Shown here piece after piece: positions 1-44,595 of a DNA stretch of 44,595 nt. Made by a program: the position numbers and the translations under genes. Source of the stretch: Rhodospirillales bacterium. Its GTDB lineage: Bacteria > Pseudomonadota > Alphaproteobacteria > CACIAM-22H2. The notes under the pieces were generated by a model. That model worked only from the letters and a program-made list of their open reading frames with translations. It did not search any database and was not told where the DNA came from. The DNA is taken from NCBI GenBank assembly GCA_947445225.1, contig CANFCX010000007.1:1-44595 (forward strand). The letters are read 5' to 3'. Every line of letters begins with the position of its first letter. Positions within the stretch are counted from its first letter, which is position 1.

Positions 1-840
1 CGCCGCGATTTCGTCCAGCCGTCCTGGGATGGCGGGACTCTCGACGGTGGCACCGTCCTGCTTCACGCCGAACAGGGGCTGGGGGATACGCTCCAATTCC
101 TCCGTTACGTGCCCGAGGCGGCCAAACGAGCCCGCGTTGTCCTCGAATGTCAGCCGAGCCTCGCCGGGCTTGCCGCCACGGTCGGCGGCATCAGCGGGGT
201 CTTCGCCCAAGGCGACGCCCTGCCCGATTTCGACGCGCACCTGCCCCTGATGAGCCTGCCTCACGTTCTTGGTGCCGCCCCCGACACGTTATCGGCGAAC
301 ATCCCCTATCTCGACGCGCCGGCCGCGACCGCCCGGGAGTGGGCGGCGAAGAATTGGCGGCGTGGCGGAGCCAAACTCCATGTCGGTCTAGTCTGGGCCG
401 GCAATCCCCGCAATCGGCCCGGTCGGCTGCGGTCCCTGCCCATTGTGAAACTTCTGCCACTCCTGCGGCAGTCGGACGTGGCCTTCTACAGCCTTCAGCT
501 TGGGGCCAGCGCGAACGATCTCGCGACGTTGCCATCCGGCGCGGCGATCTTCGACATGAGCGGCGAAATTCACGACTTCGCCGATACCGCCGCTATTGTC
601 GCGGGTCTCGATCTTGTCGTCAGCGTCGATACCGCGGTCGCACATCTTGCCGGTGCCTTGGGCCGGCCGGTGTGGACGTTGCTTACCCATGCCGCGGATT
701 GGCGGTGGTTCCTGCGCCGAGCCGACAGTCCTTGGTACCCGACGATGCGCCTTTTCCGCCAGCCGCGACCGGGTGATTGGGACGGCGTCATCGCCGAGGT
801 GGTTGTCGCGTTCGCCGGGCTGCCGCGCAAGCAACCTTAA
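1..840 (+). CDS. C-terminal part of a glycosyltransferase family 9-like (probably TPR-linked) protein, truncated by window edge
   Basis: The frame is open from the first base, so the gene starts outside the window; about 279 residues are visible. The segment HAEQGLGDTLQF near visible residues 22-33 and the later LVVSVDTAVAHLAGALG segment (about 205-220) are typical of the GT9-like domain at the C terminus of many alphaproteobacterial tetratricopeptide-repeat proteins. Those proteins are thought to transfer sugars to surface glycans or proteins, but the substrate cannot be told from sequence. No TPR is visible because the N-terminal part is missing; its presence is inferred from family architecture. 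The gene converges on gshB, with only three bases between the two stop codons. Confidence 0.8.
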   Translation, partial: RRDFVQPSWDGGTLDGGTVLLHAEQGLGDTLQFLRYVPEAAKRARVVLECQPSLAGLAATVGGISGVFAQGDALPDFDAHLPLMSLPHVLGAAPDTLSANIPYLDAPAATAREWAAKNWRRGGAKLHVGLVWAGNPRNRPGRLRSLPIVKLLPLLRQSDVAFYSLQLGASANDLATLPSGAAIFDMSGEIHDFADTAAIVAGLDLVVSVDTAVAHLAGALGRPVWTLLTHAADWRWFLRRADSPWYPTMRLFRQPRPGDWDGVIAEVVVAFAGLPRKQP

Positions 841-843
841 GGC

Positions 844-1800
844 TCAGTCCGGGCGGCGGTCCTTGAGGCGCGACTCGATCGCGGCCCATACACGTTCCTC
901 GAGGCAAACCCCGTCGAAACGGTCGATTTCCTGGATGCCGGTGGGCGAGGTGACGTTGATTTCGGTCAGATAGCCGCCGATCACGTCGATCCCTACAAAA
1001 ATCAACCCGCGTTCCCGCAAGGCCGGTCCGATAGCGGCGCAGATTTCGCGGTCCCGCGCATTAAGCGTCGCCTTCATCGCCCGGCCCCCGGCATGCAGGT
1101 TGGCGCGCGCCTCGCCGTCTGCGGGAACACGCACGAGGGCGCCGCCGACTTCGCCGTCGATCAGAATGATGCGTTTGTCGCCATCGCGGATTTCCGGCAG
1201 ATAACGCTGCACGATCAACGGCTCGCGATAGAGCTGGGTGAACATCTCCAACAACGCATTCAGATTTTCGTCCTGCGGCGTCACATGGAAGACGCCTGCG
1301 CCGCCATTGCCGTAGAGCGGCTTGACCACGATGTCGCCATGAACCGCCCGGAAATCGAGAATCTCGGCGCGGTCGGTGGTGATCAGCGTGGGCGGCGTGA
1401 GTGCCTGAAAATGGGTGACAAAAAGCTTTTCGGGCGCGTTGCGAACCTGGACGGGGTCGTTGACCACCAAGGTGCGGGGGTGGATTTGTTCAAGCAGATG
1501 TGTGGCCGTGATGTAGGCCATGTCGAAGGGCGGATCCTGGCGCATCAAGACGACATCGATCGCGGCGAGATCGATGATCCTGGATTCGCCGAGGGTGACG
1601 TGGTTGTCCTTCTCGCGCCGCACGGAGAAGGGCCGCGCCTTGGCCCGAACCCGGCCCTCGCGCAGGCTCATCTGCGAAGGTAGATAGTGAAACAGCGCAT
1701 GGCCGCGCCGCTGTGCTTCCAAAGCCAGCGCGAAGGTGCTGTCGGTATCGATATTGACCCGTTCGATCGGATCCATCTGAACGGCAACCGCGAGGCTCAT
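844..1800 (-). CDS. gshB: Glutathione synthetase
   Basis: This enzyme joins gamma-glutamylcysteine and glycine with ATP to make glutathione in the cytoplasm. The start [20 protein letters not shown] is the family's N terminus. The ATP-grasp domain carries the glycine-rich loop [13 protein letters not shown] (about 158-170) and the C-terminal metal and nucleotide segment [13 protein letters not shown]. Length, 318 residues, is normal. An ATG two codons upstream (1806) lies directly against the GAGAG ribosome-binding sequence, whereas the ATG at 1800 sits about six bases from it, so 1800 is preferred. It is the last gene of the leftward group after the BON lipoprotein gene and may be co-transcribed with it. 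Confidence 0.95.
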
Positions 1801-1837
1801 TGGCATCTCTCGACAAAACTTTCGCGGATCGCTCGAG

Positions 1838-2449
1838 TTAGGCGCGGGGCCGCGAAGGGTCGCCTTTCAACCGGACATAACTGACGACCCGGCGGACGTA
1901 GCTGAGATTGCGGGCGATGTCGGTGACGCGGTCGAGTTCGGCCTGGCTCTGCGCAACGCCGAGAAGGTAAACGATGCCGCGAACCGTCTCCACGCTGTAA
2001 TTGATCGACTGAACCTGCTCATCGAAAATCATCCGCGCCTTGAGCTGCGTGGAAATCCATGTGTCTTGCGCGAACTCACCCACGCCGCCGCCATCGGCCA
2101 CTTCGATTTCGTTGATGACTTCGACGACGCCGGCGGCCTGGCCGGCCAGACGCGCGGCATCGCTCCGATGTTGCGACGTCTGCACAACCCCGGTCAGCAG
2201 CACGCGGCCTTCATGCACCTGAAGACTGACCTTCTGCATCATGTCGACGTTGTGCTGGAGCCAATAATTATTGATCTCGGCCCGTATCGCGGTGTCGTTG
2301 GCGGCAGCACGAATACCGCGCTCCTCGGACGCCGCGACCCCAACGGTCGCGCCAGCCCCGACGGCAAGACCAACACATCCCGACAGGCTGAGCCCGGCGA
2401 GGACCAACATGACCGGCGCGAAAATGGATCGTCCTGTTGCTGATTTCAC
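1838..2449 (-). CDS. BON-domain outer-membrane lipoprotein (OsmY/DolP-like)
   Basis: The product has a lipoprotein signal with lipobox LSGC (about residue 26 from the GTG start), then two BON domains (roughly 50-115 and 125-195), as in DolP/YraP and OsmY. Such proteins bind phospholipid at the cell envelope and support outer-membrane integrity; the role here is inferred. The start is taken as GTG at 2449: GGAGG lies five bases upstream, and the GTG overlaps the yraN stop as GTGA, implying translational coupling. A TTG at 2461 is in frame but overlaps the ribosome-binding site. In gammaproteobacteria yraN and the BON gene yraP are also neighbours of rsmI, so this is a conserved cluster. Confidence 0.88.
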
Positions 2450-2880
2450 AGCGACCTCCAAGAGTTAGGCGTCTCATCGGCCGGGCGCCAAGCATCCCGC
2501 AAGTGGAGCGGCCAGCGCCACGGCATAACCAAAACCGCGTCGAAGCGGCAATCGAGCCCGGATAGATCCGCCCGGCCCGCCATGAATAACGCAGCGGCGC
2601 GAGAAATGCGCGCGCGCTGGTGTTGCGAAATCGAGTCCGCCGCCAAACCGAGATCGGCGCGCGCCTTAACCTCTACAAAAACAACCACATCGCCGCGCCG
2701 TGCGATCAGATCGATTTCACCGGCGGCGCAGCGAAAACCATGGGCGAGAACACGGTAGCCCCGCAGCCGCAAGACCCAGGCGGCCATCCATTCCGCGCGG
2801 CGGCCTCGCCGCCACGCGCGCAACCGCGACTCAGGCGCGGCCAGCGGGGTCCCGCTCGGCAAGGGCGAGGGCGCGGGCAT
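2446..2880 (-). CDS. yraN: YraN/UPF0102 family endonuclease-like protein
   Basis: A small protein with the conserved UPF0102 core: RRGRRAEWMAAWVLRLRGYR, then GEIDLIARRGDVVVFVEVKAR. The E-I-D and V-E-V-K residues form the restriction-endonuclease-like (Holliday-junction resolvase fold) signature. Biological function of the family is not settled. The gene overlaps rsmI by about 50 bases with the ATG at 2880; a TTG just after the rsmI stop is an alternative that keeps the whole domain. It is coupled to the next gene by a GTGA overlap. Neighbours rsmI and the BON lipoprotein match the usual arrangement. Confidence 0.87.
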   Translation of the reverse strand: MPAPSPLPSGTPLAAPESRLRAWRRGRRAEWMAAWVLRLRGYRVLAHGFRCAAGEIDLIARRGDVVVFVEVKARADLGLAADSISQHQRARISRAAALFMAGRADLSGLDCRFDAVLVMPWRWPLHLRDAWRPADETPNSWRSL

Positions 2881-3754
2881 AAACCTGGCGGCGCGGCAGG
2901 CCGGTGGCGGCGGCGACGAGAGCGGCGGCGTCGCGGTGGCTCATGGCCGCCAATGCCACACGCAGGCGGTCATCGAGATCGGCCTCCGGCGTTGCCACGG
3001 TCTCGAGTGGCGGGCCAACAACGATAACGATTTCGCCACGCGGCGGTCCGGCGTCGCGATAATACGCCGCCAGTTCGGATAAACAGCCGCGGCGGACTTC
3101 TTCATAGAGCTTCGTGATTTCGCGGGCGACCGCGGCCGGGCGATCGCCGAACGCCGCAAGCAACTCCCCGAGACATTCGGCCAGACGGCGCGGAGATTCG
3201 AAAAATAGGAGGGTCGCATCGACCAATCGAAGGCGGTCGAGCGCCGTCTGCCGCGCCGCCGGTCGCGCGGGCAGAAATCCCGCGCAGAGGAACCGATCCG
3301 GCGGCAACCCCGACAGCGACAGGGCGGCAATCGTCGCCGACGGACCGGGAACGACCGTCACCGCGACACCGGAGGCGACGGCCTCGCGCACGAGTTTGTA
3401 ACCTGGATCCGAAATCAGCGGCATTCCAGCGTCGGTGACCAGCGCCAGGCTCTCGCCCGCCTTGAGGCGCGCGATCAGGGCCGGCCGGACGCGATCGGCA
3501 TTGTGATCGTGATAAACGGTAAGACGTGCCTTGATGGCATAGGCCGACAACAACTTCCGCGTCACCCGTGTGTCTTCGCACACGATCAGGTCCACGCCGC
3601 GCAACACGTCGAGCGCGCGCAAGGTTACGTCGCGCAGATTGCCGATCGGCGTCCCCACGATGTGCAAACCGGGTGCCGGTTTACTTCGCTGGATGTGGCC
3701 GTTAGGCTCCGGCCATTCCGGCCCGGTGGAGGAAGTGTGTGATTCGGCCTGCAT
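2831..3754 (-). CDS. rsmI: 16S rRNA (cytidine(1402)-2'-O)-methyltransferase
   Basis: RsmI methylates the ribose of C1402 in the ribosomal decoding centre using S-adenosylmethionine. The tetrapyrrole-methylase fold is clear: GLHIVGTPIGNLRDVTLRAL near the N terminus, CEDTRVTRKLL, LVTDAGMPLISDPGY and VVPGPSA. The C-terminal part (about 245-305) has the small helical domain of the family. The ATG at 3754 is preferred over 3790 because it needs the shorter overlap with the divergent gene starting at 3739, but neither start has a strong ribosome-binding site. The 5' ends of the two divergent genes overlap, so each promoter must lie inside the other's coding sequence. Confidence 0.93.
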   Translation of the reverse strand: MQAESHTSSTGPEWPEPNGHIQRSKPAPGLHIVGTPIGNLRDVTLRALDVLRGVDLIVCEDTRVTRKLLSAYAIKARLTVYHDHNADRVRPALIARLKAGESLALVTDAGMPLISDPGYKLVREAVASGVAVTVVPGPSATIAALSLSGLPPDRFLCAGFLPARPAARQTALDRLRLVDATLLFFESPRRLAECLGELLAAFGDRPAAVAREITKLYEEVRRGCLSELAAYYRDAGPPRGEIVIVVGPPLETVATPEADLDDRLRVALAAMSHRDAAALVAAATGLPRRQVYARALALAERDPAGRA

Positions 3755-5175
3755 TCGCGCTGATGTCGCGTTTCTCGTTCGCCGGGACATCCCTGCTCGC
3801 TTTCGTGGTGCTGGCAGGCTGCCAAGACCTCAACGTACCCAACCTGCGTACGCTCCCGCAAGCGACACCGGCGCAGCCGCAGCGCCCGCCCGCGGCGGCG
3901 CAGGCGCCGGCTTCGGTCACCCAACCCCCGCCGCCCCAGGCTTTGCCCCTTCCGCCGCCGCCCATAGTCGCGGCGCCGCCACCAGCCGGCGCCGCGCCGC
4001 TGCCTTCGGCGCCGCCCGTCGTCCGGTCGGTCGTCGAGGGGCCGGCCCGCGTGGCGTTCCTGGTTCCCCTGTCCGGCGCGGCCGCGGCGCTCGGGCAGGC
4101 CATGCTGGATGCCGCGCACCTCGCGCTCTTCGACCTGGGCAATGACGCCATTGTGCTGATCCCGCGCGACACACAAGGAACGTCCGAGGGTGCCGCCGCC
4201 GCCGCGCAGGCGGTGCTGGCCGAGGGTGCCGAACTGATCGTCGGGCCGCTGACCTCGGCCGAGGCCACCGCGGTATCGGGTCCGGCGCGCCTCGCCCAGG
4301 TCAACGTGCTGGCTTTTTCCAGCGATCGCTCCATCGCCGGAAATGGCGTCTTCGCGCTCGGCATCACGCCGCAAGCGCAAGTCGAACGAATCGTCGCCTA
4401 CGCCCAGAACCGTGGCATGGCGCCGATCGCCGCGTTGGTTCCGGACAGTGTTTTCGGCAATACCGTCGTCGATGCGTTACGGCAGACCGCTTCACGCCTC
4501 GCGCCCGGCCTGCTGGGTCCGGTCGAACGTTACGACTCCGTGGACAGCAACCTTTCACCGGTGGTCCGCCGCCTCGCCAACTACGAAACACGCCGCGCCG
4601 AACTCGCGGCCCTGCGACGCACCCTGGAAGGCACGACCGATCCCGCGACGCGCGAGGCGCTACGGCAGTTGGACGGCGCCGACACAATCGGCGAGGTCGG
4701 ATTCAAATCGATATTGCTGCCGGAGGGCGGGGACCGCTTGCTCAGCATCGCCCCGCTCCTCGCCTTTTACGACATCGATCCGGCCCGCGTGAAGTTGCTC
4801 GGGACCAGTCAATGGGACGACCCCCGCCTTGGGCGCGAGCCGGCTCTGGTCGGCGGCTGGTTTGCCGCGCCGGCTGTCAACGCCCGCGCCGGTTTTGAAC
4901 GCCGATTCAAAGAGGTCTTCGAGCGCGACGCCCCGCGGCTGGCGACACTGGCCTATGACGCGGTTGCTCTCGCGGCGTTGCTCGCCCGCACCGACGAATC
5001 GCCGGATTTTTCGATGTCGGCGTTGACCGACCCCAGCGGTTTCGCCGGCGTCGACGGCATCTTTCGGTTCCGCCTCGACGGCACGATTGAACGTGGGCTG
5101 GCGGTCATGGAAATCAGGCGCGAGGGCATGCGGATCGTCGATCCCGCGCCGGAGACTTTCGTCGTCGGCCCCTGA
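3739..5175 (+). CDS. LpoA/LppC-like lipoprotein, penicillin-binding-protein activator family with periplasmic-binding fold
   Basis: The 478-residue product begins with a lipoprotein signal (lipobox LAGC, Cys28), followed by a long proline/alanine-rich linker (about 40-95) and a type 1 periplasmic-binding-protein-like domain (about 100-475). This matches COG3107-type proteins, often annotated as penicillin-binding protein activator (LpoA C-terminal domain) or ABC substrate-binding protein. In E. coli, LpoA stimulates PBP1a; in alphaproteobacteria the role is inferred. The start is GTG at 3739 with GGAGGA about six bases upstream. The gene is divergent from rsmI, with overlapping 5' ends, and converges on hemW with six bases between stops. 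Confidence 0.85.
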   Translation: MIRPAFALMSRFSFAGTSLLAFVVLAGCQDLNVPNLRTLPQATPAQPQRPPAAAQAPASVTQPPPPQALPLPPPPIVAAPPPAGAAPLPSAPPVVRSVVEGPARVAFLVPLSGAAAALGQAMLDAAHLALFDLGNDAIVLIPRDTQGTSEGAAAAAQAVLAEGAELIVGPLTSAEATAVSGPARLAQVNVLAFSSDRSIAGNGVFALGITPQAQVERIVAYAQNRGMAPIAALVPDSVFGNTVVDALRQTASRLAPGLLGPVERYDSVDSNLSPVVRRLANYETRRAELAALRRTLEGTTDPATREALRQLDGADTIGEVGFKSILLPEGGDRLLSIAPLLAFYDIDPARVKLLGTSQWDDPRLGREPALVGGWFAAPAVNARAGFERRFKEVFERDAPRLATLAYDAVALAALLARTDESPDFSMSALTDPSGFAGVDGIFRFRLDGTIERGLAVMEIRREGMRIVDPAPETFVVGP

Positions 5176-5181
5176 ACGGCC

Positions 5182-6381
5182 CTAGCCGAGCAGCGCCGCC
5201 AGCACCGCATTCAGCCTTTGCAAGCCGGAAGGGGTCGCTCGCAGGCCACCCTTGTCCAGAACCAGAAAGCCGCCCTCGATCAGGTTTGCCAGGCGGGCGG
5301 AATCCAACACATCTTCAAAAGGGCGCCGCGTAAGAGCACGGAACCGCTTGTGTCCAACACCTTCGTGAAGGCGCAGGCCCATCATCAGCACCTCTTCCAC
5401 GCCGTGTTCGCCGACGATGACGTCACTGCCGATTGTGGCGTGCCCAGCCGCATCCACCGCCGCCAACCAGGCTTCGGGCGCGCGCGCCTGGGCGGTGGCG
5501 AGCCGTTCTCCCGAAATCGTCAGGCGGCCATGGGCGCCCGGTCCGATTCCGACCCAATCGCCCGAACGCCAATAGGTGAGGTTGTGGCTGCATTCCCCGC
5601 CGGGACGCGCATGATTCGACACCTCATAAGCTGGCAGCCCCGCCTCGTCCAACATCTCCTGGGTTGTTTCATAGAGCCCGGTGGAGTCGTCCTCATTCGG
5701 CAAGACGATGTCGCCGCGCGCGTGGAGACCGTAAAACGCGGTGCCCTTCTCGATCGTCAACTGGTAGAGGGAAAGATGATCGCCGGCCAAGGCAAGAGCC
5801 TCGCGCAGCTCCGCGCGCCAGGCGGCGGCCGTCTGCTCCGGCCGGGTGTAGATCAGGTCGAAGGAAAAGCGCGGGAAAAGCCGCGATGCCAGGGCGATGG
5901 CGGCCAAGGCTTCGTCGCGGTCATGCGCCCGGCCCAGGAATTTGAGCGCGGCTGCGTCAAGCGCTTGGATCCCCAGCGACAGGCGGTTCACGCCCGCCAA
6001 GCGAAATCCGGCGAAACGGTCGGCATCGGCGGAATTGGGATTGGCCTCGAGGTTGATTTCGGCCTGGGCGCCAATCGACCAATGCCGCGCCGCGCGATCG
6101 AGCACCGCTGCCACCGTCGCGGGCTGCATAAGCGAAGGGGTACCGCCGCCGAAAAAGACACTCGTCAGGCTGCGGCCGGCGGTCATGCGGCCGAAATAAT
6201 CAAGCTCCTTCAGCAACGCCTCCCGCCAGCGCGCCTCGTCGATCTTTTCGCGAACGTGGCTGTTGAAATCGCAATAGGGGCATTTGGAGACGCAGAACGG
6301 CCAATGGACGTAAAGCCCGAAACCGCCGGCTTCGTCGGACGCCCCGAGGCTTTCCCGATCCGCCGCAATCGCCGCGATCAT
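5182..6381 (-). CDS. hemW: Radical SAM heme chaperone HemW
   Basis: The sequence is a HemN-like radical SAM protein with the cluster motif CVSKCPYC (Cys30, 34, 37), then [10 protein letters not shown] and EANPNS. HemW lacks coproporphyrinogen oxidase activity and is thought to bind and hand over heme; the CxxxCxxC motif without the long HemN N-terminal extension favours HemW. The frame stays open about 70 codons upstream, but the ATG at 6381 begins a normal-length protein (399 residues) and overlaps the rdgB stop as ATGA, so translation is probably coupled. The gene is last in the leftward rph-rdgB-hemW group, a common alphaproteobacterial order. Confidence 0.92.
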
Positions 6382-6956
6382 GATGGCGCCACGCAACAGG
6401 ACTCGACGAGGAGGCCGAAGGCCCGGGCGCGATGGCTGATCGCGTGTTTCTCGGACGGATCCATTTCTCCGAAGGTCAGGGATCGGCCGTTGGGCAGAAA
6501 GACGGGATCGTAGCCGAAACCGCGTTCTCCGCGCGGCGGCCACACGAGCACGCCATCCACGTCTCCGGTGAACGTTTCGCATTGGCCGTCGGGCCATGCC
6601 AGCGCCAAGGCGCAGACGAAACGTGCGCGCCGGTCGGTTTGGCCGGCGAGTTCGGCTTCGACCCGCCGCATCGCCGCCGCGAAATCCTTTTCTGGACCGG
6701 CCCAGCGCGCCGATAGGATGCCGGGCGCCCCGCCGAGCGCCGCCACCGCCAGCCCCGAATCGTCGGCGAGCGCCGGCAGACCCGCCGACATCGCGGCGGC
6801 GCGGGCCTTGAGTTCGGCGTTGGCGACGAAGCTATCCCCAGTTTCTTCAGGCTCCGCCAGCCCCAGCTTGTCGGCGGCGATGGCGTCGACGCCGAAGGGC
6901 CGCAACAAATCGGCGATTTCCCGCACCTTGCCTTGATTGTGGCTGGCGATGACCAA
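6378..6956 (-). CDS. rdgB: XTP/dITP diphosphatase (RdgB/HAM1), probable TTG start
   Basis: This enzyme hydrolyses non-canonical purine nucleotides (XTP, dITP, ITP) and keeps them out of nucleic acids. Visible motifs are [11 protein letters not shown] (substrate loop, residues 3-13), [10 protein letters not shown] (catalytic Asp region, 63-71), GFGYDPVF and the SHRARA segment near the end. No ATG or GTG in this frame lies between the rph stop and the conserved N terminus; the TTG at 6956 gives a 192-residue protein of normal size starting [10 protein letters not shown]. Any longer start would run far into rph. No convincing ribosome-binding site is seen, so the start is inferred. Its stop overlaps the hemW ATG. 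Confidence 0.9.
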
Positions 6957-7020
6957 ACGCCCGGGCAGAAGACGACGGTTTGCGGCGGGGCGACCGCCCG
7001 ACGCCGCCGAAACCGGCGGT

Positions 7021-7740
7021 CTATTCAAGGGCGAGCGCGCGCCGCTGGAGGACAAAGAGCTGCTCCGTTCCCCGCCGCGCCAACGCCAGCATCGAATCGA
7101 GTTTTTCTTGGCCGAAGGGCTCGCGCTCCGCCGTCGCCTGAACTTCGACGAGGCCACCTTTGCCGGTAACCACGAAATTGGCATCGGTATCGGCGCTGCT
7201 GTCTTCGGCGTAGTCCAGATCGAGAACCGGCACGCCGCCGACCACCCCGCAGCTAATCGCGGCCACTTGGTCGACGAGCGGCATTTCCTTGAAGGTTCCC
7301 GCCTTGATCAAGCGGTCGCAGGCCAACCACAACGCGACATAGGATCCGGTGATGGCCGCCGTGCGTGTCCCGCCATCGGCTTGGATGACATCGCAATCGA
7401 TCCGTATTTGGCGTTCGCCCATGCGTTTCAAATCGGTCACCGACCGCAAGGCACGGCCGATGAGCCGCTGAATCTCATGTGTCCGCCCGCTTTGACGCCC
7501 GCGCGAGGCCTCCCGATCCGTTCGGGTATGTGTGGATCGCGGCAGCATCCCGTATTCGGCGGTCACCCAACCGCTCCCGGTGAATCGAAGAAAAGGCGGC
7601 ACCTTTTCCTCGAAACTCGCCGTGCAGAGGACGTGAGTGTCGCCGAACCGGACAAAACAAGAGCCTTCGGCGTGTTTGCTGAAACCGGGCTCGAGGCTGA
7701 CCGGTCGAAGCGCATCGGCTGCGCGACCGGAGGGACGCAT
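7021..7740 (-). CDS. rph: Ribonuclease PH
   Basis: RNase PH is a phosphate-dependent 3' exoribonuclease that trims tRNA 3' ends. The protein runs [20 protein letters not shown] at the N terminus, with [37 protein letters not shown] and [18 protein letters not shown], all characteristic. Length is 239 residues, as expected. The ATG at 7740 has AAGGA about ten bases upstream and begins the conserved N terminus; an ATG 13 codons earlier is less likely. The gene is divergent from hrcA across a 146-base spacer, the same arrangement seen in many alphaproteobacteria, and heads the rph-rdgB-hemW group. Confidence 0.96.
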
Positions 7741-7842
7741 GAAACTGTTTTCCTTTGCCAAGACGATTGAATGCGCCACCCTATCCCGGTGCGGGAGGCG
7801 CCGTCCAGCTTGGGCCGCGCAGAGTCCGGCGGGATCGCGACA

Positions 7843-7871
7843 TTGACGCTACAGGATGCCGAACCTACATT
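7843..7871 (+). promoter_or_regulatory. Sigma-70-like promoter for hrcA-grpE
   Basis: TTGACG (7843-7848) and TACATT (7866-7871) are separated by 17 bases, close to the housekeeping consensus. Expected transcription start is near 7878, giving a very short leader before the hrcA ATG at 7887. No CIRCE operator (TTAGCACTC with its inverted copy) is seen here, so autoregulation by HrcA is not supported at this site. Confidence 0.5.
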
Positions 7872-7886
7872 GCATCCGGCAAACTC

Positions 7887-8960
7887 ATGCTGACACGATC
7901 ACACGACCCGCCAGCGCCTAAATCCCTCATCGGCGAACTTAATCAGCGTTCGCGCGAGGTTTTTCGGCGGATTGTGGAATCCTATGTCGAAACCGGAGAG
8001 CCGGTCGGTTCGCGCACCTTGTCGCGCCGGCTCGACGTCCAGCTTTCGCCGGCGACGATCCGCAACATCATGGCCGACCTTCAGGATGCCGGCCTGCTCC
8101 ATGCGCCCCATACCTCCGCCGGGCGCCTGCCGACGGAAGCCGGCTTGCGGTTGTTCGTTCACGGCCTGTTGGAAGTCGGCGCGCTTACCCAGGATGAAAA
8201 GTCCAACATCGAAATTCAATGCAACGCCGCCGGCCGAAGTCTGGCTCATGTCCTGGAAGAAGCCACGACCATGCTTTCGGGCCTGGGCCATTGCGCCGGC
8301 ATGGTGTTGGCGCCGAAAACCGACGAGGCGGTCAAACACATCGAATTCGTCGGCCTTGCGCCGGGACGAACCTTGGCCGTGATGATCTCGCAAAGCGGCG
8401 TGGTCGAGAACCGCCTTATGGAGACACCGCTGGGCCTGCCGCCCTCGGCCCTGGCTCAGGCAGGCAACTACCTGAATGCGCGCATGCAGGGTCGGACCTT
8501 CGGCGAGGCGCGCGTCATTATCGAAAACGAACTCGAGGATCAGCGCGCGGCGCTTGACGAGTTGACGGCGCGTGTCGTTGAAACCGGTCTTGCCACCTGG
8601 TCTTCGGACGATACCGGCGGTTATTTAATTGTGCGCGGCCAGGCTCACCTTCTGGACGACGTCAGCGCGACCTCCGATCTCGAGAAAATTCGCGGTCTGT
8701 TCGAGGCGCTGGAAACAAAGGAAGCCGCCGTGCGCCTGCTCGACGCCGCCCAGACCGGCGACGGCGTCCAGATCTTCATCGGGGCCGACAACCAACTTTT
8801 TGGCATCGCCGGCTGCTCCATGGTGATCGCCCCCTATTTGAACAGTCGACGGCAGATCGTTGGCGCGATCGGGGTCATTGGCCCAACCCGCATTAACTAT
8901 GCGCGGATCATTCCGATGGTCGACTACACGGCTAAAGTAATCGGCCGGCTGCTCGGTTGA
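7887..8960 (+). CDS. hrcA: Heat-inducible transcription repressor HrcA
   Basis: HrcA represses chaperone genes, usually groESL, by binding the CIRCE operator. The N-terminal winged-helix domain is clear: REVFRRIVESYVETGEPVGS then LSPATIRNIMADLQDAGLL and PHTSAGRLPTEAG. A GAF-like dimerisation domain follows, and the C terminus GAIGVIGPTRINYARIIPMV is the family signature. The ATG at 7887 gives 357 residues, normal for the family; the frame is open upstream but has no conserved sequence there. grpE follows after 22 bases, so the two probably form an operon. No CIRCE element lies in this window, so its targets are elsewhere. Confidence 0.95.
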   Translation: MLTRSHDPPAPKSLIGELNQRSREVFRRIVESYVETGEPVGSRTLSRRLDVQLSPATIRNIMADLQDAGLLHAPHTSAGRLPTEAGLRLFVHGLLEVGALTQDEKSNIEIQCNAAGRSLAHVLEEATTMLSGLGHCAGMVLAPKTDEAVKHIEFVGLAPGRTLAVMISQSGVVENRLMETPLGLPPSALAQAGNYLNARMQGRTFGEARVIIENELEDQRAALDELTARVVETGLATWSSDDTGGYLIVRGQAHLLDDVSATSDLEKIRGLFEALETKEAAVRLLDAAQTGDGVQIFIGADNQLFGIAGCSMVIAPYLNSRRQIVGAIGVIGPTRINYARIIPMVDYTAKVIGRLLG

Positions 8961-8982
8961 AATCAGACTCACAGGATTCGTC

Positions 8983-9591
8983 ATGACGAACGACAACGAT
9001 TCTCCCGAGGTGTCGCCGACGGGCGCCATGGAATCGGGCCGCAAGGAATCGGGCCAATCCAAACCGTCCGGCAACCCGGAAACGGAAGCCAAGGGCGCCA
9101 TCGAGGCCGAGAATGCACGACTGAAAGATCAGTTGATGCGAACGCTGGCGGATACCGAGAACATGCGTCGCCGGCTGCAACGCGAGACCGACGACGCGAC
9201 CCGTTTCGCCGTTTCCGGATTTTCGCGGGAGCTTCTTGCCGTAGCCGACAATCTGCGCCGGGCGCTTGACAGCCTGCCGGCGGAGCTGCGCCAGCAGGAT
9301 GAGCGGATTGAAAAATTCGCCGCCGGGGTGGAACTAACCGAACGCGAGCTGATGGCGGTCTTCGAACGCCAGGGGATCCGCCGAATCGACGCCCTGGGGC
9401 GGCCGTTCGACCACAATCTCCACCAGGCGTTGTTCGAGGTGGAAACCGACCGGCCCCCCGGGACCATCATCCAAGTCCTGCAGGATGGCTACGTGCTCCA
9501 CGACCGCCTGTTGCGGCCTGCCCTTGTCGGCGTCGCCAAGACCTCCGCGGCAACGCCGCCGGCGTCGAGCCGGATCGATACCACCGTATAA
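8983..9591 (+). CDS. grpE: Nucleotide exchange factor GrpE
   Basis: GrpE releases ADP from DnaK. The 202-residue protein has an acidic, low-complexity N terminus, a long helix rich in heptads (about 40-100, including LADTENMRRRLQRE), and a C-terminal beta domain with GRPFDHNLHQALFEVE and VLQDGYVLHDRLLRPALVGVAK. AGGA lies about seven bases before the ATG. It is the second gene after hrcA. Unusually, it is separated from dnaK by an oppositely oriented cyclase gene whose stop codon is only three bases from the grpE stop. Confidence 0.96.
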   Translation: MTNDNDSPEVSPTGAMESGRKESGQSKPSGNPETEAKGAIEAENARLKDQLMRTLADTENMRRRLQRETDDATRFAVSGFSRELLAVADNLRRALDSLPAELRQQDERIEKFAAGVELTERELMAVFERQGIRRIDALGRPFDHNLHQALFEVETDRPPGTIIQVLQDGYVLHDRLLRPALVGVAKTSAATPPASSRIDTTV

Positions 9592-9594
9592 GCC

Positions 9595-10806
9595 TCAGCG
9601 GCGATCCGAGCGACTGCCTCCGTCGTCGGTCAGCCCGAAAATGTCTTGAAGTTCGGCGATGCCCCGGACCGCCACCTGTCCCAGCCGGCGGACGCTGCCG
9701 GGACATTGGGCGGCAAAAGCGGCCGATACCAGAACCGAACGATTCATCTGGTCGCAGAGCCCCTCCAACCTCGACGCCAAATTGACGGCGGGGCCGATCG
9801 TGGTGAAATCCAGCCTTTGCGGAGCGCCGACATTGCCGTACAGCACCTCCCCGACGTGAAGCGCCATGCCGTATTGCAAGGTCAGTTCGCCTTCGCTTTC
9901 TCGTCGGACATTGAGAGCGGCGATGTTTCGGCGTGCGGCATCACACGCCGCCAATGCACGCGCACAGACCTCGGCCTCCCGACCGACGGTTTTGACGGGA
10001 AAGATGGCGAGCAAACCGTCGCCCATATATTTCAGGACTTCCCCGCCCTCGGCCATGATCGGCACGACCTGGCATTCGAAATAATCGTTGAGGAGTGCTA
10101 CCAGCCGATCGCCGGGCACGACGTCGGCCAGATGGGTGAATCCGCGCAGATCGGACAGCCAGATGGCGGCATGAATGGACTCTGTCTGCCCACGCCGAAT
10201 CTGTCCGCCAAGGATGCGCTCACCGGTCGTCTTCCCCAGATAGGTGCTCAAAAGGTTTATCGCCGTCCAGTGCAGGGCATAAATTTCGGCCACCCGCGCG
10301 ATGGGTGCGAGGATGCCCTCGAAAGCGTCGATCTCGGATTGGCTGAACCCGCCCGGCTGTTGCGTCGTCCATGTGATTACCCGGATTTGCCCGTCGAGAA
10401 ATCGCAAAGGCAGGGCCACGTAATCGGTGACGCCTTCCTTCTGAAGCTCCTGCAGAATTGGAAAATCCATCGGCGATTCGGGATCCCCGATCCGACGCCG
10501 GATGGTGCCGCCGGTCAATTTGACGGCAGCCAGCGGGCTGGTCCGGTAGGTGGTCTCGTTGACGACCTCGATTGGCGCCTCGGTGACTCGTGTCTTCTTT
10601 CCGACCCGCCACAGGAACCGGCGGCCCAGAATGTCGGGGTGAAGCGTATCGATGTAGAGGGCGACGCCGTAGAGCCGTACGCCGGCGTTTAGAAGCCGCC
10701 GCCCCAGCCCGGCAACAAAAAGGCGCGGACGCGCACTATCGGCGCCGTTGATGACCCACTGGGCGACGGGTTGGAAATCGATCGTGGGACTAACGTCGGC
10801 GGCGAT
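9595..10806 (-). CDS. Class III adenylate cyclase with N-terminal sensory-like region; start codon unclear
   Basis: The C-terminal catalytic domain has metal-binding aspartates in LSDLRGFT and YMGDGLLAIF, the substrate lysine of VLKYMGDG, and LDFTTIGPAVNLASRLE with the second substrate Asp and the transition-state Asn and Arg. The Lys/Asp pair favours ATP, so cAMP production is likely. The N-terminal part contains LHPDILGRRFLWR and LDFPIL-like segments seen in related alphaproteobacterial cyclases. The conserved frame extends upstream to an in-frame stop at 10819-10821, but no ATG, GTG or TTG occurs before the TTG at 10518, which would remove about 95 conserved residues. The end given here is an ATC preceded by GGGAG and is only a guess. 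The gene converges on grpE. Confidence 0.75.
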   Translation of the reverse strand: MAADVSPTIDFQPVAQWVINGADSARPRLFVAGLGRRLLNAGVRLYGVALYIDTLHPDILGRRFLWRVGKKTRVTEAPIEVVNETTYRTSPLAAVKLTGGTIRRRIGDPESPMDFPILQELQKEGVTDYVALPLRFLDGQIRVITWTTQQPGGFSQSEIDAFEGILAPIARVAEIYALHWTAINLLSTYLGKTTGERILGGQIRRGQTESIHAAIWLSDLRGFTHLADVVPGDRLVALLNDYFECQVVPIMAEGGEVLKYMGDGLLAIFPVKTVGREAEVCARALAACDAARRNIAALNVRRESEGELTLQYGMALHVGEVLYGNVGAPQRLDFTTIGPAVNLASRLEGLCDQMNRSVLVSAAFAAQCPGSVRRLGQVAVRGIAELQDIFGLTDDGGSRSDRR

Positions 10807-10818
10807 AACGCTTCTCCC

Positions 10819-11124
10819 TCAGGGAAACCGGTGGAGTTTCGGCCCTGTCGGGCCGCCGATCAACCGCGATGGCGTTCCGGCTTGGCCCCCGCCACCCACC
10901 CAGATTGGCGCCGGTCCGCAGGAAATCCTCCACCCTGTGGCTGGCCCGCAACGCACCCGGCCATCAAGCGACAACAAACCAAGGAAAGCCAAGATCGGGG
11001 TGTTGCAGGCTCAACCCTCCATCCCTATATACTCGCCCGAATCAACGACCTATTGCAGGTCACCATGGGGATATCCGCCGGTGCTTCTTAGGGCCAGCGG
11101 ATTCCGCCGAAAGTGGGGAAGTGT
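10819..11124. other. Intergenic region between the cyclase gene and dnaK
   Basis: About 306 bases without a convincing gene. The right part holds the dnaK promoter at 11003-11031 and a roughly 90-base leader. The left part must supply any promoter of the leftward cyclase gene; I could not pick one out. Open frames here are short and lack ribosome-binding sites. Confidence 0.5.
11002..11031 (+). promoter_or_regulatory. dnaK promoter, sigma-70-like and overlapping sigma-32-like match
   Basis: TTGCAG (11003-11008) and TATATA (11026-11031) are 17 bases apart, a good housekeeping promoter. The same bases also read as a heat-shock sigma-32 site: GTTGCAG as a partial -35 and CCCTATAT (one mismatch from CCCCATNT) as -10, 14 bases apart. 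Overlapping recognition would allow basal and heat-induced transcription of dnaK-dnaJ; this is inference from consensus matching. Confidence 0.5.
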
Positions 11125-13053
11125 ATGAGTAAAGTTATCGGTATCGACCTCGGCACCACCAATTCCTGCGTGGCGGTCATGGAGGGCTCCACGCCCAAGG
11201 TCATCGCCAATGCCGAGGGCATGAACACGACGCCGTCGATCGTCGCCTTTACCGAAAGCGGCGAACGCCTCGTTGGCCAAGCGGCGAAACGGCAGGCCGT
11301 GACCAACCCCCTGCACACCGTCTATTCAGTCAAGCGTTTGGTCGGACGGCGCCACGACGACCCCTTGGTGTCCAAGGATAAGGGCCTGGTGCCCTACAAG
11401 ATCGTGCCCAGCGACAATGGCGACGCCTGGGTCGAGGTTCAGGGGAAGCGTTATTCGCCCAGCCAGATCAGCGCCTTCATCCTTCAGAAGATGAAGGAAA
11501 CCGCGGAAGCCTATCTCGGCGAGAAGGTCACGCAAGCGGTCATCACCGTCCCCGCCTATTTCAACGATTCCCAGCGCCAGGCGACAAAGGACGCCGGCAA
11601 GATCGCCGGGCTCGAGGTCCTGCGCATCATCAACGAGCCGACGGCGGCGGCGCTCGCCTACGGCCTCGAGAAAAAGAAAGCCGGGACGATCGCGGTTTAC
11701 GACCTTGGCGGCGGCACCTTCGACGTTTCGGTGCTCGAAATCGGCGACGGCGTCTTCGAGGTGAAGTCGACCAATGGCGACACTTTCCTGGGCGGCGAGG
11801 ATTTCGACAAGGAGATCATCGATTACCTGGCGATCGAATTCAAAAAAGAGAACGGCATTGATTTGCGCCAGGACCGCCTCGCCCTGCAGCGCCTGAAGGA
11901 GGCCGCGGAAAAGGCCAAGATCGAGCTGTCGAGTGCCGTGCAGACCGAAGTGAATCTGCCCTTCATAACCGCCGATCAAACCGGGCCGAAACATTTGGCC
12001 ATCAAGCTGACGCGCGCGAAGCTCGAATCTCTGGTCGACGTCTTGGTCCAGAGGACCATCGAACCTTGCCGCGCGGCGCTCAAGGATGCCGGGCTCAAAC
12101 CCTCGGAAATCGACGAGGTCGTGTTGGTCGGGGGCATGACACGCATGCCCAAGATCATCGAAACGGTGAAGCAGTTCTTCGGCCGCGAACCGCATCGCGG
12201 TGTCAATCCCGACGAAGTCGTCGCCGTGGGCGCCGGAATCCAAGGCGCCGTCTTGAAAGGCGACGTCAAGGACGTGTTGCTTCTCGACGTGACGCCGTTG
12301 TCGCTGGGCATCGAGACTTTGGGCGGCGTCTTCACACGTTTGATCGATCGCAATACCACGGTTCCGACACGCAAGAGCCAGACCTTTTCGACGGCCGAGG
12401 ACGGTCAGACGGCAGTGACCATCCGCGTCTTCCAGGGTGAGCGCGAACTCGCTGCGGACAACAAGATGCTGGGCCAGTTCGATCTCGTCGGCATTCCGCC
12501 GGCCCCCCGGGGCGTGCCGCAAGTCGAAGTCACCTTCGATATCGACGCCAATGGCATCGTTAATGTCTCGGCCAAGGACAAGGCCACGGGGCGGGAGCAG
12601 CAGGTGCGTATCGAGGCCCGCAGCGGCCTGTCCGATGACGACATCAAGCGGATGGTCAAGGAAGCCGAGAGCCATGCCGGCGAGGATAAGAAACGCCGCG
12701 AGCTGATCGAAGTCCGAAACCAGGCCGATAGCCTGATCCATTCCACCGAAAAGAACGTAAAGGAATTCGGGGACAAGGTTCAGGCCGCCGAGAAATCGGC
12801 GATCGAAAGCGAAATCGAGGCGTTGAAGAAAGCCCGTGAATCCGAGGACGTCGCGGCCATTCGAGCCAAAGTTCAGTCGTTGCAGCAGGCCTCGATGAAA
12901 CTAGGCGAAGCCATGTACAAGGCAGGCCAGGCCGGCGACGCCGCGCCCGGGGCCTCGGCCGGCACGGCGCCGGAAGGCGAGACTGGCGGGGAAAAGACCG
13001 ACAAGGTCGTGGACGCCGATTTCGAGGAAGTCGACGAACGCAAACGCAAATAG
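11125..13053 (+). CDS. dnaK: Molecular chaperone DnaK (Hsp70)
   Basis: DnaK binds exposed hydrophobic peptides in an ATP-controlled cycle with DnaJ and GrpE. The N terminus [19 protein letters not shown], the nucleotide-binding segments [13 protein letters not shown] and [16 protein letters not shown], the linker [18 protein letters not shown] and the acidic end [15 protein letters not shown] are all typical. Length is 642 residues. The ATG at 11125 starts the conserved sequence and follows GGGGAAG; an ATG four codons upstream is in frame but less well placed. dnaJ follows after 81 bases, with a strong hairpin between them that may set the DnaK to DnaJ ratio. Confidence 0.98.
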
Positions 13054-13083
13054 CGGCTGCGGGTAAGACGTCTTTCGGGGGAA

Positions 13084-13117
13084 GGCGCCGCCTCGACAAA
13101 AAATCGGGGGCGGCGCC
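13084..13117 (+). terminator. Hairpin in the dnaK-dnaJ spacer, possible partial terminator
   Basis: GGCGCCGCC (13084-13092) pairs perfectly with GGCGGCGCC (13109-13117) around a 16-base loop containing an A run. There is no T tract after it, so full termination is doubtful. It could reduce read-through into dnaJ or stabilise the upstream dnaK message. Confidence 0.4.
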
Positions 13118-13134
13118 GCAAGGCGGATCGGTGA

Positions 13135-14271
13135 ATGGCGAAGCAGGACTATTACGACGTGCTCGGCGTCGCGCGCGGCGCCAGCACTGACGACATCAAG
13201 AAGTCCTTCCGCAAGCTGGCCATGCAGTTCCACCCGGATCGGCACCAGGGCGACAAGGAAGCGGAACACAAATTCCGCGAGATCAACGAAGCCTACGACA
13301 TCCTCAAGGATGACGAAAAACGCGCCGCTTATGACCGTTATGGGCATGCCGCGTTTGAAAACGGCGGAGGCCGCCCCGGCGGTGCCGGGTTTGAGTTCAA
13401 TTTCGGCGCCGGGTTCGCGGACATCTTCGACGAAATGTTCGGCGACGTCATGGGCGGCAGGCGCGGCGGCCAAGGCACCCCGCGCGGGGGCGACGTTCGC
13501 TACAACCTGAAGATTAGTCTGGAAGAGGCCTTCAAAGGCCGGCAGACAACCATCCGTGTCCCCAGCCTGGTGTTGTGCGAATCATGCGGCGCCACCGGCG
13601 CGGCGGGCGGTTCAAAGCCGATCGCCTGCGCCACTTGCCAGGGCCACGGCAAGGTCCGCCAGCAAAGCGGTTTCTTCACCATCGAACGGACCTGCCCGGC
13701 GTGTCATGGCGCGGGACGGGTGATTGAAAAACCCTGCCGATCGTGCAGCGGTCAGGGCCGCGTGCGCAAGGAACGAACGCTGGCCGTGAACGTCCCGCCC
13801 GGTGTCGAAGATGGAACGCGCATAAGGCTGGCCGGCGAAGGTGAGGCCGGCGTGCGCGGGTCGCCGCCGGGTGACCTATACCTCTTCGTCGAAATCACGC
13901 CGCATAAATTGTTTCAGCGCGAGGGCGCGGATCTCCTATGCCGCGTGCCCATTCCCATGACCACCGCGGCACTCGGCGGCGATATCGAGGTTCCCACCAT
14001 CGACGCCGGTCGCGTGCGTATCAACGTCCCGGCCGGAACGCAGACCGGCCAACAGGTCCGCCTCCGCACCAAGGGCATGAGTGTGTTGCGCAGCAATCAA
14101 CGCGGCGATCTTTTCGTCGAACTCATCGTCGAGACTCCGGTCAACCTGAATAAGCGCCAGGAGGAGTTGCTGCGCGATTTCGACGGGGCTGGAAACCGCA
14201 AGCAAACGAGCCCGCAATCGGAGGGCTTTTTCGCCAAAGTCCGCGAGCTCTGGGAAGATTTACGCGAATAG
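13135..14271 (+). CDS. dnaJ: Chaperone DnaJ (Hsp40)
   Basis: DnaJ delivers substrates to DnaK and stimulates its ATPase. Domains in order: J domain (1-70) with the HPD triplet in [10 protein letters not shown], a glycine/phenylalanine-rich stretch (about 75-125), a zinc domain with four CxxCxGxG-type repeats ([32 protein letters not shown]), and the C-terminal substrate-binding region. The length of 378 residues is normal. The ATG at 13135 begins [17 protein letters not shown], the expected N terminus. It belongs to the dnaK transcription unit. Confidence 0.97.
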
Positions 14272-14365
14272 GGACCCGGCGCGGCGCCGATCGCCAGGCC
14301 GCCGAATTTGCGACCCCCCAACCGCGGCCGGCGGCTATAGTCGCGGCAAAGAGGGGGATCCTTTC

Positions 14366-15175
14366 ATGACTGATATCCGCGTCGGCGTCATTGGTTGCGG
14401 CGGTCGCATGGGCCGCATGGTGCTGAGCGAACTCGCCGCCACCAAAGGCTGCCGTATCGCCGGCGGCACCGAACCGAAGGAGAGCGCTCTGTTCGGTCGC
14501 GATCTGGGCGACATCGCGGGCACCGGGCCGTTGGGTCTGGCGGTCACCGACAAAGCCGAAACTCTTTTTGCCGGTGCCGATGTTGTCATCGATTTCACGA
14601 CACCGGCGGCCAGCGTGCTCCATGCCGGGATGGCCGCGCGAACCGGAACGGCGTTTGTGCTCGGCACGACAGGATTGGACGATAAGCAGTTAGCCGCCGT
14701 GGCTCGCGCCGCTCGCAAGGCCCCGATCGTGCGCGCCGCCAACATGAGTCTCGGCGTGACGCTGCTCGCCGCGCTCGTCGAAAAGGTCGCCTCGGTGTTG
14801 GGGCCGGACTACGACATCGAAATCGTGGAAATGCACCATCGCCACAAAGTCGACGCGCCGTCCGGAACGGCGCTGGCCCTGGGCGAAGCCGCCGCCGCCG
14901 GGCGCGGCGTGCGCCTCGCCAAGGTTGGCCAGCGCAGCCGCGACGGCTACACCGGGGCGCGCCGGACAGGAGACATCGGATTTGCGGTTCTGCGCGGCGG
15001 CGATGTCGTCGGCGATCACTCGGTGGTTTTCGCGGGCGCGGGCGAACGCATCGAACTTGTCCATCGCGCATCCAGCCGCCAGATATTCGCCCGGGGCGCG
15101 GTTCGCGCGGCCCTTTGGGTCGCGGATCGGAAACCAGGCCTTTATTCGATGCGCGACGTTCTTGGGATTTCTTGA
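14366..15175 (+). CDS. dapB: 4-hydroxy-tetrahydrodipicolinate reductase
   Basis: DapB uses NAD(P)H to make tetrahydrodipicolinate in the lysine and diaminopimelate pathway, which feeds peptidoglycan synthesis. The N-terminal Rossmann motif GVIGCGGRMGRMV, FTTPAASVLHAGMA, and the catalytic and substrate-binding stretch EMHHRHKVDAPSGTALALGE are all present. The protein has 269 residues, as usual. GAGGGGGA lies upstream of the ATG. The gene follows dnaJ after 94 bases; dnaJ-dapB adjacency is frequent in alphaproteobacteria. It converges on the DUF2244 gene with three bases between stops. Confidence 0.96.
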   Translation: MTDIRVGVIGCGGRMGRMVLSELAATKGCRIAGGTEPKESALFGRDLGDIAGTGPLGLAVTDKAETLFAGADVVIDFTTPAASVLHAGMAARTGTAFVLGTTGLDDKQLAAVARAARKAPIVRAANMSLGVTLLAALVEKVASVLGPDYDIEIVEMHHRHKVDAPSGTALALGEAAAAGRGVRLAKVGQRSRDGYTGARRTGDIGFAVLRGGDVVGDHSVVFAGAGERIELVHRASSRQIFARGAVRAALWVADRKPGLYSMRDVLGIS

Positions 15176-15178
15176 GTT

Positions 15179-15709
15179 CTATGGCGTCGCGTCACGGCGC
15201 TCGGATGGCGCGGAGAGCATGCGCGTCTGCGAAAGAGCACTACGAAGAATGCGTGCGACTTCGAGCCGTTCCCAAGGCGGTAGAAACGCGCCGATGACCA
15301 GCGTCCGGCCATGGGACGACAGCGTCAAGGGGCTTTCGTGATTCGGCGGATCGTCGATGTCAACCCGCAACCAATAGGGCTGAAAGCTCCAGATTTTGCG
15401 CTCACCCCGCCGGCCGACGCGGCACACGGTCAATGCGCTGTCGGTCAGGGATACGGTCTCGTACGTCTTGGCGCTGGAATAGCTGGCCTTAAATGCCCAA
15501 TAGACGAGCAGGACATCAAGGCCGAAGAATCCGAAAACCGGCCAGGCACCGGCGAGCCAGAACGCCAGCCCGGCCAGGAAGCTGATCCCGCCGATGCCTC
15601 CCATCACCAGCCAGAAACCCAGCGGGCTCAGGCTGCGATGCGGCCGAAGCACCAAATTGAGGTCGGGTTGACCGGCTTCGAACGGCTTTTGCGACACCGC
15701 TGTGTCCAT
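15179..15709 (-). CDS. DUF2244 family membrane protein
   Basis: A small integral membrane protein of unknown function, widespread in alphaproteobacteria. It starts with LNLVLRPHRSLSPLGFWLVM, typical of DUF2244, then has two hydrophobic segments (about residues 31-52 and 55-75 from the chosen start), followed by a soluble part with VSLTDSALTVCRVGRRGE and PPWERLEVARILRSALSQ. The ATG at 15709 gives 176 residues, near the family length, and leaves 85 bases before the divergent nth. An upstream ATG at 15796 has GGGA in range but overlaps the nth start codon. Which is used is not settled. Confidence 0.82.
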   Translation of the reverse strand: MDTAVSQKPFEAGQPDLNLVLRPHRSLSPLGFWLVMGGIGGISFLAGLAFWLAGAWPVFGFFGLDVLLVYWAFKASYSSAKTYETVSLTDSALTVCRVGRRGERKIWSFQPYWLRVDIDDPPNHESPLTLSSHGRTLVIGAFLPPWERLEVARILRSALSQTRMLSAPSERRDATP

Positions 15710-15794
15710 CGGCCCATGATAGACGCCGCGCCCCCGGGCCGGCAAATGGGATACGGCCAGATCCGCCGGCGCCGCGCCGGGCACGAAGTGTTCC

Positions 15795-16463
15795 ATGCGT
15801 AAGTCCCAAATCGAAGAAACCTTTCGGCGCCTTTCGGCGGCCAATTCCGCGCCGCGCAGCGAGCTTCATTATCGCGACCCCTTCACCCTGCTTTGCGCCG
15901 TCGTGCTGTCGGCGCAGGCTACGGATAAGGGCGTGAACAAGGCCACACCCGCCTTGTTTGCGGCCGCGGACACGCCGGTCAAGATGGCTGCGCTCGGCGA
16001 GGCAGGGGTGAAGCGGCACATCAGGACGATCGGCCTGTTCAATAGCAAGGCCAGGAACCTCGTACGTTTGAGTGAAATTCTCCTGGAGCGATTTGGCGGT
16101 CGCGTGCCCGACAATCGCGCCGATCTCGAATCGCTCCCCGGCGTCGGTCGAAAGACGGCCAGCGTGGTCCTCAATACCGCCTTCGGGCACCCGACCATTG
16201 CCGTCGATACACACGTCTTCCGCGTCGCCAGACGCCTGGGGCTGGCCACCGGAAAGACGCCAAACGCGGTCGAGGAGGAACTCGAACGGGTCGTCCCCGC
16301 GGTCTATCGCAATCACGCCCATCACTGGCTGATCCTGCATGGACGCCATCTGTGCAAGGCACGCCGGCCAGATTGCCCCCGTTGTCTTGTGCGCGATCTC
16401 TGCGCTTACACCGGCAAGAACGACCCGGCTTTATCACCGACATCGACGACAGAAAATCGATGA
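15795..16463 (+). CDS. nth: Endonuclease III (DNA glycosylase/AP lyase)
   Basis: Nth removes oxidised pyrimidines and cleaves at abasic sites in base-excision repair. The helix-hairpin-helix LPGVGRKTASVVLN contains the catalytic lysine; VDTHVFRVARRLGL contains the catalytic aspartate; and the C-terminal [4Fe-4S] motif has the exact spacing C-x6-C-x2-C-x5-C in CKARRPDCPRCLVRDLC. Length is 222 residues. The ribosome-binding site before the ATG at 15795 is weak. The start codon overlaps a possible start of the divergent DUF2244 gene. Confidence 0.96.
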   Translation: MRKSQIEETFRRLSAANSAPRSELHYRDPFTLLCAVVLSAQATDKGVNKATPALFAAADTPVKMAALGEAGVKRHIRTIGLFNSKARNLVRLSEILLERFGGRVPDNRADLESLPGVGRKTASVVLNTAFGHPTIAVDTHVFRVARRLGLATGKTPNAVEEELERVVPAVYRNHAHHWLILHGRHLCKARRPDCPRCLVRDLCAYTGKNDPALSPTSTTENR

Positions 16464-16506
16464 GGACCCGCTCACGCCAACCGTCGCGCCGTACGAACCG
16501 TCTTGG

Positions 16507-16530
16507 AAATAACGCGCGATCGGGTTATTT
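16507..16530 (+). terminator. Possible rho-independent terminator of nth
   Basis: AAATAAC (16507-16513) pairs with GTTATTT (16524-16530), and the right arm runs into five consecutive T residues. The stem is short and AT-rich, so the call is weak, but position 44 bases after the nth stop fits. Confidence 0.3.
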
Positions 16531-16632
16531 TTCCACAACGACGCTAGATTAGTCGGATCGAGGAAGTAGGAACCTTCTCGGACTGCCGATGATGGAAGCA
16601 TCGTCTTTGCCATCGACCGAGTGGTTGGGTTC

Positions 16633-16860
16633 ATGACCGCGTATGAATATATTCTGAACCGGAAATTAAATAGTCAGGCCGACGTCACCAAGGCGGAGGA
16701 TTGGCTACGCCGGAACATGCCGCGCGGGACATGGGGACTCGAGTTCGTCGGCGTCGCCGACGAGGAAGACGCCAAATCCGGGCGCCGGGTGTCCAAGATT
16801 CTTATCCGCTTCAAATTCGGGCAGAAAGAGAACCTTCTGCGTGAAGGCGTTCGTTCTTGA
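16633..16860 (+). CDS. Small hypothetical protein
   Basis: I do not recognise this 75-residue protein. It begins MTAYEYILNRKLNSQADVTK and is charged, with no signal peptide or membrane segment. The middle, PRGTWGLEFVGVADEEDA, and the end, KILIRFKFGQKENLL, look like beta strands, so a small folded domain is plausible. A GTG four codons upstream (16621) is in frame; no start has a clear ribosome-binding site. Codon use resembles the neighbours. It sits alone between nth and a leftward lipoprotein gene, with a possible very small gene overlapping its end. Confidence 0.6.
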   Translation: MTAYEYILNRKLNSQADVTKAEDWLRRNMPRGTWGLEFVGVADEEDAKSGRRVSKILIRFKFGQKENLLREGVRS

Positions 16861-16939
16861 AGATCCGCTCGAGCGCAAGAAAAAGCGCGAACAGGAAGCT
16901 TCCCAGGGCGGCTTCTTGTCAAAGATTTTCGGGAAATAG
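16841..16939 (+). CDS. Possible very small protein of 32 residues
   Basis: A GTG at 16841 starts a frame that overlaps the end of the preceding gene by 20 bases and encodes a highly charged, lysine/arginine-rich central stretch (LERKKKREQ) followed by GGFLSKIFGK. AAAGAGAA lies about nine bases upstream of the GTG. It might be a separate small gene coupled to the previous one. Without homologues it could be chance. Confidence 0.3.
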   Translation: MKAFVLEDPLERKKKREQEASQGGFLSKIFGK

Positions 16940-16971
16940 CGCTTTTTGCCGCTGCGGGCCGGGCGCGGGAC

Positions 16972-17538
16972 TCAGCCCGGTCGCGAAACCCGATGCGCGC
17001 GCAGGTCGCGATAACAATTGGCCGCGATGCCAATAGGCTGCAGGGAGCGGGCCTTGTCCCCGCCATTACGAACCTCGTAATGCGCGACCTGTAGGTCTCC
17101 GGATTTCTGATACAGAAAGACGTCAAGGAAACAATCGGTCCCCGCGTAACGCCAGATCTCGGCGGGGCCATCGCGCTGAACGAAATCCGGCCGCCCGAGC
17201 CGTTCGGACAGGACCCGTCCGGTGATCCCGATCAATTCGGCGGGCTGCTCCGCGGTGGGTGGTATCGCCGCCGCCTTTTCCGCGATTGGCGCGCGGGAGG
17301 CGCCGGATTCGGCGGCGCTCACGGAATTGGTCTGCGGCAATCCACTATTCTGCGGCGCGGCCTCGGCGGCGTGGGCCATCCCCGTATCGGTCCATGGCGC
17401 CGACGATTGGGCCGGCGGGGCGTTGGTCAGCCGCGGCGGCGGCTTGGCGGTACATGCCGCCACGCCAAGCGCAAGGAACAGTGCGAAAATAAGCCCGCAG
17501 CGGAGAGATTCTTGGCGGGCCGGCAAACGGTTGTTCAC
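16972..17538 (-). CDS. Hypothetical lipoprotein, possible SmpA/OmlA-like tail
   Basis: The 188-residue product has a signal sequence ending in a lipobox-like GVAAC (Cys29), a proline/alanine-rich linker to about residue 98, and a compact C-terminal domain beginning ELIGITGRVLSERLGRPDFV and continuing with AEIWRYAGTDCFLDVFLY. The pattern of a short helix followed by G-x-P-D and an E-I-W-x-Y strand resembles the SmpA/OmlA (BamE-like) fold of small envelope lipoproteins, but this is only a resemblance. Similar uncharacterised proteins are common in Rhodospirillales. It starts ten bases after the bactofilin gene and is probably co-transcribed with it. Confidence 0.75.
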   Translation of the reverse strand: MNNRLPARQESLRCGLIFALFLALGVAACTAKPPPRLTNAPPAQSSAPWTDTGMAHAAEAAPQNSGLPQTNSVSAAESGASRAPIAEKAAAIPPTAEQPAELIGITGRVLSERLGRPDFVQRDGPAEIWRYAGTDCFLDVFLYQKSGDLQVAHYEVRNGGDKARSLQPIGIAANCYRDLRAHRVSRPG

Positions 17539-17548
17539 GATCGGCGCG

Positions 17549-18196
17549 TCAAACCTGGGTCGTTTCGACAGGCCGAAACAACGGAGAATCCGAATTCGCG
17601 CCCAGGGCCGAGGATGGCGACGGCGTATCGGCGACAGGCTTTAACGTCGGGCTCGGACGAGTAACCTGAAGATCGCCCGCCAACTCGCCGCCAAGTTCGA
17701 TTTCGATTTGTCCGTAGCGAACCGAACCGGTGATGCGACCGGTCGATCGAATGAACAACCGCTCGCGCACGATCAGGGAGCCTTCGAACCGTCCGCCGAT
17801 CTCCGCGCCATCGACTTCCGCCGTGCCCTTGAAGAAACCGTTTTCGGTAATTTCGATGAAGCGGCTCTCCGAAAGTGTGGCTTCGACGCGTCCTTCGACA
17901 ACGAGCCTGTCGCAGGACGTGATTTCGCCCGACAGGCAAATGTCGCGGCCGACGATCAGCTTCTTCGTTTCGGGTTCAGGAGCCTGTTGACCGGCGCGCC
18001 AGCCCGTTTGACCGGTCAACTCAACGAGACGGCGCCCCGCCGGCTCGGCGCGGTTTGTAGGCGCGCTCACGGGTTTGGTCGCGGGCAGGGACGTGGCGCG
18101 CGGCACAGCCGGCTTCGCGGCAGCGTCGTACTCCGCGGTTTCGTCGGTCGGCGGCGTCGACGATCCGTCCCGGCCATCGTTCTTACGGCGGAACAT
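17549..18196 (-). CDS. Bactofilin (polymer-forming cytoskeletal protein)
   Basis: Bactofilins form unregulated filaments that place envelope-modifying proteins. The disordered N terminus (about 1-75, rich in Pro, Ala and Thr) is followed by the beta-helical DUF583 core (about 80-190) with repeats such as LIVGRDICLSGEITSCDRLV, VEGRVEATL and GGRFEGSLIVRERLFI. A short disordered tail follows. The ATG at 18196 begins MFRRKN and has GGGAG about nine bases upstream; an open extension to 18253 lacks conserved sequence. The usual M23 peptidase partner is absent; a small lipoprotein gene follows instead. Confidence 0.9.
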   Translation of the reverse strand: MFRRKNDGRDGSSTPPTDETAEYDAAAKPAVPRATSLPATKPVSAPTNRAEPAGRRLVELTGQTGWRAGQQAPEPETKKLIVGRDICLSGEITSCDRLVVEGRVEATLSESRFIEITENGFFKGTAEVDGAEIGGRFEGSLIVRERLFIRSTGRITGSVRYGQIEIELGGELAGDLQVTRPSPTLKPVADTPSPSSALGANSDSPLFRPVETTQV

Positions 18197-18264
18197 GCAG
18201 GTCTCTCCCTCTGGTTGTCCCGTCATCACGGCGCCGGCCAGGGACCGCCGCACTACGTGGCCAC

Positions 18265-18292
18265 ACTATACAGCGGCGCGGCGGGCTCGCAA
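18265..18292 (-). promoter_or_regulatory. Sigma-70-like promoter for the bactofilin-lipoprotein pair
   Basis: On the minus strand, TTGCGA (18292-18287) and TATAGT (18270-18265) are 16 bases apart. This lies about 70 bases upstream of the bactofilin ATG and back to back with the promoter of the divergent kinase gene. Confidence 0.5.
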
Positions 18293-18321
18293 CCCCTCCG
18301 GCACGCCCCTCCAACCGCAAC

Positions 18322-18349
18322 TTGTACCCGGCGCGCGGGTGACTATACT
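18322..18349 (+). promoter_or_regulatory. Sigma-70-like promoter for the PfkB-family kinase gene
   Basis: TTGTAC (18322-18327) and TATACT (18344-18349) are 16 bases apart; expected start of transcription is near 18356, about 45 bases before the ATG at 18400. Confidence 0.5.
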
Positions 18350-18399
18350 GCGCCGCTTGCCAACGCCCCACAAAGCCGTTTAGCCAGAGCTGTCCGCCA

Positions 18400-19434
18400 A
18401 TGACGGAAAATTCCTATGACGTGGTCGGGATCGGCAATGCCATCGTCGATGTGCTTGCCCATGCCGACGATTCTTTCCTCAGCCGGCACAAGATGGCCAA
18501 AGGGGCGATGACGCTGATCGAGGCGCCGGTCGCCGAGGCCCTGTATGCCTCCATGGGGCCGGCCATCGAGTGTTCCGGAGGGTCCGTCGCCAACAGCATG
18601 GCCGGCATCGCCTCGTTGGGAGGCCGTGCCGCCTATATCGGCAAGGTTGCCGACGATCAGCTTGGAAGTGTTTTTGCGCACGATATCCGGGCCACGGGCG
18701 TCACCTTTGCCGCCTCGCCCATTGTTGGCGGACCACCGACGGCGCGCTGCCTGGTCTTGGTAACGCCGGATGGGCAGCGGACGATGCATACCTATCTCGG
18801 CGCGGCCACTCATATCGGGCCGGAAGATATCGACGCCGCGCTGATCAAGCGCTCGAAGATCGTCTATATGGAAGGGTATCTGTGGGATCCACCCCGGGCC
18901 AAGGAGGCGATTCGGCGCGCGGCGACGCTTGCCCGTGAAGCCAAACGCCTGGTTGCCTTCACGCTGTCCGATCCCTTTTGCGTCGACCGTCACCGTGCTG
19001 AGTTCATGACTTTGGCTGAAAAATACGTGGACGTTCTGTTCGCCAACGAAGCCGAGATCATTTCGCTCTACCAGGCACCGGATTTCGCGGCCGCCGTCGA
19101 GCAGGCCCGCCGCCGACCGGGGCTGTCGGTGCTGACGCGCAGCGAAAAGGGTTCGCTGGTCGTGGCCGGTAGCTCGACGCACGAAATCGCGGCTGAGAAA
19201 GTCGGACAGGTCGTGGATTCCACCGGCGCCGGCGACCTTTACGCGGCGGGTTTCCTCTATGGCCTGACCCAAGGCTACGACCTGCCGGTCTGCGGCCGCA
19301 TCGGCTCGATCGCCGCCGCCGAGGCAATTTCTCATCTTGGCGCGCGCCCAGAAGCGCCGCTCGCAACCCTTATCGAACGCAAGCTCGGCCGTCTCGCCCC
19401 GGGCGCGAACGCGAATAAGGCGGTCCGCAACTGA
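18400..19434 (+). CDS. PfkB/ribokinase-family kinase, probable adenosine kinase
   Basis: The 344-residue protein has the N-terminal YDVVGIGNAIVDVLAHADD, the substrate-side CSGGSVANSMAGIASLGG, and the C-terminal PfkB signature VDSTGAGDLYAAGFLYGL with the catalytic Asp and anion hole. This form, with GNAIVD and a bulky lid, is the type annotated as adenosine kinase in alphaproteobacteria, which would phosphorylate adenosine to AMP for purine salvage. A sugar kinase cannot be excluded. It lies 70 bases before typA on the same strand and is divergent from the bactofilin gene. Confidence 0.88.
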   Translation: MTENSYDVVGIGNAIVDVLAHADDSFLSRHKMAKGAMTLIEAPVAEALYASMGPAIECSGGSVANSMAGIASLGGRAAYIGKVADDQLGSVFAHDIRATGVTFAASPIVGGPPTARCLVLVTPDGQRTMHTYLGAATHIGPEDIDAALIKRSKIVYMEGYLWDPPRAKEAIRRAATLAREAKRLVAFTLSDPFCVDRHRAEFMTLAEKYVDVLFANEAEIISLYQAPDFAAAVEQARRRPGLSVLTRSEKGSLVVAGSSTHEIAAEKVGQVVDSTGAGDLYAAGFLYGLTQGYDLPVCGRIGSIAAAEAISHLGARPEAPLATLIERKLGRLAPGANANKAVRN

Positions 19435-19504
19435 TCCTGCCGCGCCCCGGGACAAGACCTGTCCCCTGGCAATTGGCCCAACCCCTCACCACATGAAGTG
19501 CAGA

Positions 19505-21328
19505 ATGTCGATCCGCAACCTCGCGATCATTGCCCATGTCGATCATGGCAAAACGACCCTGATTGACGCAGTTCTGCGTCAAAGCGGAGCCGTGCGCGCC
19601 AATCAGAACGTGGCCGATTGCGCCATGGACTCCAACGAACTCGAACGTGAACGCGGAATCACCATCCTGGCCAAATGCACCTCGGTGACCTGGAAGGGTG
19701 AACGCCTCAATATCGTCGACACCCCCGGACATGCCGATTTCGGCGGCGAGGTCGAACGGATCCTGGGCATGGTCGACGGCGCCGTCGTTTTGGTGGATGC
19801 CGCCGAAGGCCCCCTGCCGCAAACCAAGTTCGTCACCGCCAAGGCCCTGGCCAAGGGCTTGCGGCCGATTGTCATCATCAACAAGATCGATCGTCCCGAC
19901 GCCCGCCCGGAAATCGTTCATAGCGAGGTCTTCGACCTCTTCGCCGCCTTGGGCGCGACAGAGGAGCAGCTCGATTTCCCAACATTGTTCGCGTCCGGAC
20001 GACAGGGCTGGGCCACCACCGAGCTGAATGGCCAGCGCAACGATCTCAGCCCGCTTTTCGACCTGATCCTTGCCCATGTGCCGGCCGCGCGGGCCGATGC
20101 CGAGGCGCCGTTCGCCATGTTGGCCGCCATCCTGGAATACGACCCCTATCTCGGTCGGGTTCTTACCGGTCGGGTTCATGCCGGCGTCGCCCGCGTGAAC
20201 ATGCCGATCAAGGCGTTGAACCGCGACGGCGTGTTGGTCGAACAATCGCGCGCCACCAAGCTGCTCGCTTATCGAGGCCTCGAGCGCACGCCGGTCGAGC
20301 GCGCGGAGGCCGGCGACATCATCGCGATCGCCGGTTTGGAATATGCGTCCGTCCCCGACACGATCTGCATGCCCGATGTCATGACGCCAATTCCGGCGAC
20401 TCCCGTCGATCCGCCGACCATGGCGATCACATTTTCGGTGAACGATTCGCCGCTCGCCGGCCAGGACGGCGACAAAGTCACCTCGCGCATCATCGGTGAA
20501 CGCCTGAAGCGGGAATCCGCCGGCAATGTCGCCATACGCGTCACCGAGTCGGAATCCCGCGATTCCTTCGAGGTCGCGGGGCGCGGCGAACTTCAGCTCG
20601 GTGTCCTCATCGAGACGATGCGGCGCGAAGGTTATGAGATGTCGATTAGCCGGCCGCGGGTTCTGTACCGCAACGATCCGGTCACCGGACAGCGCCTTGA
20701 GCCGATCGAGGAAGTCCAGGTCGACGTCGACGAGCCCTATGCCGGCGTGGTCATGGAAAGGCTCGGCCAAAGGCGCGGGGAGTTGAGGGATTTACGACCC
20801 TCCGGCGGCGGCAAGGTTCGTCTGTCCTTCCTGATCCCCGCACGCGGGCTGATCGGCTATCACGGGGACTTTCTGACCGATACGCGCGGCACCGGCATCA
20901 TGCATCGGCTGTTCCATGGCTTTGCCGCCTACCGCGGCGCCATCGAAGCCCGGCGCACCGGGGTTCTCATCTCGACCGGCGACGGCACCGCGATCACCTA
21001 CGCGCTTTGGAATCTCGAGGAGCGCGGCGTTCTCTTCATCAGCGGCGGCGCCGAGGTCTATCAGGGCATGATCATCGGCGAGAACAGCCGCGGCAGCGAC
21101 CTCGAGGTCAACCCGCTCAAGGGCAAACAACTCACCAATTTCCGGGCCGCCGGCAAGGACGAGGCCGTGCGCCTGACTCCGCCCCGGCAGATGACGCTGG
21201 AACAGGCGATGGCCTATATCGCCGATGACGAGTTGGTCGAAGTGACGCCGAAGTCGATCCGGCTGCGTAAACGCCTTCTGGACCCCCATGCCCGCAAGCG
21301 GGCGAGCCGCGCGCAAGAAGCCGTCTGA
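19505..21328 (+). CDS. typA: Ribosome-associated translational GTPase TypA/BipA
   Basis: TypA is an EF-G-like GTPase that acts on ribosome assembly and stress-related translation. The N terminus [19 protein letters not shown] holds the G1 loop; [15 protein letters not shown] (G3) and [10 protein letters not shown] (G4) follow. The C-terminal half has the BipA-specific stretch [20 protein letters not shown] and [20 protein letters not shown]. Length is 607 residues. The ATG at 19505 has GAAG about seven bases upstream; an ATG four codons earlier and a much longer open extension exist but lack conserved sequence. Confidence 0.96.
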
Positions 21329-21355
21329 ACGACGGCGCTTTTCGCAACAAGGCGA

Positions 21356-21384
21356 TTCACTCGCTCCACCTTTGGCGCTAGAAT
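21356..21384 (+). promoter_or_regulatory. Possible sigma-70-like promoter for the AmpG-like gene
   Basis: TTCACT (21356-21361) and TAGAAT (21379-21384) are separated by 17 bases, upstream of the ATG at 21421. The -35 is a moderate match. Confidence 0.35.
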
Positions 21385-21420
21385 CCCCTCGATTCGCCCT
21401 CCGGCGCGGTCGAGGTACAC

Positions 21421-22782
21421 ATGAAAAACTGGCTTTCCGCCTTCGCGGTGAATTTTGAGCGTCGCGTTGTCGTCGTCTTTTTTCTCGGCTTTTCAAGCGG
21501 CCTACCCTTCCTCTTAGTCTTTTCCACGCTCTCGACATGGCTTGCCAGAGAGGGCGTGTCGAAGACGATGATCGGCTTGTTCGCGCTGGTCGGCTCGGCC
21601 TACGCATTGAAAATCTTTTGGTCGCCGCTGGTCGACCGATTGCCGTTCCCGCCGTTCACGACGCTGCTCGGGAGGCGCCGCGGTTGGCTGGTCTTCTCCC
21701 AGCTCGCCTTGATCGTGACGATGATTGGGCTGGGCAGCACGGAGCCCAAGACGGATTTATGGTGGACGGCGATGTGGGCGGTCGGCCTGGCCTTCGCCTC
21801 GGCCACGCAGGACATCGTGATCGATGCCTATCGCATCGACCTTCTTGAGGAGAGGCAGCTTGGCGCCGGCGCATCCAACGTGGTGCTCGGCTACCGCGTG
21901 GGCCTGTTAGCCGCCGGTGCGGGCGCGCTGACGATCGCGGAGTTATACAGTTGGTTCTGGGCTTACGCGGCGATGGCCGCCCTGATGGGTGTCGGTATCG
22001 TCACCGTGTTGTTGACCCCGGAACCGGAGACCCGCCTGACGCCGGAGGCGGCTGCCCGCGAAGCCCAACTGACGAAATTCCGGGAGCGATTCATCAATCT
22101 GTCCGGCCGCCTGCAGACGGTGGCGGCCTGGGTACAAAGTGCGGTCATCAATCCCTTCGCCGAGTTCATGTTGCGGCCAGGTTGGATCGCGATCCTGCTG
22201 TTTGCCGGGTTGTACAAATATGCCGATGGATTGCTCGGCGTGATGGCCAATCCCTTCTACGTCGAGATGGGTTTCACCAATGTCGAGATCGCGGCGATCA
22301 GCAAGGGCTGGGGCTTGGCGATGACGCTGATCGGCGGTGTGCTCGGCGGCGTCTTGGTCGCGCGCTTCGGCATGCTGCAGGCCTTGCTGTTTTGCGGCGT
22401 CGCCCAGGCCCTCTCCAACCTGACCTATGTCGTCCAGGCGCTCGCCGGCCATGACGTCACGGTCTTGACGGCGGTGATAGCCATCGAAAACCTGACCGGC
22501 GGCATGGCGACCGCGGCCTTCGTCGCCTATCTGTCCAGCCTGTGCAACATCTCCTACACCGCGACCCAATATGCCTTGCTGACGTCGCTGATGGCCTTCA
22601 CCAGGCCTTTCCTGTCCTTCGGCGCAGGCGGGATGGCTGAATATCTCGGCTGGGTGGAGTTCTTCCTTGTCTCCACCCTGGCGGGCTTGCCCGGCCTGCT
22701 TGTCCTTTTGTGGATGATGCGCCGCTTCCCGTCGGCCACGCCGACGATGGCGGGACGACCAGCGCTCGCCGGGAACGACTAA
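21421..22782 (+). CDS. AmpG-like MFS permease (muropeptide transporter family)
   Basis: A polytopic membrane protein of 453 residues with about 12 hydrophobic segments. The opening RRVVVVFFLGFSSGLPFLLV and LSTWLAREGVSKTMIGLFAL, then KIFWSPLVDRLPFP, SATQDIVIDAYRIDLL and a late NISYTATQYALLTSLMAF, are the typical AmpG signature. AmpG imports anhydromuropeptides released by wall turnover into the cytoplasm for recycling. The exact substrate here is inferred. The gene is preceded by a moderate promoter and followed by a strong hairpin before ald. Confidence 0.88.
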   Translation: MKNWLSAFAVNFERRVVVVFFLGFSSGLPFLLVFSTLSTWLAREGVSKTMIGLFALVGSAYALKIFWSPLVDRLPFPPFTTLLGRRRGWLVFSQLALIVTMIGLGSTEPKTDLWWTAMWAVGLAFASATQDIVIDAYRIDLLEERQLGAGASNVVLGYRVGLLAAGAGALTIAELYSWFWAYAAMAALMGVGIVTVLLTPEPETRLTPEAAAREAQLTKFRERFINLSGRLQTVAAWVQSAVINPFAEFMLRPGWIAILLFAGLYKYADGLLGVMANPFYVEMGFTNVEIAAISKGWGLAMTLIGGVLGGVLVARFGMLQALLFCGVAQALSNLTYVVQALAGHDVTVLTAVIAIENLTGGMATAAFVAYLSSLCNISYTATQYALLTSLMAFTRPFLSFGAGGMAEYLGWVEFFLVSTLAGLPGLLVLLWMMRRFPSATPTMAGRPALAGND

Positions 22783-22797
22783 CATCGTCGTGGCGAA

Positions 22798-22827
22798 AAG
22801 CGTGCCTCCCCTCGGGGAGGCACGCTT
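22798..22827 (+). terminator. Strong hairpin between ampG-like gene and ald
   Basis: AAGCGTGCCTCCCC (22798-22811) and GGGGAGGCACGCTT (22814-22827) form a perfect 14-base-pair stem with a closing CTCG-type turn, followed by GTTTTGG. It fits a rho-independent terminator of the permease gene. It also ends only about four bases before the GGAGGG ribosome-binding site of ald, so any transcript starting upstream would place a stable stem beside that site. Confidence 0.65.
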
Positions 22828-22846
22828 GTTTTGGAGGGCGCAGCCC

Positions 22847-23968
22847 ATGCTCATCGGCGTACCCAAAGAAGTGAAGACCGCGGAGTATCGCGTGGGACTC
22901 GTTCCCGCCAGCGTGCGCGAGCTTGTCCTGCATGGGCATGAGGTCCTTGTTCAAAGCACGGCCGGCGACGGCATCGGCTGCCCGGATTCGGCGTATCGCG
23001 CCGCCGGCGCCGAGATTGCCCGCGACACGCAAGAGGTGTTCGGTCGCGCTGCGATGATCGTCAAGGTCAAGGAACTGCAGCCCAACGAACGCCCGTTGTT
23101 ACGGTCGGGACAAATTCTTTTCACCTATCTTCATCTCGCGCCCGATCCCCATCAGACCGCGGCGCTGATGCAATCGGGGGCGATCGCCATCGCTTATGAG
23201 ACGGTGACCGATCCCGCGGGCGGATTGCCGCTGCTCGCCCCGATGAGTGAGGTCGCCGGCCGCATGTCGATCCAGGTCGGCGCCCATTGCCTCGAGAAAC
23301 GCCAAGGCGGCTCCGGGATGTTGCTGGGCGGCGTGCCCGGCGTGCCGGCCGCGAAGGTCGTGATCCTCGGCGGCGGCGTTGTCGGCACCAACGCCGCGCG
23401 CATGGCGATGGGTCTGGAAGCCAAGGTCACCGTCATCGATAAATCCCTGCGCCGGCTCTACGACCTCGATCTCCAATTCGGCGCCAAGCTGTCGACGATC
23501 TTCGCGACCGCCGATGCCATCGAGACCCAAATCGCCGACGCCGATCTGGTCATCGGGGCGGCGCTGGTGGCGGGAGCCGCGGCACCGAGGCTGGTGACGC
23601 GCGAGATGGTAAAGCGGATGCGTAACGGCTCGGTGATGGTCGATGTGTCGATCGATCAGGGCGGCTGTTTCGAGACCAGCCGGCCGACGACTCATGCCGA
23701 TCCCACCTTCGTCGAGGAGGGTGTTGTTCACTACTGCGTGACCAACATGCCCGGCGCGGTCGCGCGCACCTCGGCCTTCGCGCTTAACAACGCGACGCTG
23801 CCGTTCACGATTGCCCTTGCCGACAAGGGCTGGAGGAAGGCTCTGAAGGACGATGGCCATTTGCGCAATGGCCTCAATGTCGCCGAGGGCCGCGTTGTCC
23901 ATGCCGCGGTGGCGTCGGCTCTGGGCCTGGAGGCGCTGCCGGTTGAGCGGGTCCTTGCTGCGCAATAG
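22847..23968 (+). CDS. ald: Alanine dehydrogenase
   Basis: Ald interconverts L-alanine and pyruvate plus ammonium with NAD. The N terminus [20 protein letters not shown], the substrate lysine region [18 protein letters not shown] with the active-site His, the Rossmann motif [17 protein letters not shown], and [14 protein letters not shown] and [20 protein letters not shown] are all characteristic. The length of 373 residues is normal. The ATG at 22847 follows GGAGGG by about eight bases; the longer open frame would include the terminator hairpin and is rejected. The gene fits the nitrogen and amino-acid catabolism theme of the window. Confidence 0.96.
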
Positions 23969-23970
23969 AA

Positions 23971-24086
23971 AGGCGCCCGGTCGGGGGGGCAAACCGGGCG
24001 CCTGAAGCTCCGTAAGGAGCCTGAGAGCGGCAGGGGAACCGCTCTCAAACGGAGGGATCCCGGGCGGGACCTCCGCCTCTGTCCCG
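23971..24086. ncRNA. Hairpin-rich region between ald and lolA, candidate structured RNA or paired terminators
   Basis: Four perfect stems lie in 116 bases: 23971-23981 with 23993-24003 (11 pairs), GCTCC with GGAGC (24007-24020), GAGAGCGG with CCGCTCTC (24023-24046), and CGGGAC with GTCCCG (24065-24086). A competing stem pairs CTCCGT (24008-24013) with ACGGAG (24049-24054) and would enclose the third. Read on the minus strand, the 11-pair stem is followed by TTCTATT, like a weak terminator. The two flanking genes converge here, so ordinary termination is a simpler explanation for part of it. I match it to no known RNA family; strand is undecided. Confidence 0.35.
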
Positions 24087-24210
24087 GTATATGGGAAGGC
24101 CCGAACAACAATGCAAGATGATCGTATGGGGGCAGCCATGCGATTCGCGCATAGCCGATTGGCGTCCACCGCCGGAGACCGCCCGGCGCCCCGGCCGAAG
24201 GCGTCCCGTG

Positions 24211-24852
24211 TTATTCGCGACGTTCCTTGCCGTGGATGCGCGGGTCGGCAAAACGGAAAAGGTGATCTTCGAGAGGCAGTCCATAGGTAGCGTCATACAA
24301 CGCCACCTGCGTCCGATTGCCTTGCCCGTCCACCACACCCCAACGGGCGAGCGAGAAGGGTCGCTCGCTGAATACCAGCGTCAGGCTCCCCGCCCGGGGA
24401 TCTTTCGTCTGGACGATGGTGATGTAGAGGGCGTTGGGGGCATGTTCGACATCGGTGATCGTGACGTCGCCGGACAATTCGACCTTTTCCCGCACCAAGA
24501 TGCCGACCGGAGTTGAGTCGAGCGGAATATAACTGACCGACTCCAACGATGAATCGTAATGGATTAGGTGCCCGCCGTTCGAGATCAATAGAACCGGCGT
24601 CGGCGGATCGTATTCGACGCGGAGTTTACCGGGCCGGGACAGATAGAACGTTCCCTCGACGGTCGATCCGTCCGGCCCCATCTGAAGCAGCCGGGCGCGC
24701 ATCGTGCGGAGACCGCTGATATAGGATTCCACCCGGGAAATGTCGGCGCGGTCGGTCGGCAAGATCGGGGCCGCAAGCGCGCGGCCGGAATGAACGAGCG
24801 CGGGCAAAATCCCGGCGGCCGCCATGCCCGTCACGAATGTTCGCCTCTTCAT
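24211..24852 (-). CDS. lolA: LolA-family outer-membrane lipoprotein carrier with Tat-like signal peptide
   Basis: LolA carries lipoproteins across the periplasm from the LolCDE complex to the outer membrane. After the signal peptide (about 1-28, cleavage after ALA) the protein has the fold's typical segments: VESYISGLRTMRARLLQMGPDG, STVEGTFYLSRPGKLRVEYD and the late GNRTQVALYDATYGLPLEDHLFRFADP. The signal starts MKRRTFVTGMAAAG, a twin-arginine pattern, rather than the plain Sec type of E. coli LolA. GGAAGTGAG precedes the ATG. The gene follows ftsK on the same strand after 114 bases, a conserved alphaproteobacterial order. Confidence 0.88.
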   Translation of the reverse strand: MKRRTFVTGMAAAGILPALVHSGRALAAPILPTDRADISRVESYISGLRTMRARLLQMGPDGSTVEGTFYLSRPGKLRVEYDPPTPVLLISNGGHLIHYDSSLESVSYIPLDSTPVGILVREKVELSGDVTITDVEHAPNALYITIVQTKDPRAGSLTLVFSERPFSLARWGVVDGQGNRTQVALYDATYGLPLEDHLFRFADPRIHGKERRE

Positions 24853-24966
24853 GTTCTGCTCACTTCCCGAGACCCGCCGCGATTGTCGATATGGCGCGCG
24901 CCATGCGATTCGACAACCCCTTGCCTCTGCCGCCTTACGCCAAATCGAGCCGGCCTCGCCGCGCTT

Positions 24967-27354
24967 CTATTCGTTGTAGTCGCCTTTGGGCGCCAGCACT
25001 TCGCGTTTGCCGACGTGATTGGCGGTGCCGACGACGCCTTCTTCTTCCATGCGTTCGATCAGGCGCGCGGCGCGATTATAGCCGATTTGAAGATGACGTT
25101 GGATGAAACTGGTTGAGGCCTTGCGCTCGCGACAAACCAGAGCGACGGCCTGATCGTAGAGATCGTCGCCCGATCCACCGCTCTGGCCATCCGGTGCCAT
25201 TGCACCGCCCACGTCCTGGTCCTCCGCCGTCACATCGTCCATATAGGCCGGCGTGCCCTGGCGTTTGATGAAATTCACCACGGTCTCGACTTCTTCATCG
25301 GAGACGAACGGACCGTGGATGCGGGTGATGCGGCCGCCGCCAGCCATGTACAACATGTCGCCTTGTCCCAGAAGCTGCTCCGCTCCCTGCTCCCCCAAGA
25401 TCGTGCGACTGTCGATCTTGGACGTGACCTGGAAGCTGATGCGCGTTGGAAAATTCGCCTTGATCGTGCCGGTGATGACGTCCACCGAGGGCCGCTGCGT
25501 GGCCATGATCAAATGCAGGCCGGCGGCCCGCGCCATTTGGGCCAGGCGCTGCACCGCCCATTCGATGTCCTTGCCGGCGACGAGCATCAGATCGGCCATC
25601 TCATCGACGATGACTACGATGAACGGAAAGGGCGAAAGATCGAGCGGCTGTTCTTCGAAAATCGCTTCTCCGGTTTCGGGATGGAACCCCGTCTGCACCT
25701 GACGCGTCAGGGTTTCGCCCTTCCGCCGGGCTTCGGCCAGGCGTGCATTGTAGCCGGCGATGTTGCGAACCCCGAGTTTGGACATCGCGCGGTAACGGTT
25801 CTCCATTTCCCGCACCGCCCATTTGAGGGCGACGACCGCTTTTTTCGGTTCGGTGACCACGGGTGTCAGCAGATGCGGGATCCCGTCATAGACCGATAGC
25901 TCCAGCATTTTCGGGTCGATCATGATAAACCGGCATTCATCCGGCGGCAGGCGGTAGAGGAGCGACAGAATCATCGTATTGATCGCCACGGATTTGCCCG
26001 AGCCGGTCGTGCCGGCGATCAGGAGATGCGGCATCCGGGCTAGATCCACGATCATCGGAATGCCGCCGATGTCCTTGCCCAGAACGAGGGTGAGCTTGGC
26101 GGCCGTCCGTTCGTATTCGTCGGCGGACAGAAGGGCGCGCAGATACACGACCTCGCGCGTGGCGTTGGGTAGCTCGATGCCGATGACATTGCGCCCCGGA
26201 ATGACGGCCACGCGAACCGACACCGCACTCATCGAACGGGCGATGTCGTCGGCCAGGCCGATGACCCGCGAGGTTTTTGTCCCCGGCGCCGGCTCGAGTT
26301 CATAAAGCGTCACCACCGGCCCGGGACGGACCTTCACGATCTGGCCCTTGATGCCGAAATCGTCGAGCACGGTTTCCAGCAAACGGGCATTGCGCGCGAG
26401 CGCGTCGTCGTCAACCACGCTACCCCGCGTCGTCGCCGGCGGCTTCTCCAGCAACTCGAGCGGCGGCAACCGATAGTCGCCGCTCGGCGCGAGGTCGAGG
26501 GCTGGCTGGCGCGGCGCGCTTTTCTTTGGCGGCACCGCTTTCTTGGCGACCGCCGGCTCGCGTTCCACCAATTCCTCGGGCGGCAGGGGCGGCGGGGCCT
26601 CGTCGAGTTCCAGCGCCGCGGATTTTCCGTCCAGCCGCGGCTCCACGCGCTCGCGCCGCGCCGCTTTTTCGTCGGCGCGCCGATCGGCGGGATCGCGCGG
26701 TCGCCAATTTGCGAGACGGCGCAGCCCACGCCCGGACATGCTGGCGATCCAAGCTCCGCCGCGGCCAAGGGCGCGCCATTCGCCCCAGGTGAATGCGAGC
26801 GCCACAAACAATGCCACCGCGCTCAGGCTCGCCGCCGCCGTGCCCACCGCGTCGGCGCCGAGTCCGATTCGGTGGGACAACCCAACGACGCCACCCAGCA
26901 GGGTGGCGCCCAATGCTCCGCCGAGATTGGCGTCCAGCGGCCGCGGCCACGGGGTCGGCGCACCGATGGCGGCCAGCGACATGGCCGCCAAAAGCAACGT
27001 CACCGGCAACAGCGACACCCGCAGCCACCACAGCGGCAGCGCGCGGTCTGCCATCAAACGCCACCCCCAGGACAGCAATATGACCCCAGCAAGCCCGGCC
27101 GCCGCGCCAAGGCTTTGCAGGAGGAGATCGGCGGCAATGGCGCCGGGTCGACCGAGTAGATTTTGCGCGGCCTGGTTGGTGGCGCGATTAAGCGATGGAT
27201 CCTCCGGTGAATAGGACAGCAGCGCCACCAGAAGGGCGAACCCCAACGCGAATACGGCGAATCCGGCGATTTCAATCAGGCGCCGTTTGACGAACAGGCC
27301 GGCGCCCGCGGGAAGCATGGGAACTTTGCCAATGAGGGAACGCGATTCGGACAT
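24967..27354 (-). CDS. ftsK: DNA translocase FtsK
   Basis: FtsK couples chromosome segregation to division by pumping DNA at the septum. The 795-residue protein has a membrane domain with about four hydrophobic segments (residues 25-190), a charged and proline-rich linker (about 210-310), and the motor domain with Walker [15 protein letters not shown] near 440, Walker [14 protein letters not shown], and [13 protein letters not shown]. The C-terminal winged-helix gamma domain (about 730-795; [29 protein letters not shown]) recognises KOPS. The linker is short compared with E. coli. It follows the aminotransferase gene by 12 bases. Confidence 0.97.
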
Positions 27355-27366
27355 GGCGCGCCCCTC

Positions 27367-28563
27367 CTAGGCGAGAATTTCGTCGACGCGGCGCAACGCC
27401 AGCGCCGTCGTTTCGAGATCGTGAACCAGCGCCACGCGGATATAGGACTGCGCGGGATTGCGCCCGGCCGCGTCGGGCCGCGCGAGGTAGGCGCCGGGCA
27501 GAGTCCTGATCGCCGCCTGTTCCCACAACCGCCGCGCCGCGCTTTCCCCATCGCCGACATCGAGCCACAGGAAAAATCCGCCATCGGGCCGATAAAAGCC
27601 AAGCCGGCCGCCAAACACACGCTCCGCCACATCGAACTTCGCGCGGTAGGCGGCCCGCGCTGCCTCGACGTGAGCCTCGTCTCCCCACAATGCCGCGGAG
27701 GCAAACTGAACCGGCAGGGGCATGGTGGCGGCGCTGTACGGAATCACCTTCGCGAAGGCAGCCATGATCCGCCGGTCGCCGGCGATAAACCCCGACCGCA
27801 AACCCGGCGCGCTTGATCGCTTGGACAGGGTATGAAAGACCACGACGCTGTCGCATCCCTCGCCGAGGGCGGCGCAGGCTTCCAGCGCGCCGGAGGGAAG
27901 GACTCCGTCGCTGTAGATTTCGGAATAACATTCGTCCACGGCCAGCACGAAGCCGCGGCGGCGCGCGAGCGCGATCGCCTGTTTTAGATAATCCAGGCTC
28001 GCGACCGCGCCTTGTGGGTTGGACGGCGAGCACAAATACATGAGCGCGGTGCGCTGGAGCACCGACGGCGGAATCGCATCGAGGTTCGGCAAGAATCCGG
28101 TTTCGCGTGTCGCCGGTAGGAAAACCGGCTCCGCCCCAGCCATCACGGCGGCACCGAAATAAACTTGATAGAAGGGGTTCGGCATGAGCACGGCCGGCGG
28201 ATTGCCGCGACCGCATTCGGCGGCGGCAAGCTCGGCGATCATGAACAACGCCTCACGAGTGCCCGCGCAAGGCAGCACCTGATGATCGGGATCGACGAAT
28301 CCCGAAGGCAGGCGATAACGCCGCGCGAGCCAATCGGCGCAGGCCCCGCGGAATTCGGGCAGCCCCAGCATCGGCGGATAACGCCCCCAACCCGCCGCAT
28401 GGCGAGCCAGGACCTCGTGCAGCAAGGGCGGCGGATCATGTTGGGGGTCGCCCACCGACATCGCGATCGGCACCGTGTTCGCGCGCGGCTTCACGCCCTC
28501 AAGAAGCTGGGCGAGCCGGCGGAAGGGGTATTCCGTAAGCTGATCGAGGCGCTGGTTCAGCAT
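27367..28563 (-). CDS. Class I/II PLP aminotransferase, probable N-succinyldiaminopimelate aminotransferase (DapC-like)
   Basis: A 398-residue fold-type I aminotransferase. Visible are the N-terminal LTEYPFRRLAQLLEGVKP, the glycine-rich GRYPPMLGLPEFRGACADWL, the PNPFYQVYFGAAVMAGAEPV region, CSPSNPQGAV, DECYSEIY, and the PLP lysine in VFHTLSKRSSAPGLRSGF. The N-terminal LTEYPFRRL pattern is that of DapC, which makes N-succinyl-diaminopimelate for lysine and peptidoglycan. Another related transaminase role cannot be excluded. AGGCGG lies before the ATG. It heads the leftward group with ftsK and lolA. Confidence 0.85.
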   Translation of the reverse strand: MLNQRLDQLTEYPFRRLAQLLEGVKPRANTVPIAMSVGDPQHDPPPLLHEVLARHAAGWGRYPPMLGLPEFRGACADWLARRYRLPSGFVDPDHQVLPCAGTREALFMIAELAAAECGRGNPPAVLMPNPFYQVYFGAAVMAGAEPVFLPATRETGFLPNLDAIPPSVLQRTALMYLCSPSNPQGAVASLDYLKQAIALARRRGFVLAVDECYSEIYSDGVLPSGALEACAALGEGCDSVVVFHTLSKRSSAPGLRSGFIAGDRRIMAAFAKVIPYSAATMPLPVQFASAALWGDEAHVEAARAAYRAKFDVAERVFGGRLGFYRPDGGFFLWLDVGDGESAARRLWEQAAIRTLPGAYLARPDAAGRNPAQSYIRVALVHDLETTALALRRVDEILA

Positions 28564-28610
28564 CCGCCTGGCGGTTGCCGCAAATCTCTACCGGGTACAA
28601 AAGGTAAACA

Positions 28611-28639
28611 ATGATAACGGCGCGATCGCGCAGATACAA
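28611..28639 (-). promoter_or_regulatory. Sigma-70-like promoter for aminotransferase-ftsK-lolA
   Basis: On the minus strand TTGTAT (28639-28634) and TATCAT (28616-28611) are 17 bases apart, about 48 bases upstream of the aminotransferase ATG. Confidence 0.5.
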
Positions 28640-28701
28640 GCGCCGCGCACATTTCTAACAGCGCCTAGAGTAGTCTTGCCCTGGACCCTACTAGATCAAG
28701 C

Positions 28702-28725
28702 GGTGGGCCCTTTCTGGGGCCCACC
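28702..28725 (-). terminator. Terminator-like hairpin after the amt gene
   Basis: GGTGGGCCC (28702-28710) pairs perfectly with GGGCCCACC (28717-28725) around a six-base loop, ten bases after the stop of the leftward ammonium transporter gene. There is no clear T run on the minus strand after it. Confidence 0.5.
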
Positions 28726-28735
28726 CTCGAATTCA

Positions 28736-29968
28736 TCATCCACGGATGTCCTCTTCGGGATAAGCACCGATCTTGTGGATCGATAGATCGGCCCCGGCGG
28801 CCTCCTGCTCCGGCGTCAGCCGGATGCCCACGGTGCTTCGCAGCACCCCATAAACAAGGAGGCCCGCAGCCAGGGCATAAAGCGACCCGCCGATCGTGCC
28901 GGCGATTTGCGACACCAGCCCGACTCCACCAAGTCCACCGAGCGCCTGTTGGCCGAAGATGCCGCAGGCGATACCGCCCCAAAGCCCGCACATGCCGTGC
29001 AGCGGCCACACGCCGAGCACATCGTCCACGCGCCAATTCGCTTGGCAACGATTGAACCCCCAGACGAACAATCCACCCGCGACACCGCCGGTGATCAGCG
29101 CGCCAATCGGGTGCATCACATCGGAGCCGGCACAAACGGCAACCAAGCCGGCGAGCGGCCCATTGTGAACAAAGCCCGGATCGTTGCGCCCAACAAAAAC
29201 GCTGACCAACACACCACCGATCATCGCCATGAGTGAATTGACGGCGACCAAGCCGCTGATCCCTTCGACGCTTTGTGAACTCATGACATTGAATCCAAAC
29301 CAGCCGACCGACAGGATCCAGGCACCGAGCGCGAGTAAGGGAATGTTGGATGGCGGGATCGCCGCCGCGGGTCCGCGGGCGCCAAAACGGCGGTGGCGGG
29401 CGCCCAACATCAGCACCGCGCCCAGCGCGATCCAGCCACCCATGGCGTGGACCACGACCGATCCCGCGAAATCATGAAACTTTGCCCCGAAGGCGGCTTC
29501 CATCCAATCCTGAAAGCCGAACCGTGTGCCCCAGATCGCGCCTTCGAAGATCGGGTACACGAGTGCGACCAGAATGAAGCTCGCCGCGGCCTGAGGCCAG
29601 AATTTCGCCCGCTCGGCGATGCCGCCGGAAATGATGGCCGGAACTGCCGCCGCGAAGGTCAAAAGGAAGAAAAACTTCACCAGGTCGTACCCCGACGCCC
29701 CGTACAGAGCACCGGAATCCGTCGCCGAGCCCGCAAGAATGGGCGCCGAGGCGAAGAAATCGACGCCATAAGCCACGGCGTATCCGATGAAAAAATAGGC
29801 AATCGTCGATACCGAAAAATCGACCAGTATCTTGACCAGGGCGTTGACTTGATTTTTGCGGCGAACCGTACCGGCCTCTAGGAAAGCAAAGCCCGAGTGC
29901 ATGGCCAGCACCATGATGGCGCCCATAAGCAGAAAGAATACGTCTGCTCCGGTCCTGGTAGTCTGCAT
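28736..29968 (-). CDS. Ammonium transporter (Amt family), copy without cleaved signal
   Basis: An Amt/MEP/Rh channel of 410 residues that lets ammonium into the cell. The first segment, DVFFLLMGAIMVLAMHSGFA, begins directly after a short N terminus, then FLEAGTVRRKNQVNALVKIL. The two pore histidines are in SVVVHAMGGW and WPLHGMCGLWGG. About 11 membrane segments are visible. The ATG at 29968 follows AAGGGGGA; an open extension to 30046 has no conserved sequence. It is distinct from the second Amt upstream and lies downstream of it, with its own likely promoter. Control by the PII protein encoded nearby is inferred. Confidence 0.93.
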   Translation of the reverse strand: MQTTRTGADVFFLLMGAIMVLAMHSGFAFLEAGTVRRKNQVNALVKILVDFSVSTIAYFFIGYAVAYGVDFFASAPILAGSATDSGALYGASGYDLVKFFFLLTFAAAVPAIISGGIAERAKFWPQAAASFILVALVYPIFEGAIWGTRFGFQDWMEAAFGAKFHDFAGSVVVHAMGGWIALGAVLMLGARHRRFGARGPAAAIPPSNIPLLALGAWILSVGWFGFNVMSSQSVEGISGLVAVNSLMAMIGGVLVSVFVGRNDPGFVHNGPLAGLVAVCAGSDVMHPIGALITGGVAGGLFVWGFNRCQANWRVDDVLGVWPLHGMCGLWGGIACGIFGQQALGGLGGVGLVSQIAGTIGGSLYALAAGLLVYGVLRSTVGIRLTPEQEAAGADLSIHKIGAYPEEDIRG

Positions 29969-30048
29969 GGCGTCCCCCTTTTGCGTCTTTTCGCGGCGAC
30001 CACCGGAAGCCTTCTCCCCGGGGTCATGGGGGATTATTAGCCTCAAAA

Positions 30049-30057
30049 ATTATACCA
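30049..30057 (-). promoter_or_regulatory. Extended -10 promoter of the downstream amt gene
   Basis: On the minus strand TGGTATAAT, a perfect TATAAT with an upstream TGn extension, sits about 81 bases before the ATG at 29968. No good -35 lies at the right distance, which is normal for extended -10 promoters. Confidence 0.5.
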
Positions 30058-30226
30058 ATACAGAGTCTTAGAGCGTCAGAGGCGCCACTTTCTGTCAAAA
30101 TCGTGCAAATGCCCTACTTTTTGGCAGTTCATCGCAAAGACAACGCGACTGGCGCGCCGACCACAGATGCCAAAATATTGGGCGATACCGGGAAAAGTTG
30201 TACTTTTTTTGGGCGACTAGACAGGA

Positions 30227-30258
30227 AATGGCCGGCAACCCGTAGGTCGCCGGCCATT
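30227..30258 (-). terminator. Hairpin after the signal-peptide-bearing amt gene
   Basis: AATGGCCGGC (30227-30236) pairs perfectly with GCCGGCCATT (30249-30258), 22 bases after the stop of the leftward gene. On the minus strand it is followed by TCCTGTCT, a poor T tract. Confidence 0.5.
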
Positions 30259-30280
30259 CGCCCGGTCTTATGAGCGGCGG

Positions 30281-31582
30281 CTAACGAACCGCTTCGCCAT
30301 GCAGGGTCATGTCGAGACCCTCGCGTTCGTCGTCATCGCTGACGCGGAGCCCGATAAGCACGTCGATGACCTTGAGGATGATCGCCGAGGCGACGGCGCA
30401 ATAGACGACCGTAACCCCGATCCCATAGAGCTGGGTCACGACCTGGCCGGCGTTTCCTTCGAGCAATCCGGGGAACGTCCCCACCGATTCCGCGGCAAAG
30501 ACGCCGGTCAGGATGGCCCCGACGATGCCGCCGACCGCGTGGACGCCGAAGGCATCGAGCGAGTCGTCATAACCGAGAGCATGTTTCAGGCTGGTCGACG
30601 CCCAGAAGCAGATAACCCCCGCGGCGAGGCCGATGATCAGCGCCCCACCCGGCAGCACGAAACCGGAGGCGGGGGTGATGGCCACCAAACCGGCGACGGC
30701 GCCGGAAACAATGCCGAGAACACTCGGTTTGCCCTTGGCCAGCCATTCCGCGAACATCCAGGACAGGGCCGCGGCGGCCGTCGCGATTTGGGTCACCGCC
30801 ATCGCCATGCCCGCGCGGCCGTCCGCCGCAACCGCCGATCCGGCATTAAACCCGAACCAACCGACCCACAGCAGCGAGGCGCCGATCACGGTGAGGGTGA
30901 GGTTATGCGGCGCGAAATTCTCGGTGCCAAAGCCGCGCCGCTTGCCGATGATCAGGGCCGCCATCAATCCGGCAACGCCGGCGTTGATGTGGACGACCGT
31001 GCCGCCGGCATAGTCGAGGACACCGGCGCCGCCGAGGAAACCGCCGCCCCAGACCCAATGGGCAACGGGCACATAAACGAGAAGCGACCACGCACCCATG
31101 AACCACAACATCGCCGAAAATTTCATGCGGTCGGCGAAGGCCCCGGCGATGAGGGCGGGTGTAATGATGGCAAATGTCATCTGGAAGGTCATGTAGACGG
31201 TTTCCGGAATTGTCTTGGCCAGGGGATTGATCGACCCGACTTCCATCCCCGACAGCAACACGCGCGATAGACCGCCGAGATAAGCGCCGCCTTCGGTGAA
31301 GGCCAGGCTATATCCCACCACCATCCACAAGACGGTGACGAGGCAACACACGGCGAATGACTGCATCATCGTCGCCAGAACGTTCTTCTTGCGCACCATG
31401 CCGGCGTAGAAGAGCGCCACCCCAGGCACGGTCATCAGAAGAACCAAGGCGGTCGAGGTCATCATCCAGGCCGTGTCGCCGCTATTGATCGGCGATGCCT
31501 CCTGGGCGATGGCGGTCGAGGTGAACATCGCAGCAAACGCGGCCACCATCGCCGCGAAAGACATTTGGACTGGTTTTTTCAT
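30281..31582 (-). CDS. amtB: Ammonium transporter (AmtB type) with N-terminal signal peptide
   Basis: A 433-residue Amt channel. Its first 30 residues, with VAAFAAMFTSTAIA before QEAS, look like the cleaved signal peptide known for many AmtB proteins. Then come INSGDTAWMMTSTALVLLMT and GVALFYAGMVRKKNVLATMM. The pore histidines are in GGTVVHINAGVAG and FGVHAVGGIVGA. The ATG at 31582 has GGAG seven bases upstream; an ATG at 31594 overlaps that site. The gene lies 356 bases after glnK and has a sigma-54-like promoter, so nitrogen-limited expression is likely. AmtB is normally blocked by GlnK when ammonium is plentiful. Confidence 0.94.
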   Translation of the reverse strand: MKKPVQMSFAAMVAAFAAMFTSTAIAQEASPINSGDTAWMMTSTALVLLMTVPGVALFYAGMVRKKNVLATMMQSFAVCCLVTVLWMVVGYSLAFTEGGAYLGGLSRVLLSGMEVGSINPLAKTIPETVYMTFQMTFAIITPALIAGAFADRMKFSAMLWFMGAWSLLVYVPVAHWVWGGGFLGGAGVLDYAGGTVVHINAGVAGLMAALIIGKRRGFGTENFAPHNLTLTVIGASLLWVGWFGFNAGSAVAADGRAGMAMAVTQIATAAAALSWMFAEWLAKGKPSVLGIVSGAVAGLVAITPASGFVLPGGALIIGLAAGVICFWASTSLKHALGYDDSLDAFGVHAVGGIVGAILTGVFAAESVGTFPGLLEGNAGQVVTQLYGIGVTVVYCAVASAIILKVIDVLIGLRVSDDDEREGLDMTLHGEAVR

Positions 31583-31678
31583 CGTAAACTCCATCTCCGA
31601 CGGCCCTCTGGCCAGAAGCCGGCTCGCGCGACCGTTCTGAAATCGGGGGCCGACGCAATCACGGTCTGTACGCTGTTC

Positions 31679-31694
31679 ATCAAGAAGCGTGCCA
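31679..31694 (-). promoter_or_regulatory. Sigma-54-like promoter of amtB
   Basis: On the minus strand the sequence TGGCACGCTTCTTGAT matches the -24 element TGGCACG perfectly and the -12 element TTGC at three of four bases, with the correct 4-base gap. It lies about 97 bases before the amtB ATG. The same core recurs in front of glnK. Confidence 0.55.
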
Positions 31695-31859
31695 TGGCGC
31701 ACTAGCGCCCTTAGCCACGCGAATCCCCGGAAATCCCCAGCCGATGAACCGCCCTGCCCAATAGACGGGCCTCGACTGCACAAAAAATAGCCTTTACGGT
31801 TCTAAGTGATTTATTTTTGAGCATTAGCGTCATGCGAACGAATCGGGAAGGACAAATCA

Positions 31860-33733
<1,874 letters not shown>

Positions 33734-33737
<4 letters not shown>

Positions 33738-34129
33738 GCGCGGCGAGAATTCGCGCCGGGATCGCGGCTCAAGCCGCGCGCGGCCAAGGCATCGAGATAG
33801 GTTTGCCAGATTTCGGCGTGGCGCGTTCCTAACCGATACAGGGTCTCCCACGAAAATATCCCGGTATCGTGAAGGTCGTCGAATTGGATGCGGATGGCGT
33901 AATTCCCAACCGGCTCGAGGGCGACGATGCCGACATGACGGCGGCCGGCGACGATGGTCTTGTCGCCGGGCCCGTGTCCTTGGACTTCGGCCGAGGGGCT
34001 TTCCACCCGCAGATATTCCGCGGGGAGGACGAAGCGGCTACCGTCGTCGAAATCGACCTCCAACACCCGTTCCGCTTTTTTCAGGCGGATTTCGGTGGGG
34101 AAATGCAGCGTGCCGTACTGACCGCTCAC
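33734..34129 (-). CDS. DUF971 protein (gamma-butyrobetaine hydroxylase-like N-terminal domain)
   Basis: A 131-residue single-domain protein. [40 protein letters not shown] and the ending [25 protein letters not shown] are the DUF971 signature; in eukaryotes the domain forms the N terminus of gamma-butyrobetaine hydroxylase. Stand-alone bacterial forms are often near iron-sulfur or Mrp genes, but their role is not established. The start is GTG at 34129, overlapping the Trm112-like stop as GTGA, so translation is coupled. Confidence 0.88.
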
Positions 34130-34401
34130 GGTTGGCGGTCGCCGGGCGGAGCAATTTCCCGAGGCTGGTCGAGCGAGCGCGCCTCATCGACCAGCATGAT
34201 CGGGATTCCGTCCCGGATGGGGTAGGCAAGGCCGGCTTGCTGGCTGATCAGCTCCTGGGCCTCGCGGTCATAACGCAGCGGTCCCTTGGTCAGCGGACAG
34301 ACCAGGATTTCGAGCAGCTTTGGATCGATCCCGCGCCCGGAGTCCTTGGCGCGACCTTCGACGGACTTGCCCTCGGCGCCGGGGTCAGTGCCGGGCGCCA
34401 T
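34126..34401 (-). CDS. Trm112-like (UPF0434/YcaR) small protein
   Basis: A 91-residue protein with the Trm112 core [20 protein letters not shown], then [20 protein letters not shown] and [10 protein letters not shown]. In eukaryotes Trm112 activates methyltransferases; the bacterial role is unknown. Only one cysteine of the zinc site is kept, as in most bacterial forms. The N terminus (about 24 residues) before the domain is unusually long and low in complexity, so translation may start later, but no better start is seen. It overlaps the LON-domain gene by 17 bases and is coupled to DUF971 downstream. Confidence 0.88.
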
Positions 34402-35044
34402 CGCCGCTGCGTTCCAGAATCGCCATTTCGAGCAGGGCCGTCAGCAGCTTGGCGCGTTCACTCAGGCTGACCGATTCGAGTAAAGCCTGCTTTTCTCCCG
34501 GCCCAAAGGGGCAAATCATGGACAAGGTCGTCACCAGCCTCTCGTCCGGCGTCGTCTTCACCGTCTCCCACTCGACCGCAATGCTGTGGCTCTTGAAATA
34601 GGGCAACAGGGCGGCCAGCAGCCGATCGCGTTCGATCGGAGTCTCCTCCGCATCGAGATCGCGGCGAAAGCGGTCATAGCCGACCGTCACGCGGCGGAAG
34701 CCATCGACCATGGGCAATTCCGCGGTCACGTCGAATCGGCAGATTCCGACCAGCGACAGAAGGTACCGTCCGTCATCGGTCTCGCTGAACGAGGTGATGC
34801 GACCGGCGCAGCCCGTGGGATAGAGCCGCGGCGTCCGCCCGATCTCTTCCTTTTCGGTCGGCTGGATAATGCCGATCATTCGATCCTTCGAGGCCAGGCT
34901 GGCCCGCGCCATCGCGAGATAACGCGGCTCGAAGATATTAAGAGGAAGTTTGCCGCGCGGGAGCAGCAGCACGCTGGGCAGCGGAAACACCGGAATCGCC
35001 GACGGTAGATCGTCGAAATGCGGATCGAAGGGGCCGCGGCTCAT
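34385..35044 (-). CDS. LON peptidase substrate-binding-domain protein (no protease domain)
   Basis: The 219-residue protein matches the N-terminal domain of Lon alone: [40 protein letters not shown], and [27 protein letters not shown]. No ATPase or protease part follows, as in COG2802 proteins. Function is not established; adaptor or substrate-handling roles are speculative. GAGGAAG precedes the ATG. It follows the thioredoxin/TPR gene by 79 bases and overlaps the Trm112-like gene, giving a four-gene leftward group that is conserved in alphaproteobacteria. Confidence 0.9.
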
Positions 35045-35123
35045 GGTCTTCCTCGCACTCGCTCCGGGTGCGGTGCCGATTTCGCGGCGCCCGGGGCGAT
35101 TGGTGAACGCGCAAAATTCCGCA

Positions 35124-36038
35124 CTAGGAGAACATCATGGACGACAAGCGCCGCCGGCCTTCGACGGTCAGCTTGTCGGTGGGTCCAAGCGCCTCAAAGA
35201 ACTTCAAAAGCTGCTTGCGGGCGGCGTCATCGTTCCATTTGCGGTCGCGCCGATAGGATTCGAGCAATTGTTCGATGGCCGCTTCTTGCGCGCCGCCGCC
35301 AAATAGAGCGATGGCGAGTTCGAGCCGCGCTTGATGGTCGCCGGGATTAACTTTGATCATCTCCTCCAGCCTGCCCTGCTCACCGCTGACCTTCTGCGCT
35401 TGCTCGGCAAGCTCGATAGCGGTTCGGGCGGCGGCGACCTCGGGATCGGCGGCCTTGTCGGCGGGCACGGAGGTGATCAGGTCCTTCGCCTTGGTCACGT
35501 CGCCGGCCAGCAAATAACAGCGCGCCAGGCCGGTGATGGCGGGAATGTTGTTGGCCTCGCGCGCAAGCACCTGGGCATAAAGCGCGCTGGCGGTTCCCGA
35601 ATCTCCGCCGGCGAGCGCGGCCTTTGCCTGCTCCAGCGCTTGCTCCACCGGCGACGCGACGCCCGCGCCGCCAGTCAGGCGCGCAATAAACGCCTTGATC
35701 TGACTCTCGGGCAGGGCGCCGACGAAGCCATCGACCGGCCGCCCACCCTTGAAGGCGTAGACGGCGGGAATGGATTGGATGCGAAGTTGCGCGGCGATTT
35801 CTTGGTTGTCGTCGACATTAACCTTGACCATGCGCACCGCGCCCTTGGCCTCCCGCACGACTTTTTCGAGGAGGGGGCCAAGCTGCTTGCACGGCCCGCA
35901 CCAGGGCGCCCAGAAATCGACCACCACCGGCACCTGGCGCGACGCCTGGATGACGTCGGTCATGAATGATTCGGTGTCGCCGTCCTTGATCAGGTCGGCA
36001 ACCGGCTGCCGGGCGCCACCGTCGATGATTTGATCCAT
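35124..36038 (-). CDS. Thioredoxin-domain protein with TPR-like C terminus (CnoX/YbbN-like)
   Basis: The N-terminal thioredoxin domain (about 20-125) has the redox-active motif WAPWCGPCK with Cys47 and Cys50 and the cis-proline in SIPAVYAF. The C-terminal part (about 130-304) is helical, with tetratricopeptide-like units such as ASALYAQVLAREANNIPAIT and GLARCYLLAGDVTKAK. This arrangement is that of CnoX/YbbN, a chaperedoxin that protects proteins during oxidative stress and passes them to GroEL or DnaK. E. coli YbbN has lost the usual Cys-x-x-Cys, but here it is intact, so reductase activity is expected. GGGGA precedes the ATG. Confidence 0.9.
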   Translation of the reverse strand: MDQIIDGGARQPVADLIKDGDTESFMTDVIQASRQVPVVVDFWAPWCGPCKQLGPLLEKVVREAKGAVRMVKVNVDDNQEIAAQLRIQSIPAVYAFKGGRPVDGFVGALPESQIKAFIARLTGGAGVASPVEQALEQAKAALAGGDSGTASALYAQVLAREANNIPAITGLARCYLLAGDVTKAKDLITSVPADKAADPEVAAARTAIELAEQAQKVSGEQGRLEEMIKVNPGDHQARLELAIALFGGGAQEAAIEQLLESYRRDRKWNDDAARKQLLKFFEALGPTDKLTVEGRRRLSSMMFS

Positions 36039-36264
36039 TCCCCTAATTCCTTGACCTTCGGCCAGCTTTGGCCCGGAGCGGCAGGGCGCTCAAGCAAGCA
36101 CAGGTTAGAAAATGGCGCGAGATCGGTGCCAAGACAACCCCAAAGACCTCGGGCACCCCAGGTCGATGCGCTTTCCGCCGCCACCCGACCATCGTCGCCG
36201 GGCCTGGCGCGGACGGCGGGACAGCCAGCGTTTGAGACGGCGGTTTGGATTTGGCATCCCTCGC

Positions 36265-36292
36265 TTGCAAAGCTAGGCGCATTCCGTATTAT
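36265..36292 (+). promoter_or_regulatory. Promoter of tRNA-Gly
   Basis: TTGCAA (36265-36270) and TATTAT (36287-36292) are 16 bases apart, followed by a GC-rich stretch (CGACGCG) typical of stringently controlled stable-RNA promoters. The tRNA begins 25 bases after the -10 box. Confidence 0.6.
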
Positions 36293-36316
36293 CGACGCGT
36301 TGCCGAACGCGGCCTT

Positions 36317-36391
36317 GCGGGAGTAGCTCAGGGGTAGAGCATCACGTTGCCAACGTGAGGGTCGAGGGTTCAAATCCCTTCTCCCGCTCCA
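36317..36391 (+). tRNA. tRNA-Gly(GCC)
   Basis: A complete cloverleaf of 75 bases including encoded CCA. The acceptor arms GCGGGAG and CTCCCGC pair fully; the D arm AGCTCAGGGGTAGAGC, anticodon stem CACG/CGTG with loop TTGCCAA (anticodon GCC), and T arm GAGGGTTCAAATCCCTT are all present. Discriminator base is T. It reads GGC and GGT glycine codons. Confidence 0.98.
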
Positions 36392-36512
36392 GTTCGGTAG
36401 GACCCAATCGGTTTCCCCCGCGTTCCATTCGCCCTCAGCAACCCGCGACAGCGTGGCGTTCCTGGCCGATCAGTATTGGCCGGCGCCCATCTGACTCGCG
36501 TCGCCGCTCGCT

Positions 36513-36540
36513 TTGCACAGGCCAGGGGATGCGGTAGCTT
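36513..36540 (+). promoter_or_regulatory. Possible promoter of the glutamate dehydrogenase gene
   Basis: TTGCAC (36513-36518) and TAGCTT (36535-36540) are 16 bases apart, about 37 bases before the ATG at 36577. The -10 is a moderate match. Confidence 0.35.
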
Positions 36541-36576
36541 GTTGTTATCGAAGAAAAAAATGCGAATGGTGGAACG

Positions 36577-39500
36577 ATGCCGGCGCGCACGGATAGGGAC
36601 AAGTCCAAGTTAATCGAAAAGATCGTGGCGCTCGCCCGCGGCAAGGTCGAGCCCGGCAAGGCCGACGAGGCCGAGGCTTTCATCCGTGTCTATTACGCCA
36701 ATGTTCCGCCCGACGACATTGCCGACGCGACCCCGGAGAATCTGTGCGGCGCCGCCCTCGCCCTTTTGTCGTTCGGCCGGTCGCGGGCTGGAGGAGCCGC
36801 CAAGGTGCGCGCCTTTAATCCGCGATTCGAGGAACATGGCTGGTCGTCCTCCCACACGGTCATCGAAGCCGTTACCGACGACATGCCGTTTCTGGTCGAT
36901 TCGCTGACCGGCGAGTTGAACCGGATGGACCTGACCGTCCATCTTGTCGTGCACCCCACCGTCCATGTTCGCCGTGACGCCAAAGGCGCTGCCGAGGCTC
37001 TCGGATCCGGCGCTGCGAACGCGCGCGCGGAATCCTTCATCCACGCCGAGGTCGACGAACAGGCCGATCCGGACATGATCGAGACCATCCGCGCCGGGAT
37101 CGAAAGAGTGTTCGCCGATGTCCGGCTGGCCGTCACCGATTGGCGGGCAATGCGCGCCAAGGCCGCCGACATCCTGGCCAAGATCGACGGCGTGCCGCTG
37201 CCCAAGGACGAAATCGGCGCCGGAGGCACTTTTCTCGAATGGCTCGATGCCAACAATTTTACGTATCTCGGTTATCGCGACTACACGCTGGACGGCGACA
37301 ACTCCGATGCGCGGTTCAAGGTTGTCGAAGGCTCCGGCCTCGGGGTTCTTCGCGATCCGGCGGTCTCGGTCTATGACGATGCCAACGAGGCCGCGACGCT
37401 CCCTCCGGAAGTCCGCGATTTCCTGAGACAACCGAAGCTGCTGCGTATCGCCAAGGCCGACCACCGATCGAGGATCCATCGGCGCAGCCTGATGGATGTC
37501 ATCGCCGTGAAGTCATTCGACGCCAAGGGTGCGGTCGCCGGAGAGCGCATGATCCTCGGCTTGTTTACCTCCGCGGCCTATAGCCAGAGCCCCCGCGACA
37601 TTCCACTCTTGCGCGAAAAGCTGGAGGCCGTGATGCGCCGCTCCGGCTTCACGCCGGGCAGCCATGACGGCAAGGCGTTGCTCCACATCCTTGAGACCTT
37701 TCCCCGCGACGAACTCTTCCAAATCGGCGAGGACGACCTGTTTGGCATGGCGCTCGGCATCCTTCATCTCCAGGAGCGGCAGCGCACCGCCCTCTTCGTC
37801 CGCCGCGATCCCTTCGAACGTTTCCTCTCCTGCCTCGTCTTCTGTCCCCGGGACCGCTACACCACCGAGCTGCGGCGCCGCTTTGAAACCATCCTCGAGG
37901 CTGCTTTCAACGGCAAGGTGACGGCATTCCAGCCGTTCCTGTCCGAGGAATCGGTGCTCGCGCGCATCCATTTCATAGTTCGCACAAGACGCGGCGCCAT
38001 TCCCGACTACCGCATCGAGGATATCGAAGCCCGCCTGGTCGAGGCCGGCAGAAGCTGGACCGATGCGTTGAAGGACGCCTTGGTGGCGGCCAAGGGCGAA
38101 CGTGCCGGGCTTGCCTTGTTCCGGCGTTATGGCGAAGCCTTCTCCGCGGCCTATCGCGACTGTTTTGCGGTCGCGGCCGCGATCCACGACATCGACCGAG
38201 TGGAAGAGGCGCTGACGCAAGGCCGCCTCGCGATGAGCCTCTACCGCCCGGTCGAGGCGGCGGAGAACGCGCTGCGTTTCAAGATATTTCACGGCCACGG
38301 CGCCGTGCACCTATCGGACATCCTGCCGATGCTGGAGCATATGGGCCTGCGCGTCGTGGAGGAAACACCCTATCCGGTGACGCCGCAGGGCGCGGCCGAG
38401 CCGGTGTGGATGCACGATTTCAGTCTCCTTTCCCGCACCGGCGGCGGAATCGACATCGGTGTGGCGAAAGCCGACTTCCAAGAGGCGTTCGCCCGAATTT
38501 GGTCCGGCGAGTTGGAGGACGACGGATTCAACCGTCTGGTGCTGCTCGCCCATCTCAATTGGCGCGAGGTCACGATCCTGCGCGCCTATTGCAAATATCT
38601 GCGGCAGGCCGGCATCGCCTTCAGCCAAACCTATATGGAAGACACGCTGGCCAACAATCCTGAGTTGGCGCGCCTTCTCGTCGAGATTTTCCGCGTGCGC
38701 TTCACGCCCGGCAAAGACACGTCCGAACGCCTCGCCGCCGCCGAAATGGAAGCTGAGTTCCTGAAGAAACTCGATGCGGTGAGCAATCTCGACGAAGATC
38801 GTATCCTTAGGCGATTTCTCAATGTCCTGCAGGCGACGCTGCGCACGAACTTTTTCCAGACGACCGCGAACGCGCCGAAACCTTATTTGTCGTTCAAGCT
38901 CGACAGCCTGGCGGTCGAGGAGCTGCCTCTGCCGCGGCCTCGATACGAAATCTTCGTCTATTCGCCGCGCGTCGAGGCGATCCATCTGCGCGGCGGCAAG
39001 GTGGCGCGCGGCGGCATCCGCTGGTCCGACCGGCGCGAGGATTTTCGCACCGAAGTCTTGGGCCTGATGAAGGCCCAGATGGTGAAGAACGCGGTCATCG
39101 TTCCGATGGGCTCCAAAGGCGGCTTCGTCGTCAAACGTCCGCCGACGGAAGGCGGGCGCGACGCCCTCCAGGCCGAGGTCGTGGAGTGTTACAAGACATT
39201 GATACGCGGGCTTCTGGACCTGACCGACAACCTGAAGGGCGACAAAGTCGTGCCGCCCGCCGACGTCGTTCGCCGCGACGACGACGACACCTATCTGGTC
39301 GTCGCCGCCGATAAGGGAACCGCCACATTTTCCGACATCGCCAACGGCGTTTCGCGCGAATACGGATTCTGGCTCGACGATGCCTTCGCCTCCGGCGGCT
39401 CCGCCGGTTACGATCACAAGAAAATGGGCATCACCGCGCGCGGCGCGTGGGAATCGGTGAAACGCCATTTCCGCGAACTCGGCGTCGATGTGCAATCGAC

Positions 39501-41409
39501 CGCCTTCACCGTGGCCGGCGTCGGCGACATGTCCGGTGACGTCTTCGGTAACGGCCTATTGCGGTCGAGCCATACCAAGCTGGTCGCCGCGTTCGACCAT
39601 CGCCACATTTTCATCGACCCCGACCCCGATCCCGCCGCGAGTCTCAAGGAGCGCGAACGCCTGTTCAAGCTGCCGCGCTCGTCCTGGGCGGACTACGACA
39701 AGGCCGCGCTGTCCCCCGGTGGCTCGATCATCGACCGCAAGGCGAAGTCGGTGGCCGTGACGCCGGTCGTGGCGAAGCTCCTCGACATCAAGGCCGAAAC
39801 GATCACCCCGGCGGCGCTCATGCAGGCCATCCTGCGCGCCAAAGTCGATCTCTTGTGGTTCGGCGGCATCGGGACCTACGTCAAGGCTTCAACCGAGAGC
39901 GCCGCCGAGGCCGGCGATCGCGCCAACGACTCCATCCGCGTCAATGGCCGCGAGATTCGCGCGCGTGTCGTGGGCGAAGGCGCCAATCTCGGCGTCACCC
40001 AACGCGGTCGTATCGAATATGCGCGCGCGGGCGGGCGAATCAACACCGACGCGATCGACAATTCCGCTGGCGTCGATACCTCCGATCACGAGGTCAATAT
40101 CAAGATCCTCCTCGGCGAAGTCGTCGGCCGGGGCGATCTGACGTTGAAACAGCGCAACGACTTGTTGACGTCAATGACCGACGAGGTCGCCGCGTTGGTG
40201 TTGCGCGATAACTATCTGCAGACACAGGCGATCAGCGTGGCGGAGGCGCAAGGCCATCGCTCGATTGACCAATATGCCCGTCTGATGCGCGCCCTCGAAC
40301 GCGCGGGCAAACTCAACCGGGCGATCGAATTCCTGCCCGATGACGAGGGACTGGCCGAACGTCAGAATTCGGGAACCGGACTGACTCGCCCGGAACTCGC
40401 GGTGTTGCTTGCTTATGGCAAGATGTCGCTCCACGACGAGTTGCTGCCCTCCGACCTCCCGGACGACGCGCTCCTGGTCGAGGATCTGCTGCGATATTTC
40501 CCCAAGGCGCTCAAGGCCAAACACCGTGACGCCGCCGAACGGCACCGGCTGCGGCGCGAGATTATCGCCACGGTTGTCACCAACAGCATGGTCAACCGGG
40601 TCGGCCCCGCCTTCGTCAACGAAATGCGCGAGCGAACCGGCCGGTCGGCGAACGAGATCGCACGCGCGTACGCCGTCACGCGCGATGTTTTCGACCTGCG
40701 CAAGATATGGACCGCCATCGAAGGCCTGGACAACATGGTCCCGGCCAAGACCCAGACGGACATGTTGCTCGCGGTCAGCCGCCTGGTGGATCGAGCCACG
40801 TCGTGGTTCCTGCGCAACGGCACCCACCCGATTGACATTGCCGCCTATGTCGCCGAGTTCGGTCCCGGAGTCGCGGCCATCGCCCAGGCATTGCCCAAGA
40901 TGCTGGCGGCCGAGCGGCGCGAGGCGCTCGCCCGCCGAACCGAAGCCTATGCCAGCGCCGGCGTGCCCCAGGTTTTGGCGGAACGCGTGGCCGGGCTCCG
41001 CGATCTGCCCGCCAGCGGCACCATCGTCCGCCTGTCGCGCGGCGGTGCGTTCGACGTCCAAACCGTGGGCCGCGTCCATTTTGGGGTCGGCGCCCGTCTG
41101 GGCATCGATTGGCTACGCGGCGCGGCGCAGCGGCTGGATCCCGCCACGGCCTGGCAGAAACTCGCCGTCGGCGCCGTACTCGACGATCTTGTCGCGTTGC
41201 AAAGCGAGATCGCCAAGAAAGTGCTCGCCGCGGTTGATGCCGCCGCTGCAGATAAGGCGAGCGCGGGCTTGGAGGCGTGGCTCGCCCCCCGACGCGCCGC
41301 GGTCGACCGATTCGAAGAAACCTTAAGCGAAATCAGGGCGGCGAACGCCGTCGACCTCGCCATGCTCACCGTCGCCACGCGCGAACTGCGCGCGCTCGCG
41401 ACGGTCTAG
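36577..41409 (+). CDS. NAD-specific glutamate dehydrogenase, large (GDH-180) type
   Basis: This enzyme oxidises glutamate to 2-oxoglutarate and ammonium with NAD, mainly in amino-acid catabolism. At 1610 residues it belongs to the large COG2902 class. A long N-terminal regulatory part (about 1-700, with ACT-like segments such as AVTDDMPFLVDSLTGELNRM) precedes the catalytic region: RGGIRWSDRREDFRTEVLGL near 810, VPMGSKGGFVVKRPP near 845, and the nucleotide site FTVAGVGDMSGDVFGNGLL near 977. A C-terminal helical region follows. GGTGGAACG is upstream of the ATG. The gene is transcribed alone or with the SIR2-domain gene 45 bases downstream. Confidence 0.96.
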   Translation: MPARTDRDKSKLIEKIVALARGKVEPGKADEAEAFIRVYYANVPPDDIADATPENLCGAALALLSFGRSRAGGAAKVRAFNPRFEEHGWSSSHTVIEAVTDDMPFLVDSLTGELNRMDLTVHLVVHPTVHVRRDAKGAAEALGSGAANARAESFIHAEVDEQADPDMIETIRAGIERVFADVRLAVTDWRAMRAKAADILAKIDGVPLPKDEIGAGGTFLEWLDANNFTYLGYRDYTLDGDNSDARFKVVEGSGLGVLRDPAVSVYDDANEAATLPPEVRDFLRQPKLLRIAKADHRSRIHRRSLMDVIAVKSFDAKGAVAGERMILGLFTSAAYSQSPRDIPLLREKLEAVMRRSGFTPGSHDGKALLHILETFPRDELFQIGEDDLFGMALGILHLQERQRTALFVRRDPFERFLSCLVFCPRDRYTTELRRRFETILEAAFNGKVTAFQPFLSEESVLARIHFIVRTRRGAIPDYRIEDIEARLVEAGRSWTDALKDALVAAKGERAGLALFRRYGEAFSAAYRDCFAVAAAIHDIDRVEEALTQGRLAMSLYRPVEAAENALRFKIFHGHGAVHLSDILPMLEHMGLRVVEETPYPVTPQGAAEPVWMHDFSLLSRTGGGIDIGVAKADFQEAFARIWSGELEDDGFNRLVLLAHLNWREVTILRAYCKYLRQAGIAFSQTYMEDTLANNPELARLLVEIFRVRFTPGKDTSERLAAAEMEAEFLKKLDAVSNLDEDRILRRFLNVLQATLRTNFFQTTANAPKPYLSFKLDSLAVEELPLPRPRYEIFVYSPRVEAIHLRGGKVARGGIRWSDRREDFRTEVLGLMKAQMVKNAVIVPMGSKGGFVVKRPPTEGGRDALQAEVVECYKTLIRGLLDLTDNLKGDKVVPPADVVRRDDDDTYLVVAADKGTATFSDIANGVSREYGFWLDDAFASGGSAGYDHKKMGITARGAWESVKRHFRELGVDVQSTAFTVAGVGDMSGDVFGNGLLRSSHTKLVAAFDHRHIFIDPDPDPAASLKERERLFKLPRSSWADYDKAALSPGGSIIDRKAKSVAVTPVVAKLLDIKAETITPAALMQAILRAKVDLLWFGGIGTYVKASTESAAEAGDRANDSIRVNGREIRARVVGEGANLGVTQRGRIEYARAGGRINTDAIDNSAGVDTSDHEVNIKILLGEVVGRGDLTLKQRNDLLTSMTDEVAALVLRDNYLQTQAISVAEAQGHRSIDQYARLMRALERAGKLNRAIEFLPDDEGLAERQNSGTGLTRPELAVLLAYGKMSLHDELLPSDLPDDALLVEDLLRYFPKALKAKHRDAAERHRLRREIIATVVTNSMVNRVGPAFVNEMRERTGRSANEIARAYAVTRDVFDLRKIWTAIEGLDNMVPAKTQTDMLLAVSRLVDRATSWFLRNGTHPIDIAAYVAEFGPGVAAIAQALPKMLAAERREALARRTEAYASAGVPQVLAERVAGLRDLPASGTIVRLSRGGAFDVQTVGRVHFGVGARLGIDWLRGAAQRLDPATAWQKLAVGAVLDDLVALQSEIAKKVLAAVDAAAADKASAGLEAWLAPRRAAVDRFEETLSEIRAANAVDLAMLTVATRELRALATV

Positions 41410-41454
41410 CGCCGCATTCGATCCGAACGCCGACGCGGCGACCGCAGGAAAAAA

Positions 41455-43587
41455 ATGAGGAAACTAGAGTCCGCGGATATCGCCGCCTGGATCGGGCAGG
41501 GTCCGCCGCCCATGCTTCTCCTGGGCGCGGGCGCGTCGACGCCGGCCATGCCGCTGGCCAATGAGATCAAACACGAAATCCTCGTTCAAGCCATGAAGGC
41601 CGCGGCATCGATTTCTTCGGGGAGCGACGATCGCAAACGGCTGGCCGACCTGGAGCAACGACTCGCGGAGCCGCACCTTACCCTAGAGCTTCTATGCGCC
41701 ACCTTGCGATACCGGCTGCGGCTGTCCGGTGAGGACATCGCGCGCCTGCTCCGCTCGGTTCTCGGGGGGATTCAGCCCAACGCATTTACGCGCGCGGTCG
41801 CGGCCTTGCGCAAGGCGGGGCGGCTGGGCCCAATTCTGACCGCCAACGCCGACACACTTCTCTACCGAGCCATCGCCGAAAGCGGAGAGCAATTCAGACT
41901 GGTCACGAAGAATTCTTGCGCGAGCGCGGGCGCGCAAAATCCTGCCGTCGATATGAACGACGTCTGCGCCTTCCACGGCACGCTGCTCTCGCCCGCGGAC
42001 GTTGCCGACGACACCGTCCCATCCCAAACCTATGCGCCGCCGGCGGCGGTGGACATGCAGGGGATGGCCCGCCCATTCCCCCCGCAAATGGCGGCATATC
42101 TGAAGGCCGCCATCGATGCCTATCCGCGGGTCCTGGTCTTCGGCTATTCGGGCAACGACCATTACGACATGAACCTATTGCTGCGGCGCATGGTTCGAGA
42201 CCGCCCCAACGCTCTGGACAATTGGCTGTGGCTGTCCGCGGACGGCGATCCCGGCGGGCTCGCGGACTTATTTTGCGACGAACAAGGCAGCCTCCGCGTC
42301 GCCGCCTTTGGCCAGGCATCGTCCAAGACGTTTTGCGCGGCGGCGGCTTCGTTGCTCGCCCTCCCGGGCGGGCGGTACGACGACACGCCGGCCAACGAAC
42401 TGGAGTGGACCGAGAGAGTCTCGGAATATTTCTCCCAGAGATTATCTGCGATTCAACACCGTCTCGACCTTTCGGAGTTGATCGACGACCTCGAAAAGCG
42501 ATTGGATTATGCGTGGGCGGTGGCGGAACGGTTCCAACTCGACAATTTCGGTTATGACCAGATCGAGATCCGTGCCTTTGGCGGGCTGGATCGGCGCGAA
42601 AGCGGGCAACCGCAGGGTTATGAAAACGTGGCCTTTGGGGCGTTCGTCGAGGCCCAGGAAGAATTTTGGCGACTGCGCAACATGGTCGGGCAGGCAGGCG
42701 CGGCGTCGATCGATGCCGTCGTCACCCGGTTCACCAAGATCCAGCGCGATATCGCTTCGGCTCTCAACCGGCCGCTGCGCGACATCGATCAGGCGATGCT
42801 CCTGGTCGGGCAGGCTATCTGCCAGAATCACATCGGCCTCGCGGAGCTGCATCGATTGCGCGGCAGCACACGCGGCGACGAGGCGACGAAAATTCGGGCC
42901 AAGGCCCGCACGCGCTTCCGCCGCGCCGTGGGCCTGGCCGAGCAGGCAAAAGCGTTGGCGATTAAAGTCGATGACGTGGTTTTCACCCAGGCCAGGGACG
43001 GGGCCGAGGGGATCGTCTGGCACATCGTGCCCGCCGATCTTTGGGAGCTGGCCGCCCGCGACAATTTGTGCCGGACCCTGGAGCGCGACGATGCCATCGA
43101 CGGGCTTCGAGACGTGATCCTCGCCCGCATAAGACTTGTGAACGAGGACGATTCGGCCTATGCCGCCGGACACTATGTTCGGCTGTGCAAGCTCGGCCTC
43201 GATCTCGTCAGATGCATCTACCGGGCGCAGGGTGAAACGCAGGCCCCCGCCGACGCCGCATCGATCGGAAACGAAAATGGCGGCGAGGAATTCATACGGA
43301 TCGGCGATTGGGCCATCGACGAGGTCATGGAAAATGCCGTCGGCCGATATCGATTCATCGCCGCCGACCGACATCCCTGGCTGTTGGCATGGTTCGATGC
43401 CCGCCTGATCCGCGAGGCCGCGCGGCGGGCGACCGGTGCGGCCGAGGCCGTGGTCAAGGAGGCGCAGGCCTTCTTTCCCGCCGAGGTGGTCGCGCGGCAG
43501 CCGGAACTCGCCCTGGCCATGCGTCAATTCCAGCGGCGGACCGAAGAATGCCGAAAGGCAAACCTGATCGGCGGCCTTCGGAGTTGA
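41455..43587 (+). CDS. SIR2-domain protein of unknown function (710 residues)
   Basis: The N-terminal part (about 10-320) has the motifs of SIR2-like NAD-binding domains in order: LLLGAGAST (residues 21-29), LTANADTLL (128-136, with Asn131 and Asp133), the probable catalytic His174 in CAFHGTL, and VFGYSGNDHYDMN (228-240). No zinc-ribbon cysteine quartet of true sirtuins is seen, so it resembles the SIR2-like NADase and defence type more than a deacetylase. The rest (about 330-710) is helical and unrecognised, with AEQAKALAIK-like repeat-rich stretches. AGGA lies before the ATG. No defence genes adjoin it; the neighbours are glutamate dehydrogenase and an exported methyltransferase. Activity and role are not known. 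Confidence 0.8.
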   Translation: MRKLESADIAAWIGQGPPPMLLLGAGASTPAMPLANEIKHEILVQAMKAAASISSGSDDRKRLADLEQRLAEPHLTLELLCATLRYRLRLSGEDIARLLRSVLGGIQPNAFTRAVAALRKAGRLGPILTANADTLLYRAIAESGEQFRLVTKNSCASAGAQNPAVDMNDVCAFHGTLLSPADVADDTVPSQTYAPPAAVDMQGMARPFPPQMAAYLKAAIDAYPRVLVFGYSGNDHYDMNLLLRRMVRDRPNALDNWLWLSADGDPGGLADLFCDEQGSLRVAAFGQASSKTFCAAAASLLALPGGRYDDTPANELEWTERVSEYFSQRLSAIQHRLDLSELIDDLEKRLDYAWAVAERFQLDNFGYDQIEIRAFGGLDRRESGQPQGYENVAFGAFVEAQEEFWRLRNMVGQAGAASIDAVVTRFTKIQRDIASALNRPLRDIDQAMLLVGQAICQNHIGLAELHRLRGSTRGDEATKIRAKARTRFRRAVGLAEQAKALAIKVDDVVFTQARDGAEGIVWHIVPADLWELAARDNLCRTLERDDAIDGLRDVILARIRLVNEDDSAYAAGHYVRLCKLGLDLVRCIYRAQGETQAPADAASIGNENGGEEFIRIGDWAIDEVMENAVGRYRFIAADRHPWLLAWFDARLIREAARRATGAAEAVVKEAQAFFPAEVVARQPELALAMRQFQRRTEECRKANLIGGLRS

Positions 43588-43716
43588 ACGCTCCCCCATG
43601 TAAGGGGGCGAAACGCCTCCGGCGCACGGGGACCGGTGATGGCGAAATCATCGGCGCCTCCACGGCACGGCCAAATGGATATATCATTCCTGCCTCTCAT
43701 CCAGGGTAGGTGCCAA

Positions 43717-44451
43717 ATGCGGATCGCCGGCCTGTTGCTTCTTGTAACGATTCTCCTCCCGATGCCGGTACGCGGCGCGGACGATCCATCGCTGGCGGAC
43801 CGGATGGCGATGGTCGGAGACATCAAAAGGAACGTGACGCGAACCGAGCGGATGACCGGCATTGGTGAGATCGATACCCGGGTACTGACCGCCTTCGCCA
43901 CCGTGCCGCGCCACATTTTCGTGCCGCCGCAACTGGTGCCGCATGCTTATGCCGATACACCTCTCCCGCTCGGTTTCGGGCAGAATTTGACCCAACCCTT
44001 CGTGGCCGCGCTGATGACTCATCTGCTCGGCATCAATCCTGGCGACAGGGTCTTCGAGACAGGCACCGACACGGGCTTCCATGCCGCCATTCTGATGGAG
44101 ATGGGCGCGCGCGTATTCAGCGTCGAAATCGTCGAGCCTCTTCACGCCGTGGCCAGGCGGCTGGTCGAGATTCAAGGTTATGGGCGGATCACGCTCCGTC
44201 TGGGTGATGGCTATTACGGGTGGGCAGAACACGCGCCCTATGACGCGATGTTGATTAAGGAATCGTCGGCCTCGGTCCCGGCAGCCTTGTTACGCCAGTT
44301 GAAACCGGGCGGGCGCATGGTCATCCCTCTGGGGCCACCGGACGGCCCACAATACCTGACCCTGGTCCGGAAGGATCGCGAGGGCAATATCGAGCAAGAC
44401 GCGATTCTGCCGGTCGGCTTCGCGCCGTTTCAGGGCGGCGATCGCATCTGA
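43717..44451 (+). CDS. Exported protein-L-isoaspartate O-methyltransferase-like protein
   Basis: Pcm-type enzymes methylate damaged aspartyl residues with S-adenosylmethionine. The protein (244 residues) starts with a signal peptide (MRIAGLLLLVTILLPMPVRG, cleaved near residue 21), so it is predicted to be periplasmic. It keeps TAFATVPRHIFVPPQ, YADTPLPLGFGQNLTQPFV and the SAM loop VFETGTDTGFHAAIL. In normal Pcm the loop reads G-T-G-S-G-Y; here it is GTDTGF, so cofactor binding may be altered, and SAM is normally cytoplasmic. The ATG at 43717 has GTAGGTG upstream; a longer frame from 43636 would hide the signal peptide. Confidence 0.82.
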   Translation: MRIAGLLLLVTILLPMPVRGADDPSLADRMAMVGDIKRNVTRTERMTGIGEIDTRVLTAFATVPRHIFVPPQLVPHAYADTPLPLGFGQNLTQPFVAALMTHLLGINPGDRVFETGTDTGFHAAILMEMGARVFSVEIVEPLHAVARRLVEIQGYGRITLRLGDGYYGWAEHAPYDAMLIKESSASVPAALLRQLKPGGRMVIPLGPPDGPQYLTLVRKDREGNIEQDAILPVGFAPFQGGDRI

Positions 44452-44468
44452 AGCTGCCGCCGCGGCCA

Positions 44469-44529
44469 GTACCGACTTTCGCGAGTTCGTGAGTCGCCTT
44501 CGGCGACGCACGAGCCGCGAAATCGGTAC
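44469..44529. repeat. Long imperfect hairpin, first of two in tandem
   Basis: GTACCGA (44469-44475) pairs with TCGGTAC (44523-44529), then TTTCGCG with CGCGAAA, then CGTG with CACG, and GTCGCC with GGCGAC around a TTC turn. Nearly the whole 61 bases can fold on themselves. No T run follows, so it does not look like a normal terminator, though it begins 18 bases after the methyltransferase stop. Confidence 0.6.
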
Positions 44530-44543
44530 AGAATCCGGAGCTT

Positions 44544-44595
44544 GTACTCGGTCGCAGGCTCCGCGCCTGTAGCGCGGAAATCTGCGAGCGAGTAC
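44544..44595. repeat. Long imperfect hairpin, second of two, ending at window edge
   Basis: GTACTCG (44544-44550) pairs with CGAGTAC (44589-44595), then TCGCAG with CTGCGA, and CCGCGC with GCGCGG around a CTGTA loop. Like the first it begins and ends in a GTAC palindrome half. The element may continue outside the window. Confidence 0.55.

Follow-up and report, generated by a model that had tools for sequence, protein, structure and literature searches.

A conserved AUC codon as the probable start of a class III nucleotide cyclase gene in a Rhodospirillales genus

The cyclase locus and its product

The window, that is, the whole stretch of 44,595 nucleotides of Rhodospirillales DNA analysed here, contains a nucleotide cyclase gene that is convergent with grpE (8983-9591) and divergent from dnaK (start at 11125). 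Translation of the minus strand from 10818 to 9595 gives a single open frame, 407 codons followed by a stop, whose codon numbering is used throughout. In the stretch 10518-10821, the first ATG, GTG or TTG of this frame is the TTG at 10518. This translation agrees with the earlier note, which had described a cyclase frame without any of the three codons between the TGA at 10821-10819 and this TTG; the GGGAG that it placed at 10818-10814, ahead of GTT and ATC codons, was also verified. GTT is codon 4 (10809-10807) and ATC is codon 5 (10806-10804), the latter lying 7 bases past GGGAG. Runs of at least 96 codons without ATG, GTG or TTG are found in 33 of the 124 long ORFs of the source genome; since such runs are common inside genes, only the position of this one at a coding N-terminus exceeds chance. 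The features are collected in Table 1.

Table 1. Features of the cyclase locus, with positions in the window
Feature	Position	Strand	Evidence
Proposed cyclase coding sequence, ATC to stop, 403 residues	9595..10806	-	Open frame, orthologues, dN/dS, PF00211
Proposed AUC start, codon 5	10804..10806	-	Invariant in 3/3 genomes; Shine-Dalgarno (SD) energy -9.2 kcal/mol in all three
SD element, GGGAG plus two flanking bases, 7 bases before ATC	10814..10820	-	Invariant in 3/3 genomes; anti-SD duplex
Rival start, invariant ACG-ATC, codons 12-13	10780..10785	-	Invariant in 3/3 genomes, without SD
TTG, first canonical start, codon 101	10516..10518	-	Without SD; would cut the GAF-like domain
In-frame TGA closing the cyclase frame upstream	10819..10821	-	Identical place in 3/3 genomes
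5' leader block, 23 bases identical in three genomes	10829..10851	-	Alignment

In the window the cyclase gene ends 3 bases from the end of grpE. The gap between the two genes is about 10 bases in two genomes of the genus versus about 900 in the other one (G008), where the insert (G008:C8:13877-14788) resembles, by eye, a transposase gene. Among 26 grpE loci, in some of which dnaK lay outside the compared stretch, the cyclase gene is beside grpE only in the three genomes of the genus, and its placement in the hrcA-grpE-dnaK-dnaJ chaperone cluster is probably specific to the genus. In the leader, the block at 10829-10851 is kept while its flanks vary, and could be a promoter or a regulator site. 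A scan for sigma-70-like promoters gave no match, and no conserved RNA fold was found in the leaders of the three genomes (z-scores -0.48, -0.27 and +1.09).

In a profile search the product matches Guanylate_cyc (PF00211) with 29.9 bits, above the curated cut-off of 21.9. The catalytic domain of PDB 3r5g, CyaB of Pseudomonas, aligns with it at profile positions 208-395 (E 1.9e-18). Class III cyclases are characterized by two metal-binding Asp residues, a Lys-Thr/Asp substrate pair and an Asn-Arg pair; the catalytic motifs aligned with CyaB (sDlrgft, lKymgDg, ftTig and vNlasRle) contain the full expected set. On this basis the protein is probably a functional class III nucleotide cyclase, most likely an adenylate cyclase. 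For the N-terminal domain no solved structure was matched at E 0.001. GAF_2 (PF13185) matches residues 110-175 with 16.3 bits, below its cut-off of 28.6, and one paralogue scores 18.1 bits with PF01590 against a cut-off of 22.4; because these matches are under the curated cut-offs, we call the domain only GAF-like. Since the GAF_2 match covers positions 69-133 of the 136 in the profile, roughly the first half of the domain would be lost if translation began at codon 101. An AlphaFold model of the cyclase was discarded (mean pLDDT 32). The 2.6 Mb source genome contains 15 cyclase-domain matches, a rich cyclic-nucleotide system for its size.

Coding evidence and conservation of the start region

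Each of the other two genomes of the genus, G008 and G009, has an orthologue (92-93% identical), and the start region was compared among these and the source genome (G000, a draft assembly), all three apparently metagenome-assembled. Purifying selection is strong over codons 14-100, as it is over the remainder of the gene: dN/dS for the three genome pairs is 0.14, 0.11 and 0.09 in this part and 0.12, 0.10 and 0.12 in codons 101-407, while the shifted frames of codons 14-100 give values of 1.4-5.5. Codons 6-12 show no visible constraint (pooled dN/dS 1.73).

ORFs were also compared by how strongly the part before their first canonical start looks coding, with a hexamer score whose training set was other ORFs. 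The cyclase frame ranks first both among 1,079 ORFs in 300 kb and among 2,484 ORFs in 700,058 bases (27% of the source genome). In the larger census, its margin over the best competing frame is 12.1; the next ORF has 7.9, and the remainder of that ORF scores negative. An ordinary TTG start accounts for the runner-up of the 300-kb census (C1:519-1857). The known positive infC ranked fourth of 1,079 in the smaller census and was absent from the best 22 of 2,484 in the larger one; the census is therefore weak for short N-termini, and we use it only to rank the cyclase.

Aligning the N-terminus with homologues, as the earlier note had suggested, showed that the orthologues keep the ATC and the SD element. 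TGA, GGGAG and ATC occur with equal spacing in all three genomes. All three lack ATG, GTG and TTG throughout codons 1-42, the earliest in G008 being a TTG at codon 43. The GTT that the earlier note had named alongside ATC is not conserved, being replaced by GCT in G009, and was rejected as a start. ATC at codon 5 is the sole near-cognate codon at SD distance that is invariant in the three genomes. In a wider reading of the cyclase N-terminus, comprising 29 loci (L004-L008, L024 and L030 were left out), all 26 non-orthologous loci have a canonical start no later than position 13, and six paralogues have an ATG at positions 9-12. The order-wide genome search covered the same 23 genomes as the family-wide one.

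SD energies were computed with the standard anti-SD sequence, the host's own 16S not having been found in the source genome; on this measure the site before the ATC has the same energy in all three genomes as the infC site, and 3.15% of 4000 random ATC sites match or beat it. The gene has both features looked for in genes with non-canonical starts, namely a near-cognate codon conserved at the proper distance from an SD element and a coding N-terminus that is devoid of ATG, GTG and TTG.

The infC gene itself serves as an internal control. At the source-genome locus (L060, G000:C1:172010-172652, minus strand) the part preceding the IF3 domain contains no ATG, GTG or TTG, and AAGGAG is followed after eight bases by ATC. 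The infC set comprised 22 loci, one of which was not located by the motif used; in the 21 readable loci the aligned start is ATC in 16 and ATA in 5, and six of the 21 also have an ATG 4-6 codons downstream. By this alignment, non-AUG infC starts are conserved across the family. A dprA-like frame (L144, G000:C11:28652-29782, minus strand) also has no canonical start ahead of its conserved residues. Its counterpart in G009 (L146) has an ATG at that place and an in-frame TAG further on. It was rejected as a second conserved start-less gene since the ATG in G009 is what one would expect if the start had been lost or misread in a single genome.

Choice among possible starts

Taken together, the conservation of the codon, its ribosome-binding site, the purifying selection on the N-terminus and the infC control support the AUC start, and we consider it probable that the cyclase is translated from AUC at 10806-10804 as a protein of 403 residues, probably under restraint by IF3. 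Among the options that the earlier note had listed, these lines of evidence strengthen the rare ATC start, whereas the orthologues contradict both a decaying gene and a base error or frameshift close to the start.

A start at the ACG or the ATC of codons 12-13 would still be non-canonical and would make codons 6-12 part of the leader. Both codons are invariant, constraint is clear only from codon 14 on, and the paralogue ATGs align to just this region; however, in none of the three genomes does an SD element precede either codon (-0.5 to +0.7 kcal/mol), and 31 bases would separate codon 13 from the invariant GGGAG, so that we regard this start as unlikely. Initiation at the TTG at 10518, giving a protein of 307 residues with the upstream frame not translated with it, is very unlikely. 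In its favour, this TTG is the earliest canonical codon of the source-genome frame, all three genomes keep it, and the catalytic domain would remain complete, but the selection on codons 14-100 equals that on the rest of the gene, SD energies before the TTG are -1.5, +1.0 and +0.7 kcal/mol, the GAF-like domain would be cut, and the paralogues possess an N-terminus ahead of this position. The CTG at codon 38 is also invariant; it was rejected since codons 14-37 alone are already under purifying selection (pooled dN/dS 0.09), and it is outside the eight best SD sites.

Translation might instead begin above the TGA or in another frame and reach the cyclase frame through a frameshift or stop readthrough. 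Each genome taken singly does have canonical codons above the TGA; yet the leader of G008 contains a one-base indel, G009 has no shifted-frame start before nt 52, and the three genomes share no upstream start that leads into the cyclase frame in the same way, which makes such an arrangement highly improbable. A base error, or decay of a gene that has lost its start, is the explanation to which we give the least credence: the source assembly is a draft, and its dprA looks like a case of a lost or misread start, but the two other genomes have the same start region, and the whole cyclase frame is under strong selection with no internal stops.

Possible control by IF3 and comparison with known systems

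If the AUC codon is the start, a plausible mechanism would be as follows. An AUC located 7 bases past a good SD element would pair imperfectly with the initiator tRNA, making initiation inefficient, and IF3 should discriminate against it on the cyclase mRNA. Cyclase levels would then stay low; a drop of IF3 relative to 30S subunits would raise them in parallel with IF3, the gene for which likewise has an ATC start. Actual use of the AUC, low expression, control by IF3 and cyclase activity are inferences, the one on IF3 being drawn by analogy with the precedents below. The conservation of so odd a start in the relatives suggests that production is low on purpose, through the fidelity check to which IF3 itself is subject. 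It is a tentative proposal, less probable than not, that the start ties cAMP synthesis to translation initiation, IF3 and the cyclase being made together when free IF3 is low. If this were true, a second messenger would report initiation fidelity or ribosome supply, from a gene within a chaperone cluster.

A conserved AUC start in a cyclase gene would add a new class of target and a testable link between IF3 and cAMP. In addition, gene callers limited to ATG, GTG and TTG would shorten the protein by about one quarter, from 403 to 307 residues. The phenomenon appears to be of a known kind, that of the non-canonical starts of infC and sigR, while for the gene class and the codon no precedent was found: our search, mostly of open-licence literature, returned no cyclase with an AUC start. 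Non-canonical starts with experimental support are few outside infC; the authors of the sigR article state that very few have been characterised (PMC5472188). A survey of 36 genome groups with 61,358 ancestral AUG starts reports two changes to CUG and one to AUU, and AUC is unmentioned in that passage (PMC5622118). In Listeria, changing the rsbW start to ATA or ATT reduced translation (PMC13068326).

The closest comparison is with infC, which starts with ATC in Streptomyces but with ATT in E. coli (PMC5472188) and is autoregulated by IF3. The cyclase gene shares with infC an SD element followed by ATC, with equal predicted SD energy in the source genome; in contrast to infC, it encodes a signalling enzyme rather than an initiation factor, and its regulation by IF3 is our prediction. 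In Streptomyces sigR, the GTC start is repressed through IF3, and a canonical start makes expression constitutive (PMC5472188). Both sigR and the cyclase gene are regulatory, and both combine a conserved non-canonical start with the lack of any usable canonical codon close by. The cyclase gene differs from sigR in having a proposed AUC rather than a GUC start and in encoding a signalling enzyme rather than a sigma factor. A further likeness is to E. coli cya, whose weak start codon limits production of the cyclase; Reddy is said to have found in 1985 that replacing its UUG start raises expression. E. coli CyaA is a class I cyclase, however, and UUG is a canonical alternative start, whereas the present gene encodes a putative class III enzyme and probably starts with AUC.

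Follow-up and report, generated by a model that had tools for sequence, protein, structure and literature searches.

The DNA analysed here, a stretch of 44,595 nt hereafter called the window, originates from a lake bacterium and carries, close behind a glutamate dehydrogenase gene (gdh), a solitary gene encoding a SIR2-domain protein of 710 aa (41455-43587, + strand, ATG start). A preliminary description of this locus proposed either a one-gene NADase system or a metabolic regulator, thus raising the question of whether the protein acts on its own or together with its NAD-dependent neighbour.

Anatomy and constraint of the SIR2 gene

At 710 codons, the reading frame is longer than any stop-free run in 200 random sequences matched in GC content and window size (longest run on the one strand scanned: mean 286, max 558 codons), and codon-level selection confirmed its status as a gene. 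A Shine-Dalgarno-like AGGA (41446-41449, +) precedes the ATG with a spacing of 5 nt. Both codon use and GC3 (0.768 vs 0.72-0.83 in the neighbouring genes) are host-like, and recent acquisition of the gene at this locus was therefore rejected, as there is no compositional sign of it. Directly after the stop codon, an inverted repeat (CCCCC-ATGTAA-GGGGG) without a T run occupies 43588-43612.

The N-terminal part of the protein (residues ~1-316; 41455-42402, +) was assigned to a SIR2-like domain of the SIR2_2 type by its GAGAS motif and a match to PF13289 at residues 127-263 (E=1.6e-4). The match, at 22.2 bits, stays slightly below the gathering score of 24.5, and the domain reads as a divergent SIR2_2 domain; the cut-off is passed by a distant full-length homologue in genome G711 (37.5 bits, E=3.1e-9). 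All motifs of the SIR2_2 superfamily (GAGxS, TxNxD, HG and GYS-type) were found on the + strand, namely the NAD-binding motif GAGAS (residues 24-28; 41524-41538), TANAD with Asn131 and Asp133 (residues 129-133; 41839-41853), the catalytic HG (His174-Gly175; 41974-41979) and GYSGND (residues 230-235; 42142-42159), and in alignment A3 GAGA and T29 were invariant. GAGXS and TTNXD have been named as motifs of the set of SIR2 proteins comprising Avs5, DSR1/2, ThsA and Ago-linked SIR2 (PMC12931631), and the sequence of the window protein contains the NAD-binding and NAD-cleaving motifs of these domains. No CxxC pair occurs in the protein, and hence a zinc ribbon is absent.

The C-terminal part (residues ~317-710; 42403-43584, +) matched nothing in Pfam, even with the threshold relaxed to E<=10, and thus constitutes a domain of no catalogued family. 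Low-confidence helical models suggest that it is probably all-helical, the models (mean pLDDT 37 for the full-length protein, built from four near-identical rows, and 44 for the C-terminus alone) being too poor for a fold search. The preliminary description was accordingly correct in listing the motifs as intact, in its residue numbering and in reporting no zinc ribbon, and its statement that about 380 C-terminal residues match nothing known holds for ~394 residues.

As these motifs fit any NAD-dependent chemistry and the similarity shown is of the SIR2_2 type only, the protein could also be a sirtuin-like enzyme with no immune role that binds NAD for signalling or modifies proteins (as a deacylase or ADP-ribosyltransferase). 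We consider this unlikely, since canonical deacetylase models matched the window protein only with E=0.012 over 42 residues, far under their cut-off, and the zinc-ribbon cysteines are missing.

Orthologues were found at the same locus in all three genomes of the host genus. The window protein and its counterpart from Lake Baikal (L005) share 89% identity over all 710 residues with a dN/dS of 0.17 (0.053/0.318), and residues 1-330 alone give 0.16 and the remaining residues 0.17; the gene is therefore under purifying selection in both halves, the C-terminal half being conserved no less strongly than the SIR2 part. The neighbouring genes gave 0.15 (the downstream methyltransferase gene pcm) and 0.11 (the C-terminal part of gdh) in the same comparison. 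For the orthologue in L006, dN/dS was 0.13, and this copy carries a +1 frameshift from a 1-nt insertion at a run of eight G, which may be an assembly error. L006 and L007 are two separate records that are identical over 3,371 bp.

Asn131 is retained in every copy. His174 is retained in the window copy, in L006, in L007 and in the distant homologue, and is replaced by Arg in L005 (CAC to CGC). To our knowledge, Arg is not a known substitute for the His of the HG motif, and judged from this residue the Baikal copy may be inactive. The substitution, together with the frameshift in L006, would fit a once-active NADase that is decaying or has been tamed in the host genus, and is either kept for a binding role or being lost. 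However, His174 is present in the window copy and in L006, dN/dS is 0.13-0.17 over the full length, and the insertion in the G run may stem from the assembly, so that we find such decay improbable. In addition, the counterpart of HG in Avs5 is a natural NG that keeps activity, although Ala or Gln at this position abolished protection (PMC12931631).

The association with gdh

The upstream neighbour, gdh (36577-41409, +), encodes an NAD-dependent glutamate dehydrogenase of 1610 aa (PF05088, E=6.5e-265) and is followed after 45 nt by the SIR2 gene on the same strand, confirming the reported position of a solitary gene beside this enzyme. Downstream lies pcm (43636-44451, +), assigned to the PCMT family of methyltransferases. 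We regard both neighbours as context, with gdh outside the system. In pcm, an in-frame ATG at 43717 stands ahead of a signal-peptide-like stretch, and a tandem pair of ammonium transporter genes lies a few kb before gdh (28736-31783). The genes surrounding the SIR2 gene in the window are housekeeping genes, and no recognised defence gene was seen among them.

This arrangement could indicate that the protein is cotranscribed with gdh and serves as a metabolic regulator or NAD sensor, tuning glutamate catabolism through NAD(H) that its SIR2-like domain would bind or consume. Neither a promoter-like nor a terminator-like site was found within the 45-nt gap, and the order gdh-SIR2-pcm is constant among the readable members of the genus. 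Beyond the genus this coupling dissolves: no gdh was found around the distant homologue in G711, and other members of the host family carry gdh without the SIR2 gene, which was absent from the 20 other genomes of the family that were searched. In those relatives in which the next few kb after gdh could be read, other genes were found there, and neither the SIR2 gene nor pcm. Even within the genus, gdh has been destroyed in L006 and L007 by an in-frame internal deletion of 3,945 bp at a 9-bp microhomology and by a frameshift upstream of the deletion, while the SIR2 gene of L006 is still constrained. The resulting pseudogene (L006:9001-9956 and L007:1628-2583) is identical in two separate assemblies, and its loss of function is recent, as the remainder is still ~91% identical. 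This recency and the 1-nt insertion in the SIR2 gene of L006 itself call for caution in using the contrast. In the Baikal genome (L005:6480-6630), a 1-nt frameshift, either real or an assembly error, splits gdh near codon 460-500.

Linkage to gdh, whose constancy the preliminary description had named as support for a metabolic role, does not extend to the distant homologue in G711, and the metabolic meaning of the shared position is weakened. We therefore rejected a functional link as the main reading and judge a role in glutamate catabolism to be doubtful; the linkage is local and was seen once, in one genus. An attractive connection is hereby corrected.

Rare occurrence and a distant homologue in a second class

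In 385 genomes of the class, the window's own genome was the sole match, and a scan of an 84,980-species collection, which detects close relatives only, returned members of the genus alone. A draw of 398 genomes from across the phylum added a single distant homologue judged convincing, that of G711, with E=6.9e-27 for one half and 2.5e-17 for the other, and further draws around it (297, 274 and 336 genomes) revealed no additional one. Likewise, no homologue was found in plasmid, phage and viral-contig collections. Weak single-domain matches in genomes (E 4e-4 to 0.05) span 50-140 residues only and were not counted as homologues. In total, four genomes were positive in roughly 1,700 genome draws, which overlap and cover a small part of the known species, so that the figure means rare and not absent. 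The SIR2 protein forms a one-gene family that is both rare and patchy in its distribution, and this is the pattern of an accessory gene.

The G711 genome belongs to the same phylum and another class, being probably that of a gammaproteobacterium. Its protein (709 aa) is 25% identical to the window protein over 643 residues (E=4e-55), with 28% identity in the SIR2 part (31% over residues 1-255) and 24% in the C-terminal part; all motifs are intact and the C-terminus is kept. Since this homologue is full-length, the two-domain layout is conserved in a second bacterial class.

In G711 the gene follows flgHIJKL, a set of flagellar genes. The sister species, the only other genome of this genus, has a single gene between flgL and the flagellin genes, and in G711 ~37 kb of extra genes separate flgL from that gene, forming an island that is missing from the sister species. 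In the island region (L085, L100 and L101; G711:C33:96300-133000), the SIR2 gene lies at one end together with an IS4 remnant, and the other genes look like sugar-polymer utilisation genes, a reading for which few proteins were profile-checked. With GC 0.33 and GC3 0.30, the SIR2 gene differs from the surrounding genes measured (0.44-0.48 and 0.40-0.47). The start of the SIR2 gene is preceded at ~190 bp by a 77-codon ORF that shares 70% identity with the end of IS4-family transposases and is, by this resemblance, a transposase remnant. Neither gdh nor a partner gene was seen in the neighbourhood, and the island held no recognised defence gene beside the SIR2 gene. The lone gene, its foreign GC, the IS4 remnant and the island together indicate that the protein, with both its domains, spreads as a single gene. 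The family was found here in two lineages only; one copy stands in housekeeping surroundings and the other in an island that looks mobile and in which no defence genes were recognised.

Proposed function and relation to known SIR2 systems

On balance, we lean towards a single-protein immune effector that depletes NAD, causes abortive infection and carries its own sensor, a reading suggested by the motifs, the parallel to DSR2, the mobility of a lone gene and the patchy distribution. The SIR2-like domain (~316 aa) would hydrolyse NAD+ via Asn131 and His174, and the C-terminal domain (~394 aa, probably helical) would keep it inactive, serving as both brake and sensor. A phage-made trigger might bind the C-terminal domain and release the SIR2 domain upon infection, and NAD loss and abortive infection would follow; in DSR2, the helical C-terminal domain binds the phage tail-tube protein as trigger (PMC10973363). 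A one-gene system is favoured because the gene is solitary at two unrelated loci and because the distant copy, foreign in base composition and close to a transposase remnant, resides in an accessory island. Of the two roles initially proposed, the one-gene system thus gains from these loci by inference, and the regulator loses ground as G711 has no gdh at its locus.

Several observations argue against an immune function. Neither the window copy, among housekeeping genes, nor the G711 copy, among likely sugar-utilisation genes, has a recognised defence gene beside it. In the host genus the gene is confined to a single locus and resembles the host in GC3 and codon use, His174 is changed in L005, the L006 copy is frameshifted, and the phage, plasmid and viral-contig collections gave no match. 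The preliminary description had set against its proposal a confinement of homologues to this locus with eroded catalytic residues; part of this pattern is seen within the genus (His174Arg in L005, the frameshift in L006), but the G711 copy lies elsewhere with its motifs intact.

More tentatively, the protein may represent a new one-gene family of immune SIR2 NADases, rare and moving as a lone gene between distant proteobacterial classes, in which the ~390-residue C-terminal part would be a new sensor fold answering to a new phage trigger. If it is an immune NADase, it would be a compact system encoded by one gene, whose sensor domain is absent from the libraries used and which falls outside the Dsr, Thoeris, Avs5 and Ago-linked groups. 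That it occurs beside housekeeping genes in a streamlined freshwater lineage would then mean that such effectors can escape searches for defence islands.

Compared with known systems, the PADLOC models recognised SIR2_2 proteins sampled from the same class as positive controls (Dsr1 down to E=0, Dsr2 2.8e-74, Ago-linked SIR2 below 1e-200), and the Dsr1 and Dsr2 models gave no match to the window protein at E<=5. The best PADLOC match was Aga_SIR2-PNTD1-PNTD2, with E=0.022 over 48 residues for the window protein and 0.0017 for the G711 homologue. No PDB chain, including any solved DSR2, ThsA or SPARSA, matched in sequence at E<=10; PDB matches to designed armadillo repeats were rejected as driven by the composition of a short Ala/Leu-rich stretch over GAGAS. 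The weak likeness to Ago-linked SIR2 is restricted to ~50-75 residues of the SIR2 part, the C-terminus is unrelated, the full-length profile is not matched, and no Argonaute-like gene was seen beside the window or the G711 copy.

ThsA and Avs5 share with the window protein a SIR2-like N-terminal effector with GAGxS and T-x-N-x-D. In contrast to ThsA of Thoeris, however, the window protein has no SLOG domain by Pfam and is flanked by gdh and pcm, with no ThsB-like gene found, and in contrast to Avs5 (SIR2-STAND), neither the window nor the G711 protein shows a Walker A/P-loop pattern, and Pfam gave no NTPase match for the window protein. Canonical sirtuin deacylases differ by a zinc ribbon with two CxxC pairs and by profile (NF003738, 14.5 bits vs a cut-off of 305). 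Among the sampled SIR2_2 proteins, the GAGAS segment of a 371-aa SIR2 protein (L029) was among the closest by BLAST (E=0.007), but that protein is accompanied by an ATPase gene read as HerA, whereas the window protein is solitary with a long C-terminus. By reading, the L029 locus (L029:2-3511) has the HerA-like ATPase gene after the SIR2 gene and a divergent TraG/VirD4-like or FtsK-like ATPase gene before it, and resembles a SIR2-HerA system that has one further neighbour.

The closest parallel in architecture is DSR2, a single protein with SIR2 at aa 1-303, the residues N133 and H171, and a helical C-terminal sensor of the trigger (PMC10973363). The window protein likewise has an N-terminal SIR2 domain of ~300 aa with N131 and H174 as the corresponding residues, but its C-terminus comprises ~394 aa compared to 702 aa in DSR2, and it fails the DSR1 and DSR2 family profiles over the C-terminal domain. 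On sequence grounds, the window protein is DSR2-like in outline, with SIR2 first and a long C-terminal part, and stands outside the families tested.
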